Assembly (NCBI GenBank): GCA_005880795.1
Contig: VBGP01000036.1
Location: 1 to 50,110, forward strand
Length of the DNA stretch: 50,110 nucleotides
Direction of reading: 5' to 3'
Source: Chloroflexota bacterium
GTDB taxonomy: Bacteria > Chloroflexota > Dormibacteria > Dormibacterales > Dormibacteraceae
Shown: one piece after another, positions 1-50,110 of the stretch
How positions within the stretch are numbered: the first letter of the stretch is position 1
Layout of the letters: each line of letters opens with the position of its first letter
Notes under the pieces: generated by a model
Database searches by the model: none
What the model saw: only the letters and a program-made list of their open reading frames with translations
Told to the model about the DNA's origin: nothing
Program-made: the position numbers and the translations under genes

Positions 1-3
1 ATC

Positions 4-105
4 CAGCCTGTTAACGAACCATCCGTTGGGGATTCAGCACGTTTTGCGCAAAACGCTCCTTTGGAAGCACGCGAAAGGAAGTCTTTGCGCATAGAGCACG
101 TAATC
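4..105. repeat. Dispersed intergenic repeat, copy 1
   Basis: This intergenic stretch recurs at 10023-10134. Both copies start with CAGCCTGTTAAC. They share an identical 24-nt core (41-64 here, 10070-10093 there) that begins with the perfect palindrome GTTTTGCGCAAAAC, and both end with GCACGTAATC. Over 41-105 I count about 55 of 65 matches to the second copy. It lies directly downstream of the leftward TetR gene. Read leftward, GCTTCCAAAGGAGC can form a short hairpin followed by GTTTT, so a weak terminator role is possible. The element may extend beyond the left window edge. Confidence 0.75.
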
Positions 106-123
106 CACGGCGCGCTGGGTTGT

Positions 124-1281
124 TCAGCGAGACGCGATGCGGGCAGCTACTCCGTCGAGCAGGATCTCGAGCGCTGACGCGGGCTTGCCCGCCGGCTGTG
201 CCTCGGCCGGCGCGGCGGCGGCTCGCTCGACTTTTGGCGTGTAACTGTCGACCTTCAGGTCCACCACCCCGCTGCTGACTTCGAGGTCGAAGCGATCCGG
301 CGCCTCCAACCCGCCCTCGCTCTGCCAGTGCACGTCGAATATCGCGACCTTGGTCGAAAAATCGTCCAGCTTCAACTTCACCGCACCGGTGTGCGCGTGG
401 GCGATCACCGCCGTCCCGCGCGGCCGGTGCAGGGACACGTTGACCACTCCGCTAGAGATGTGGATCGGCACCACGCCGCGTGGCTGCGGTAGGAAGCATT
501 CGAGGTTCGTTGCGCCGCTGTCGACGTGGATCTCACGGACGTCGAGGCCGCCGACGTCGAGCACCGTGTTCCAGGTCGGCGCCTGGACTTTGAACTTCCA
601 CGCCCGCCGCGGATTTAGCTCGATCTCTCCGCGGCCGACGCCCCGGAGCCGGCGGACCACCACCTGTTCGCCCCGCACGACAGCCGGTGCCGCTCCACTC
701 TGGTCCGGAGGAACGCGGATCAGCGCCTGCATGTCCGGCGGCCCCGCCCGCAGGATCACGCCGCGCGACCCGCTGTCGATGGCGATCGACGCCACGTCGC
801 CGGTGCGTTCGACAGGCGGCGTCTCGGCCGGCGCGCGCGACGCGATGACCTCCGTCATCACCATCATCGCCACCCCCGCCGCCTCCGCCGCCTGCAAGCC
901 GGCGGACTGCAGGTCCGCCGTCAGGTCGCGGAAGGTGTCGCTGCGGGTCACGGATTCCGGGACTTCGAGCAGGACGCGGTCTGCATCCTTTTGGGCTGAC
1001 ACGCGGCGGCGGAGCGCTTCCCCAATGGCCAGTACGTCCTGCCGCCATCCCGCGCCTTTGCGGGTTCGTCTGACCCCGTCCAGGATCGATTCGGCGAGCA
1101 GCTCGAGCAGCTCGCGCCGGTCGCGGACATGCCAGTACAGCGAGGCGGCCTTGACCTCCAGCCGGTCGGCCAGCGCCCGCATCGACAGACCCTCCAGGCC
1201 CTCGTCGTTGATCAGCTCCAGCGCTGCTTCGACCAGCCGCTCCCGGGTGAGGCCCCTTTGCCTCTCTTCCTCAGGACTCAC
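124..1281 (-). CDS. TetR-family regulator with beta-rich C-terminal domain
   Basis: This 385-residue protein opens with a typical TetR DNA-binding domain: helix-turn-helix at about residues 12-58, with LSMRALADRLEVKAASLYWH as the recognition segment. A helical region to about residue 155 corresponds to a TetR ligand or dimer domain. Residues about 160-355 are different: short alternating hydrophobic strands with repeated VDSG, ISSGVVNV and VSSGVVDLKV segments. They resemble the beta-solenoid domains of DUF4097 or LiaF-type envelope-stress proteins. TetR regulators are normally about 190-220 residues, so this looks like a fusion. It is divergent from the methyltransferase at 1389, with operator-like repeats in the 107-nt gap, so it probably represses that gene and itself. 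The DNA-binding role is clear; the function of the C-terminal domain is unknown. Confidence 0.85.
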   Translation of the reverse strand: MSPEEERQRGLTRERLVEAALELINDEGLEGLSMRALADRLEVKAASLYWHVRDRRELLELLAESILDGVRRTRKGAGWRQDVLAIGEALRRRVSAQKDADRVLLEVPESVTRSDTFRDLTADLQSAGLQAAEAAGVAMMVMTEVIASRAPAETPPVERTGDVASIAIDSGSRGVILRAGPPDMQALIRVPPDQSGAAPAVVRGEQVVVRRLRGVGRGEIELNPRRAWKFKVQAPTWNTVLDVGGLDVREIHVDSGATNLECFLPQPRGVVPIHISSGVVNVSLHRPRGTAVIAHAHTGAVKLKLDDFSTKVAIFDVHWQSEGGLEAPDRFDLEVSSGVVDLKVDSYTPKVERAAAAPAEAQPAGKPASALEILLDGVAARIASR

Positions 1282-1315
1282 GGGCTTGATTCTCCTCTAT
1301 GCCTTGTAGGGCCAC

Positions 1316-1373
1316 TTGCAGTCCTAACGAGGTTAGGGGTATTGTAGCGCTTGTTGGCACCTAGCACCGTTAG
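1316..1373 (+). promoter_or_regulatory. Promoter with two TetR-type operator candidates
   Basis: TTGCAG (1316-1321) and TATTGT (1340-1345), 18 nt apart, form a plausible -35/-10 pair for the rightward methyltransferase. The spacer holds the inverted repeat CCTAAC-GAG-GTTAGG (1323-1337). A second, near-identical site, CTAGC-ACC-GTTAG (1361-1373), lies 37 nt downstream, before the ribosome binding site. Two sites of one consensus (CTARC-N3-GTTAG) beside a divergent TetR gene are the expected layout for its operator. Binding itself is inferred. Confidence 0.55.
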
Positions 1374-1388
1374 CTAAGGAGGAGCGAC

Positions 1389-2072
1389 ATGCAGATGACC
1401 GAGACAAGACGCTGGCGTTTCAAGGGTCCCGAGATGGAGGGCCCGATCGCAAGGTGGTACGCGCGCGTGCGGGGCTCGCAGAGCCAGCTCGACGCGTACC
1501 GGAAGCAGGCTTTCCAGCTCACCGCCGGACTGCGAGACGGCGCCCGGGTGCTCGAGGTTGCCCCCGGCCCGGGATACCTGGCGATCGAGATGGCGCGCCC
1601 TGGACGGCTCCAGGTGACCGGCCTCGACATCAGCCGCACGTTCGTCGAGATCGCAGCCGAAAACGCACGCAACATCGGGGTGTCCGTCGAATTCCGCCAG
1701 GGCGACGTGGCCCAGATGCCTTTTGAAACGGACTCCTTCGACCTGATCGTCTGCCAGGCGGCGTTCAAAAACTTCACGCTGCCCCATCGCGCGATCGCCG
1801 AGATGTACCGCGTCCTTTGCGCCGGCGGGACGGCGGTGATCCAGGACATGAGTAAGGACGCAACCCACGCCGACATCGAGCGCGAGGTCAACGAGATGGA
1901 CCTCGGGCGAATCAGCACGTTCACGACGAAGGCGACGCTCGAGATGCTCAAGCGCCGCGCCTACGCGCCGTCGCAATTCGAACGCCTCGCAACGGACAGC
2001 CCATTCAAGACGTGCGAGATCAGCACGGAGGGGATCGGTCTCGAGGTGCGCCTCAAGAAGGAGAGTAGGTAG
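1389..2072 (+). CDS. Class I SAM-dependent methyltransferase
   Basis: This 227-residue protein is probably a small-molecule or lipid methyltransferase of the Methyltransf_11/25 type. The SAM-binding glycine loop is VLEVAPGPGYLAIEMA (about residues 54-69). It is followed by the acidic residue ending motif II (VTGLDIS) and the GDVAQMPF and FDLIVCQAAFKNF segments of motifs III and IV. The start is supported by AAGGAGGAG 4 nt before the ATG. It is the likely target of the divergent TetR regulator, so its substrate may relate to the inducer of that repressor. The substrate cannot be named from sequence. Confidence 0.85.
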   Translation: MQMTETRRWRFKGPEMEGPIARWYARVRGSQSQLDAYRKQAFQLTAGLRDGARVLEVAPGPGYLAIEMARPGRLQVTGLDISRTFVEIAAENARNIGVSVEFRQGDVAQMPFETDSFDLIVCQAAFKNFTLPHRAIAEMYRVLCAGGTAVIQDMSKDATHADIEREVNEMDLGRISTFTTKATLEMLKRRAYAPSQFERLATDSPFKTCEISTEGIGLEVRLKKESR

Positions 2073-2141
2073 TGACGAACATTCGCAACCACCCGATGGC
2101 CGCGCTGGCGGTGCTCGTGCCTGGCGCCGGGGCTCGGTTTT

Positions 2142-2169
2142 CCACCGCGGACTAGGAAAGTCGCGGTGG
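2142..2169. other. Strong intergenic hairpin upstream of ligD
   Basis: CCACCGCG at 2142 pairs with CGCGGTGG ending at 2169, and the stem continues as ACT/AGT with one bulged G and an AGGAA loop. It sits between the methyltransferase stop (2072) and the ligD start (2212). There is no T-tract on either side, so it is not a convincing intrinsic terminator. Otherwise the 139-nt gap holds only the putative ligD promoter. Confidence 0.5.
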
Positions 2170-2172
2170 CGG

Positions 2173-2211
2173 TTGACGAGCAGGAAGCGGCCGTGGCCTA
2201 ACCTTTTCATC
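2173..2211 (+). promoter_or_regulatory. Putative leaderless promoter of ligD
   Basis: TAACCT (2199-2204) fits the TANNNT -10 pattern and ends 7 nt before the GTG at 2212. That would place transcription start at the start codon. TTGACG at 2173-2178 is a good -35 sequence, but the 20-nt spacing is long. No Shine-Dalgarno sequence precedes the GTG, which favours a leaderless message. Confidence 0.4.
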
Positions 2212-3642
2212 GTGGCGCGCAAGCTCGCCGAATACGAAGCCAAGCGTGACTTCAAACGCACGCCCGAACCAGGCGCCAAGGTCCCCCGCAAGGAGACCAG
2301 GGCGCCGCGGTTCGTGGTCCAGGAGCACCACGCCCGCCGGCTGCACTGGGACTTCCGGCTCGAGAAGGACGGGGTGGGAGTTTCATGGGCGGTCCCCAAA
2401 GGCATCCCGCCGGATCCAAAGAAGAATCACCTCGCCGTCCACGTGGAGGATCACCCGCTCGAGTACTTCAAGTTCGCCGGCGAGATCCCGAAAGGCGAGT
2501 ACGGCGGCGGGCAGGTCCTGATCTGGGACGAAGGGACATACGACCCTATCAAGTGGTCTGACCGCGAGGTGATGGTCGTGCTGCACGGCAAGCGGCTGAA
2601 CGGACGCTACGTCCTTTTTCAGACCAGGGGAAAGGACTGGATGATCCACCGAATGGATCCACCGCAGGATCCCGACCGCCAACCCATGCCGCAGAAGCTC
2701 GAGCCGATGCTGGCCAAGCTGTCCTCAAAGCTGCCGACCCCCGATGACGCGTGGGGATTCGAGTTCAAGTGGGACGGCATCCGGGCCGTCGCATTCGTCG
2801 ACGGCGGAATCGTGCGGCTGCAGAGCCGGACCGGCGAGAACATCACGCCGAGGTACCCCGAGATCCACGCCATGGGCCGAGCCCTTGGCTCGAGCGAGGT
2901 GATCCTCGATGGCGAGATCGTCGCCCTCGATGAGAAAGGGAGACCCAGCTTCGAGGAGATCCAGCAGCGCATGGGCCTCACCGCCGAGCCCGACATCCGG
3001 CGAAAGATGAAAGAGGTCCCCGTGACCTACATGATCTTCGACGTGATCTGGCAGGACGGCCACTCGCTGATGGATCAGCCATACACGGATCGGCGCCAGG
3101 CACTTGCGAAGCTCAAGCTCGGCGGCGCCTCATGGCAGACGCCGCCCTATGAGAAGGGCGGGGGCCAGACCATGAAGGACGCGAGCGCGAAGGCCGGTCT
3201 CGAAGGCGTCATGGCCAAGAAGCTCGATTCGAAGTACGAGCCTGGACGGAGAAGCGGCGCCTGGCAGAAGGTCAAAAACCGCAACCGCCAGGAGCTCGTC
3301 ATTGCCGGCTGGCTCGAAGGCGAAGGCAAGCGGCGGGGCTATCCGGGCGCGCTGCTCGTCGGTTACTACGACAAGGGGAAGTTCGTGTACGCGGGCAAGG
3401 TCGGCACCGGCTTCACCGATGCGATCCTCGAAGATCTCAACAAGAAATTGAAGCCGCTCGCCGCAGACAAGAGCCCCTTCGACGCCGGAGCGCCCCCGCG
3501 CGCCGCGCACTTTGTCAAACCGAAGATCGTGGCCGAGTTCGAGTTCGTCGAGTGGACGCGCGGAGGTCAGCTGCGCGCGCCTGCGTTCAAAGGCTTCCGC
3601 AACGACAAGGCAGCCAAGGATGTGGTGCGCGAAGGTGGCTAA
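2212..3642 (+). CDS. ligD: LigD-type phosphoesterase and ATP-dependent DNA ligase
   Basis: This 476-residue protein covers the 3'-phosphoesterase and ligase parts of LigD, the Ku-partnered non-homologous end-joining enzyme. The N-terminal phosphoesterase domain (about 30-155) shows HHARRLHWDFRLE and HLAVHVEDHPLEY, which carry its metal and active-site residues. The ligase domain follows, with the nucleotidyl-acceptor lysine in FKWDG (Lys about 186), the LDGEIVAL motif, EGVMAKK and the KVKNR motif. The OB-fold C-terminus ends near 470. The GTG at 2212 is preferred because conserved sequence begins just after it and only a TTG lies upstream. The polymerase domain is a separate overlapping gene downstream, so LigD is split here. 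No Ku gene lies in the window. Confidence 0.9.
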   Translation: MARKLAEYEAKRDFKRTPEPGAKVPRKETRAPRFVVQEHHARRLHWDFRLEKDGVGVSWAVPKGIPPDPKKNHLAVHVEDHPLEYFKFAGEIPKGEYGGGQVLIWDEGTYDPIKWSDREVMVVLHGKRLNGRYVLFQTRGKDWMIHRMDPPQDPDRQPMPQKLEPMLAKLSSKLPTPDDAWGFEFKWDGIRAVAFVDGGIVRLQSRTGENITPRYPEIHAMGRALGSSEVILDGEIVALDEKGRPSFEEIQQRMGLTAEPDIRRKMKEVPVTYMIFDVIWQDGHSLMDQPYTDRRQALAKLKLGGASWQTPPYEKGGGQTMKDASAKAGLEGVMAKKLDSKYEPGRRSGAWQKVKNRNRQELVIAGWLEGEGKRRGYPGALLVGYYDKGKFVYAGKVGTGFTDAILEDLNKKLKPLAADKSPFDAGAPPRAAHFVKPKIVAEFEFVEWTRGGQLRAPAFKGFRNDKAAKDVVREGG

Positions 3643-4636
3643 AGAAACGGCGGTCGATGTTCAGATCGAGGGCCGCACCCTGAAGCTCACGAACCTGGAA
3701 AAGGTCCTGTATCCAGAGGTCGGGTTCACCAAAGGTCAGGTCATCGACTACTACACGCGTATCGCGCCCGTCCTTCTTCCCCACACGCGCGACCATCCGC
3801 TCACGCTCAAGCGCTACCCGAACGGCGTCGACGGTGAGTTCTTCTATGAGAAGAACTGCCCCAAGCACCGGCCGCCATGGGTGCAGACCGCCACCGTGTG
3901 GAGCGGCGGCAACAACCGCGACATGTATTACTGCCTCTGTCAGGACCTGCCCACACTGGTCTGGCTTGCGCAAATTGCAACCCTCGAGTTCCACACCTCG
4001 CTCTCATACGCCGACGACCTGCCGCAGCCGCGAACCCTCGTGTTCGACCTCGACCCCGGACCGCCGGCGACGATCGTCGAGTGCTGCCGCATGGGGCTGA
4101 TGCTGCGAGATCTGTTCGCGGAGCACGGCCTCGAGAGCTACGCGAAGACCTCGGGCTCGAAAGGCCTGCAGCTCTACGTCCCGCTCAACACCAAGGTCAC
4201 TTACGTCGAGACCAAGGTCGTGTCGAAAGGTCTCGCTCAGTTTTTCGAAGAGAAGCATCCCGACCTAGCCGTGCACAAGCAGCTGAAGGAGCTGCGTACG
4301 GGACGCGTGCTGATCGACTGGAGCCAGAACGACCAGTACAAGACCACCATCAACGTCTACTCGCTGCGTGCGCGGGCCCGACCGACGGTCTCGACTCCCG
4401 TCACTTGGGACGAGGTCGAGAAATGCCTGAAGGCCAAGGACCCGAGCCTCCTGGTATTCGACTCCGAGCAGGTGCTGAAGCGCGTCGACAAGCTCGGGGA
4501 CCTCTTCGAGCCCGTGATCAAGAAGAAGCAGAAGCTGCCGAAATCGCTGCTCCAGGCCACAGGCGGCACACCGGCGATCGAGAAGATGGCCAACCGGCGG
4601 CGCAGCGGCGGAGGCCGGCGATATCCGCCGCAGTGA
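3635..4636 (+). CDS. ligD: LigD-type polymerase/primase domain protein
   Basis: This 333-residue protein matches the LigD polymerase domain, an archaeo-eukaryotic primase-fold enzyme that fills gaps and adds nucleotides at broken DNA ends. The metal-binding DLD lies in LVFDLDPGP (Asp 138 and 140). TSGSKGLQLY (about 172-181) is the conserved nucleotide-binding segment, and Asp 228 in RVLIDWSQN is the third carboxylate. The GTG at 3635 overlaps the ligase stop by 8 nt; an ATG at 3620 is a possible alternative. The C-terminus is basic (KKKQK, NRRRSGGGRR), which could aid DNA binding. Order and overlap with the ligase gene imply coupled translation and one repair complex. Confidence 0.9.
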   Translation: MAKETAVDVQIEGRTLKLTNLEKVLYPEVGFTKGQVIDYYTRIAPVLLPHTRDHPLTLKRYPNGVDGEFFYEKNCPKHRPPWVQTATVWSGGNNRDMYYCLCQDLPTLVWLAQIATLEFHTSLSYADDLPQPRTLVFDLDPGPPATIVECCRMGLMLRDLFAEHGLESYAKTSGSKGLQLYVPLNTKVTYVETKVVSKGLAQFFEEKHPDLAVHKQLKELRTGRVLIDWSQNDQYKTTINVYSLRARARPTVSTPVTWDEVEKCLKAKDPSLLVFDSEQVLKRVDKLGDLFEPVIKKKQKLPKSLLQATGGTPAIEKMANRRRSGGGRRYPPQ

Positions 4637-5883
4637 GCATCCGCCGGCCTCGTGTCGTCATTGCGGGCGCCGGCTTCGGGGGTCTCACCTGCGCGCGCGG
4701 CCTGAAACACGCGCCGGTCGACGTACTTCTCGTCGACCGCAACAACTACCACCTCTTCACCCCGCTCCTGTACCAGGTCGCATCCGCGCTGCTCGAGCCC
4801 AGTGAGATCGCCCGCCCGGTCCGGCAGCTGATCCGCCCCCTGTCCAACGCGGATTTCCTACAGGCCTCGATCACCGGCGTTGACTTCGTTGGGCGACGAC
4901 TGCTCACGGACCAGGACCCGATTCCCTACGACTACCTCGTGCTGGCCACCGGCGCCCAGAGCGATCACTTCGGCAACGTGTCGGTGGCCCAGCATGGGTT
5001 GGGCCTGAAAGATCTCGACGAGGGCCTCGCGCTGCGCAACCGCATCCTCTCGCGGTTTGAAGCCTCGCGCTGGACGCGCGACCCCGACCGGCGCCGGGCG
5101 CTGCTCAGCTTCGCGGTCGTCGGGGGAGGGCCGACCGGCGTCGAGATGGCAGGGGCGATCTCGGAGCTGATCCGGCTCGTCTTGCGCAAGGATTACCGCC
5201 AGCTCGACATAAACGAGGTCCGCGTGGTGCTTATAGAAGCGGCGCCTCATGTTCTTGGAGCTTTTGTCCCGTCGCTGCGCGAGGCCGCCCGCCGCTCGCT
5301 CGAGCGCAAGGGCATCGAGGTGATGCTTGGAGCGAAGGTCGAGGCGGTGACGGACGGTTCGGTGCGTCTGGCCGGTGGCCAGGAGATTCCGGCCTGCACC
5401 GTCATCTGGACCGCCGGCGTCAAAGGCTCCGACGTCGGCAAAGCCACGGGCGTGCAGCTCGTCCGGCAGTCGCGGATCAAGGTCGACGGAACGCTGCAGG
5501 TGCCGGGCCATCCGGTGGTCTTCGTCATCGGTGACCTGGCCGGCGCCTCCGACGGTGCCGCGATGCTGCCGATGCTAATCCCCGTGGCCATGCAAGCGGG
5601 GAGGCATGTGGCGGATTCGATCTCCGACATGGTGGCCAACGGTGGCGCCCGCGCATTTCGCTACAAGGACCCGGGCATCATGGCGACCATCGGCAGGAAC
5701 TCCGCGGTGGCGCAGCTCGGCTGGGTGCACCTTTCGGGCTTTCTCGGTTGGCTGATGTGGCTCGGCGTTCACCTGGTCAACGTGATCAGCTTTCGCAGCC
5801 GCATCGTGGTGCTCGTCAACTGGGCGTGGGACTACATCTTTTACGACCGCCCGGTGCGGCTCATCGTGAGAGCTCGCCCGTGA
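4633..5883 (+). CDS. NDH-2-like NAD(P)H dehydrogenase (FAD pyridine nucleotide oxidoreductase)
   Basis: This 416-residue flavoprotein resembles type II NADH:quinone dehydrogenases, which pass electrons from NADH to membrane quinone without pumping protons. The FAD-binding GAGFGG is at residues 12-17, the second dinucleotide-binding motif VVGGGPTGVEMAG is near 158, and VFVIGDLAG near 300 is the FAD-contacting ATG-type motif. The hydrophobic and aromatic C-terminus (GFLGWLMWLGVHLVNVISF onward) is the usual membrane anchor of NDH-2. The GTG start overlaps the polymerase stop as GTGA. Frame-open sequence upstream to 3877 lies inside ligD and is not part of this gene. The following lipoprotein gene also overlaps by 4 nt, so these genes are co-transcribed. 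Confidence 0.85.
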   Translation: MSIRRPRVVIAGAGFGGLTCARGLKHAPVDVLLVDRNNYHLFTPLLYQVASALLEPSEIARPVRQLIRPLSNADFLQASITGVDFVGRRLLTDQDPIPYDYLVLATGAQSDHFGNVSVAQHGLGLKDLDEGLALRNRILSRFEASRWTRDPDRRRALLSFAVVGGGPTGVEMAGAISELIRLVLRKDYRQLDINEVRVVLIEAAPHVLGAFVPSLREAARRSLERKGIEVMLGAKVEAVTDGSVRLAGGQEIPACTVIWTAGVKGSDVGKATGVQLVRQSRIKVDGTLQVPGHPVVFVIGDLAGASDGAAMLPMLIPVAMQAGRHVADSISDMVANGGARAFRYKDPGIMATIGRNSAVAQLGWVHLSGFLGWLMWLGVHLVNVISFRSRIVVLVNWAWDYIFYDRPVRLIVRARP

Positions 5884-6569
5884 AGCGGCTGATCGCGACG
5901 ATTGCGCTAGCTGCGATTTCCGTGGCATGCGGCGGCGGGTCCACGCCGTCCGTCGACGCGGCCAAGGTGCTGCGCGATGGAGCCGCTGCCATGGCCCAGC
6001 TGCAGAGCGTCAAAGCGACCCTCAAGCTGACCAAGGGCACGGTGACCATCCAGGGCTTCACCCTGGTGAGCGCTCGGACCTCGGTCAAACTGCCGTCCGA
6101 CAGCGACACGACCTATACGGTCAAACAGCAGGACATCCTGTTCAGCCTCGAGGTGGTGATGTCCTCCGGCCATGTGTACGTGCACCTTCCGCTGTCCACC
6201 TTTCGCGAATTGACTGGCGCCGAGTCGACGACGTTTCCCGACATGGCGAAGCTGTTCGACCCCAAGACGGGTCTGCCCGCGATCGTCCCTGCCGGGGCGA
6301 GCCCCAGGTTCGTCTCGACCGATCAGGTCGGCGGCGTGAGCGCAAACCAGATCGCGACGACGTACTCCCCGGAACAGGTCCGCAGCCTGCTGGCCGACCT
6401 CAGCTCGAGCGGACCGGTGAGCGCGCGGGTCTGGGTCGATACCGGCGACCACAGGATTCGAAAGGCGGTGCTCGACGGCGCATTCGGCGACAGCGGAAAG
6501 GAAGCCGTCGTTCAGGTCGACATCTCGGGATTCAACGCACCGGTCATCATCAGCTCGCCTACTCCGTGA
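5880..6569 (+). CDS. LprG/LppX-like lipoprotein
   Basis: This 229-residue secreted protein begins with a short basic segment (MKRL), a hydrophobic core and the cysteine of ISVACGGG, a lipobox-like site although serine at -3 is not the usual residue. The mature part, with VLRDGAAAMAQLQSVKATLKL near its start and VWVDTGDHRIRKAVLDGAF near its end, has the layout of the LppX/LprAFG family of lipid-binding lipoproteins. In mycobacteria LprG binds triacylated lipids and is encoded beside the MFS exporter P55 (Rv1410). Here too an MFS exporter follows, 182 nt downstream. The GTG start overlaps the upstream stop. Family assignment is from overall pattern and context. Confidence 0.75.
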   Translation: MKRLIATIALAAISVACGGGSTPSVDAAKVLRDGAAAMAQLQSVKATLKLTKGTVTIQGFTLVSARTSVKLPSDSDTTYTVKQQDILFSLEVVMSSGHVYVHLPLSTFRELTGAESTTFPDMAKLFDPKTGLPAIVPAGASPRFVSTDQVGGVSANQIATTYSPEQVRSLLADLSSSGPVSARVWVDTGDHRIRKAVLDGAFGDSGKEAVVQVDISGFNAPVIISSPTP

Positions 6570-6747
6570 GGCGAGGTCGCGGATCATCGGCGAGAGATTC
6601 GGCGATCCACGTGGTCCCAGATCCGGGTGAAGCGCCGAGCAGCGCAGCGCGCGCATCCGTTGATGCGTAAGCGAGCAGCGCAGGCGCTGAACCCGGAGAT
6701 GGGCCGCGTGGGCGCCGAAGATCCGTCGATGACTCCGCGGCCTCGCC
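6570..6747. repeat. 178-nt imperfect palindrome (hairpin or MITE-like element)
   Basis: The whole gap between the lipoprotein stop and the MFS start folds on itself. GGCGAGG (6570-6576) pairs with CCTCGCC (6741-6747). Further in, TTCGGCG (6598-6604) pairs with CGCCGAA (6713-6719), CCACGTGG (6607-6614) with CCGCGTGG (6704-6711), and CCGGGT...AGCGCC (6623-6636) with GGCGCT...ACCCGG (6683-6696). The apex is GCATCCGTTGATGC (6653-6666). Each arm is about 85 nt with few mismatches. No convincing ORF lies within it. It could be a non-autonomous mobile element or a structured RNA. Confidence 0.8.
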
Positions 6748-6751
6748 TCCG

Positions 6752-8251
6752 TTGAACCGCAGGGTCCTGCTCGCGCTGGCAGGAGCCGGGCTTTTTGTCG
6801 CGGCCCTGGACGCGTACGTGGTCGTGACCCTGTTGCCCGCGATGATGGGCGACGTCGGCCTGACGATCGAACGTCTCGAGCAGGGGACTCCGATCGTGAC
6901 CGGCTTCCTCGCCGGCTATGTCGTCGCCATGCCGCTGCTCGGTGCGTACTCGGACGTGCGGGGCCGCGTGCCCGTGTACGTCGCTTGCATGGCCGCTTTT
7001 GCGGCTGCCTCTGTGGTGACAGCGACAGCCGGACTCTGGGACTTTGCCGGACTGCCCTGGCTGGTGGCCGGCCGGTTCATCCAGGGCCTCGGCGGGGGCG
7101 GGCTGGTGCCGCTCTCCCTGGCTCTCGCCGCCGATCTCTATCGCGGCCAGTCGCGCACTTTGGCCCTCGGCTCGGTTGCAGCGCTGCAGGAGGCGGGCAG
7201 CGTTTTTGGGCCAATCTATGGGGCCACGCTCGCCGCGGCGGCGGCCACCGCCGGCGGCTGGCGTTTTGTGTTCTGGCTCAACCTCCCGCTGGCGGCGATC
7301 TGCGCCGCGGGCCTGGTCATCGCGGCGCGCCGGGTGGAGTTTCCAGCACCTGCCGGCGCCTCCTCTATCGACTGGATCAGTGCACTGCTGCTCGGCCTGG
7401 GCCTCGCACTGCTGGTGCTGGCGCTCTACCCGGACGACCCCGAGCACCGCGCGGCCAACGGGCTGTTCGTACCGGCGGGAATCGGCGCGGTGGTCGTGCT
7501 CGGCGCTTACGGATGGCGCCACGTGCGCCGGCTCGAGACTCTGATTCCACGCGACCTCCTCCGCAGCCGAGCCTTTGTTGGCGCGGCGGGGGCGAATGTC
7601 TTGATCGGCGGCGCGTTGATCGCGACCCTTGTCGACGTGCCCTTGTTGGGGCGGCTCGTCTTCAATCTCAACCAGCTCGATTCGGGACTGCTGCTGACTC
7701 AGTTCCTGATCGGGGTGCCGGTCGGGGCGGTCGCGGGCGGATTCCTGGCGGGACGCGCCGGCGACCGCGTCAGCGCCGCGCTCGGCATGGCCGTGTCTGC
7801 GGCGGCATTCGTGCAGATCGCCGGCTGGCGCGCTGACGAGCTGTCACTGCATCTCGGTCCGCTGCGACAGGCAGACCTCGCCCTCGCCGCGTGTGGGTTG
7901 GGGTTCGGCCTGGTCATCGCGCCGTTGACCGCCGCCGTTCTAGCCTTGACTCGCGGGCAGAGCCACGGGCTCGCGACAAGCCTGGTCGTGCTGGCGCGCA
8001 CGATGGGCATGCTGGTCGGGCTCTCGGCACTTACGGCGTTCGGGCTTTACCGATTCCGCCAGATCCTCGGCACCCCGGTGCTCACCGACCCCGACCTCAC
8101 CGCCAGGGTCAAGCACCTGCAGGCGCTGGTCGCGGCCGCGTTTCTGCAGGAATACCGCGAGATTTTCCTGATTTCGGCCGCGATGTGCATGATCGCGGCA
8201 GCCGTTATCGCCTTTTCGCTACGGCCAGCACGTAGGAGTGGTGGTACCTGA
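6752..8251 (+). CDS. MFS exporter, DHA2 type, P55 (Rv1410)-like
   Basis: This 499-residue multi-pass transporter fits the DHA2 drug:H+ antiporter branch of the major facilitator superfamily. The first helix contains a membrane-embedded Asp (ALDAYVVV). The cytoplasmic loop motif GAYSDVRGRVPVY corresponds to motif A, and PIYGATLAA lies in the motif C region. A long loop between the last two helices (about residues 425-470, FRQILGTPVLTDPDLTARVK) recalls the periplasmic extension of mycobacterial Rv1410. With the LprG-like gene upstream, lipid export to the outer layers is a reasonable inference. The TTG at 6752 is the only in-frame start after the upstream TAA. The 3' end overlaps the convergent methyltransferase by 47 nt. 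Confidence 0.85.
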   Translation: MNRRVLLALAGAGLFVAALDAYVVVTLLPAMMGDVGLTIERLEQGTPIVTGFLAGYVVAMPLLGAYSDVRGRVPVYVACMAAFAAASVVTATAGLWDFAGLPWLVAGRFIQGLGGGGLVPLSLALAADLYRGQSRTLALGSVAALQEAGSVFGPIYGATLAAAAATAGGWRFVFWLNLPLAAICAAGLVIAARRVEFPAPAGASSIDWISALLLGLGLALLVLALYPDDPEHRAANGLFVPAGIGAVVVLGAYGWRHVRRLETLIPRDLLRSRAFVGAAGANVLIGGALIATLVDVPLLGRLVFNLNQLDSGLLLTQFLIGVPVGAVAGGFLAGRAGDRVSAALGMAVSAAAFVQIAGWRADELSLHLGPLRQADLALAACGLGFGLVIAPLTAAVLALTRGQSHGLATSLVVLARTMGMLVGLSALTAFGLYRFRQILGTPVLTDPDLTARVKHLQALVAAAFLQEYREIFLISAAMCMIAAAVIAFSLRPARRSGGT

Positions 8252-9053
8252 AGGCGTCGTCAGGGTCGCCGAGACTCGCCATCGCGGCCTCGACCTCAGC
8301 CTCGAGCTCGTTGCGGTAGCGCGGTCCCAGGGATCGGATCAGCGTATAGGGCAGGGGGCCGACTCCTGCCATCAGCTCGGTCCAGTCACGCGCATCGCTG
8401 GCGCGCCCACCGGTCACCATCTCGGTCAGCCTCATGACCTCGAAGCCCGCCGCGGTCAGGATCTGCGACAGAACGTCCGGCTCTCCAAACCTCGCCCGCT
8501 CCGAGCTGTAGCGGGGCAGGTTCAGGTAGTGGCGCCGGGCGAGCGGCGCGAGGCCCTGGAAGAACAGCTCCTGGGCGCGGGTGTTCAGGCTCCGGCGGTG
8601 ACAGGAAATCGCCAACCGGCCACCAGGCCGCAGGACTCGGTGGGCTTCGGCAAGCGCCGTGGTGGGATCGGCGAGGTAGGCCAGCGTCTCGCCCATCGTG
8701 ACCAGGTCGAAGGTCGCGGGCCGAAAGACCAGATGCTCGGCCGCCATGCCGACGAACTGCACGTTCCTGACCTTTTTGGAGCGCGCGATCGAGAGCATGT
8801 TGTCTGACAGATCCACGCCGAACACAAGCCCGGGGCTGACACGCGGCGCCACAAGGTGGGCGACAAGGCCTGTTCCCGTGCCGACGTCCAGCGCCTGCTC
8901 TTGCTTGGCGGGCGCGGCCAGGTCGACCAGCCGCGACGCCACCCGGCCGTGCTGCCCGCCCGCCCAGGTGTCGTAGACGGGGGCGATGCGATCGAAAAAG
9001 TCGACCAGGTGGTCGACCACCTCGTCCGACGAATCGGGGTCCATCACGGCCAC
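8205..9053 (-). CDS. SAM-dependent methyltransferase (UbiE/Methyltransf_11-like)
   Basis: This 282-residue protein has the class I methyltransferase fold. FFDRIAPVYDTWA near residue 20 is typical of UbiE-like enzymes. The SAM loop is ALDVGTGTGLVAHLVA (about 53-68), followed by VFGVDLS, the MAAEHLVF segment and FDLVTMGETLAYL. VLRPGGRLAIS is the usual post-motif. The GTG start has AAGGA about 8 nt upstream. Its last 47 nt lie inside the 3' end of the MFS gene on the other strand, so the two transcripts would be partly antisense. The substrate is unknown; lipids or quinones are possible. Confidence 0.85.
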   Translation of the reverse strand: MAVMDPDSSDEVVDHLVDFFDRIAPVYDTWAGGQHGRVASRLVDLAAPAKQEQALDVGTGTGLVAHLVAPRVSPGLVFGVDLSDNMLSIARSKKVRNVQFVGMAAEHLVFRPATFDLVTMGETLAYLADPTTALAEAHRVLRPGGRLAISCHRRSLNTRAQELFFQGLAPLARRHYLNLPRYSSERARFGEPDVLSQILTAAGFEVMRLTEMVTGGRASDARDWTELMAGVGPLPYTLIRSLGPRYRNELEAEVEAAMASLGDPDDAFRYHHSYVLAVAKRR

Positions 9054-9072
9054 GGGTGTTCCTTAACCTTCC

Positions 9073-9100
9073 TTGACGCCTGGGGTACGGCTGTTACGAT
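9073..9100 (+). promoter_or_regulatory. Sigma-70-like promoter of the bactofilin gene
   Basis: TTGACG (9073-9078) and TACGAT (9095-9100), separated by 16 nt, form a good vegetative promoter in the 147-nt gap before the bactofilin. Transcription from about 9107 would give an untranslated leader of roughly 90 nt. Confidence 0.55.
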
Positions 9101-9148
9101 GCTAGCTCCCTGAAATCCTGATTCGGCTTCGCTAACGCATAGAAGTCT

Positions 9149-9195
9149 GTGGGTTTGCCGAAGTTGGATGGAAAGTATGGAAAACCCACTGGAGG
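9149..9195 (+). promoter_or_regulatory. Leader hairpin next to bactofilin ribosome binding site
   Basis: GTGGGTTT (9149-9156) is the exact complement of AAACCCAC (9182-9189). The stem ends one nucleotide before the Shine-Dalgarno GGAGG (9191-9195). An overlapping alternative pairs TTCGGC (9122-9127) with GCCGAA (9157-9162). Mutually exclusive stems beside a ribosome binding site can tune translation, but no riboswitch class is recognised. Confidence 0.4.
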
Positions 9196-9200
9196 ATTCC

Positions 9201-9578
9201 ATGGCTCAAGCTGAAAAAACCGCGGTTCAGGCTGCCGGCAATCAAAACGGCAGCACCAACGTCGTGAGTCTCGGTCCCCGCGACGTCCTGCAGGGCCGCC
9301 TGGAGATCCAGGGCGACCTCAAAATCGCAGGGAACGTCGAGGGCGACCTGAAGGCGAGCGGCGACGTCACCGTCGACTCCGGGGCCAACATCCAGGCCGC
9401 CATCGAGGGCGCGAACGTCAACGTTCGCGGCCAGGTCACCGGCAACGTGAGCGCCAGAAAGCGACTGACCCTCGGCGGGTCGGGACGCCTCAACGGCGAC
9501 GTCAGGGTGAGCCGGTTGACCGTCGAAGACGGGGCCACGCTCAACGGCAACGTCACGATGCAATCGGAAAAGAGTTAA
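9201..9578 (+). CDS. Bactofilin (polymer-forming cytoskeletal protein)
   Basis: This 125-residue protein is a bactofilin, a small protein that self-assembles into filaments through a right-handed beta-helix. After a flexible polar N-terminus, residues about 30-120 show the short alternating pattern LEIQGDLKIAGNVEGDLKAS, then GANVNVRGQVTGNVSA and RLNGDVRVSRLTVEDGATL. The ATG at 9201 is chosen because GGAGG lies 5 nt upstream; an ATG at 9168 lacks such a site. Bactofilins scaffold cell-wall enzymes or envelope structures. No obvious partner enzyme is adjacent, so its role is open. Confidence 0.9.
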   Translation: MAQAEKTAVQAAGNQNGSTNVVSLGPRDVLQGRLEIQGDLKIAGNVEGDLKASGDVTVDSGANIQAAIEGANVNVRGQVTGNVSARKRLTLGGSGRLNGDVRVSRLTVEDGATLNGNVTMQSEKS

Positions 9579-9586
9579 GCCCGGCT

Positions 9587-9985
9587 TCACCTCGCCGCTC
9601 GCTCGGCTCGCTGGATCGCCGGCAGGACCACGGTCTCGAGGTATAGCTTCGCCGCGTCCTCAGCGCTGTGCACGATGCGCCATTCGAGCTGTTCGAGGTC
9701 GACCTGGTCGCCGTTCAATTGCCCCAGGCGTTCGCGCCAGAAGCCTGGGTCGACGTTAAGACCCGGCAGCGGTCCGCGCTGCTGGCGCTGAGGGCTCAGC
9801 AGCGGCAGGTCAGGCAGGGGCGTGCTCGCGTCAGCGTTTGCATCGGGCGGAGCGAGCGCCGGGGCGGCCGCAACCGGCCGCGATGCCGACGCGACCACGT
9901 TCCAGGCCACAACGGCCAGCGCGCCGACCACCGCGATTTCGGCGACCACCATCCATGTGAGCGGAGTGCGAATGAGTTTGCGCAT
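9587..9985 (-). CDS. Small single-pass membrane protein of unknown function
   Basis: This 132-residue protein begins with a short basic N-terminus (MRKLIRTPLT) followed by one hydrophobic helix (about residues 12-32, WMVVAEIAVVGALAVVAWNV), then an Ala/Pro-rich linker and a polar C-terminal segment. It is probably membrane-anchored with the C-terminus outside. The C-terminal part (FWRERLGQLNGDQVDLEQLE onward) looks helical. It converges on the bactofilin gene, leaving 8 nt. No strong ribosome binding site is visible. Frame-open sequence upstream runs into the repeat at 10023 and is excluded. I do not recognise the family. Confidence 0.6.
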   Translation of the reverse strand: MRKLIRTPLTWMVVAEIAVVGALAVVAWNVVASASRPVAAAPALAPPDANADASTPLPDLPLLSPQRQQRGPLPGLNVDPGFWRERLGQLNGDQVDLEQLEWRIVHSAEDAAKLYLETVVLPAIQRAERAAR

Positions 9986-10004
9986 GACGCCACGGTAGGC
10001 AGCC

Positions 10005-10177
10005 CCGCGACGCGGTGGAACCCAGCCTGTTAACTTCGCATTCGCCCGTCGCGCCTCTGGATTCCGAACGTTTTGCGCAAAACGCTCCTTTGGGAGCAAG
10101 CGATAGGTGCTTTTTGCGCAAAAGGCACGTAATCGAGGCCACGCGGCCGCCGCCGCGACGTGGAACCCAGCCTGTTA
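10005..10177. repeat. Dispersed intergenic repeat, copy 2, bounded by direct repeats
   Basis: This is the second copy of the element at 4-105, with core palindrome GTTTTGCGCAAAAC at 10070-10083 and a related TTTTTGCGCAAAA at 10111-10123. It is bracketed by two direct repeats: CCGCGACG...TGGAACCCAGCCTGTTAA at 10005-10033 and again at 10153-10177. The right repeat includes the stop codon (TAA on the minus strand) of the aminotransferase. Read leftward, GCTCCCAAAGGAGC (10084-10097) is a hairpin followed by GTTTT, a possible weak terminator for the long leftward operon. Confidence 0.7.
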
Positions 10178-11307
10178 AGGGCGCGCGATCGTGCGGAGGG
10201 CGACGAGCCCCCGTTCGATGGTCTCCAGCTTCTTCGGAAAGCTGAACCTTACGTGACCCCGGCCGAGCGCCGGATCGTGGTAGAAGCTCGAGGCGGGCAC
10301 GGTCGCCACCGCCGCGTCTGTGATCAGGCGGCGTGCGAACGCCACGTCGTCCGCGGCGCCAAATGAGCTGATGCCGGCCATGATGTAGTACGCGCCGTCT
10401 GGCATCGCCGCATCGAAGCCGCATTCCTGCAGGCCCGTGACGATGGCGTCCCGCCGCTCCTGGTAGTCGCCCAGCAGCTCCACATAAAAGGACGGGGGAA
10501 GCTCGAGCGCCTGCGCAATCGCGATCTGAAGCGGGTGGGCCGCGCCTACGGTTAGAAAGTCATGCACTTTGCGGATCCCCGCCGTGAGCGCCGGCGGAGC
10601 GATCAGCCAGCCGATGCGCCAGCCGGTGACCGAATAGGTCTTGCTCGCGCCGCTGATCGTGATCGTGCGCTCCGCCATTCCGGGAAGCGTGGCGATGCTG
10701 ACGTGGCGCCCGCGATAGACGAGATGTTCATAGATCTCGTCGGTGATGGCGATCGCGTCGTGCTCCATGCACAGCCGCGCGATGAGCTCGAGCTCGGCCT
10801 TCGAGTACACCTTGCCGGTCGGGTTGTGCGGCGTGTTGACGACGATGGCGCGGGTCTTTGCGCTGAAGGCGGCGCGCAGCTCGTCACGCAGTCCGGGCCG
10901 TAGTTTTCGTAGAACGGCTCGAAGATGATCACCTCGTCGCCCGGGTCGACCGCCGCCAGCATGGCGGCGATCATCGCCTCGGTCGCGCCACACGAGATGG
11001 TCACCTCGGTCTCGGGATCGACGGCATCACCCCAGGCGGCCGACTGTTTCCGCGCGACGGCGGCGCGAAGTGCCGGCGCCCCCCATGTGGTGGCGTACTG
11101 GTTGTAACCCTCGCGCAGCGCTTGCGCCGCGGCGTCGAGGATCCGCGAGTCAGGGTCGAAGTCCGGAAAACCCTGGGCGAAGTTCACCGCTTTCTCCGGC
11201 CCGTGGAGCGCAAGGTTCAGTCGCGTCATCTCGCGAATGACCGATTCGGTGAAGCTCTGCGCCTTCAGCGACAGCCCCGTCGACTTGCTAATGTCCGGGA
11301 TCGGCAC
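10175..11307 (-). pseudogene. Aminotransferase class I/II, disrupted by internal deletion and frameshift
   Basis: The gene encodes a fold-type I PLP aminotransferase in two frames. The first frame (11307 to about 10891) has FAQGFPDF, YATTWGAPALRAAVA and EVIIFEPFYENYGPD. The second (about 10885 to 10175) resumes at DELRAAFSAKTRAIVVNTPH and contains the PLP lysine in SGASKTYS and the GWRIGW motif. Only 5 nt (10886-10890) separate the two blocks, where family members have about 22 residues, so roughly 60 nt are missing and the frame is lost. Everything else is intact, which suggests a recent lesion or an assembly error. It is the last gene of the leftward operon. The GTG start overlaps the CBS gene stop by 20 nt. 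Confidence 0.8.
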
Positions 11308-11755
11308 GCTCCAGGTGGAGATCGGTGCTCGAGCACGAGAAGCATCGCGCAGGGCGCTCGAGGTTGCGCTCCCACCAACCGCAAACGTCGCACGTCCAAC
11401 GGGTTTTGGCGAAGAAGTCGAGCACGTCAGACCTGCTCAGCAGACCTACCATCTTGCCGCCCCTGATCACCGGGACCCGGCGGATCCGCTCCCCGATGAG
11501 GAGGCGCGCGGCCTCGTCAATACCCGTTTCCTCGGTGACCGAGATGACGCGCGGGCTCATGATGTCGCGCGCCACCTTTCCCTTCTTGGAAAATACATCC
11601 GTCTCCGAGACGATGCCCACCACGTGACCTTCATTCGCAACCACAGGCGCGCCCGTGATGCGCTTGGAGGTCAGGGTGGCTGCGATCTCATCGACTGGCG
11701 TGTCTTCGCGGAATGTGATCACGTTTCGCGTCATGACTTCTTTGACCGGGATCAC
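11288..11755 (-). CDS. Tandem CBS-domain protein with C-terminal zinc-ribbon-like motif
   Basis: This 155-residue protein has two CBS domains: VKEVMTRNVITFREDTPVDE starts the first, and ARDIMSPRVISVTEETGIDE the second near residue 60. Such pairs bind adenine nucleotides and act as energy sensors for partner proteins. The C-terminus carries CDVC...CFSC, two CxxC knuckles that probably bind zinc. The GTG start overlaps the dehydratase stop as GTGA, so the two are likely translated together. It could regulate a neighbouring enzyme allosterically, but the target is not evident. Confidence 0.85.
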   Translation of the reverse strand: MIPVKEVMTRNVITFREDTPVDEIAATLTSKRITGAPVVANEGHVVGIVSETDVFSKKGKVARDIMSPRVISVTEETGIDEAARLLIGERIRRVPVIRGGKMVGLLSRSDVLDFFAKTRWTCDVCGWWERNLERPARCFSCSSTDLHLERADPGH

Positions 11756-12714
11756 AGCGTGCCGAGCAGTGTAGCCACGGTCTGGAGGTTGGCGTTGCCG
11801 CCGCTCAGCAGCAGGCCCGTGCGCCCACCCGGGAGCTTGCCGGCCAGGTAGGCGGCGAGTGGAAGCGTACCGGTCGGCTCGAGCGCCAGGTGAATGCGCG
11901 ACCACGCGACCTGGACGGCGGCGCCGATCTCGTTCTCCGTCACGGTGACGATCTCGTCCACAAGCCGGTTACCGAACATGACCTCGAAGTTACGCCCACC
12001 GATAGCCGTCGTGCGGACACCGTCGGCGATCGTTTTCGGGGAGGTCGCCAGGGTCTGGATGCTGCCCGTTTTCCAGGTCCTGAAGGCGTCGGCGGCAACC
12101 TCCGGCTCGACGCCGACGACCCGCAGCGCGGAGTTGTGGCTCTTGGCGGAGATCGCGGACCCGGCCAGCAGTCCGCCGCCGCCGACCGGCGCCACGACCA
12201 CATCGAGCTCCGGTTCATCCTCCAGCAGCTCGCGCACCGCTGTGCCCTGGCCGTGGATCACATTCCAATCGTCAAAAGGATGGACCAGGGTGAACCCGCG
12301 TTCTGCCATCACCTCACGGAGGCGCTGCTCGCGGTTCGCGAACGTGATGCCCTCCTGGATCACCTCCGCGCCCAGGGCTCGGGTTGCCGCCACCTTGGCG
12401 GGGTTCGCATCCTCAGGTATCAGGATCAGCGCCGGCAAACCAACGGTGCCGGCGGCCAGCGCGACCGCCTGGGCGTGGTTGCCCGAGCTGACCGCGATCA
12501 CGCCCGCGGGTCGCGTTCCGGACTCCAGCAGCGAAAGCACGGCATTGAACGCTCCCCGCGGCTTGAAGGAGCCTGTGACCTGGAAGCACTCTGGTTTGAG
12601 GCGGAGTTCAGGATCCAGGTCGGTGGTCAGGGCAGGCGTGCGGCGCACGCGACCGCGGATCCTTTCCGCCGCCTGCCGGACCAGCTCCGCGTGCTCTGCG
12701 GCGTAGCTGCTCAA
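11752..12714 (-). CDS. Threonine/serine dehydratase-like PLP enzyme
   Basis: This 320-residue protein is a fold-type II PLP enzyme close to threonine ammonia-lyase and serine racemase. The PLP lysine is in TGSFKPRGAFNA (Lys about 51). SSGNHAQAVA binds the substrate carboxylate, VAPVGGGGLLAG binds the cofactor phosphate, and SGGNAN near the C-terminus contacts the pyridine nitrogen. There is no C-terminal ACT regulatory domain, as in catabolic-type enzymes. The TTG start overlaps the transporter stop (TTGA). It would convert threonine to 2-oxobutyrate, or serine to pyruvate. Substrate preference cannot be told from sequence. Confidence 0.85.
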   Translation of the reverse strand: MSSYAAEHAELVRQAAERIRGRVRRTPALTTDLDPELRLKPECFQVTGSFKPRGAFNAVLSLLESGTRPAGVIAVSSGNHAQAVALAAGTVGLPALILIPEDANPAKVAATRALGAEVIQEGITFANREQRLREVMAERGFTLVHPFDDWNVIHGQGTAVRELLEDEPELDVVVAPVGGGGLLAGSAISAKSHNSALRVVGVEPEVAADAFRTWKTGSIQTLATSPKTIADGVRTTAIGGRNFEVMFGNRLVDEIVTVTENEIGAAVQVAWSRIHLALEPTGTLPLAAYLAGKLPGGRTGLLLSGGNANLQTVATLLGTL

Positions 12715-13643
12715 GCCGCGGCGGAATCGCGTTCGACCGCCGATAGCGGTCGCGGTGCCCGGCGCAGGTTCGTCAGGACGATGCCGGCCAGGATGATGAC
12801 CATGCCGATCACGGTCGGCAGGGTCAAACTTTCGTTCAAGAGCACGACGCCCCAGAAAACCGCTGTGATCGGAACGAGGAAGGTGACGCCGGTCGCCCGG
12901 ACAGCGCCGAGCGAGTTCATCGTGTAGTAGTAGAGCAGGTACGCGACTCCACTGCCGCCGACGCCAAGCGCGATGACGGCTCCCATCGAAAGCCAGTTGA
13001 AATGGACTTGCGGAATGGCGGGCGCGGCGATGGGAATGGCAAGTGCTGCAGTCACCACAAGCTGTCCGAAGCTCTGCTCGTAAACGCTCATGCCGCGCAG
13101 CTTCGTGCGCTGAAACAATGCGCTCACCGCGTAGGCCACTGCGGCGACGACCACCGCCAGCGCACCGAAGAAGCTTCCGCCCACACCATGCACCGCGATG
13201 TCAGGCAGCACAAGGATCACGACTCCCGCCAGGCCGATCAGCACGCCCGCGTAGTTGACGAGACTTGGACGCTCGGTCGGGATGACCCAGTAGATGAGTA
13301 TCGCGGCCCACAGGGTGGTGGTCGAGTTGAGGATGCTCGCCAGACCGCTGCTGATGTGCTGTTCGCCCCACGCGATCAGGACCCAGGGAAGGAGGGCGTT
13401 GGTGATGGCCATCACGATGAACGAAACAATTCGGGCTTTCCAGAAGCTGCCGAACAGGGGCCGCCCCGTCACTCGCATGATCACCGCGAGCGTCAGCGCT
13501 CCTGACGCAGACCTGACCAATACGAGCACAGTCGGGCTCATGTCGTGGACGCCCAGCTTGATGAAGAGAAACGACGCACCCCAGATCAGGGCCAGCGCGA
13601 CGAATGCGACGTATGGCAGAAGCGGATTCCTGGTCTCAGACAC
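12711..13643 (-). CDS. EamA/DMT-family transporter
   Basis: This 310-residue integral membrane protein has two EamA halves and about ten hydrophobic helices. The first half starts with LLPYVAFVALALIWGASFLF; the second ends with FLVPITAVFWGVVLLNESLT, a typical DMT signature. Family members export amino acids, nucleosides or other metabolites. Placed beside a threonine dehydratase, it may export an amino acid, but this is inference. The GTG at 13643 overlaps the dtd stop by 8 nt and is preferred over an ATG at 13688, which would overlap by 53 nt. Neither has a strong ribosome binding site. Confidence 0.8.
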   Translation of the reverse strand: MSETRNPLLPYVAFVALALIWGASFLFIKLGVHDMSPTVLVLVRSASGALTLAVIMRVTGRPLFGSFWKARIVSFIVMAITNALLPWVLIAWGEQHISSGLASILNSTTTLWAAILIYWVIPTERPSLVNYAGVLIGLAGVVILVLPDIAVHGVGGSFFGALAVVVAAVAYAVSALFQRTKLRGMSVYEQSFGQLVVTAALAIPIAAPAIPQVHFNWLSMGAVIALGVGGSGVAYLLYYYTMNSLGAVRATGVTFLVPITAVFWGVVLLNESLTLPTVIGMVIILAGIVLTNLRRAPRPLSAVERDSAAA

Positions 13644-14094
13644 GCGTCGGCCAATCGTCCGTGGAGAGGACGAGCGTGACGGGGCCATCGTTCTCGATGC
13701 TCACTCGCATCTCAGCTCCAAAGCTACCGGTCTGGATTTCTATTCCGCGCTCGCGAAAACACTGCACGAAGACTTCGTAGAGCTCCTCCGCCCGCGCAGG
13801 ATCGCCCGCCTTCAGCAAGCTCGGCCGGCGGCCGCGGCTCATGTCCGCAAACAGGGTGAACTGCGAAACGATCAGCGCCGCGCCGCCGACGTCGACCAGG
13901 CTGAGGTTCATCCGACCCGCCTTATCGGCGAACACACGCAGGTCGATGATCTTGTCCGCGAGCCGGCGCACCGTGTTGTCTTCGTCATCAGAAGCCGCAC
14001 CCACCAACAACACGAAACCGTGGCCGATGGTTGCACGCCGCTGCCCCTCCAAGCTCACGGAGCCGGAGGTCACGCGCTGGGCGACTATTCGCAA
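13636..14094 (-). CDS. dtd: D-aminoacyl-tRNA deacylase
   Basis: This 152-residue protein is a standard-length Dtd, which hydrolyses D-amino acids and glycine mischarged onto tRNAs. MRIVAQRVTSGSV opens the protein as in other Dtd enzymes. SQFTLFAD is the conserved active-site segment and NDGPVTLVL carries the second signature (NxGPVT). The TTG start follows the accA stop codon directly (TAG TTG). Its place inside a fatty-acid operon has no obvious functional reason and probably reflects translational coupling. Confidence 0.95.
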   Translation of the reverse strand: MRIVAQRVTSGSVSLEGQRRATIGHGFVLLVGAASDDEDNTVRRLADKIIDLRVFADKAGRMNLSLVDVGGAALIVSQFTLFADMSRGRRPSLLKAGDPARAEELYEVFVQCFRERGIEIQTGSFGAEMRVSIENDGPVTLVLSTDDWPTRV

Positions 14095-14919
14095 CTAGTC
14101 GATCTTGGGTCCGAAGTGCGGTTCTGCCTGGATGAGAGAGTCGATGTACCGGAAACGGTCGTAGCGGTGCTGCAGGAGCTGGGTCGCCGTCTGCTCGAGC
14201 AGCGGCTGCAGGTTCCGGTAGAGCGCTTCGTCCAGTGACCGGGCCGCCGCGTCGTGGTCGGCGCTGGCGCTGCCCTGCGGCTCCGGCACCACCTCCTCCA
14301 CGACTCCCATCGCGAGGATCTCGCGCGAGGTGAGCTGCAGCTGCTCGGCCGCCTCGACTTTGCGCGTGTTGTCGCGCCACACGATCGAGGCCGCGGCTTC
14401 CGGCGAGGCCACCGAGTAGATCGAGTTCTCGAGCATGATCACCCGGTCCGCCACCCCCATTCCAAGGGCGCCTCCGCTTCCACCTTCACCGATGACTGCC
14501 GCGACGATGGGCACCGGGATCCGGAACCAATCCATGATCGCGTGGGCGATCGCGGCGGCGATTCCCCTCTCCTCGGCGCCCGCGCCCGGGTACGCACCGG
14601 GCGTGTCGATCAGCGAGACGATCGGGAAACCGAACTTCGCCGCGTGATGGGCGAGGCGAAGAGCCTTGCGATAGCCCTCCGGGTGCATCATCCCCCAGTT
14701 TCTGGCCACGCGCTCTTTCAGGCTGCGGCCCTTCTGGTGACCTAGGAATATCGTCGTGCGGCCATGCCACGTGCCTACTCCGCCCACGAGCGCCGGGTCG
14801 TCGGCTGACAGCCGGTCGCCATGCAGCTCGACGAAATCTGGCGCAAGACGGCGGATGTAGTCGAGCGAGTAGGGCCGGTCCTGGTGCCGTGCCAGCTCGA
14901 CGATCTCCCACACGCTCAC
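14095..14919 (-). CDS. accA: Acetyl-CoA carboxylase carboxyltransferase subunit alpha
   Basis: This 274-residue subunit, with AccD, transfers the carboxyl group from carboxybiotin to acetyl-CoA, making malonyl-CoA for fatty acid synthesis. Recognisable parts are IFLGHQKGRSLKERVARNWG, SLIDTPGAYPG, the oxyanion-hole glycines of IGEGGSGGALGMG, and NSIYSVASPEAAASI. The E. coli protein is about 319 residues; this one lacks much of the N-terminal helical region. The GTG start overlaps the accD stop (GTGA). Biotin carboxylase and carrier subunits are not in the window. Confidence 0.95.
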   Translation of the reverse strand: MSVWEIVELARHQDRPYSLDYIRRLAPDFVELHGDRLSADDPALVGGVGTWHGRTTIFLGHQKGRSLKERVARNWGMMHPEGYRKALRLAHHAAKFGFPIVSLIDTPGAYPGAGAEERGIAAAIAHAIMDWFRIPVPIVAAVIGEGGSGGALGMGVADRVIMLENSIYSVASPEAAASIVWRDNTRKVEAAEQLQLTSREILAMGVVEEVVPEPQGSASADHDAAARSLDEALYRNLQPLLEQTATQLLQHRYDRFRYIDSLIQAEPHFGPKID

Positions 14920-15746
14920 GCGTACATCTCCAACAGCTGGGCGAGCAGCGGGCGCAGCTCGGTGCGCGGCAGCACCATATCGACCTGCCCGTGAGCAAGC
15001 TGAAACTCGGCGCTCTGAAAGCCCGGCGGGAGGTCGGCATAGGTCGCCTGCTTGATCACGCGCGGCCCGGTGAAACCGATGGCGGCGCCGGGCTCCGCGA
15101 TGTTGATGTCGGCGACCAGCGCCAGCGATGCCGCCGTGCCGCCGAACGTCGGGTCGGTGAGTATCGAGAAGTACGGTACGCGGGCGCTGTGCAGCCTGCC
15201 GACCGCCGCGTTTACCTTGGCGAGCTGCATGAGGGCGAGCACGCCTTCCTGCATGCGCGCGCCGCCGGAGGCGCTGACCAGGATGTAGGGAATTCCTGAA
15301 GCCGCGGCCTGCTCCATGCCTCGGGCAAGTCGCTCGCCCGCGACGATGGACAGCGTGCCTCCGACGAAGCCGAAGTCAAATGTGGCAAGCCATATGGGCC
15401 GGCCCGAGAGTGTGCAGGTGCCGGTGCGCACCGATTCGTTGAGCCCGTCCTCGAGCAGCCGTTCGACCGTCTCCTGGTAGGGCTTCGGCACCGTCCAGTT
15501 CAGCAGGTCGTGGGAGCGAACGTCGCTCCAGCGCTCCTGCCACGAGCCGTTGTCGGCGATCAAAGAGATCCAGACATCCGCCCCCAGTCGGAAGTGATGC
15601 CCGCACTCGGTGCACACATAGTTGTGCGCGCGGAGGTTGTCCATGACGAGCGCGATGCCGCAGCCGGGGCAGTTGGTCGGCAGCAGGATCTCCGGCAGGG
15701 CGCCACCCTGGATTGCGACTTCGTCGCGGTGCGTTTCAGCGATCAC
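14916..15746 (-). CDS. accD: Acetyl-CoA carboxylase carboxyltransferase subunit beta
   Basis: This 276-residue subunit pairs with AccA. An N-terminal zinc ribbon is visible as CPGCG...CTECG (about residues 26-50). The crotonase-like core includes ASGGARMQEG, TDPTFGGTAAS and GFTGPRVIKQAT. The GTG at 15746 overlaps the fabG stop as GTGA and begins just before the zinc finger; the open frame further upstream lies inside fabG. Gene order fabG-accD-accA puts precursor supply and elongation under one message. Confidence 0.95.
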   Translation of the reverse strand: MIAETHRDEVAIQGGALPEILLPTNCPGCGIALVMDNLRAHNYVCTECGHHFRLGADVWISLIADNGSWQERWSDVRSHDLLNWTVPKPYQETVERLLEDGLNESVRTGTCTLSGRPIWLATFDFGFVGGTLSIVAGERLARGMEQAAASGIPYILVSASGGARMQEGVLALMQLAKVNAAVGRLHSARVPYFSILTDPTFGGTAASLALVADINIAEPGAAIGFTGPRVIKQATYADLPPGFQSAEFQLAHGQVDMVLPRTELRPLLAQLLEMYA

Positions 15747-16468
15747 AACGAAAGTCCTCCATCGACCGCGATCACCTGGCCGGTGATGAAGCTCGCCCGT
15801 TCCGAGCAGAGGAAAGCAACCGCGGCCGCGACCTCCTCCGCGGTACCCTCGCGCTTGATCGGCGTCGCCTTCACCAGCTCGCCCACCATCTCGTCGGTCA
15901 GCGAACCACTCGTGAGCTCGGTCCGCACGTAGCCCGGCGCGACCGCATTGCACGTGATGTTGCGAGACCCGTATTCACGCGCGACCGACTTGGTGAAACC
16001 GACCAGCCCAGCCTTGGCGGCCGCGTAATTCGACTGTCCCGCGTTGCCGGTCAGCCCAACGATGGACGAGATGTTCACGATGCGGCCCCAGCGCGCGCGC
16101 ATCATGCCTGACATGATCGCAGCCTTTGTCGTGGCGAAGGCGGAGAGCAGGTCGGTGCGGATGAGGTCCTCCCAGTCTGGTGGCGACATCTGGATCAGGA
16201 GCTTGTCGCGGACCGCGCCGGCATTGTTGACGAGCACGTCGACCCTGCCGATCGCTTTCACCATCGATTCGACCTGCGCCGGATCGCTGACGTCGGCCTG
16301 GTGCGCCGTGGCGTTGGGCAGCGAGGCGGCCGTCTCCTCCGCCGCAGCCTTGTCCGACCTGTAGTTCACCACGACTCGCGCGCCCATGCCGGCGAGCGAC
16401 TGGCTGATTGCGCGACCGATGCCTTTGCCGCCGCCCGTCACGAGCGCGGTTTTGCCGTCCAGGTCCAT
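15743..16468 (-). CDS. fabG: 3-oxoacyl-ACP reductase
   Basis: This 241-residue short-chain dehydrogenase reduces 3-ketoacyl-ACP with NADPH. It shows the cofactor loop TGGGKGIGRA, LVNNAGAVRD, the catalytic serine in IVNISSIVG, YxxxK as YAAAK, and the C-terminal ITGQVIAVDGG. Length and motifs are standard for FabG. The ATG follows the fabD stop with no gap (TAG ATG), so the two are tightly coupled. Confidence 0.95.
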   Translation of the reverse strand: MDLDGKTALVTGGGKGIGRAISQSLAGMGARVVVNYRSDKAAAEETAASLPNATAHQADVSDPAQVESMVKAIGRVDVLVNNAGAVRDKLLIQMSPPDWEDLIRTDLLSAFATTKAAIMSGMMRARWGRIVNISSIVGLTGNAGQSNYAAAKAGLVGFTKSVAREYGSRNITCNAVAPGYVRTELTSGSLTDEMVGELVKATPIKREGTAEEVAAAVAFLCSERASFITGQVIAVDGGLSL

Positions 16469-17416
16469 CTAAGCGGTGGTCGGGCCTGCGTAATCGATGA
16501 ACAGCTCTTCGGCATTCCAGGTGTCGACGCCCGGGATGTGCTTGGCGGCGAGGCTGGCGAGCACGCGGCCGGGACCAAGCTCGACGACAGTGCGCACTCG
16601 CATCGCGCGCATGGAGACCATCGTCTTCGCCCAGTCCACCTGGCGCAGCATCTGCTGGCGAAGCTCTTCCTGCAATGCGGCAGCAGTGCGGAGGGCCTCG
16701 CCCGAAGCGTTGGCGAGGATCGGGATCGAAGGTGCTTTCAGGGGCAGCCTGTCGACGGCCTTGCGAAATGCCGCGGCAGCCGCCGCCATCAGCGGCGTGT
16801 GCGCCGCGAGCGGGATGGTGAGAATCAGCGCGCGCCGCGCGCCGGCGGCGGTCGCGAGCCGTTCCGCCTCCTGCACCGCGGGCATCTCGCCGGAAAGCAC
16901 GAACTGGACATCGGCGTTGCGGTTGGCGATCCACAGGTTGCCGAGGTTCGACGCCTCCAGCCGGATGCGCTCGACCTCCAACTCGTTCAGGCCGACGATC
17001 GCGATCATGCCCACGTGCTCGCCTGCCGCCGCGGACATGACGCGGCCTCGCTCCTTGACCAACAGCAGCGCGGTCTCCCACGCGATCGAACCCGCGGCCG
17101 CGAGCGACGCTATCTCGCCGAGGCTGTGGCCGGCCGTCACGCTGACGTTCTCCAGCCCATAGCTCTCACGCCAGACCTCGTACGCGGCCCAGCAAACGGT
17201 CATGACGCACGGCTGGATCACATCGGTCCGGTTGAGCTCCTCGACCGGACCCTCGAAGCACAGCTTTCGCACAGGCATCTCGAGCACCTCTTCTGCGCGC
17301 TCGAAGACCCGCCGCGCCGCGGGGTAGCGGTCGTACAGGTTCTTGCCCATGCCCGGCTTCTGCACCCCCTGGCCGGGAAACAGAAGGGCGATCGGGCCCG
17401 TCAGTGCTATGCCCAA
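16469..17416 (-). CDS. fabD: Malonyl-CoA:ACP transacylase
   Basis: This 315-residue enzyme loads malonate onto acyl carrier protein. LLFPGQGVQKPGMG is the N-terminal signature and GHSLGE (about residue 95) holds the catalytic serine. The partner histidine is probably the one in LAAHTPLM. TVVELGPGRVLASL closes the family pattern. The start is a TTG 10 nt after the fabH stop, with GGAA about 6 nt upstream. It lies between fabH and fabG as in many fab operons. Confidence 0.93.
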   Translation of the reverse strand: MGIALTGPIALLFPGQGVQKPGMGKNLYDRYPAARRVFERAEEVLEMPVRKLCFEGPVEELNRTDVIQPCVMTVCWAAYEVWRESYGLENVSVTAGHSLGEIASLAAAGSIAWETALLLVKERGRVMSAAAGEHVGMIAIVGLNELEVERIRLEASNLGNLWIANRNADVQFVLSGEMPAVQEAERLATAAGARRALILTIPLAAHTPLMAAAAAAFRKAVDRLPLKAPSIPILANASGEALRTAAALQEELRQQMLRQVDWAKTMVSMRAMRVRTVVELGPGRVLASLAAKHIPGVDTWNAEELFIDYAGPTTA

Positions 17417-17426
17417 GTCATTCCAA

Positions 17427-18464
17427 TCAGGCCCACTTCATGAGGGTTGCGCCCCAGGTGAGGCCTGATCCGAAACCCGCCAGCAGGACATGGTCGCCGC
17501 TCTTGACGCGGCCTTTGCGAACGGCTTCCTCGAGGGCCAGGGGGATGGAAGCGCTCGAGGTGTTGCCGAACTCGTCGATGTTGACCGCCACCCGCTCCAT
17601 CGGCAGGCCGATCCGCCGGGCGGCGGCGTCGATGATGCGGAAGTTGGCCTGGTGCGGCACCCACAGGTCGATCTCGTCGAGCGGGACACCCGCGGTCTGG
17701 CAAACCTCGGTTGCCTGCCGGATGAAGATGTCAACGGCGAACTTGAACACGTCAGGGCCGACCATGTCGATGAAGGGCTGCACGTCCTTCGCGGCGTAGG
17801 CCCCCTTCTCGATGTTGCCGCAGGTCACCTGAGCGTAGCCGCGGCCGTCCGAACCGAGACACCAGCTGAGAAAACCGGCGCCCTTCGGCGCGGCCCGCAC
17901 GACTGCGGCGCCTGCTCCATCGCCGAAGATGACGGCGGTGCCGCGGTCGGAGTAGTTGAGCATGCGAGAGAGGACTTCGGCGCCCACCACGAGCACCGTG
18001 TCGGCGCGCTCGGTGGCGATGAAAGAGTCCGCGATGGAGAGCGCGTAGACGAAGCTCGTGCACGCGGCGAGCGTGTCCCACGCCACAGCACCCGGTGCGT
18101 CCAGCTCGTTCTGGACCCGGCACGCGACAGAGGGGAACGGTCCATCGGGCGAAGAGGTGCCGACCAGGATCATGTCGAGGTCTTTGGCCGTGATTCCGGC
18201 CGCGTCGAGCGCCGAGCGGGCGGCTTTGGTCGCGACCTCGAAAGTCGTCGTGCCCGGCTCGGCGATGTGGCGGCGGCGGATCCCGGTCCGCTCGGTGATC
18301 CACTTGTCGGACGTGTCCATCATCTTCTCGAGGTCGAAGTTGGTGATCACCTTGTCGGGCGCATAGACGCCGACGCCCGCGATCGCGCTAGGCCTTCCCT
18401 TGGCCTTGAACGATCGAAGAGGCACCGCGTCGGAGCGTGTGCGATAGCTGGTGGTGATGGCCAT
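17427..18464 (-). CDS. fabH: 3-oxoacyl-ACP synthase III
   Basis: This 345-residue thiolase-fold enzyme condenses a CoA primer with malonyl-ACP to start each fatty acid chain. The catalytic triad is visible: Cys in TLAACTSFVYAL, His in WVPHQANFRI and Asn in EFGNTSSASIP. A short N-terminal extension of about 26 residues precedes the conserved SAIAGVGVYAPDKV. The ATG at 18464 lies 5 nt from the acpP stop. Primer preference (acetyl or branched) cannot be read from the sequence. Confidence 0.95.
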   Translation of the reverse strand: MAITTSYRTRSDAVPLRSFKAKGRPSAIAGVGVYAPDKVITNFDLEKMMDTSDKWITERTGIRRRHIAEPGTTTFEVATKAARSALDAAGITAKDLDMILVGTSSPDGPFPSVACRVQNELDAPGAVAWDTLAACTSFVYALSIADSFIATERADTVLVVGAEVLSRMLNYSDRGTAVIFGDGAGAAVVRAAPKGAGFLSWCLGSDGRGYAQVTCGNIEKGAYAAKDVQPFIDMVGPDVFKFAVDIFIRQATEVCQTAGVPLDEIDLWVPHQANFRIIDAAARRIGLPMERVAVNIDEFGNTSSASIPLALEEAVRKGRVKSGDHVLLAGFGSGLTWGATLMKWA

Positions 18465-18469
18465 CGGGG

Positions 18470-18727
18470 CTACGCCTCCAGCCGCTCGGCGGTCTTTTGC
18501 TCCAGGAACTTCCACAGGTCAGCGATCACCTTCATGTTTTCGAGCTCCGAATCCGGCAGCTCGACGTCGTACTTGTCTTCGATGGCCGCGATCAGCTCGA
18601 CGAGGTCGAGCGAGTCGGCCGCCAGGTCGCGCTGAAAGCTCTTGTCCATCTGGACCTGGTCCGGGTCGATGCCCAGGATCTCTGCGGCGAGCTCCTGCAG
18701 CTCTTTGAAGTTCAGCTGGCTTGCCAT
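18470..18727 (-). CDS. acpP: Acyl carrier protein
   Basis: This 85-residue acidic protein carries growing acyl chains on a phosphopantetheine arm attached to the serine of ADSLDLVEL (about Ser 39). The N-terminus is ELQELAAEILGIDPDQVQMD and the last helix is EDKYDVELPDSELENM. The ATG at 18727 has a strong AGGAGG 7 nt upstream, the best ribosome binding site in the operon, fitting the high level at which ACP is made. It lies 11 nt after fabF. Confidence 0.95.
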   Translation of the reverse strand: MASQLNFKELQELAAEILGIDPDQVQMDKSFQRDLAADSLDLVELIAAIEDKYDVELPDSELENMKVIADLWKFLEQKTAERLEA

Positions 18728-18738
18728 CTGCCTTCCTC

Positions 18739-20004
18739 CTAGTTCGCGCCCGAGGGGGCTTTTTTGATTACGACGGTCGCGTTGTGGCCGCCAAACCCAA
18801 AGGAGTTCGAGATGGCGACGTTGATGTCGGCCTTGCGGGCCTTGTTCGGGACGTAGTCCAGGTCGCATTCAGGGTCTTGGTCGTCGAGGTTGATGGTCGG
18901 CGGCAGGAGTCCGCGCTCCAGGGCGAGGACGCATGCAGCCGCCTCGATCGCGCCGGCGGCGCCGAGTAGATGTCCGTGCGTCGACTTGGTCGAGGAAACG
19001 GCCAGCTTGTAGGCATGCTCGCCGAACACCGACTTGATCGCCTTGGTCTCGGCGACGTCGCCCAGCTTGGTCGAAGTGCCGTGCGCGTTGACGTAGCCGA
19101 CTTCCGTGGGATCGACGCCGCTGGTCTGGAGGGCGTGGCGCATGGCGCGCATCGCACCCTTGCCTTCCGGTTGGGGAGCGGTGAAGTGATACATGTCGGC
19201 GGTTGCGCCGTAACCGGCGATCTCCGCCAGGATCCGAGCGCCGCGCTGCTTGGCGTGCTCCATGTCCTCCAGCACAAACATCACGGAGCCCTCGCTCATG
19301 ACAAAACCGTCGCGTCCGATGTCGAAGGGGCGGCACGCCTTTTCGGGCTCGTCGTTCCGCTCGCTCGTGGCCTTGATCTGGCAGAAAGCGCCCATGGTGA
19401 GTGGGGTGATGGTGGCCTCGGAACCGCCGGCCAGCATGGCGACGGCGTCGCCGCGCTTGATGATCTCGGAAGCTTCCCCGATGCCGTGTGTGCTCGAGGC
19501 GCAGGCACTGACGATGGCGAAGTTCGGACCGCCGGCCTTGGTGTGGATGGCGACGATTCCCGCCGCCATGTCGGCGATCATCATCGGCACGGTGAACGGG
19601 CTGATTCGCTTGGGCCCGCGCTCCAGCAGCGCGGTGTGGCTCTTCTCGATCTCCTCCATCCCGCCGATGCCTGAGCTGACGATCACGCCGACGTCATCGG
19701 GATCCATCTGGGCTGGGTCGAGGTTCGCGTGGGCCAGCGCCTGCTTCGAAGCCGCGAGCGCGAACTGGCAGTAGCGCCCGATGTGACGGGCGGTCTTGCG
19801 GTCCATGTAGTCCTCGGCATTGAAGCCCTTGACTTCGCCCGCGATCTTGGTGTCGAAGTTGGCGGTGTCGAAGCGCGTGATCCGGCCGATGCCGGAAACG
19901 CCTTCGATCATGTTCGACCAGACGGTTTCGAGATCATTTCCGAGCGGTGTGATGAAGCCCATGCCGGTGACGGCCACACGACGCCCGTTGTGGTTGGATG
20001 TCAT
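18739..20004 (-). CDS. fabF: 3-oxoacyl-ACP synthase II
   Basis: This 421-residue elongating condensing enzyme is the first gene of the leftward fatty-acid operon. The nucleophile is Cys in IVSACASSTHGIGEA. The two histidines are in YVNAHGTSTKLGD and STKSTHGHLLGAAGA, and NSFGFGGHNATV is the C-terminal signature. The ATG at 20004 begins the conserved RRVAVTGMGFITPLG region; the open frame upstream is non-coding. No fabZ or enoyl reductase gene lies in the window, so those steps are encoded elsewhere. Confidence 0.95.
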   Translation of the reverse strand: MTSNHNGRRVAVTGMGFITPLGNDLETVWSNMIEGVSGIGRITRFDTANFDTKIAGEVKGFNAEDYMDRKTARHIGRYCQFALAASKQALAHANLDPAQMDPDDVGVIVSSGIGGMEEIEKSHTALLERGPKRISPFTVPMMIADMAAGIVAIHTKAGGPNFAIVSACASSTHGIGEASEIIKRGDAVAMLAGGSEATITPLTMGAFCQIKATSERNDEPEKACRPFDIGRDGFVMSEGSVMFVLEDMEHAKQRGARILAEIAGYGATADMYHFTAPQPEGKGAMRAMRHALQTSGVDPTEVGYVNAHGTSTKLGDVAETKAIKSVFGEHAYKLAVSSTKSTHGHLLGAAGAIEAAACVLALERGLLPPTINLDDQDPECDLDYVPNKARKADINVAISNSFGFGGHNATVVIKKAPSGAN

Positions 20005-20094
20005 GTTCCCAGCATAGGGACGCCAGGGCCAAACAACAGCCCTGCCGAGTGGCAAAACGAGGGTGATTCTTTGGACCTCTGGTCCAAAGCCCGG
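20005..20094 (-). promoter_or_regulatory. Promoter of the fab/acc operon with inverted repeat
   Basis: The 90-nt gap between the regulator stop and fabF holds a perfect inverted repeat, CTTTGGACC-TCT-GGTCCAAAG (20069-20089). TATGCT (20011-20016, minus strand) is a -10 candidate 6 nt before the fabF ATG, so the message may be nearly leaderless. No clear -35 is seen. The repeat is centred about 75 nt upstream of the putative start, where an activator would bind. The adjacent FasR-like gene makes it the natural candidate. Confidence 0.55.
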
Positions 20095-21375
20095 CTAAAG
20101 CAGCTTCTGCAGGTCGAGCGCCAGCTGGAGTCTGAGGCGGGTCGCGGGCAGGTCCAGGTCGCCGCCGAGCAGCTCCCGCAGCTTATCAAGCCGGTAGAGC
20201 ACGGTGTGGCGGTGCAGCTTCAGGGCGGCCGCGGCGTCTTTGACCGACCCGCGGGCCAGGTAAGCCTCCAGGGTCTCGAGCAGCTGCGCGCGGTTGCGCA
20301 CCTTGGGGTCCATCAGGGGGCCGAGGGCGTGATTGACGTATCGCTCGGCAAGCACCGGGTTCTGGGCCAGCACCAGGTGCGGGATGACCTCATCGTGGCC
20401 GTGCAGAACCGAATCCGGCCGCAACTTGCGACCCGTCTCAAAGGCCTGCTGCGCCTCGAGATATGAGCGCGATATGCCGTGCAGGCCAGGGTGGTAGCCC
20501 CCGATCGCGGCGCGGAGCCGGGCGCCGAGATGTCCGGCTCGCTGCGCCACCTGTTGCTGCAGCTGGCTCACGAACTGGCGGGCCGACTCGACGTCGGCCG
20601 GCGTTTCAGTGGGCCACAGCACGACCAACGTGCTGGGGTCGGTGGCGAGGAACAGGGTGCCGCGGCGGACCTCGAGCGAGTCGGCGACCTCGGCGAGGGC
20701 CTGCCCGCCGCGCTCGCCATCGCGACTCCCCATGACCAGCTTGCACACGACGGCGACGTAGCCGGTCGCGATCAGCGGGGTGTTGACCGCGAGCGCCTGG
20801 CGCTGCAGCTCGAGCTCGGAATCGAAGTTGTCGCTGATCAAGGAGTGGAACAGTCGGGCGTGGGCCCGAGTGCCGCGCTGCAGGTGTTGCTCGCGCGCGT
20901 GGAGGTAGGTCTTGGTCACCTCGGCCGCGACCTGGTCGAGCGCCGCAAACACGTAGTTGGCGATGAGCATGATGGCCTCGGGAGTCGCCTCGGGATGGCC
21001 GCGCCACGCGCGGAGGATCTCGTCCCAAGCGACGCGCGCGGCGATGCGGTAGGCCGACAGGATGGGCTCGACGGACTGGCTGCTTCGCGCCTGGAGGATG
21101 CCCAGCTGCGCGACTCGCCTCAGCTCCTCCTGGGTCGCGGGCCTCGCCTCCCGCGCGGTGGCGAGAAACAGGTCGAGTCCCGCTGCACAGGCGCGGACGA
21201 TGGCGTCGCGCTGCGGGGGCACGCCTGTCGATGTATCCCAACGGACCAGGGTCACAACGGCGCGGGCCATGTGCCGCGCCATACCGGCGTGCCGGCGCGC
21301 AAGCTGGTCGATCAAACCCTGCGGAAGCCTGGGCGCGGCCTTGACCGATTTGGACCTGGAGGCCACCTTTGCCAT
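20095..21375 (-). CDS. FasR-like transcriptional regulator (PucR-type C-terminal HTH)
   Basis: This 426-residue protein has the PucR/CdaR layout. An N-terminal helical region runs from about 20 to 180, a GGDEF-like middle segment lies near 200-320 (including ISRSYLEAQQAFETGRKL), and the C-terminal helix-turn-helix is at about 365-420. That helix-turn-helix contains DAAAALKLHRHTVLYRLDKL, a hallmark of HTH_30. In Streptomyces, FasR of this type activates the fabD-fabH-acpP-fabF operon and lies beside it. Here the gene lies directly upstream of fabF in the same direction, so the same job is likely. The ATG at 21375 is preceded by TATAGT 6 nt upstream. The effector, perhaps an acyl-CoA or malonyl-CoA, is not known. 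Confidence 0.8.
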   Translation of the reverse strand: MAKVASRSKSVKAAPRLPQGLIDQLARRHAGMARHMARAVVTLVRWDTSTGVPPQRDAIVRACAAGLDLFLATAREARPATQEELRRVAQLGILQARSSQSVEPILSAYRIAARVAWDEILRAWRGHPEATPEAIMLIANYVFAALDQVAAEVTKTYLHAREQHLQRGTRAHARLFHSLISDNFDSELELQRQALAVNTPLIATGYVAVVCKLVMGSRDGERGGQALAEVADSLEVRRGTLFLATDPSTLVVLWPTETPADVESARQFVSQLQQQVAQRAGHLGARLRAAIGGYHPGLHGISRSYLEAQQAFETGRKLRPDSVLHGHDEVIPHLVLAQNPVLAERYVNHALGPLMDPKVRNRAQLLETLEAYLARGSVKDAAAALKLHRHTVLYRLDKLRELLGGDLDLPATRLRLQLALDLQKLL

Positions 21376-21381
21376 ACGCCG

Positions 21382-21387
21382 ACTATA
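21382..21387 (-). promoter_or_regulatory. -10 element of the FasR-like gene
   Basis: TATAGT on the minus strand ends 6 nt before the ATG at 21375. No ribosome binding site lies at a normal distance, which suggests leaderless transcription. A matching -35 is not obvious. Confidence 0.4.
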
Positions 21388-21428
21388 CGTCCACCTTTCG
21401 GTTGTTGGACACGGCGTCGAGTGGACTG

Positions 21429-22172
21429 CTAAGAGCCGTGCTTCCTGACGAAGTCCAGCATCCGGCGCCAGGCGTCGTCGCAGGCGTCCTTCCAATGCTC
21501 GAACGTCCGGTCGAAAAAGCTGTGCGGCGCGCCCTCGTAAACGTGCTGCTCGTGTGGCACCTTGGCTACGGTCAGCATGCGGTCGAACTCGCGAGCTTGC
21601 TCGGGCGTCGTCGCCCCGTCGGCGCCGGCGACCAGGAGCAACAGCGGAGCTTTCATCCGCGAGATGAAGGGCTCGCTGCGCGTGGGCCTGCCATAAAAGC
21701 CGATGCATCCGCTCAGGTCCGGGTTCAACGCCGACTGATTCCATGAGTTCGACCCGCCGAAGCAAAACCCGACGGTGAACACGGACTTCACAGCGCCTCC
21801 GTCCTTCGACCTGAGGTGGGCGATTGCCGCCGCGGTGTCGGCCGCGATTGTCTCTGGCGTCGTCTTCTCGACGTGTGGCATGTACTCGAAACCCTCGCTC
21901 CGATCACCCATGCCGGCTGTCCTTGCGAAGTAATCGATCGCGACCGAATCGATCCCCGCCTCGGCAAACCGCTGCGCCAGCTCCTTGTAGAAGTGATGCA
22001 GACCGCGAACGTCGGGCATGACGACCATGCCGGCTCCGGTCGGCTTGGCCGCCCGCGCGAAGTACGCGGCATTCCTGACCCCGTCGGACGACGTGAGGAT
22101 GATGTCTCCCTGGTCAGCCGCCGCACCGCTGATCGGAGGCAGGGGTGGTCGGGCATCGTCTCCATAGCACAT
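21429..22172 (-). CDS. Dienelactone hydrolase family protein
   Basis: This 247-residue alpha/beta hydrolase has the dienelactone hydrolase triad: Cys in VGFCFGGSNSW (about 135), Asp in VAGADGATTPEQA and His in EGAPHSFFDR. The nucleophile elbow GxCxGG replaces the usual serine. DLH opens dienelactones in chloroaromatic breakdown, but many homologues act on other esters or lactones. The neighbour on the other side is a DinB-fold protein related to maleylpyruvate isomerase, which weakly supports an aromatic-degradation link. The ATG at 22172 is 29 nt from that divergent gene. Confidence 0.85.
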   Translation of the reverse strand: MCYGDDARPPLPPISGAAADQGDIILTSSDGVRNAAYFARAAKPTGAGMVVMPDVRGLHHFYKELAQRFAEAGIDSVAIDYFARTAGMGDRSEGFEYMPHVEKTTPETIAADTAAAIAHLRSKDGGAVKSVFTVGFCFGGSNSWNQSALNPDLSGCIGFYGRPTRSEPFISRMKAPLLLLVAGADGATTPEQAREFDRMLTVAKVPHEQHVYEGAPHSFFDRTFEHWKDACDDAWRRMLDFVRKHGS

Positions 22173-22201
22173 GTCCCGATTCTCGCTTAGTCTGAAGCGC
22201 G
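22173..22201 (+). promoter_or_regulatory. 29-nt divergent promoter region
   Basis: Only 29 nt separate the two divergent start codons. TAGTCT (22188-22193) fits a -10 for the rightward gene and ends 8 nt before its ATG. GAGAAT (22178-22183, minus strand) is a weaker -10 for the hydrolase, 5-6 nt before its ATG. Both transcripts would then be leaderless, with any -35 elements inside the opposite gene. Confidence 0.35.
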
Positions 22202-22723
22202 ATGGAAATAGAGAGCACGGCGTTCACCATCGCGGACCTCAACGGCTTTCTCGATGAGATGCAAGACCACGACCGTCACGTACTGGCCGGCCGTCTGGAG
22301 CGCGCCTCTCGCCGGCTCGGCGAGATCGGAGCGCGCGTGAAGCCCGGTCGCGGCGATGGCAAGGACTGGAGCGACCATGAGCTGCTCGCGCACATCACGA
22401 CGCTCTCGAAGTACTACGGGGTGCTCGTGCACCGGGTTGCCGGCGGCCAGATCGCCGAGGTGAACTTGCTCGACAGCGTCCACGCGCGTGACATTGCGAT
22501 CGACCAGGCGGCGGAGCAAGCGCCTTCGGATCTGCTGCAGATGGCGCTCACCGACCACGAGCGCACCATCAAGACCCTGCGGAGTGCCGACCCTGGCGCC
22601 CTCCGCAGGTCCGTGCGGATCGATGGCGAAGCCTCGATGACGGCGGAGGAGCTCGCCCGCCTGCCGCTGATCAGCCACCTCGAGACCCACATCGAGCAGC
22701 TGGAGAGGTCGCTCGGGAGCTAG
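22202..22723 (+). CDS. DinB-fold / maleylpyruvate isomerase N-terminal-like protein
   Basis: This 173-residue protein is a predicted four-helix bundle of the DinB/MDMPI type. KDWSDHELLAHITTLSKYYG holds a metal-ligand-like His and the typical helix-2 pattern, and LPLISHLETHIEQLERSL forms the last helix with two further histidines. Related enzymes use mycothiol or bacillithiol to isomerise or detoxify small molecules. Activity here is not certain. It ends against the convergent HIT gene, with both stop codons inside a shared hairpin. Confidence 0.65.
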   Translation: MEIESTAFTIADLNGFLDEMQDHDRHVLAGRLERASRRLGEIGARVKPGRGDGKDWSDHELLAHITTLSKYYGVLVHRVAGGQIAEVNLLDSVHARDIAIDQAAEQAPSDLLQMALTDHERTIKTLRSADPGALRRSVRIDGEASMTAEELARLPLISHLETHIEQLERSLGS

Positions 22724-22739
22724 AGGCCCGGCCCTCTAG
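22720..22739. terminator. Hairpin containing both convergent stop codons
   Basis: CTAGAGG (22720-22726) pairs with CCTCTAG (22733-22739) around CCCGGC. The TAG stop of the rightward DinB-fold gene (22721-22723) and the TAG stop of the leftward HIT gene (22736-22738) lie in opposite arms. There is no T-tract, so it would be a weak bidirectional terminator at most. Confidence 0.35.
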
Positions 22740-23158
22740 TCGCTGACCTGCGGATAGCCGAGCTTGCGCAGCTCGCGCCGGATGCTCTCGGCGGAGTCGT
22801 CCATCATCTGCGGTTCGGGGTCCGGGTCCTGGTTGCCGAAGTCCAGGTCGTGCAGGCCGCGAATCGGCACGACGTGAAAGTGGCAGTGAGGCACCTCGAG
22901 GCCCGCGAGCATCACGCCAATCCGCTCCGGCTTGAACGCGGGCATCTGCGCGCGCCCGATGGCCTGCGCCGTTTCGGCGAGGTGGCAGAGCAGCGACGGG
23001 TCGAGGTCGAGCCAGTGGTCGACCTCCTCGCGCGGCACGACCAGCGCGTGGCCAGGACGGAGAGGACGGTTGGAGAGAAAGACGACGCAGCGATCGTCCT
23101 TCCAGACAAACCTCGCGGGCAGCCGGCCCTCGATGATCTGGGTGAAGATCGTGGTCAT
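22736..23158 (-). CDS. HIT-family nucleotide hydrolase/transferase
   Basis: This 140-residue protein has the histidine triad VPHCHFHVVPI (about residues 90-100), the catalytic HxHxH of HIT proteins, and the upstream VVFLSNRPLRPGHALVVPRE segment. HIT enzymes cleave nucleoside phosphoramidates or dinucleoside polyphosphates. The ATG overlaps the ABC permease stop (ATGA), making it the last gene of a three-gene unit. A role in the transport itself is unlikely. Confidence 0.9.
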   Translation of the reverse strand: MTTIFTQIIEGRLPARFVWKDDRCVVFLSNRPLRPGHALVVPREEVDHWLDLDPSLLCHLAETAQAIGRAQMPAFKPERIGVMLAGLEVPHCHFHVVPIRGLHDLDFGNQDPDPEPQMMDDSAESIRRELRKLGYPQVSD

Positions 23159-23931
23159 CAGGTTCGCGGCTCCCACTGAAAAAATCGAACGCCCAGAACG
23201 AGGCCGGCCACGCCCCACGCACCAAGCACGAGCAGGTCATTCGTGTGCAGACCCGCGCCGCTCAGCTGAAAGAACGAACCGATCAGCGCATCGGCGAAGT
23301 GACGCACCGGAAAGATCTTGCCCAGGACATCAATCCAGCCCGACGGGTTCTGGAGCGGGATGAAGACGTTCGAGATAAACAGCAATGGCAGGATGGTCGC
23401 GTTGACGACTGCGGGCGACGCGTCGGCGTTCGGAATCACCGCGGTGACCGCGACACCGAGCGCGCTGAACACCGCGGCGCCGACCACCACTGTGAGCGCA
23501 AACGCCGGCAGCGTGGTGGTGGGAAGCGTCGCCCCATACAACACAGCACCGAAGACCGCGCAAATTACGACGAGCAAAATCGCGATCGAGACGGCGTGCA
23601 GGATGCGCGCCAACATGTAGCTCCATACGGGCAGGGGCGATCCATGGATCCGTTTCAACGCGCCGGAATCACGCGAGAAGCTGAGCGAGATCGCGATGTT
23701 CGTGTAGCAGGCGGTGATCACCGAGAAGGCCGCAATCGAGGGCACGTAGAACGTGGCCACCCTGACCGTCTTGCCCGGCGCGATGAGGACGTGACCATTG
23801 CCAAAGATGACCGTAAAGATGACCAGGAACATCAACGGAAAAACGAGCGTGAAGAACAGCGACGCTGGATTGCGCACGAATGCGTTGTTGATGTACCAGA
23901 CCTGCCGCAGCGCAAGCTTGAGGTCCCTCAT
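23158..23931 (-). CDS. ABC-2 type transporter permease
   Basis: This 257-residue membrane protein has about six helices: one after a cytoplasmic N-terminus (SLFFTLVFPLMFLVIFTVIF), then a group from about residue 60. LFISNVFIPLQNPSGWIDVL is typical of ABC-2 permeases of the drug or lipid exporter class. It overlaps the ATPase gene by 4 nt and the HIT gene by 3 nt. With the ATPase it would form a homodimeric exporter. The substrate is unknown. Confidence 0.9.
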   Translation of the reverse strand: MRDLKLALRQVWYINNAFVRNPASLFFTLVFPLMFLVIFTVIFGNGHVLIAPGKTVRVATFYVPSIAAFSVITACYTNIAISLSFSRDSGALKRIHGSPLPVWSYMLARILHAVSIAILLVVICAVFGAVLYGATLPTTTLPAFALTVVVGAAVFSALGVAVTAVIPNADASPAVVNATILPLLFISNVFIPLQNPSGWIDVLGKIFPVRHFADALIGSFFQLSGAGLHTNDLLVLGAWGVAGLVLGVRFFQWEPRT

Positions 23932-24842
23932 GCGGGCGCGCCTTCAGGTTCTTTGGTGATTTCGAGGTAGATGTCCTCCAGCGACGGCCGGGTCACCTGG
24001 AGGCCTTCCAATGCAATCCCCGCCTGCACCGCCCACGAAGTCAGCTCATACAGCGTGCGCGTCGGATCCTTGGTCTCGAGCTCAACGGCGTTTCCCTCCA
24101 GACGAGCCGAGCCCCGAATCGCTTCGGGCAAAGTCACCGACGCAGGCATCCGAAAACGAACCACGGTACTGGCATGCTGTCGACCTGCGAGCGTATCGGG
24201 CGTGCCCTCGGCGACGACCTTGCCGGCCGCGATGATCACGACGCGGTCGGCCAGGTACTGGACCTCGTCCATCGAATGCGATGTGAGAAAGATCGTCTTG
24301 CCCAGACCTGCGAGACCTTTGATGACCTCCCAGGCGTTGCGCCGCGCCCCTGGGTCGAATCCGGTGGTCGGTTCGTCGAGAAACAGCAGTTGCGGGTCAC
24401 CGGCGAGGGCGATGGCCACGTCGAGACGGCGCCGCTGACCTCCAGAAAGCTTGGTCACGCGCGAGTCTCTCTTGTCCTGCAGCCCGACAAGGCGAATTAC
24501 CTCGTCGCGTGGGCGCGGTTTCGGGTAGTAGCCGCGAAACATGTCGACGGTCTCGGCAACAGTCAGGTAAGGATCGACGCCGCTCGTTTGGAGGACGATG
24601 CCCATCTGCTCTTTGAGCCGCCGGCTGCCCGATGCAGGATCGAACCCGAGGACGGATGCCCGACCTCCGTCCCGGCGCCGAAACCCTTCCAGGATTTCGA
24701 CGGTGCTCGTCTTGCCCGCCCCATTTGGTCCCAGGAGCGCGAAGACCTCTCCTTCCGCCACCGTGAAGCTGACGCCGCGAAGGGCCTGGACCGCGCCGTA
24801 CGACTTTCGTAGATCCTCAACCTCGACGGCAGTGGCGGCCAT
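23928..24842 (-). CDS. ABC exporter ATP-binding protein
   Basis: This 304-residue ATPase powers the adjacent ABC-2 permease. Walker A is GPNGAGKTS (about 38-46), the signature is LSGGQRRRLDVAIAL, Walker B is LLFLDEPTTGFD, and the switch histidine is in LTSHSMDEV. A C-terminal extension of about 80 residues is typical of the DrrA/CcmA type. Its start lies 23 nt after the kinase gene stop, so it may share that transcript. Confidence 0.92.
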   Translation of the reverse strand: MAATAVEVEDLRKSYGAVQALRGVSFTVAEGEVFALLGPNGAGKTSTVEILEGFRRRDGGRASVLGFDPASGSRRLKEQMGIVLQTSGVDPYLTVAETVDMFRGYYPKPRPRDEVIRLVGLQDKRDSRVTKLSGGQRRRLDVAIALAGDPQLLFLDEPTTGFDPGARRNAWEVIKGLAGLGKTIFLTSHSMDEVQYLADRVVIIAAGKVVAEGTPDTLAGRQHASTVVRFRMPASVTLPEAIRGSARLEGNAVELETKDPTRTLYELTSWAVQAGIALEGLQVTRPSLEDIYLEITKEPEGAPA

Positions 24843-24865
24843 GTCGGCTCGATGCTAGCCCAGCG

Positions 24866-25819
24866 CTAGGTCGCCCAGAATCCGGCGTCCAGGTCATGGC
24901 CGAAGGACTCTCGGTGACGTGCGCGAAACTCGTCGCGCGTGAATGAGTGCTCGATCGTGCCGACGTGCTCGACCGCATATGTAGCAGCCAGCGACGCAAC
25001 GCGACCCGCCGCGGCGTGATCGAGACCCCGGAGCAATCCGGCTACAAGCCCCGCTCGGTAAGCGTCGCCGGCTCCCGTCGGGTCCATCTCGCGCACCGCC
25101 GGAGCCGCCGGTATCTCGACCGACCCGTCACGCGTGGTGATGCGGGAGCCGTGACGGCCGAGCGTCGTGACGACGACCTGCGACAGCTCGAGCAGGCCGT
25201 TCATGTCGCGCTTGGTGCGCTGCTGGATCAGCTCCATCTCGTAGTCGTTCCCGATCACGATCCAGGCTCCAGTTGTCCCGTCCGTCACATCGGCGCCGTC
25301 CATCATGGGGAGCTGGTGCGCGGGGTCGAACACGAACGGCACCCTTCTCTCCCGGCACTCGCGGACGAGCCGTTTCATGGCGCCGGGATCGTTTGGTCCG
25401 ACGATCACTGCGTCCGCGTTGGGAGGCCCGTCGTCGAGTCCCAGCATCGCCGCCTTCCACATGGCGCCGCCGTAGTAGCCGGTCAGCTGGTTGTCGTCCA
25501 TGTCGGTGGTGGTGAAGCCGGTCGCGCTGATCTCGCCCTCCAGCAAGCGCAGTCCGCGGCAGTCGACGCCGCGCGCCACGAGCCAGTCGCGGTACTCCGC
25601 CGCGTCGCTCCCCGCGGTGGCGACGATCGCGGCGGGAAAGCCAAGCAAAGCCAGGTTGTAGGCGTAGTTCCCGGCGACACCGCCCTTGCGCTTCTGCAGG
25701 TCGTCGACCAGGAAGCTCAGGTTGAGGATGTGCGTCTTGTCGGGGAGGATGTGGTCCTTGAAACGTCCCTTGAAGGTGAGGATGTAGTCGTACGCGATCG
25801 AACCAGTGCAGAGGACCAT
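24866..25819 (-). CDS. PfkB-family carbohydrate/nucleoside kinase
   Basis: This 317-residue ribokinase-fold enzyme has GGVAGNYAYNLALLG (substrate and dimer region, about 46-60) and the catalytic DPTGAGDAYRAG near 245, with Asp as base. The N-terminus CTGSIAYDYILTFKGRF is like that of adenosine- or nucleoside-kinase-like PfkB proteins of archaea and cyanobacteria. It therefore probably phosphorylates adenosine, another nucleoside or a sugar. It precedes the ABC genes in the same direction. Confidence 0.85.
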   Translation of the reverse strand: MVLCTGSIAYDYILTFKGRFKDHILPDKTHILNLSFLVDDLQKRKGGVAGNYAYNLALLGFPAAIVATAGSDAAEYRDWLVARGVDCRGLRLLEGEISATGFTTTDMDDNQLTGYYGGAMWKAAMLGLDDGPPNADAVIVGPNDPGAMKRLVRECRERRVPFVFDPAHQLPMMDGADVTDGTTGAWIVIGNDYEMELIQQRTKRDMNGLLELSQVVVTTLGRHGSRITTRDGSVEIPAAPAVREMDPTGAGDAYRAGLVAGLLRGLDHAAAGRVASLAATYAVEHVGTIEHSFTRDEFRARHRESFGHDLDAGFWAT

Positions 25820-25842
25820 CTGTCTCCGAGGGCGAAGGCTAG

Positions 25843-25877
25843 CGGAAAGCGAAAGGGCGCCCCTCGCGAGGCGCCCC
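25843..25877 (-). terminator. Intrinsic terminator-like hairpin
   Basis: GGGCGCC (25855-25861) pairs with GGCGCCC (25870-25876). On the minus strand the stem is followed by TTTCGCTTT. It sits just after the small basic protein gene (stop at 25894) and before the kinase gene, in the right place to end that leftward transcript. Confidence 0.5.
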
Positions 25878-25893
25878 TGAGTTGAGCTCCAGT

Positions 25894-26355
25894 TCAGGCC
25901 GCGCGGCGGCGGGCTGAGCGGCGGCGGGCCCGGACCACCGCGGGCCTGGCCGGCGCCTCGCGCTGCGAGGTGAGCTCGCTAGCCTGCTCGAGCCGGCTCG
26001 CGGTCCGCGCGATCGTCTTGAACGATCCGTTGAAGATCCGGAGCGTTCGCTTGGCCACCGCACCGAGGACGTCCTGGCGCCGAGCCTGGAGCTTCACGAG
26101 GTGCAGTCCCTTGACGGCCAGCTTCTCTGGCAGCTTTTCGTTGACCTGGATGCCGAACAGGCTCACCCGGTCCGGAATCCATGCGTTGATACGGCGGTTG
26201 ATGCGGCGAACAGCAGGCGTCCCTTTGCGCTCGAAGCCTTTGACCTGCTTGCGCGCGCTGCCGATCGGATTGGAAGCGACCTCGGCCGCGCTTTGAGCGG
26301 CGCCTACCGCCACCTCCCCGACAGTCGTTGCGGTGTCTCCGAATACAGTGCTCAT
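25894..26355 (-). CDS. Small basic protein of unknown function
   Basis: This 153-residue protein has an Ala-rich N-terminal stretch (TATTVGEVAVGAAQSAAEVA), a central basic region, and a strongly basic C-terminus (RARRRSARRRAA). The start at 26355 is well supported by AAAGGAGG 7 nt upstream. The C-terminal tail recalls nucleoid-associated proteins, but no known domain is recognised. It has its own promoter region with a palindromic site, and a terminator follows, so it appears to be a monocistronic, regulated gene. Confidence 0.7.
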   Translation of the reverse strand: MSTVFGDTATTVGEVAVGAAQSAAEVASNPIGSARKQVKGFERKGTPAVRRINRRINAWIPDRVSLFGIQVNEKLPEKLAVKGLHLVKLQARRQDVLGAVAKRTLRIFNGSFKTIARTASRLEQASELTSQREAPARPAVVRARRRSARRRAA

Positions 26356-26376
26356 GGCGAAACCTCCTTTTGACTC

Positions 26377-26403
26377 TTGACGCAGTATAACGCGTTGCGT
26401 CAA
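26377..26403 (-). promoter_or_regulatory. Promoter with palindromic operator candidate
   Basis: TTGACGCA (26377-26384) is the exact complement of TGCGTCAA (26396-26403), with 11 nt between. On the minus strand the -10 candidate TATACT (26384-26389) overlaps one arm. The perfect 8-nt arms around a -10 are the layout of a repressor site controlling the small basic protein. The upstream gene's stop codon also falls in it. Confidence 0.45.
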
Positions 26404-26708
26404 TCGTCACCCGAACCGGGCTTGAGGCGTTCGATCAGTGCCTGGGCCGATGGCCCGAACAGGTCGTAGTGCGCGACCTTGCGTCGCTTCTCCGGCTGGA
26501 TCCATTCGGGCCGCAGGCCGTGGACGCGACCCCACTCTTCAAGCGCCGGCCGCAATCCGATGACGTGCAGGAACGGCTTCTCGCGCGTCAGGCCGCGGAT
26601 CGTGGACCCGTGATACGAGTCGAAGTTGCGGTGTACCGCGATGCCGCCCGCCTCGGCGAACTGAATCGCTTCTTTGATCTGCCGCCGCTCAAAGTACTTT
26701 TCGCGCAT
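26400..26708 (-). CDS. Small DUF4031-like protein
   Basis: This 102-residue protein starts at an ATG that overlaps the helicase stop by 20 nt. Its C-terminal half (LRPALEEWGRVHGLRPEWIQ and then KVAHYDLFGPSAQALIERL) resembles the DUF4031 family, which has a helix followed by a W/F-Q...HYD motif. The function of that family is unknown to me. No ribosome binding site is visible, so translation probably depends on coupling to the helicase gene. That placement suggests, but does not show, a link to DNA repair. Confidence 0.6.
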   Translation of the reverse strand: MREKYFERRQIKEAIQFAEAGGIAVHRNFDSYHGSTIRGLTREKPFLHVIGLRPALEEWGRVHGLRPEWIQPEKRRKVAHYDLFGPSAQALIERLKPGSGDD

Positions 26709-29700
26709 CGGTGCAGATGGGACGGTAAGCGCATAGCGTGCACGGCCGCTGCGCGTGCTCGGGGCCGAGACGAAAGTCGCCGGCGGCGATTCGCGCCGCC
26801 GCGGCAATCACGCGTTCCTCGACCAGCGCGTCGTCGGGCGGGATATCGCGCGCCTCCCCCCTCCGCAGGTCGAACAGGATCAGGCGCGGGTCGCGGCCGC
26901 CGGGCAGCAGCCCACGGCGCGCGGCCAGGCCGTAGATCCGAAGCTGGAGCGAGTATGCCTCGAGCAGCGCAGCATCGAGGGTGGCGTTGGTCTTGAAGTC
27001 GACGAGCGCGGTCCTTCCATCGACCTCGCAAACGCGGTCGACCAGGCCCCGCACCCGCGCGTTGCCGAGAGCCATGTTGAACCCCGCCTCAACCGCGAGC
27101 GTGCGGGCCCCGGCGAGCGGATTCTCGAGGTAGCGGGCCAGCATCTCGCGGCCAAGCTCGGGTCCCCGGTAAACCTCCAGCAAGCTTCCGCCTGCGTTGT
27201 GCCAGGCCGCCAGCGCCTCGTGCACCGCCGCACCAAGCTCGGTCGACCCGGCTGCCCGCACAAAAGACGGCTGCAGCTCATCCGGCGGCGCCGGCACGCG
27301 CCACACCTGGCCGAACCGGTAGCGGACGGGGCAAAGCTCGAAGTCGTGAAGCTGCGAGAAGCTGAGCGAAACCGACTGCGCGGGCGAACTGTCGCTCGGG
27401 TCGGATGCTGGGCGGATGCGCTCCAGGCGGTCGAGGACCGCAGTGACGACCGCGGGGTCGTCGCGGACCTGACCGTTGACGGCTCGCGGCACCGGCAGCT
27501 CGAGCTGCTCCGACTCGACGACGGCGGCCGATTCGGGATGCGCCAGCGCCCAACTGAGGATCTCCGCGAAATGGTCGTGATCCTCGATCCCATTCGTTCC
27601 CAGCTCGCGGGCTGACGGCTCATCGCGCGTCGCGGTGATATAGAGGGCGTCCTTCGCGCGCGTGAGCCCCACGTAGACGATCCGCCGCCGCTCACCAATT
27701 GCAAGCGCGACCGCGGGCGCGCCGGGCGAAGTGTCGACGTACCGCGGGTGCTTCTCACCCCGCCAGTTCTTCATGACGAAACCAAGAGAATCCGGATCGA
27801 AGAAGAGCCTTTCGGTGTCGCGGGGCCGTGGGGGCCGCAGGTTGACCAGGAACACGACCGGGAACTCGAGGCCTTTCGCGGCGTGAATCGTCAGGAGCGA
27901 TACCGCCTCGGTGCCGGCAGCCTCTTCCGCGGCCTCCCCCACCGGAAGCTCAGCGTCGATGACCTGGTCCAGGTGGCGGACGAAGTCGCCGATCCCGGCC
28001 AGTGCGAGGTCACGCTCAAAACGTCCCGCCAATTGAAAGACCTTGCGCAGGTTGAGCAGTGCGCGCGGGCTGCCGTCCCGCTGAGCACGCAGCTCGGCCC
28101 AGCGCAGATAGCCGCTCTCCTCGAGCAGCCGGTTGAGGATGTCGGCGACGGTCAGCGTGTCGCGAAGCCTGCCGATGCGGTCCGTCAGCTCGACGAGCAG
28201 GACCGCTTGCGACGCGACTTTCGGCTCGATCTCGGGAAATCCTTCGCGCCTGGAGGCATCGAAGCAGTCACGCAGCCGCATCCCAGGCTTTTCGAAACGC
28301 CTGGATGCGAGCCGGTACATGCCCGAGTCGGCCAGCCTCACGATCGGACCCTGCAGGATGCGTACCAGCGCCCCGTCATCCATCGGGTTTTCGGTGAGCC
28401 GCAGCAGCGCCAGCACGTCCTTTATCTCCTGGCGGTCGAAAAAGCCCGAGCCGCCGCTCGTCAGGTACGGGATGCCTTGCCTCCGCAGCTCGTCCTCGAA
28501 CTCGCGCGGGAGCATCCGGACCGAGTGGGACAGGACCGCTATCTCGCGAAAAGCGCGGCCGCCGACGTGCAAGCGGCGAATCGCCTCCGCCACGGATCGC
28601 GCTTCGGTCCGCGAGTCGGGGGCCATGAGGACGCTGACCGGCGCTCCGCTCCCGGCGCCACGCGTTGCCACCAGCTCCGGCTCGGCCGCGAAATCCGCGT
28701 CGCGGCGAATGAAGTCGGTCGCGCAGTCCAGGATTCCCTGGAAGGAGCGGCGGTTGTGGGTCAGCGGCAGCCGGGCGCCTGGAAAACGCGTCCGGATGTT
28801 GTCGATCTCCGCATCGCGCCATCCGTAAATCGACTGCTTCGGGTCGCCGACCACGGTCACGTTGCCGAAGCCCTCGGCGGCCGCGAGCCGGATGAAGTCC
28901 AGCTGGATGCGGTTGGTGTCCTGGAACTCGTCCACGATCAGGTAGCGGAATCGCTCCCGGCAGCGCCGGCGGAATTCCGGCACCCGCTCCAGGGCGTCGA
29001 TCACGCCAAGCAGCAGGTCGTCGAAGTCGCGGAGATTCTGTGCCCGGAGCGCGTCCTCGTAGGCGCGGTAGATGGTGAAGAGCACCTCGATGGCCTCTGC
29101 CTCCGCGCGCGCGGGGTCGGGCCCGCCTGAGCCGTTCGAGCCGGTTCGTGAGCCCGCGCTCCAGTGCCGGCCGTGCAGCTCGAGGGCCCTGTCGCGAAAT
29201 TTCTCTGGACTTGTTCCGCGGCCCTTCAGCTTGAGCAGGAAGCGGAGTCCGGAGCGCAGCAGGTCGTCGAGGTCGTCGACCGCAAGCGCGACGAACGAGT
29301 CGGGGTCAAAGGGCGCGGCCGCCCCGCTGCGAAGTCTCGCCATCAGCTCCTGCTCGAACAGCCTCTGGCCTGTTTCGTCCAGCACGCGCAGCTCGCGCGG
29401 CTCGCCGATGAGGTAGGCGAACTCATCGAGCAGGCGCGCGCAAACGCTGTGAAAGGTGCCGATCCAAACGTTGTCGAGCGTGCCGATGTCCGGTCGGCGC
29501 GCGGACAGCTCGCTGGTGATGCGCAGGCGCAGCTCCTCCGCCGCGCGATCGCTGAACGTGACCGTGAGTATCCGTTCGGGGGCGACACCCTGCTCGACCA
29601 GCCAGCAAAAACGCTCGGTGGCGGTGAACGTCTTGCCGGTGCCCGGGCCGGCGGCGATCAGGAACGCCCCCTGCGGTCCGGCGTGGGCCGCGGCGGATTG

Positions 29701-29742
29701 CTCAGCGCTGAGGACTGGGCCGCGGACTCGAGTCGTGCTCAT
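26689..29742 (-). CDS. UvrD-family helicase with C-terminal PD-(D/E)XK nuclease (AdnAB-like subunit)
   Basis: This 1017-residue protein joins a superfamily 1A helicase to a RecB-type nuclease. Helicase motifs are present: Walker A IAAGPGTGKTFTA (about 31-43), Walker B VDEFQDTN, motif III GDPKQSIYGWRDA, TIHAAKGLEFPVVFL and VGLTRAKDALYIT. The nuclease part has ALVDFKTN and the following QLRIYG. Cysteines in DFELCPVRY and CTLCAYRPIC could hold a 4Fe-4S cluster, as in AddB and AdnAB. It overlaps the next helicase-nuclease gene by 4 nt. Two fused motor-nuclease subunits in tandem are the arrangement of mycobacterial AdnA/AdnB, which resects double-strand breaks. Confidence 0.88.
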   Translation of the reverse strand: MSTTRVRGPVLSAEQSAAAHAGPQGAFLIAAGPGTGKTFTATERFCWLVEQGVAPERILTVTFSDRAAEELRLRITSELSARRPDIGTLDNVWIGTFHSVCARLLDEFAYLIGEPRELRVLDETGQRLFEQELMARLRSGAAAPFDPDSFVALAVDDLDDLLRSGLRFLLKLKGRGTSPEKFRDRALELHGRHWSAGSRTGSNGSGGPDPARAEAEAIEVLFTIYRAYEDALRAQNLRDFDDLLLGVIDALERVPEFRRRCRERFRYLIVDEFQDTNRIQLDFIRLAAAEGFGNVTVVGDPKQSIYGWRDAEIDNIRTRFPGARLPLTHNRRSFQGILDCATDFIRRDADFAAEPELVATRGAGSGAPVSVLMAPDSRTEARSVAEAIRRLHVGGRAFREIAVLSHSVRMLPREFEDELRRQGIPYLTSGGSGFFDRQEIKDVLALLRLTENPMDDGALVRILQGPIVRLADSGMYRLASRRFEKPGMRLRDCFDASRREGFPEIEPKVASQAVLLVELTDRIGRLRDTLTVADILNRLLEESGYLRWAELRAQRDGSPRALLNLRKVFQLAGRFERDLALAGIGDFVRHLDQVIDAELPVGEAAEEAAGTEAVSLLTIHAAKGLEFPVVFLVNLRPPRPRDTERLFFDPDSLGFVMKNWRGEKHPRYVDTSPGAPAVALAIGERRRIVYVGLTRAKDALYITATRDEPSARELGTNGIEDHDHFAEILSWALAHPESAAVVESEQLELPVPRAVNGQVRDDPAVVTAVLDRLERIRPASDPSDSSPAQSVSLSFSQLHDFELCPVRYRFGQVWRVPAPPDELQPSFVRAAGSTELGAAVHEALAAWHNAGGSLLEVYRGPELGREMLARYLENPLAGARTLAVEAGFNMALGNARVRGLVDRVCEVDGRTALVDFKTNATLDAALLEAYSLQLRIYGLAARRGLLPGGRDPRLILFDLRRGEARDIPPDDALVEERVIAAAARIAAGDFRLGPEHAQRPCTLCAYRPICTDARKVL

Positions 29743-32700
29743 TCCGGTGGTGCGCCTCCATACGGGCACACCGCCGCGTGCGGACAGCTGCCGAAGCGCG
29801 TCACACACGTGCCCGGGAGCTCGCGCGGTGCGGGCTCGAAGTGACCGCCCTTGATCCGCTCGATGGCCGTCACCACGACGGACCTGCTGCGCTCGAGGTC
29901 TTCCGCTGAAAGGACCTTCTCGCGGTATTCCTTGAGGCCGGCGGGCCGGCCCACGCTGAAGATGTCCTGCCGCATGCCGCCCCACACCCAGTCCTTCGGA
30001 TACCAGAGCGAGAGGAATCGGGGCTGGAAAGCAAGCGGGTTGCCTTCCTCGTCGACACCGTCCTTACAAGCGAGGAAGTAGAGCGCGAGCTGCACGTCGT
30101 GCATCTCAGACCCGAAGTACATGTCGTAGGCGTATCGCATCGGCTTGCCAGACCCTGTCTTGTAGTCGACGACCTCAACCTCGCCATCGCCCACGTCGTT
30201 GACCCGATCGATCTTTCCGACGATGTCTGAGCCATCGATGTGAAGCCGAAAACGCTTTTCGACCGCGAGCGTGCGGATCCTGCGGATGAACTGCATTCCC
30301 GTCACCGCCCGGATGTAGTTGCCGAGGACGGATCGGACCTGCTTCTCCTCTCGCTTGCGATCCAGCACGCCTTCCATCCGCGCCAGGTACCCCTCGAGGT
30401 GGCGCTGCAGCGCGGCTTCCAACCACTGCCGCTGCTGTTCGGCCTCGTGCGGACGCCACTCCTCCTCGTGCTCGTGAAAGTCCTGCAGGACCTCGTGGAG
30501 GAATCCACCGCGCTCCATCGCGACCGACCTTGGCTCGTCGACCAGCCCGGGGTGGTGGTTGTACCAGTACATGCGCGGGCACTTGAGATAGTCGTTCAGC
30601 GTTGTGGGGCTGAAGTGGTCGATCTCCACCGAGTCGGGGTTGCGTCCGGGACCGTAAGACTCGAAGGGCTCGCCAGACGCGGGGTCGGTGAGGAACGGCC
30701 CATCAAGGCCAAGGGTCCGGGCGCGCGCCAGCACGGCGTCATCGAGCACAGCGCGGTGCGACGCCAGCAGCACCTCAGCCTCCCTTGGCAGCAGGACATC
30801 GTCGGGGTCGAGGCGAGACGATCCTCGACTCAGCTCGCGGACGGGGCCTTCCGGATCGGCCATCTCCAAAAAGATCGACGGTCCGGCTTGCCGAAGATAG
30901 GCATCCGCGTAGGTCAGGTAGAGACGGCGGCGTGCGCGCGTCATGGCGACAAACGCGAGCCGTGCCTCCTCGGCCAGGTGACCGTCCGGATCGGACGGCC
31001 AGGACGGCATGAACCCGACCTTGTAGCCCTCGAGCCACGCACGGTCCTCGGCGTCGAGCAGCGGGTGAGGCTTTGCCTCCAGAGGAAACAGCCCGTGCGC
31101 GAAGCCCGAGCAAAAGACCACCTCGAACTCCAGGCCCTTGGCCTGGTGCACGGTCATGATCTGCACCGCCTCGCGAAGACCGTCCGCCGCCTCGGTGTCG
31201 TCCGCCGCGGTCGAGAGCAGGCTCTCGAGCGAACCGGTGATGTCGGCGAGCAGCGGCTTGGATCCATGCAGCCGCTCGTGGACCTCCTCGATCGACTCGA
31301 GGCCCTCGATCGCCGCACGAAGGTCGGAGATCGCCTCTGCCCGCTGTATCTCCGGCAGGTCCAGGTCGAGCAGCCGCCGCATCGCACCGCCCTCGATCAG
31401 GACCGTGTATGCAAGGGCCGCGATGGGAAGCCGGCGGCCCTGGGCGAGCAGCCGGTTCCGGGCGACCATCGCCTGATAGAGATCGTCGAGCTCTTCGGGA
31501 GTCAGGAACTGCAGGAAGTCCGGCTCCGGCCTTGGCTCGGTCGGTGGTGCTTCACCCCAAGGCAGCGGATAACGCTGCGCATCGCGCGCCACTAGCGCGT
31601 ACATCACGCGGTCCACCACCTTTTTCAGCGGCCGGCTTCTTTCGAATGCATACGCGCGAAGCCGGCTCACCGTGCGTGGACCGACGCCGCCGAGGCTCGA
31701 GGCCAGGGAGCTCTCGAAAGCGTCGGGGTCGTCCGGCTTGCGGAGCGATTCCAGGTATCCGACGAGGAACCGGACCACCTCGTTGCGTGCGGTCGCGCCC
31801 CAACCGCGCACTTCATAAGCCAGGCCGAGGGCGCGCAGCGCCTCCTCGAACGGCGCGCCCAACGCCGAGGTGCTGCGCAACACGATCGCGAAGTCGCGGA
31901 GCCTCAGCTCCGGCCATTCCGATTGCAGCCGCTTGATCTCGCGAGCGCAGAAGAAGGCCTCATCGACCGGATCCCCCTCGCGTGCAACGACCACGGCCGG
32001 GATGCGCTGCGGCGACTCCGCCCGGAGCAGTCGAGGCGTACGGCCGGGCTGGGTGGCCGCCAGGAGACGTTCACCGGCGTCCAGAGCCTGCTGTGAGGAG
32101 CGGCGGCAGGTGTCGAGGTGGCGGGTCAGGGCGCCGTAGACGGTGCTGAAGTCGTGACTGAGGAGTCGAGGCACAGTGCCGCGAAAACCGTAGATCGACT
32201 GATCGGGATCGCCGACCACCACCAGCCGGGGACGCGAATCGGGTGGAGCGATGAGGCGCAACAGCTCGAACTGGGCCGGGTCGACGTCCTGGAACTCGTC
32301 GACCAGGACAAGCTTGAACTTGGCGCGCATCCGCTCGCAAAGCCTCGGATTGGTTTCGAGGAGCTCGATGCTCGCGGAGATGAGGTCGCGGAAATCGAAG
32401 AGCCGCGCCTCGCGCATGCGCTGCTGGTATGCCTGGTACACGGACGCCAGCACTCGCAACCGCTCGCTTGCGCTCGCCTCGGTCGCCAGCTGCAGGGCCG
32501 CGGGATGGACCAGGTTCTGCTTCATCAAGGCGACAAACGCAAGCAGGTCATGCGCGAACGCGTCGGAGCGGCGCACACCATCGAGTGGACCAAGCGCGGC
32601 CGGGTCGATGTCCGCGAGCACGTCGCGCATCACGATCCATTCCTGGAAGCCGTTCAGGAGCAAGCGATCCCGGTTGGGGGCGTTGTCGCGCAGGATCCGT

Positions 32701-32963
32701 GAGCAGAAGCTGTGAAACGTCGAGATCCACGCTTCGCCGTAATCGTCTTGCAAGCGCTCGTCGATCCGCCGCGAGATCTCACCCGCGGCTCCGGTCGAGA
32801 ACGTGAGGACCAGAATCTGGTCGCGACCGGCCGCGCCTTCGCGCACGGCCTGCTCGTAGAGGTCGACCAAAACGTGTGTCTTTCCCGTGCCCGGCCCGGC
32901 CAGCACACGAAGCGGTCCCGCTACGTCACGAATGTCTAGTGGTTCATGGATGTCGAGTGGCAC
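29739..32963 (-). CDS. UvrD-family helicase with C-terminal PD-(D/E)XK nuclease (second AdnAB-like subunit)
   Basis: This 1074-residue protein is the partner of the downstream helicase-nuclease. Walker A is VLAGPGTGKTHVL (about 20-32), Walker B LVDEFQDVDPAQ, motif III GDPDQSIYGFRG, followed by TVHQAKGLEFEVVF and FVAMTRARRRLYL. The C-terminal nuclease shows IVGKIDRVN and VEVVDYKTGSG. Cysteines in LKCPRMYWY and SCPHAAVCPY form a likely Fe-S site. Both motors keep their ATPase motifs, as far as can be seen. The GTG start has GGGAGA 4 nt upstream. Assignment to AdnA or AdnB individually is not possible from inspection. Confidence 0.88.
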   Translation of the reverse strand: MPLDIHEPLDIRDVAGPLRVLAGPGTGKTHVLVDLYEQAVREGAAGRDQILVLTFSTGAAGEISRRIDERLQDDYGEAWISTFHSFCSRILRDNAPNRDRLLLNGFQEWIVMRDVLADIDPAALGPLDGVRRSDAFAHDLLAFVALMKQNLVHPAALQLATEASASERLRVLASVYQAYQQRMREARLFDFRDLISASIELLETNPRLCERMRAKFKLVLVDEFQDVDPAQFELLRLIAPPDSRPRLVVVGDPDQSIYGFRGTVPRLLSHDFSTVYGALTRHLDTCRRSSQQALDAGERLLAATQPGRTPRLLRAESPQRIPAVVVAREGDPVDEAFFCAREIKRLQSEWPELRLRDFAIVLRSTSALGAPFEEALRALGLAYEVRGWGATARNEVVRFLVGYLESLRKPDDPDAFESSLASSLGGVGPRTVSRLRAYAFERSRPLKKVVDRVMYALVARDAQRYPLPWGEAPPTEPRPEPDFLQFLTPEELDDLYQAMVARNRLLAQGRRLPIAALAYTVLIEGGAMRRLLDLDLPEIQRAEAISDLRAAIEGLESIEEVHERLHGSKPLLADITGSLESLLSTAADDTEAADGLREAVQIMTVHQAKGLEFEVVFCSGFAHGLFPLEAKPHPLLDAEDRAWLEGYKVGFMPSWPSDPDGHLAEEARLAFVAMTRARRRLYLTYADAYLRQAGPSIFLEMADPEGPVRELSRGSSRLDPDDVLLPREAEVLLASHRAVLDDAVLARARTLGLDGPFLTDPASGEPFESYGPGRNPDSVEIDHFSPTTLNDYLKCPRMYWYNHHPGLVDEPRSVAMERGGFLHEVLQDFHEHEEEWRPHEAEQQRQWLEAALQRHLEGYLARMEGVLDRKREEKQVRSVLGNYIRAVTGMQFIRRIRTLAVEKRFRLHIDGSDIVGKIDRVNDVGDGEVEVVDYKTGSGKPMRYAYDMYFGSEMHDVQLALYFLACKDGVDEEGNPLAFQPRFLSLWYPKDWVWGGMRQDIFSVGRPAGLKEYREKVLSAEDLERSRSVVVTAIERIKGGHFEPAPRELPGTCVTRFGSCPHAAVCPYGGAPPE

Positions 32964-32994
32964 GGGGTCTCCCAGGGTGGCGCGGGCGACCTGA

Positions 32995-34137
32995 TTATGC
33001 CGGTGCGCGTCTCCTGGATTCAGCCCCAGGTGTTAAGGGCCACCACGCGGCGACCAGCAGGACCACCAAAAGTGCGATCTCGAGCCACGGCCACTGCTTG
33101 AGGTGTGGGCTGAGACCCCGGTCGAAAAGGTATGGGCTCGCGAGGACCCAGATCGCCACCAGAGGGATCCGCCACGTCAATGCCGGACGCTCCTCCCAGA
33201 CCATCCACCCCGCCGCGGCCAGCACACAAAGGTCGGACGCGTGGAGGTACGGCGAAATGAGCAGCGACCCGACGATGGCCATCGGGATGACCAGACCGGG
33301 CGAGCTGCGCAGCTTGTATGCGGCAGCGAAAACAGCGGCGACGATGAGCACGCGCAGGAACATCGCCATCGCCCCGGTCGCGGCCAGCGCGCCGTGCAGC
33401 GTGAGGTCGTCAGTGCCTTTGGGCAAAGGACCTCGCAGCTGCGTGATGTATTCGGCCATGCCCCCGGTTCCAACCGTCACGACGATGACGAGCAGGACAC
33501 CCACCGCCACGGCGGCCCAGCTCGCGAACAACCGAAAACGCCACGCAAAAAGCAGGGCGAACGGAACCAGGACTGTGTTGTTGGGCTTGAACAGGATCGC
33601 GCCAAGGGCGACACCGGCCAACACGTCGCGGCGATCGCGCATCAACCGCCAGGCGATGACCGCACCCGCCGCCTCGAGCGGAACCACCTGGCCGACATTG
33701 ACCGCGTGCATGACCCACCACGGAGCGAGCGCACCGACCACGGCGATCCAGCGGCTCCATCCCTTGCTCACCCCTGCCCAGGCCAGGGCCGCTGCGAAAG
33801 CGCCGAGAAGGATGACCGCCCACACGACATAAGCGGCGTCGTAAGGCAGGAATCCCAGCGGAGCGGTCACAAACGCTACGGTCGGGGGACTTAGAAATGG
33901 CTGCGCCACCAGCTGCGTGGAAAGCTCCTTCTGCTCGACCGCGACCAGGCCCTGGTCGTAGATATGCGACCAACCCTGCTGGAGGCCGACCTGGCCCGCA
34001 GCCACGTAGGTGTGGAAGTCGACGCTGGTTGGATCGTTCCGGTAGGTGAGATCCACCAGGAGGGCGATCGCCACGATCCCGAAGGCGAGCACCAACCAGC
34101 CGCGCCTGTTGGCACCGATGTTTACAGCGCTAAACAC
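32995..34137 (-). CDS. GT87-like (DUF2029) polytopic glycosyltransferase
   Basis: This membrane protein of about 380 residues has ten or more hydrophobic helices. Near the start it carries SVDFHTYVAAGQVGLQQGW, with an acidic residue after the first helix. This pattern, followed by an outward loop containing YDQG and later LFKPNNTVLVP, fits the GT87/DUF2029 mannosyltransferase family, which uses polyprenyl-phosphate sugars. The start is uncertain: GTG at 34137 follows GGGGGAG by 2 nt, GTG at 34167 is possible, and an ATG at 34221 would run into the divergent gene. It is paired back-to-back with a GT39-like gene. Confidence 0.7.
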   Translation of the reverse strand: MFSAVNIGANRRGWLVLAFGIVAIALLVDLTYRNDPTSVDFHTYVAAGQVGLQQGWSHIYDQGLVAVEQKELSTQLVAQPFLSPPTVAFVTAPLGFLPYDAAYVVWAVILLGAFAAALAWAGVSKGWSRWIAVVGALAPWWVMHAVNVGQVVPLEAAGAVIAWRLMRDRRDVLAGVALGAILFKPNNTVLVPFALLFAWRFRLFASWAAVAVGVLLVIVVTVGTGGMAEYITQLRGPLPKGTDDLTLHGALAATGAMAMFLRVLIVAAVFAAAYKLRSSPGLVIPMAIVGSLLISPYLHASDLCVLAAAGWMVWEERPALTWRIPLVAIWVLASPYLFDRGLSPHLKQWPWLEIALLVVLLVAAWWPLTPGAESRRRAPA

Positions 34138-34199
34138 TTCTCCCCCGGTTGTTCGAGTCTCTCTCACACCAGAGACGCAGTCCCAATAATTCGAAACGC
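34119..34199. promoter_or_regulatory. Divergent promoter region with palindrome
   Basis: TGTTTA (34119-34124) and TAAACA (34131-34136) form a perfect inverted repeat at the 5' end of the leftward gene. AATAAT (34185-34190) is a -10-like element 9 nt before the rightward ATG at 34200, which lacks a ribosome binding site. The palindrome could be an operator shared by both glycosyltransferase genes. Confidence 0.35.
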
Positions 34200-35678
34200 A
34201 TGACCGCCCGCCATCTGACAATTTCCTGGCGGACAGCGGCCTGGCCGGCCCTGGCTGGACTCGCTGTAATCGTCGCGCATCTGCCTTCCTTCGTGCACCG
34301 GCTGCTGGACGGAGACGAGGCGATCTACGGCTCGATCGCGGTGCTCATGAACCTCGGAGGCGGCCTTTATGGCGCCGGGGGGGTCGACAACAAGCCGCCT
34401 GGGATTTTCTGGGTGTACGCGCTCACCTTCCGGGTTTCCGGCGCCTACCAGATGACGGCGATCCACGCCGTCGGGTTCGCCGCCATGGCGGCGACGTGCC
34501 TGCTCATCTTCAAGATCGGAAGGGACCTCGCCGGGACGAGCTCCGGGATTCTCGCCGCCCTGTTCTACGGCGTCTTGACGGCGGCCGGAAACCCAAGACT
34601 GCTGGCCTCCAACACCGAGGTCTTCATGATGCTTCCCCTCGCCGCCTCGGTCCTCTGCATGTTGCGCAGGCAGTGGTTCTGGACCGGCGTGCTGCTCGTT
34701 GCGGCGGGCGCCTTCCGTCAGTCGGCCGCCGTCAACGTACTGCTGGTCGGGCTTGCCCTGTTCTGGCTCGAACCCGCCGGGGAACGGCGGCTACCCGCGC
34801 TGCTGTTCGTCGGCGGACTGCTCGCCGGATTGGTGGCCGGCGCCGTCCTCATCGTCCTGACCGGATCGCTCGCCGGCTTCTGGCGCTGGACCATCCAGAC
34901 CCTGGTCGGCTACGCGTCGGCAAGCTGGACGCCGGGATACGTCTGGAGCCGCGCCCAGGACAGCATCGTGCCGTTCGTGATCGACATGTCGGTGTTGTGG
35001 ATCGCCTCGATCGCACTTATCACGCGGTGGCGAGCACTATCCGTCGAGGTCCGCTTGATGGTGGCGTGGCTCATAGTCGCGATGGCAGGATCGCTTGCGG
35101 GGGGCCACCTCTCCTGGCATTACTTCATCCAGGCGATGGGGCCGCTGGCTCTGCTCGCTGCACTCGCCTTCGACCGCTTCGAGATGCGACGGTGGGTTGC
35201 CGCGGCCGCGGTGCTGGGCATCGCGCTACCCGCGGCCGCCTGGTGGGCGTTCGACGTCAGCGCCGACCCCCTCACCTATGACTTCAAAGCGCCCGGGCCA
35301 CAGCACCAGGCGGTGTCCTCATATATCGCGGCCCACACGTCGCCCTCGGATCGAGTCTTCGTCTGGGGAGACTGGCCTGCGCTTTACGTGGAGTCGGATC
35401 GCGTGATGGCCGGCCGCTTCCCCGGATTTCTGCGCGGCTTCGAGCGCGGTTCGGACGTGCCTCCCAACAGCTGGGACACCGCGCCGGAGGTGTGGACGCT
35501 GCTGGAGTCAGACCTGTCCGCCAACCCGCCGGCTCTCATCGTCGACACGGCGGCCGCGGATTGGAGCGATTTTGCCAAATACCCGATGAGCAACTACCCG
35601 GTGCTTGCAGAGCTCGTGGCGAACCGCTACCACGCGGTGGCCACCATCGACGGCGTGGTGATCTACGCCCGAAACTGA
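34200..35678 (+). CDS. GT39/ArnT-like polytopic glycosyltransferase
   Basis: This 492-residue protein has about ten membrane helices and a soluble C-terminal domain from about residue 365. The first outer loop carries LLDGDEAIYGSIA, the acidic DE motif of the PMT/ArnT clan that contacts the lipid-linked sugar. It is followed by KPPGIFWVYAL, a standard segment in this family. The C-terminal part (RVFVWGDWPALYVESDRV) is typical of GT39-like proteins. It probably modifies an envelope glycan, protein or lipid from outside the membrane. The ATG at 34200 is preferred because the open frame before it reaches into the divergent promoter. Confidence 0.8.
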   Translation: MTARHLTISWRTAAWPALAGLAVIVAHLPSFVHRLLDGDEAIYGSIAVLMNLGGGLYGAGGVDNKPPGIFWVYALTFRVSGAYQMTAIHAVGFAAMAATCLLIFKIGRDLAGTSSGILAALFYGVLTAAGNPRLLASNTEVFMMLPLAASVLCMLRRQWFWTGVLLVAAGAFRQSAAVNVLLVGLALFWLEPAGERRLPALLFVGGLLAGLVAGAVLIVLTGSLAGFWRWTIQTLVGYASASWTPGYVWSRAQDSIVPFVIDMSVLWIASIALITRWRALSVEVRLMVAWLIVAMAGSLAGGHLSWHYFIQAMGPLALLAALAFDRFEMRRWVAAAAVLGIALPAAAWWAFDVSADPLTYDFKAPGPQHQAVSSYIAAHTSPSDRVFVWGDWPALYVESDRVMAGRFPGFLRGFERGSDVPPNSWDTAPEVWTLLESDLSANPPALIVDTAAADWSDFAKYPMSNYPVLAELVANRYHAVATIDGVVIYARN

Positions 35679-35708
35679 GGCGTGCGACTCTCGACCGCCC
35701 CTAGATCC

Positions 35709-35772
35709 TCGGATAGTCCGGACTATCCGACGTTTGCGGTGCACTTGATGTGGCTTCGTCCGGACTATCCGA
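35709..35772. repeat. Perfect 22-bp palindrome with a partial second copy
   Basis: A perfect palindrome at 35709-35730 has centre GTCCGGAC and arms reading TCGGATA and TATCCGA. Its right part, GTCCGGACTATCCGA, recurs at 35758-35772, exactly 42 nt further on. Both lie in the 130-nt gap between two convergent genes, so an operator is unlikely. No T-tract follows. It could be a REP-like element or a protein-binding site; the rest of the gap shows nothing. Confidence 0.7.
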
Positions 35773-35808
35773 GGCGGGCCGGCGGGGCCGAGGCCCGCAC
35801 AGGTGGCG

Positions 35809-36561
35809 TCAGACGTGCGGAATGCGGTCAGGCGACGGGACGGGTGGGGTCGGCGGGAGCTTGACCGGCAGCGGCACGACCGGCACCTGAACACTGGGCA
35901 CCCCGACCTGCGCTGGTCCGGCGTGTACCGAAGGGGGAACCGACGGTGAAGGCATCGGCGGCACGACCGGGGCCCTGACGCTTGGGGCGGAGGCGGGCTG
36001 CACGGCGTGGGCACCGGGAGGGGGCGGTGCGACAGTGGGCGCGGGCTGCGCGATGATGACCGCCGCGGCGGCGGCCACGACGGCGACCTGCACGACGTGA
36101 TGAGCGCTGTCGGTCAGCCATCGACCCGACAGCCAGATGGCCAGCAGGGACATCGCCCGCCGCCCGATCGCGCGCCCGTGCTGAACGTGGTCGCTGATGC
36201 TGCTGAGCGCGCGCCGCAGCCGGCGCTGCACGGTGCCCTCGGTGAGCCCGATCTCCGAGGCGATCTCACGATTCGAGTAGCCGCCGAAGTAGGCGAGCTT
36301 GATGACCTCTTTGTCCTCGCGCGGCAGCGAGCGGATCGCCTCGTCGACCGCGTGGCGGATCATCGCCCCTGAAAAGTCCTTCCAGGCATGAGGACGGTCT
36401 TCGCCGTCGCTCATGCCCTCGAGAAGCATCTTCTTGAGGCCTTTGTGGGCGCCCCGCATGCGGCGGCGGTCGACCGGGGTCCGCCGGGCGCCCGTCATCA
36501 GCCACGTCCGCCAGGTGTCGTTCGTGGCACCGGGAAGCACGTGGTTTTCAGCTACGGGCAT
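35809..36561 (-). CDS. Membrane-anchored regulator with sigma region-4-like domain only
   Basis: This 250-residue protein has a sigma-70 region 4-type helix-turn-helix at about 70-125: SLPREDKEVIKLAYFGGYSN, then REIASEIGLTEGTVQRRLRR. Region 2, needed to bind -10 DNA and core polymerase in ECF sigma factors, is absent. A hydrophobic helix (about 155-172, VVQVAVVAAAAAVIIA) is followed by some 75 Pro/Ala/Val-rich residues, probably outside the membrane. It thus looks like a membrane-tethered DNA-binding protein with an extracytoplasmic tail. The ATG has GGAG 11 nt upstream. No anti-sigma gene is adjacent. Confidence 0.7.
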   Translation of the reverse strand: MPVAENHVLPGATNDTWRTWLMTGARRTPVDRRRMRGAHKGLKKMLLEGMSDGEDRPHAWKDFSGAMIRHAVDEAIRSLPREDKEVIKLAYFGGYSNREIASEIGLTEGTVQRRLRRALSSISDHVQHGRAIGRRAMSLLAIWLSGRWLTDSAHHVVQVAVVAAAAAVIIAQPAPTVAPPPPGAHAVQPASAPSVRAPVVPPMPSPSVPPSVHAGPAQVGVPSVQVPVVPLPVKLPPTPPVPSPDRIPHV

Positions 36562-36620
36562 CTCCCAGTACTCCGCTGTACGGAAAACTCCGGATGCCTC
36601 GAAAGCACCCGAACGCGAGA

Positions 36621-37241
36621 TCAGTCCGTCGAGGGTCTGCGGGGGCGCTTGATTTCGAGGATGCGAGGCTCGGCCGCGGCGACCGTCACGAGGCGGTCGA
36701 ACACCTCCGGCGCGTCGTTGTCATCGACCCCATCGGCCAGACGGACATAAGCGGATGCGCCGTCGGCGAAGACGAAGGTCGGAGTGCCGAATACTCCAAG
36801 CTCGCCGACGGCCTCGCCGTGATCCCGCGCCAGCCCGTCGAGGATCTTGGGATCTGCCAGGTCGCGCCGAAAACGCTCGATGTCGAGGCCCACATCGACG
36901 GCAAGCTGCTCCACCACCGCCGGGTCGTCGATGTCCAACCGGTCGCGATGGCGGGCCCAGAGCATCGGCATGTGGAGGTCGTCGAAGCGGCCCTGCCGCC
37001 TCGCGGCTTCCGCGGCCCCAAAGGCGAGTCGTCCCCTCACGTTTTCGGACGCGGGTGCACTCCAAACCGTCCAGCCGTCATTCTTTGAATTCACCTGCGT
37101 GAGCGAGAAATACCGCCAGCGAACCTCGACGTCGCGCCGGCCCGAGCGCCGCACCGCGTCGAGGAGACCCGCCGCCCGGAAGACGAACGGACACAGGTAG
37201 TCGAAGAAGACGTCCAACGTGATGGGTTCTGAACGGGCCAC
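36621..37241 (-). CDS. DsbA-fold oxidoreductase/isomerase-like protein
   Basis: This 206-residue protein has the thioredoxin-like DsbA fold with a large helical insertion, as in FrnE and 2-hydroxychromene-2-carboxylate isomerases. The active-site position reads FDYLCPFVFR, so the second cysteine of CxxC is missing and classic disulfide exchange is unlikely. The cis-proline region is GVFGTPTFVFADG (about 158-170). Single-cysteine members are often glutathione- or thiol-dependent isomerases. The GTG at 37241 has GGAA 8 nt upstream. There is no signal peptide, so it is probably cytoplasmic. Confidence 0.75.
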   Translation of the reverse strand: MARSEPITLDVFFDYLCPFVFRAAGLLDAVRRSGRRDVEVRWRYFSLTQVNSKNDGWTVWSAPASENVRGRLAFGAAEAARRQGRFDDLHMPMLWARHRDRLDIDDPAVVEQLAVDVGLDIERFRRDLADPKILDGLARDHGEAVGELGVFGTPTFVFADGASAYVRLADGVDDNDAPEVFDRLVTVAAAEPRILEIKRPRRPSTD

Positions 37242-37296
37242 GCAGAGTGTTCCAACGCGGCTGCTCCTGACGCGTATTCCAGACAGCTGGTCCTGG

Positions 37297-37854
37297 ATGC
37301 GTTCGGACCTCCTCGTCCGGCTGCTTCCATTCACGGTCGCCTACGCGGTGATTTACATCGCGAGCAGCAGGTCCTCATGGCTCGGCCTCGGGCCCGGCAA
37401 CCTGACGGCGCAGCTCGTTTTCGCGGCCGTCGCCTCGCCCGTGATGTTCGGTGCGGCCGCGGCGGTCCAGCTGTGGCTCACGCGCCGGCGCGGCGCGCTG
37501 AGCGTGCCGGCGGGGCCGGACGACGCGGCGTTCCAGGCCGGCTTCTACGCGCTGAACGGGCCGATTGAGGAAGGCTTTTTTCGCGGCATCGTCCAGGGCG
37601 GACTGACCGCGTTGTGGGCGGCGCCCGCCGGGTTCGCGATCGGGGCCGCGACCTACGTGCTCTACCACCGGCTCGGCCGCTGGACCTGGGCCGACACCTT
37701 CGCGACGGCCCTCGTGGGCCTCCCTCTCGGCCTTGCCTACTGGCTGCTCCCCGGTCCGCCTTCGCTGTTGGGGATCTCGATCGCCCACATCGCGGCGACC
37801 TGTGGGTTCCTCGGACCAGGGCCTTACCTGCTGAGAAGGATGCATCTGGTTTAG
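37297..37854 (+). CDS. CPBP (CAAX-like) intramembrane metalloprotease family protein
   Basis: This 185-residue membrane protein has about five helices. GPIEEGFFRG (about residues 86-95) is the EExxxR motif of the CPBP/Abi family. The second catalytic motif is probably HIAATCGFLGPGP near the C-terminus, and the FxxxH-type histidine may be in YVLYHRLGRW. Family members cut peptides or give bacteriocin immunity. The ATG at 37297 is preferred; the open frame upstream overlaps the divergent DsbA-fold gene. The MFS gene starts directly after its stop. Confidence 0.75.
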   Translation: MRSDLLVRLLPFTVAYAVIYIASSRSSWLGLGPGNLTAQLVFAAVASPVMFGAAAAVQLWLTRRRGALSVPAGPDDAAFQAGFYALNGPIEEGFFRGIVQGGLTALWAAPAGFAIGAATYVLYHRLGRWTWADTFATALVGLPLGLAYWLLPGPPSLLGISIAHIAATCGFLGPGPYLLRRMHLV

Positions 37855-39030
37855 GTGGTCGAGCTCGACAGGCGGCAACGCGTCACCCTCATCTGGGCCG
37901 GGATGGCCGTCGTGCTGGCCGGCTTCGAGGGCTCGATCCTGGTCGTGGCTCTACCTGCGATCGCCAAAGAGTTCCACGCCGGCACCTCGGCCCTTTCCAA
38001 CCTCGGTTCCGTGCTCGCGGTGGGGACGCTCGGCGCTTTGCCCCTTGCCACCCTGGCCGACCGCTTCGGCCGGCGCCGTCTCATCGCCGCGGGCGTGGCA
38101 GGTTTCTCGCTGGTCACCCTGGCCAGCGCCTACGTGCCTTCCCTGGCCGACCTGGCTTTCTTGCGGCTCTTCGCGGTCTGTTTCGAGGTCCTGGTGATCG
38201 GGGTGGCGACGGCGCTGATAGTCGAGGAGGCCCCCGCGGGCAGCCGCGGCCAGGCGGTCAGCGTGCTGGCGCTGCTGTCGGGGTTGGGCACTGGCATAAC
38301 CGTCATCGCCTACCCTCTGGTCGCCCCACACTGGCGCTGGCTCTTCATGGCCGGCGGGGCGGGGCTGGTGGCGGCACCATTCATCTGGTGGCTGCTGCCC
38401 GAGGGGCGTACCTGGCAGGGGGTGCGCGTCACCGGGTCGGCGATCCGCCTGCTGATGCAGCCGCCCTGGCGGCGCCGGATCGTGGTCCTGGCGGCGATGT
38501 TCGCGCTGCTCGCGGTGCTTCTGGAGCCGGCCGGCCTGCTCTACACCCTCTACGCCAGCGTGGTCCTGAGCTGGTCGCCCGTCCAGATCAGCTTCCTGAT
38601 CGTGGTGTCCGGCACCGCGGGTGCGGTCTCGTACCTCGCGGGCGGCTACCTCACCGACCGGTTCGGGCGGAGGGGCCCGGCCATCGCGTTGACAGTTGCC
38701 ACCGCGGCAGCGACAAGCCTTAGCTTCGCTACATCCACGGTGGGTTTCTTCGTCGGCAACGTGCTGTGGAGCGCCTTCGCCAGCGCGGGGACGCCTGTAT
38801 TCGGCGCATGGTCGGGCGAGCTGTTCCCCACGCGCGCCCGCGCCACGGCGGAGGCCGCGATCGCGCTCGCCGGAGCGATCGGCAGCATCGTTGGGCTGCA
38901 GGCGGTCGCCTTGCTGTCCGCATCGGCCGGCCTTGGGGGCGCCATCGAGCTCGAGGGCGTCGCGGCCGTGGCAGGTGCGCTGCTCCTGTTCCTTCTGCCC
39001 GAGACGAAACAGCAGCCGCTTCCCGAGTAG
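37855..39030 (+). CDS. MFS transporter, 12-helix type
   Basis: This 391-residue transporter has the two six-helix halves of the major facilitator superfamily. Motif A-like loops are LATLADRFGRRRLIA (about 64-78) and its second-half counterpart YLTDRFGRRGPAIAL. The first helix includes VLAGFEGSILVVALP, as in sugar or drug transporters. The GTG directly follows the CPBP stop codon, so translation is coupled. It precedes the dimethylglycine dehydrogenase-like gene by 14 nt in the same direction and may import the substrate of that pathway. Confidence 0.85.
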   Translation: MVELDRRQRVTLIWAGMAVVLAGFEGSILVVALPAIAKEFHAGTSALSNLGSVLAVGTLGALPLATLADRFGRRRLIAAGVAGFSLVTLASAYVPSLADLAFLRLFAVCFEVLVIGVATALIVEEAPAGSRGQAVSVLALLSGLGTGITVIAYPLVAPHWRWLFMAGGAGLVAAPFIWWLLPEGRTWQGVRVTGSAIRLLMQPPWRRRIVVLAAMFALLAVLLEPAGLLYTLYASVVLSWSPVQISFLIVVSGTAGAVSYLAGGYLTDRFGRRGPAIALTVATAAATSLSFATSTVGFFVGNVLWSAFASAGTPVFGAWSGELFPTRARATAEAAIALAGAIGSIVGLQAVALLSASAGLGGAIELEGVAAVAGALLLFLLPETKQQPLPE

Positions 39031-39044
39031 ATTTCAGCGCACCG

Positions 39045-41435
39045 ATGGAGCGCGCCCAGGCGGTTGTGATCGGCGGCGGCATCACCGGCGCCAGCGTCGC
39101 CTATCACCTTGCCAGGTCCGGATGGCGCGACACGGTGCTCCTGGAGAAGGACGAGCTGACCAGCGGCTCGACCTGCCACGCGGCCGGCCTGGTGACCCAG
39201 TTCAACCCGTCGCCGACGATGATGCGGTTCCGCAGCTACAGCATCGAGCTGTACCAGGAGATCGGTGTTTTCGAGACGGTCGGCAGCCTCCGCTTTGCCT
39301 CGAGCAGGAACCAGCTGATGGAGCTGCAGCGGGGAGTCAGCCGGGCGCGAGGCATCGGCCTGGAGGTGGAGCTGGTCTCCGCCGCAGAGGCGGCGCGGCT
39401 TATGCCGGTGATCAGCCAGGACTCGCTCTATGGAGCGGTGTGGGTGCCGGGCGACGGCCACCTCGACCCGCACACCGCGACCCATGCGCTCGCGGCTGCC
39501 GCGCGCGAGCTCGGCGCGCAAATCCTCACGCATCGCCGGGTCACGGGTATCGAGCTTTCTGAGGCGGGCGCGGTCAAGGCGGTGGACACGACTGCCGGCC
39601 GGATCGAGGCCGAAGTTGTGGTCGTCGCTGGCGGCATCTGGGGTCCGCAGCTGGCGGCGATGGCGGGCGCGTTCGTCGTTTCGACGCCCGTCGACCATCA
39701 GCACGCCGCGCTGCTTGCCGTGCCCGGCCACGAGATGCCTCATGACATGCCGTGCTTCCGTGACCCCGACAACCTCGTTTACGGCAAGGCCGAGGCCGGC
39801 GGCATGGTGCTGGGCGGATACGAGGCCAACCCAATGGCACGCTGGATCGACGGCGTGCCCTGGGACCACGCCGGCACATCACTGCCGCCTGACCAGGCGA
39901 GGTTCGAGCCGCTGCTGGCGGGCGCTGCCCGACGCTTCCCCTTCGCGCACGAGGCGGGCATCGTCAAGCTCGTCTGTCACCCCGACGCGATGACTCCCGA
40001 CGCCGGGCCGCTGGTCGGTCCGGTGCCCGGAGTGCATGGCCTCTACATGGCGGCGGGACTCTCGCTGAACGGCTTCGGTGGAGCGGGCGGAATCGGACGA
40101 GCGATCGCGCAGCTTGTCACCGGAGGCGAGAGCGAGCTCGACCTTTATCCATACCGGCCGTGGCGCTTCGGCCCGGTGCATCGCGATTTCGCTTACGTCG
40201 CAGAGCTCGCACGCGAGGCGTACAAGTACTACTACTACCTTCGCTATCCCCTGGACTCCGACGAGTGGGGACGTCCAAAACGGACGAGCGCGCTGCATAC
40301 GCGAATGCAGGATCTGGGCGCGGTGTTCGGGGTCAAGCACGGCTGGGAGCGGCCTGACTATTTCGACCCTGCCCGCCCGTGGCGGCGCGCCGGCGCCGAC
40401 CAGCGGGGCTTCGGTTTCTCGCGTCCGCCGTACTTCGACCTCCTCGCGGAGGAGCACCGCGCGTTTCGAGAGCGCGTCGGGATAATCGATATGAGCTCCT
40501 TCGGCAAGGTCGAGATCACGGGGCCAGGCGCGCTGCCATTGCTGGAGAGGGTCGCCGGCAACCTCGTCGACCGCCCGCTGGGATCAGTCGTCTACACGCA
40601 GCTGCTCGAGAAGGACGGCGGAATCGCCGCCGATGTGACCGTCACGCGTATCGCGCCGGATCACTTCCGCCTGGTCACCGGAGCCGGTTACGTGAACAGC
40701 GATCTCGGATGGCTGCGCATGCAGGTCCGCGACGGCGATCCCGCCGTCGACCTGCGCGAATCCTCCGATGAGCTCTCGGTGATCGGCATGTGGGGACCGC
40801 GCACGCGCGAGGTCCTCGAACGCGTCACGCGCGATGACGTCTCCCAAGCCGGCTTTCCCTTCATGCACGCCCGCACGATCCGGATCGCCGGTTTCCCAGT
40901 GTTCGCTCAGCGCGTGACCTACGTCGGCGAGCTGGGGTGGGAGCTCTACGTCGAACCCACGGCGGCCGGACAGGTCTGGGACCGATTGTTGGACGCCGGG
41001 GTGGCCTTCGGAATCAGGCCCGGTGGTTACCGGGTCCTCGATTCGCTCCGCATGGAAAAGGGGTACCGCTACTACGGCGCCGACATGGGCTTGCTCGACA
41101 ACCCGTACGAGGCGGGCCTGGGTTTTTGCGTACAGCAGGCCAAGTGGAACTTCCTGCGAAACGCAATCCAGCGTAGGTTGCGTACGCTCGTGATCGGCGG
41201 CGAGGAATACCTGCCCGTTTATGGTGGGGAGGCGGTGCTCAGCGATGGTCGCGTGGTCGGCCGCCTGCGCAGCTGCGCCTACGGCTTCACCGTGAAGAAG
41301 AACCTCGCCTATTCGTATCTGCCGAGCGAGCTGCAGCCCGGCGCGCAGGTCGCGGTCGAAGTGTTCGGTCAGATGATCCCGGCCGCAGTGACGCACGACG
41401 CCGTGCTTACAAAACGTGCCCAGCTCGCAAGTTGA
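39045..41435 (+). CDS. Dimethylglycine/sarcosine dehydrogenase-like FAD and folate enzyme
   Basis: This 796-residue protein has the full DMGDH layout. The FAD-binding DAO domain runs from about 1 to 370 (VVIGGGITGASVAYHLARSG at the start), followed by a linker domain. The C-terminal half (about 440-790) is GCV_T-like and binds tetrahydrofolate: IIDMSSFGKVEITGPGAL, YVGELGWELYVEP, DSLRMEKGYRYYG. STCHAAGL contains the His that in DMGDH is covalently linked to FAD, though the usual Trp before it is Cys. Such enzymes demethylate N-methylglycines and pass one-carbon units to folate. The open frame upstream lies in the MFS gene. The substrate is inferred from family. Confidence 0.88.
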   Translation: MERAQAVVIGGGITGASVAYHLARSGWRDTVLLEKDELTSGSTCHAAGLVTQFNPSPTMMRFRSYSIELYQEIGVFETVGSLRFASSRNQLMELQRGVSRARGIGLEVELVSAAEAARLMPVISQDSLYGAVWVPGDGHLDPHTATHALAAAARELGAQILTHRRVTGIELSEAGAVKAVDTTAGRIEAEVVVVAGGIWGPQLAAMAGAFVVSTPVDHQHAALLAVPGHEMPHDMPCFRDPDNLVYGKAEAGGMVLGGYEANPMARWIDGVPWDHAGTSLPPDQARFEPLLAGAARRFPFAHEAGIVKLVCHPDAMTPDAGPLVGPVPGVHGLYMAAGLSLNGFGGAGGIGRAIAQLVTGGESELDLYPYRPWRFGPVHRDFAYVAELAREAYKYYYYLRYPLDSDEWGRPKRTSALHTRMQDLGAVFGVKHGWERPDYFDPARPWRRAGADQRGFGFSRPPYFDLLAEEHRAFRERVGIIDMSSFGKVEITGPGALPLLERVAGNLVDRPLGSVVYTQLLEKDGGIAADVTVTRIAPDHFRLVTGAGYVNSDLGWLRMQVRDGDPAVDLRESSDELSVIGMWGPRTREVLERVTRDDVSQAGFPFMHARTIRIAGFPVFAQRVTYVGELGWELYVEPTAAGQVWDRLLDAGVAFGIRPGGYRVLDSLRMEKGYRYYGADMGLLDNPYEAGLGFCVQQAKWNFLRNAIQRRLRTLVIGGEEYLPVYGGEAVLSDGRVVGRLRSCAYGFTVKKNLAYSYLPSELQPGAQVAVEVFGQMIPAAVTHDAVLTKRAQLAS

Positions 41436-42321
41436 CCAGGCCGTAAGCCGGGTCTCGCTGTGGAAAGACCGTGAGGTCAGGATCACGCCGCTGTCGGGCG
41501 GCCTGACGAACGAGAACTACCTCGTCGAGGTCGGCGGGCAGCGCTACGTGATGCGCCTGCCGGGCCAGTCGACTGAGCTGTTGTCGATTGATCGAGCAAA
41601 CGAGATCTACAACACCAAGGCGGCGGCGACCACCGGGATCGGCCCGAAAGTGCTGGAGCACGTCGCCGGCGTGGACGTGATGGTGCTGGAGTTCATCCCC
41701 GGCCCGACGATGTCGGCCAAGACGCTGCAGTCGAAACAGATGGCGGCGCGGATGGCACAGTCCTTCCACCGCCTGCACGCCGCGCCGCGATTCCTGCAGG
41801 ACTTCAACATGTTTCGCCTCATCGAGACCTACCTGGGGATCGTGGACGCACACGAGGTCGCGATCCCGCCCGACTATCGCGATTGGCTGCCCACGGTCGC
41901 TGAGATCGAGCGTGCGGTCAGCACCGGCGCCCTGCCTTTGGCCCCATGTCATAACGACCTGCTCTGCGAGAACTTCATCGACGACGGGACCGCGCTGCGC
42001 ATCGTGGACTATGAGCTCAGCGGCAACAACGACCCGTGCTTCGACCTCGGCAACACCGCGCAGGAGGCCGAGTTCGACCAGGAGCTGCGCGCGGCGCTGT
42101 GCGAGGCCTATTTCGGGACCGTTGATGGGCGCCAGCTGGCGCGGATGAACCTGTTCGCGCTCATGTCGGATGTCGGCTGGACGCTTTGGGGCGCGATCCA
42201 GTCGAAGATCTCCGAGGTCGACTTCGACTTTGCCGGCTACTACCGTGGCCGCTGGGATCGTGCCCTGGAGGTGCTCCGCTCAGGCGACCTGAAGCGCTGG
42301 ATGGGCCAAGCCGGCAATTGA
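41416..42321 (+). CDS. Choline/aminoglycoside kinase-like phosphotransferase
   Basis: This 301-residue protein is in the APH/choline kinase fold family. LSGGLTNENYLVEVGGQRYVMRL (about 26-49, described in part) is the nucleotide loop and lysine strand. LAPCHNDLLCENFI holds the catalytic Asp and Asn of the HxDxxxxN motif, and RIVDYELSGNNDPCFDLGN binds metal. The GTG start overlaps the flavoenzyme stop by 20 nt, so the two are coupled. LicA-type choline kinases are the closest pattern I recognise. Phosphorylation of choline, ethanolamine or a related amino-alcohol is inferred. Confidence 0.8.
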   Translation: MPSSQVDQAVSRVSLWKDREVRITPLSGGLTNENYLVEVGGQRYVMRLPGQSTELLSIDRANEIYNTKAAATTGIGPKVLEHVAGVDVMVLEFIPGPTMSAKTLQSKQMAARMAQSFHRLHAAPRFLQDFNMFRLIETYLGIVDAHEVAIPPDYRDWLPTVAEIERAVSTGALPLAPCHNDLLCENFIDDGTALRIVDYELSGNNDPCFDLGNTAQEAEFDQELRAALCEAYFGTVDGRQLARMNLFALMSDVGWTLWGAIQSKISEVDFDFAGYYRGRWDRALEVLRSGDLKRWMGQAGN

Positions 42322-42346
42322 CGGTGCACTCGAGTGGTGCTACGTT
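42318..42346 (+). promoter_or_regulatory. Promoter of the GntR gene with palindrome in the spacer
   Basis: TTGACG (42318-42323) and TACGTT (42341-42346) are 17 nt apart, a good vegetative promoter. The -35 overlaps the kinase stop codon. The spacer contains the perfect palindrome CACTCGAGTG (42327-42336), a likely repressor site, plausibly for the GntR protein itself. Nearby, CGGTCGC occurs four times (42361, 42401, 42413, 42424). Confidence 0.55.
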
Positions 42347-42387
42347 CCGCGCCGGTATATCGGTCGCATATCGCCAGTTTTGAATGG

Positions 42388-43056
42388 ATGGGGTCGATGG
42401 CGGTCGCCGAACCGGTCGCAATACGGTCGCAAAGCGAGGAGGCATACCAGCGCATCCTCGAGCGCATCGTCTGCCTGGAGATGCCGCCCGGTTCGGTGGT
42501 CAACGAGGCGCGGCTGCGCGAGGAGCTCAAGATCGGGCGGACCCCCATCCGGGAGGCCCTGCAGCGCCTGGCCCGGGAGAACCTGGTCCGCTCCATCCCG
42601 CACCGGGGTACCTTCGTCACGGACGTCAACATCACCGACCTGGCGAGGATCACAGAGGTCCGGGTGGTGCTCGAATCGCATGCCGCGCGGCTGGCCGCGG
42701 AGAAGCTCAGCGCTGTCGACCGGGACGCGATCGAGGAGCTCCTTGGGCTGGTCCGGCGAAGCTACGTCAACGATCCTCGCGACCTCATGCACCTCGATCA
42801 GCGGATTCATCGCACCGTGTATCGGGCGGCGCGAAACCCGTTCCTCGAAGCGACCCTGGAGCGCTACTTCAACCTGAGCTTGCGCCTGTGGTACCTGGTG
42901 CTTGACCGCGAGGTGCGCTTACGCGAAGCGGTGGGCGAGCACATCGAGCTGCTCCAGGCCTTGCTCGCCGGGAACGGAGACCGCGCCGAGGACATCATGC
43001 GACGACACGTGACAGGGTTCGAGCACGAGATCCGCAAAGTGCTCGTCGAGAGGTGA
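42388..43056 (+). CDS. GntR-family regulator, FadR (FCD) subfamily
   Basis: This 222-residue protein has an N-terminal winged helix (about 15-82; VVNEARLREELKIGRTPIRE is the recognition part, then HRGTFV for the wing). A C-terminal all-helical FCD domain follows, with metal- and ligand-binding residues in LDQRIHRTVYRAARN and VGEHIELLQALLAG. FCD regulators usually repress catabolic operons and respond to small carboxylates. Starts at 42388 or 42397 are both possible. It sits between the flavoenzyme-kinase genes and the permease-dehydrogenase genes, so it probably controls the whole cluster. It is followed 5 nt later by the phosphoesterase. Confidence 0.88.
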   Translation: MGSMAVAEPVAIRSQSEEAYQRILERIVCLEMPPGSVVNEARLREELKIGRTPIREALQRLARENLVRSIPHRGTFVTDVNITDLARITEVRVVLESHAARLAAEKLSAVDRDAIEELLGLVRRSYVNDPRDLMHLDQRIHRTVYRAARNPFLEATLERYFNLSLRLWYLVLDREVRLREAVGEHIELLQALLAGNGDRAEDIMRRHVTGFEHEIRKVLVER

Positions 43057-43061
43057 CAGAC

Positions 43062-43997
43062 ATGCCCAAGATCTTTTTCGCCACCGACCTGCACGGCTCC
43101 GAAGTGTGTTGGAAGAAGTTCCTGAACGCGGCCAAGTTCTATGAGGCGGACGTGCTCATCTGCGGCGGGGACATGACGGGCAAGGCGATCGTGCCGATCG
43201 TCTCGGAGAACGGCCACTACACCGTGGCGCTGGGGGGCGAGCGCGAGGCGGTGACGGCCGACCAGGTCGGTGAGGTCGAGGCCAACATTCGGCGCAAGGG
43301 TTACTACCCGCTCCGCATGAGCGTCGAGCGGCTGCATGAGCTGGACCAGGACCCCGCCAAGCGCGCCGAGTGCTTTCAGGAGGTGATGCTGGAGGGCGTC
43401 GACCGCTGGATGAAGATGGCCGCGGAGAAGCTTCGCGGTTCGGGCATCCGCTGCTTTGTCTGCCCGGGCAATGACGACGAGATGGAGGTGGACGAGGTTG
43501 TCCGGCGGTCGGAGATGGTCGAGCTTGGCGAAGGCCGCATCGTTGAGATCGATGGTTTCTCGATGATCTCGACTGGTTGGTCAAACCCGACGCCGTGGAA
43601 GACGCACCGGGAGGACTCGGAGGAGCAGCTCGGCGAGCGTATCGAGTCGATGGCCTCGCAGGTCTCCGACCCGTCCCACGCGATCTTCAACCTGCATTGC
43701 CCGCCCTACCGGTCGGGCCTCGACGAGGCGCCGGCCATCGACGCCGACCTCAAGCTGCTGCATGGCGGTCGGGCGCTGCGGCCGGTCGGCTCGACTGCTG
43801 TGCGTGAAGCCATCGAACGGCATCAGCCGCTGCTCTCGCTGCATGGGCACATCCACGAGAGCAAGGGCGCCGTGAAGATCGGCAAGACGCTTTCCATCAA
43901 TCCAGGCAGCGCCTACGAGGAGGGGATGCTCATGGGCGCGATCATCCAACTCGACGCGAAGAAAGGCGTCAAGAGCTATCAGCTGGTCAACGGATAA
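43062..43997 (+). CDS. Calcineurin-like metallophosphoesterase
   Basis: This 311-residue hydrolase has the standard two-metal site: DLHG near residue 9, GGDM near 36, the catalytic GNDDE near 140, the single His in FNLHCPPY, and LHGHIHES near 265. The closing NPGSAYEEG is also typical. The ATG at 43062 has AGAGG 8 nt upstream; a GTG at 43053 is an alternative. In a catabolic cluster with a kinase-like gene, it may remove phosphate from a phospho-intermediate or act on a nucleotide. The substrate cannot be deduced. Confidence 0.85.
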   Translation: MPKIFFATDLHGSEVCWKKFLNAAKFYEADVLICGGDMTGKAIVPIVSENGHYTVALGGEREAVTADQVGEVEANIRRKGYYPLRMSVERLHELDQDPAKRAECFQEVMLEGVDRWMKMAAEKLRGSGIRCFVCPGNDDEMEVDEVVRRSEMVELGEGRIVEIDGFSMISTGWSNPTPWKTHREDSEEQLGERIESMASQVSDPSHAIFNLHCPPYRSGLDEAPAIDADLKLLHGGRALRPVGSTAVREAIERHQPLLSLHGHIHESKGAVKIGKTLSINPGSAYEEGMLMGAIIQLDAKKGVKSYQLVNG

Positions 43998-44018
43998 AGA
44001 GTTAAGGAGGAAGCACAC

Positions 44019-45668
44019 ATGGCTGACACGACGTTGGGGACGGCTACCGGGACGAGGCCCGCGCTGTTCCTACGCAACGCGACCGGGCTGGTCAAGGCCT
44101 GGTCGACGTTCGACGCGTTCGTCTACTCGTTCTGGTCGGTGAACCTGATCACCCTCGGCCTTTACGGCATGTCTTACGTGTACTGGGTGCCGGACGGCCA
44201 GCTGCTCGCCGCGATCGTGGTTTTCGGAGTGCTCACGACCTTTCTAGTCGTCACGTACGCCATGTTGGTGAGCGTGATGCCGCGTACGGGCGGCGACTAT
44301 GCCTGGCAGAGCCGGGTCCTCGGCGGTGGTGCGGGTTTCGTCCTCTCCATCACCGGATGGTGGTTCACCCTCTTCCTCTGGGCGCCCATCTACGCCAACA
44401 TCCTGAACGTCCAGTTCTTCGAACCGCTCGCCTACACCCTGGGCTGGTCCGGTGTCGCATCGTTCTTTGCGAGCACGAACCATACAGGCGTGTTCGTCAG
44501 CTGCCTGATCGTCCTTGCTTTCGTCAGCGTCGTCGTGACGCTGGGCATGGAGACCTACGCCAGGATCCAGAAGATCTGCTTCTGGATCGGGATCGTGGGA
44601 CTGGTGGTCGTCTGCGGCTTGCTGCTGTTCGCGAGCCAGAGCGACTTCCAGGCCGCGTTCAACCGAGAGGCGACGAGCCTGTTTGGCGCTCCTGCCAATG
44701 CTTACCAGGCGACCATCGACGCGGGTACAAAGGCTGGCTACGCACCCCACGACTTTGGGTTCTTCTCTCTGGGCCCGATCTTCCTCGTCCTGCCGTTTCT
44801 CGCTTTCTATCTGCTCTGGCCCAACTGGGGGGCGACCCTCTACGGCGAGGTTCGGGGCGCCAAGGACATTCGCAAGCCGTTCTGGAGCATGTTCTTGGGC
44901 CTGTGGGTGACCGTCGGGATGGTTGCCCTTGTCGTGATCCTGATCGTCAAGACGATGGGCTGGCAGTTCTACAACGCAGCCAACGCGGCATGGTATGCAG
45001 GCACTGCTCCGGTCGGGACCTGGCCATATCCCGTGATGTTCGCGGGCTGGCTCGTCGACAACAAGCTGTTCCAGGCCCTGCTCATCATCGTCATGGGTCT
45101 GTGGTTCTTCGGGTGGGCAGGCACCCTGTTCCTGTCCTCGACCCGCGTGATCTTTGCCGCCGCCTTTGATCGCGTCCTGCCTTCGTGGGCGGCGAACATC
45201 TCCTCGAGGCGGCGCGTTCCGTATGGCTCACTCGCGCTCATGATCGCGCCGTCGATTGTCGTCAGCGCCATATGGGCGTACAAGCCCGACTTCCAGAGCG
45301 TGTTCCTGGACGCGACCGCCGTGCTGGCGCTGACCTTTTTCGCAACCGTGGTTGCAGCAGTCATCCTGCCGTGGCGGCGCAAGGATCTATACGAGGCGTC
45401 GCCGATCGCCCGATACAAGGTTGCGGGCGTGCCCGCAATCTCCATCGTTGGAGTGATCACAGGAGTGTTCCTGCTTTTCATGCTCTACCAGTGGTCGTTC
45501 AACCCCGACAACCTCTATGGAACAACGCTCCAAAAGACCCAGAGCTCGATGTGGTACTTCATCGCGACATATGTAGTGGCGGTGATCATCTACGTCGCGG
45601 CTCGCATCATTCGTAACCGGCAGGGCATCGACCTGCGCCGGATCCACCACGAAATCCCTGTTGAGTAG
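44019..45668 (+). CDS. APC-superfamily amino acid/amine permease
   Basis: This 549-residue protein has about twelve membrane helices. The first follows an N-terminal LVKAWSTFDAFVYSFWSVNL and the conserved PRTGGDYAWQSR of the APC family comes after helix 2. GWAGTLFLSSTRVIFAAAFD around residue 365 is the typical intracellular loop region. A strong AAGGAGG lies 7 nt before the ATG. A perfect terminator follows. Its place in the cluster suggests import of the amino acid or amine degraded here. Confidence 0.88.
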   Translation: MADTTLGTATGTRPALFLRNATGLVKAWSTFDAFVYSFWSVNLITLGLYGMSYVYWVPDGQLLAAIVVFGVLTTFLVVTYAMLVSVMPRTGGDYAWQSRVLGGGAGFVLSITGWWFTLFLWAPIYANILNVQFFEPLAYTLGWSGVASFFASTNHTGVFVSCLIVLAFVSVVVTLGMETYARIQKICFWIGIVGLVVVCGLLLFASQSDFQAAFNREATSLFGAPANAYQATIDAGTKAGYAPHDFGFFSLGPIFLVLPFLAFYLLWPNWGATLYGEVRGAKDIRKPFWSMFLGLWVTVGMVALVVILIVKTMGWQFYNAANAAWYAGTAPVGTWPYPVMFAGWLVDNKLFQALLIIVMGLWFFGWAGTLFLSSTRVIFAAAFDRVLPSWAANISSRRRVPYGSLALMIAPSIVVSAIWAYKPDFQSVFLDATAVLALTFFATVVAAVILPWRRKDLYEASPIARYKVAGVPAISIVGVITGVFLLFMLYQWSFNPDNLYGTTLQKTQSSMWYFIATYVVAVIIYVAARIIRNRQGIDLRRIHHEIPVE

Positions 45669-45677
45669 CATTGCGAT

Positions 45678-45709
45678 GGCCGCCGGGCGCAAGTCCGGCG
45701 GCCTTTTTT
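45678..45709 (+). terminator. Rho-independent terminator after the APC permease
   Basis: GGCCGCCGG (45678-45686) pairs perfectly with CCGGCGGCC (45695-45703) around a GCGCAAGT loop and is followed by six T (45704-45709). It is the clearest intrinsic terminator in the window. The next gene's ATG begins only 7 nt after the T-tract. Confidence 0.9.
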
Positions 45710-45715
45710 AGCCCC

Positions 45716-46900
45716 ATGCTGGAACGCACTCTCAGGACCTACCAGAGCCCGACCCGACTCGTGCAGCGCCTGGGCGCCATCCAGGAGCTCGGCAGCGAGG
45801 CGAGCCAGCTCGGCATGCGCCGGCCGCTGCTCGTCACCGATGCCGGCGTGAAGGCCGCCGGCCTGCTGGACGTCGCATTGGAATCCCTGCGCCGGTCTGA
45901 CGTGGAGCCCGTGGTCTTCGACAAGGTCCGCGCCAACCCTGGCGTCGAGCTGGTCGATGCAGGGGCGGCCGAATACCGCTCCCAGGGTTGCGACGGGCTG
46001 GTCGCGATCGGCGGCGGGAGCTCCATGGACACGGCCAAGGGAATCGGCGTGGTCGCCGCGCACGACGGCAGCATCGTCGAATACGAGTGGGGCCACAGTC
46101 CGATCAGTTCGCGAATCCCGCCGATGATCGCCGTGCCGACGACGGCCGGGACCGGAAGCGAGGTCACCTTGTGGGCGGTCATCACCGACCCGAAGCGAAA
46201 GATCAAGTTCAACGTCGGAGGCACCCCGAACATCGCGTCGTGGGTCGCCGTGATCGACCCCGAGCTCACGGTGAAGCTTCCACCGGCGGTCACGGCCGGC
46301 ACCGGGATGGACGCGCTTGCCCACGCGGTCGAGTGCTACACGATGTCGTATCACCAGCCGTTCACCGACGCGGTGGCTCTGCTGGCGATGGAGTACGTCG
46401 CGCGCTACCTGCGGGTTGCGTTCTCGCAGGCGAACAACCTCGAGGCGCGCTATCACATGAGCGCGGCGGCGATGCTCGCCGGCCTCGCTTACGGCACCGA
46501 CTCGGCGGGAGCCGCGCACGCAATGAGCCAGACCGCGGGCGGCGTGCACGACGCGCCCCACGGCGCCCTGACCGCGCGCCTGCTCGGCCCGGTGATGGAA
46601 TACAACTACGCGGGCGAGCCCGAAAGGTTCGCGCGCATGGCGGCCGCGTTCGGCCTCGACACCAGATATACGTCGACGTGGCAGGCGGCGGAGATGGCGG
46701 TCGATTACGTCCACCAGCTGACCGATGACGTCGAGATTCCCGGCCTCGAGGAGCTCGGCTTCAGCGAAGCCGAGATCCCGATGCTCGCTGACAAGGCATT
46801 CGCCGACCCCCAGACCATCGGCAACCCGCGCGACGTCGACGCCGCGGCATACCGACAGATCTACCAGCGTGCCTTTGACCTTGGAAAGAACGGAGCTTGA
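45716..46900 (+). CDS. Iron-containing (type III) alcohol dehydrogenase
   Basis: This 394-residue enzyme is a group III metal-dependent alcohol dehydrogenase. NAD binding is shown by IGGGSSMDTAKG (about 98-109) and TTAGTGSEV. Metal ligands are expected in GMDALAHAVECY and in APHGALTARLLGPVM. It pairs with an aldehyde dehydrogenase 1 nt downstream. In Bacillus, GbsB of this type oxidises choline to betaine aldehyde and GbsA, an aldehyde dehydrogenase, completes glycine betaine; a similar role fits here but is inferred. The ATG lacks a ribosome binding site and lies just after a terminator, so a leaderless or read-through message is implied. Confidence 0.88.
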   Translation: MLERTLRTYQSPTRLVQRLGAIQELGSEASQLGMRRPLLVTDAGVKAAGLLDVALESLRRSDVEPVVFDKVRANPGVELVDAGAAEYRSQGCDGLVAIGGGSSMDTAKGIGVVAAHDGSIVEYEWGHSPISSRIPPMIAVPTTAGTGSEVTLWAVITDPKRKIKFNVGGTPNIASWVAVIDPELTVKLPPAVTAGTGMDALAHAVECYTMSYHQPFTDAVALLAMEYVARYLRVAFSQANNLEARYHMSAAAMLAGLAYGTDSAGAAHAMSQTAGGVHDAPHGALTARLLGPVMEYNYAGEPERFARMAAAFGLDTRYTSTWQAAEMAVDYVHQLTDDVEIPGLEELGFSEAEIPMLADKAFADPQTIGNPRDVDAAAYRQIYQRAFDLGKNGA

Positions 46901-46901
46901 A

Positions 46902-48368
46902 ATGACCATCGATGTCGCGCGGTCGGTGAAAAAGATGTTTGTCGACGGTAACTGGGTCGAGTCGGAGAGCGGGCAGCTCTTTGACGCGGACAGTCCCGCT
47001 ACCGGCGAGATCATCGCCCAGGTCCCGAAGGGCACACGCGTCGATGCGCAACGCGCTGTAGAAGCCGCGCACAAAGCGCGTGGCGCGATGGCGAAGCTGA
47101 AAGGATTCGAGCGCTCGAAGCGGCTGCACAGGATCGCCGAGGCGATCGAGAAGCGCAGCGACGAGCTGGGCCGCCTGCTCACCCTCGACCAGGGCAAGCC
47201 GCTCAAGGCCGAGGCGATGGGCGAGGTGGCCGAGGCTGCCGAATACTTCCGCATCGCGGCCGAAGACCTGAAGCGTCTCGAGGGCCGCGTGCTGCCGAGC
47301 GCGAGCCCGACCAAGCTGGTCCTCGCGCGCCACTATCCGCGCGGCGTGTACGGGATCATCACGCCCTGGAACTGGCCGCTCACGATGGCGGCCGAGCTGA
47401 TCGCGCCCGCCCTTGCCGCCGGCAACACGGTGGTCTGGACGCCGGCGTCGTCCACCAGCGTCATCTCAGTCGCGCTGATGGAGTGCATGGCCGAGGCCGA
47501 CTTTCCGCCCGGCGTGGTGAACCTCGTCACCGGCCCGGGCGCCGAGGTTGGCGACGAGGTGGCCGGCCATCCGCTGGTCGATGGAGTTGGTTTCGTCGGC
47601 TCGACCGAGACCGGGGCATCGGTGGCGAAGCGCGCCGCGGGGAAGCATGTGATGCTCGAGCTCGGCGGAAACGGTCCCCAGGTCGTCTTCGCGGACGCCG
47701 ACATCGGGCGCGCCGTGGAAGGCGCCATCGTCGGCTGCTATCTCTGCGCGGGACAGAGCTGCACGGCCGGGGAGCGCATCCTCGTTCAGGAGCCGATCCG
47801 CGACGAGTTCGTGGCCCGCCTCGCCGACGCGGCGCGCGCGCTGCGCCTGGGCGATCCATTCGATGACGCCACGACGCTCGGTCCGCTGAACAACGAGGGC
47901 GTGGCGACCAAGATGGACGAGCACGTCGCCGACGCGCTGAAACGCGGCGCCAAGCTCGTCCTCGGCGGGGAGCGAGCGAAGGGTTTCCCGACGCGCCTCT
48001 ACTATCACGCCACGATCCTCGACGGCGTCGAGCCGGACATGCGCGTGAGCCGCGAGGAAACGTTCGGTCCGATCGCGCCGATCATCAAGTTCCGCGACGA
48101 GAAGCAGGCCCTGGAGCTCGCCAACGACTCGCCTTACGGCCTCCTCGGCGCCGTGTACACGAAAGACCTGTCCCGCGCGCTGCGTTTTGCCGACGGGCTG
48201 GACACCGGCTGGGTGAACATCAACGAGTCGACCAACTACTGGGAGGCGCACCTCCCCTTCGGCGGCCGCGCCGGCAAGAAGAGCGGCATCGGGCGGGTCG
48301 GCGGGCGATTCGCGCTGGAACAGATGACGGACCTCAAGACGATCGTGATCGAGATCTCGCCCGAGTGA
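46902..48368 (+). CDS. NAD(P)-dependent aldehyde dehydrogenase
   Basis: This 488-residue enzyme oxidises an aldehyde to its acid. Motifs are IITPWNWPL (about 148-156), the general-base Glu in LELGGNGPQ near 248, the nucleophile Cys in CAGQSCTAGER near 282, and EETFGPIAPI near 385. GGAG lies 7 nt before the ATG, and the alcohol dehydrogenase stop is 1 nt upstream. Betaine aldehyde or another amino-aldehyde is a plausible substrate given the neighbours. The family is broad, so this is not certain. Confidence 0.92.
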   Translation: MTIDVARSVKKMFVDGNWVESESGQLFDADSPATGEIIAQVPKGTRVDAQRAVEAAHKARGAMAKLKGFERSKRLHRIAEAIEKRSDELGRLLTLDQGKPLKAEAMGEVAEAAEYFRIAAEDLKRLEGRVLPSASPTKLVLARHYPRGVYGIITPWNWPLTMAAELIAPALAAGNTVVWTPASSTSVISVALMECMAEADFPPGVVNLVTGPGAEVGDEVAGHPLVDGVGFVGSTETGASVAKRAAGKHVMLELGGNGPQVVFADADIGRAVEGAIVGCYLCAGQSCTAGERILVQEPIRDEFVARLADAARALRLGDPFDDATTLGPLNNEGVATKMDEHVADALKRGAKLVLGGERAKGFPTRLYYHATILDGVEPDMRVSREETFGPIAPIIKFRDEKQALELANDSPYGLLGAVYTKDLSRALRFADGLDTGWVNINESTNYWEAHLPFGGRAGKKSGIGRVGGRFALEQMTDLKTIVIEISPE

Positions 48369-49123
48369 ACAGGCCTCACGAGGACCCCATCGAGGAGTCG
48401 GAGCGGATCGCAGAAGCCGCCCGAAAGAAGAAGCTCGGCTTAAAGCTTCTGGGTGGTGCCGGCGTGCACGCCCACTCCCCCAGCGCCGGCCGGCCGCCGC
48501 TCAAGCGCAAGTACGGCGACCTCGACTACGCGATGCCGAAGCGCGACCGGAAGGCGGTCCTGGCGCTGTTTCGCGAGCTGGGTTACGAGCCCAACGAGCG
48601 GTTCAATCTGATGAACGGCGACCGAAGGCTTTACTTCTTCGACACCGACCATGGGCGGCAGGTGGACGTCTTCGTGGACGTCTTCAAGATGTCGCACGAG
48701 ATCGACCTTCGTGGGCGCCTCGACCACGATCATCCCGCCGTCAGCCCGTCCGACCTCTTGCTCAGCAAGCTCCAGATCTACGAGGTCAACCGCAAGGACC
48801 TCGTCGATGCGACAGCGCTGATCCTCGACCATCCGATCAAGAGCAACGAGGAGGACGCGATCGACGCGGCATACGTTGCGCGCCTCGCCTGTGCGGACTG
48901 GGGGCTCTGCCGCACCGTACAGATGAACATCGGCAAGCTGCGCCACACGATCGAGGAGCTCGACGTCGACCGCGACCTCATCAACGCGCGGCTCGACGAG
49001 CTGTGGAGGGCAATCGAAGGTGGGCCCAAGCCACTGAAGTGGCGTATGCGTGCACAGGTGGGCGACAGGATGCGGTGGTACGAGTTGCCCGAAGAGACGC
49101 GTTCGCCTTATCAGCCCGAATGA
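48365..49123 (+). CDS. Nucleotidyltransferase-superfamily-like protein
   Basis: This 252-residue protein has features of the minimal nucleotidyltransferase fold: LLGGAGVHAHSP (a variant of the GGxA helix start), KYGDLDYAM with two acidic residues, and RQVDVFVDVF as the third carboxylate strand. The C-terminal part is helical and polar. AbiEii-like and aminoglycoside-type transferases share this pattern. The GTG start overlaps the aldehyde dehydrogenase stop and its own stop overlaps the next gene, so it belongs to the cluster. Its role there is unclear. Confidence 0.65.
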   Translation: MNRPHEDPIEESERIAEAARKKKLGLKLLGGAGVHAHSPSAGRPPLKRKYGDLDYAMPKRDRKAVLALFRELGYEPNERFNLMNGDRRLYFFDTDHGRQVDVFVDVFKMSHEIDLRGRLDHDHPAVSPSDLLLSKLQIYEVNRKDLVDATALILDHPIKSNEEDAIDAAYVARLACADWGLCRTVQMNIGKLRHTIEELDVDRDLINARLDELWRAIEGGPKPLKWRMRAQVGDRMRWYELPEETRSPYQPE

Positions 49124-50110
49124 CAGCAGCCAGCAATGGTCTTCCACGTCACGCGCGTGCCGTGGTCATCGGGTGTGGGATCGTCGGCAACAGCCTCGCC
49201 TATCACCTGACGCAGCTGGGCTGGCGCGACATCGTCCTGCTCGACAAAGGGCCGCTGCCCAACCCTGGCGGTTCGACTGGGCACGCCTCGAACTTCATCT
49301 ACCTGGTCGACCACTCGAAGGAGATGACCGCGCTCACGGTCGAGAGCGTGCGGCAGTACAGGGAGATGGGGGTTTTCATCCAGTCGGGCGGCATCGAGGT
49401 CGCGCGGAGCAGGGAACGGATGCAGGAGCTGGCCCGGCGGATGGCGTCGGCGGAATCGTGGGGCATCGAGCCCGTCTCGCTTCTGAACCCGGGCGACGTC
49501 AAGGAGTTCGTGCCCTACATCAACGAGTCCGTGATCCTGGGCGGCTTCTACACGCCGGGTGTGGGAGTGGTCGACTCGCTGCGGGCGGGGACCTTGATGC
49601 GCGAGAAGGCTCAGGCCTCAGGCGCCTTGCACGTGGCGGCCAAGACGGAGGTGATCGGGATCGACGTCGAGCATGGCCGCGTCAGGCGCGTTCGCACGAC
49701 CCAGGGTGACATCGAGGCCGAGACCGTCGCCATCACGTGTGGCGTGTGGAGCCCGCGCCTGGCCCGCATGGCGGGCACGCGCATCCCGCTCACGCCCGCC
49801 GTGCATCAGATGATCGACATCGGGCCGGTCCCGCGGTTCCGGGGGGCGAAGTCGGACATTGAGCACCCGATCGTGCGCGACATGGACACCAACATGTACG
49901 AACGGCAGGCCGGCGGCGACCTCGAGATCGGGTCTTACGCCCACCGGCCGATCCTCTACGACCCGGAGGACCTGCCGCCGGTTGAGCAGGCAGCGCTCTC
50001 CCCGACAGAGTTCCCCTTCACGCAATCGGACTTCGAGGAGCAGATGCAGCACGCGCTGGAGCTGATGCCCGAGATCGTGGGTGACGAGTCGGTCGGCGTG
50101 AAGTACGCCA
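49120..50110 (+). CDS. Second dimethylglycine/sarcosine dehydrogenase-like flavoprotein, truncated by window edge
   Basis: The frame opens at an ATG overlapping the previous stop (ATGA) and stays open for 330 codons to the right edge. The N-terminus has the FAD-binding AVVIGCGIVGNSLAYHL and then GSTGHASNF, with the His expected to bind FAD covalently. Around residue 205 are AITCGVWSPRLARMAG and LTPAVHQMIDIG, which match the DAO domain of the first flavoenzyme at 39045. The missing C-terminal part probably includes the folate-binding domain. Two such enzymes in one cluster suggest successive demethylation steps or different N-methyl substrates. Confidence 0.85.
   Translation, partial: MTAASNGLPRHARAVVIGCGIVGNSLAYHLTQLGWRDIVLLDKGPLPNPGGSTGHASNFIYLVDHSKEMTALTVESVRQYREMGVFIQSGGIEVARSRERMQELARRMASAESWGIEPVSLLNPGDVKEFVPYINESVILGGFYTPGVGVVDSLRAGTLMREKAQASGALHVAAKTEVIGIDVEHGRVRRVRTTQGDIEAETVAITCGVWSPRLARMAGTRIPLTPAVHQMIDIGPVPRFRGAKSDIEHPIVRDMDTNMYERQAGGDLEIGSYAHRPILYDPEDLPPVEQAALSPTEFPFTQSDFEEQMQHALELMPEIVGDESVGVKYA

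Follow-up and report, generated by a model that had tools for sequence, protein, structure and literature searches.

The hairpin lying between two genes at positions 6568-6749 of the window (the whole 50,110-nt stretch analyzed, contig VBGP01000036.1, GCA_005880795.1) is probably, at about 0.82, a copy of a non-autonomous, MITE-like palindromic element of Chloroflexota which inserts at TA and whose fold is conserved on one strand. The element occurs as dispersed copies with empty sites in relatives, shows TA duplication in recent copies and a preference for gene 3' ends, and has a strand-specific, covarying fold. No published description of it was found in the open-access literature, and it is apparently a small mobile element of uncultured soil Chloroflexota (Dormibacteria) new to the literature.

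The hairpin between lprG and the exporter gene

Folding of region 6540-6780 gave a single gap-filling hairpin with an MFE of -156 kcal/mol, against a mean of -109.1 (sd 5.1) for shuffled versions (z -9.2), none of 200 equaling the native fold. The original prediction of a long hairpin filling the gap between the LprG-like and exporter genes is borne out, and its own proposed refutation, arms pairing no better than shuffled sequence, falls away. The best-fitting limits are 6568-6749 (GAGGC...GCCTC, 182 nt, palindromic over the entire length), with the expected apex GCATC-CGTT-GATGC at 6653-6666. At its 5' edge the hairpin takes in the final two bases of the TGA that stops LprG (6567-6569), and its 3' edge lies 2 nt short of the TTG at 6752 that starts the MFS gene. 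One hairpin does span the gap, but "near-perfect" was slightly too strong a description, the stem being interrupted by symmetric GA/GA internal loops and small bulges. Since these short loops break the stem, the inverted repeat recovered by an ungapped repeat finder is limited to the outer 16 nt. The features are as follows.

6568..6749, + strand (strand of the stable fold): whole probable mobile hairpin element, GAGGCGAGG...CCTCGCCTC; fold z -9.2, absent in 14 relatives, matched by covariance model R1 (G000:C197:6567-6749)
6568..6586, + strand: outer (lower) stem, 5' arm; sequence copy-specific yet paired, outer-arm duplex -37.1 vs -23.4 kcal/mol for mixed arms
6730..6749, + strand: outer (lower) stem, 3' arm; from outer-arm duplex energies and alignment A1
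6587..6729, + strand: core common to the genus copies, about 143 nt; copies of the same genome 78-91% identical over all or parts of it, up to 94% in other genomes of the genus
6625..6695, + strand: apical domain with GA/GA internal loops, recognizable in distant lineages; boundaries approximate, read from the sequences
6567..6569, + strand: LprG stop codon TGA across the junction (host T plus element GA); in the two nearest relatives a TAG runs straight into the MFS TTG
5880..6569, + strand: LprG-like lipoprotein gene, upstream host gene (Pfam PF07161 LppX_LprAFG, E 5e-19)
6752..8251, + strand: MFS exporter gene, downstream host gene (Pfam PF07690, E 2.5e-35), adjoining lprG in 16 genomes of the genus

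One frame is open across the core (6587-6729) in some copies. The loop length differs by one base among copies, so that no frame is conserved and coding is unlikely. The arrangement of an LprG-like lipoprotein with an MFS exporter is known from the mycobacterial lprG-P55 operon, and the adjacency (5880-8251) is conserved in 16 Dormibacteria genomes.

Among the 16 genus genomes with adjacent lprG and MFS genes, the element separates them only in the window genome and in one other (G013). The remaining 14 pairs lack it, and there the genes overlap, abut or nearly abut. The hairpin between lprG and the MFS gene is therefore an insertion. In the two closest relatives (90% and 86% protein identity) the junction is CCG-TAG-TTG and CCC-TAG-TTG, where the window reads CCG-TGAGGC...GCCTC-CGTTG. 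This fits entry of the element at the TA within the TAG stop codon, both TA copies having then been eroded.

Copies, empty sites and the TA target

In the window genome (3.22 Mb, 217 contigs), eight copies were found by DNA similarity (E < 1e-13) and a covariance model added two, so the search for further copies that had been proposed yields at least 10. The element is present in all 17 genomes of the genus (Ca. Dormibacterota, Chloroflexota), with flanking genes that mostly differ among copies. A 28-base core pattern matches 64 stretches in a named genome collection, all labeled as Ca. Dormibacterota/Dormibacteraeota or 'Chloroflexi' MAGs. Covariance model R1 gave hits in 29 of the 251 phylum genomes and 21 of the 161 genera sampled, at most 10 candidates being scored per genome, so that its copy numbers read as "at least". 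The positive families are f1, f2 and f3, from the same class, plus f21 and f32 elsewhere in the phylum. Cargo of phages or plasmids was rejected, since the element has no match in the viral contigs, plasmid collection or phage collection searched. A known structured RNA family was likewise rejected: Rfam covariance models gave zero matches to the window copy, and only tRNAs and weak matches antisense to tRNAs at 12 distant loci.

The target is clearest in a recent expansion in genus g4 (G087, G118), whose closely similar copies read C-TA-[GAGGTGCGGCC...GGCCGCACCTC]-TA, while the empty sites of G118 hold a single TA. Examples are L314 (TTC-TA-[]-TA-ACCTTCG filled, CTC-TA-AACCTCG empty), L310 (GCC-TA-[]-TA-GCTG filled, GCC-TA-GTTG empty) and L309 (GG-TA-[]-TA-GTTG filled, GC-TA-GTGC empty); the duplication is also seen at L006, a copy of the window's genus. 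In recent copies the duplicated TA is usually that of a TAG stop codon and, as the first base of the element is G, insertion into TA|G rebuilds TAG. Filled and empty sites show for recent copies, and suggest for the window copy, that the element inserts at TA, preferentially the TA of TAG (target roughly C-TA-G). The TA is duplicated and the terminal G of the element restores the stop codon, so that insertion between tightly packed genes is nearly harmless. The cut is probably made by a putative TA-cutting transposase acting in trans.

The dispersed copies, the empty sites in relatives and the TA duplication of recent copies support the MITE-type element offered as one reading in the original prediction. 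The flanking target duplications it looked for hold in part, as TA in recent copies of the related genus and in some copies of the window's genus; in others, the window copy included, they are eroded or unclear. Joined-flank searches between close genome pairs found many more empty sites. Some junctions are messy, and several older copies lack a clean TA duplication (e.g. L063 compared with L062). At three sites element-end remnants persist with the core gone (L143 at the site of L004, L173 at that of L033, L328 at that of L257); these look like internal deletions resembling excision or palindrome-deletion scars. Two other origins were considered and set aside. Insertion of the core into the loop of pre-existing terminators was rejected since empty sites lack the entire hairpin, outer stem included. 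The idea that the outer stem copies the target flank in inverted form, prompted by the L063 and L077 junctions, was dropped, as TA duplication with about 1 nt of erosion explains most junctions.

A gene 3' end lies within 14 nt of the element at 74 of 97 genus loci (~76%), against 23 of 84 non-coding TA dinucleotides in the window (27%) that near a gene 3' end. This excess is indicative, since the genes come from a simple caller based on codon usage and there may be selection against promoter regions. The position at gene 3' ends, in some cases between two convergent genes, would suit a plain transcription terminator, perhaps a bidirectional one. We consider this highly improbable, because CGTTGAACCG follows the stem, with no T run at 6750, 182 nt is far above terminator length and the entire hairpin is an insertion.

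Either orientation is found among the copies, which adjoin unrelated genes and sometimes lie between convergent ones; at loci with one abutting end, 26 elements are co-oriented with the gene and 42 opposite. These data bear on the proposal of a resident RNA acting in cis, as an attenuator or an element of processing or stability, which would have evolved to set the exporter's expression against that of the lipoprotein. A stable covarying fold between co-directional genes would suit such a role, but the same gap is empty in 14 of 16 relatives, which largely refutes it, and copies lie beside unrelated genes without keeping to one orientation. As an evolved function, this control of the exporter, suggested by the original prediction, does not hold up, and we judge a resident regulator very unlikely. 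An incidental effect of the element on the lprG-exporter pair is possible. By parting genes that abut or nearly abut in relatives, it would weaken their translational coupling, and the lprG transcript would gain a 3'-end hairpin.

Covariation and strand preference of the fold

In alignment A1 of 74 genus copies, 33 of 45 consensus pairs show pair-keeping changes on both sides which, together with the strand-specific fold stability described below, upholds the RNA-like side of the original prediction, a structured hairpin with covariation. Over the outer 32 nt per side in 84 copies, arms of the same copy form duplexes averaging -37.1 kcal/mol and arms of mixed copies -23.4. The lower stem is thus specific to each copy in sequence yet paired. 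Other families, and lineages elsewhere in the phylum, retain an apical domain of ~70 nt (roughly GCGACGAGCACCG-AGCGAGCGCAYC-loop-GRTGCGTGAGCGAGGAGCGCAGG), whereas the lower stems have no evident sequence in common between lineages and the element ends are more variable than the core. Most lineages have hairpins close to 180 nt long; those of f21 measure about 120 nt.

Some copies carry an extra GC-rich side hairpin of the GGGGTCCCC/GGGGACCCC type (L063, L089, L091, L102, L114, L121, L084, L085, L099, L046 and L096), which sits, depending on the copy, in the loop, in a single arm or in both. At one common site it is in the right arm only in G013 and G001 and in both arms in G005, a pattern that suggests exchange between copies.

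When copies at one site are compared between species, their pairs show 49 double changes, of which 41 are pair-keeping, where 12.1 doubles would be expected if the two sides were independent; among the single changes, 45 kept the pair and 30 broke it. Some of these comparisons have species in common, and independent insertions may be present at a few sites, such as that of L031, L034 and L082, where the outer stems are only 45-57% alike. Apex likeness between species is 0.85-0.99, compared with 64-94% for the 800-nt flanks, and is the higher of the two in most same-site comparisons. It is possible that this conservation of resident copies comes from gene conversion rather than selection.

In 126 of 130 copies the + strand gives the better fold of the two strands (74/74 in the genus, 13/13 in other genera of the family, 20/20 in f2/f3 and 19/23 in f21), compared with 36 of 55 for a control stretch 250 nt away. 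Consensus folding (alifold) gave -70.1 kcal/mol for the + strand and -19.3 for its reverse complement. In genus copies, GU exceeds AC whether they are co-oriented with or opposite to the flanking genes, and this independence of gene orientation suggests that the strand of the element, and not the host mRNA, is what selection acts on. In a strand-neutral alignment of distant copies the GU over AC excess is absent (78:77). It was therefore discarded as proof of RNA-level selection, being confined to the genus, and the strand argument rests on the difference in fold energy. The conserved single-stranded fold is an apical domain carried on a long stem whose sequence drifts by paired changes. The folded strand may be needed for mobilization by the putative transposase, or for RNA stability or processing.

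Mobilization and relation to known palindromic elements

A one-strand fold and a free lower-stem sequence would also be explained if the element moved as a single-stranded hairpin, either as RNA copied back or as ssDNA. Strand-specific stability in all sampled lineages, stems unrelated in sequence yet paired, and the lack of a DDE_3 element with matching ends in 42 family genomes are consistent with it. However, the TA duplication of recent copies points to a staggered double-strand cut, and candidate enzymes are scarce: the Y1 transposase (PF01797, RAYT-type) was found in none of the 17 genus genomes, with positive controls detected, and reverse transcriptase (PF00078, RVT_1) in only two of them (L271 in G009, L272 in G013). 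Both reverse transcriptase matches have one stop inside the matched stretch. Reverse-transcriptase mobilization was rejected on the rarity of RVT_1, and single-stranded movement as a whole seems unlikely.

The same Y1 result weighs on a REP/BIME-type repeat mobilized by a RAYT tyrosine transposase. REP/BIME repeats are likewise extragenic palindromes, present in many copies near gene ends, but they are 20-40 bp long, GTAG/CGTC tagged and associated with a Y1 transposase (PMC3733652). With ~180 nt, a duplicated TA and no PF01797 in this genus, the identification is extremely improbable.

The MITE-like reading has its own difficulties. Ends that vary more than the core are unusual for a terminal repeat recognized by a transposase, older copies lack a clean TA duplication, and no autonomous partner was found among the DDE_3 loci. 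IS630-type DDE_3 is present in only 6 of 42 family genomes, the window genome not among them, and the loci in these 42 genomes have no ends matching the element; an IS630 parent was rejected on both grounds. A more speculative idea, which we regard as unlikely, is that the hairpin itself is the unit of selection and movement, the apex serving as recognition handle above any lower stem that pairs, with stop-codon steering by an enzyme and a route unlike those of known MITEs or REPs.

Taken as a MITE-like element, it would operate in the manner of small palindromic MITEs from other bacteria, among which YPAL/RU-2 and ERIC are closest in size and setting; it is set apart from ERIC, YPAL, NEMIS and RUP by their descriptions. 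The Yersinia palindromic sequence YPAL (RU-2, ~168 bp) is similar in size, palindromic, not A+T rich, intergenic, mobile as judged by empty and filled sites, and has a proposed effect on the stability of upstream transcripts (PMC2229807). It differs in having no terminal TA and target duplications of 3-26 bp (PMC2229807), whereas the Dormibacteria element, from another phylum, duplicates TA, favors stop codons and keeps its apex while the lower stem varies. ERIC (RU-1, 127 bp, enterobacteria) is also a small non-coding palindrome with TA ends and target duplication, an RNA fold and locations within co-transcribed gene pairs (PMC2229807), but differs in length and host group. The MITEs RUP (S. 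pneumoniae) and Correia/NEMIS (Neisseria) share the TA target, terminal inverted repeats, small size and long stem-loop transcripts (PMC2229807). The ends of RUP match a resident IS630 element (PMC2229807), while no such partner is found among the DDE_3 loci here, and in contrast to both, the full length of our element is one hairpin whose ends are the most variable part. What distinguishes it among palindromic MITEs is a conserved apex above a lower stem that varies freely but stays paired, together with the stop-codon targeting and the spread in Chloroflexota.

For soil bacteria known mostly from metagenomes, this adds a small mobile element that is widely shared and has apparently not been described before. 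It unites traits that are usually separate, namely TA insertion at stop codons, a fold maintained by compensatory changes and stems with no evident sequence in common across lineages. With so many sites, both filled and empty, its movement, its choice of target and its influence on gene pairs can all be tested, and the apical domain, being conserved, offers a handle toward the protein that recognizes the element.
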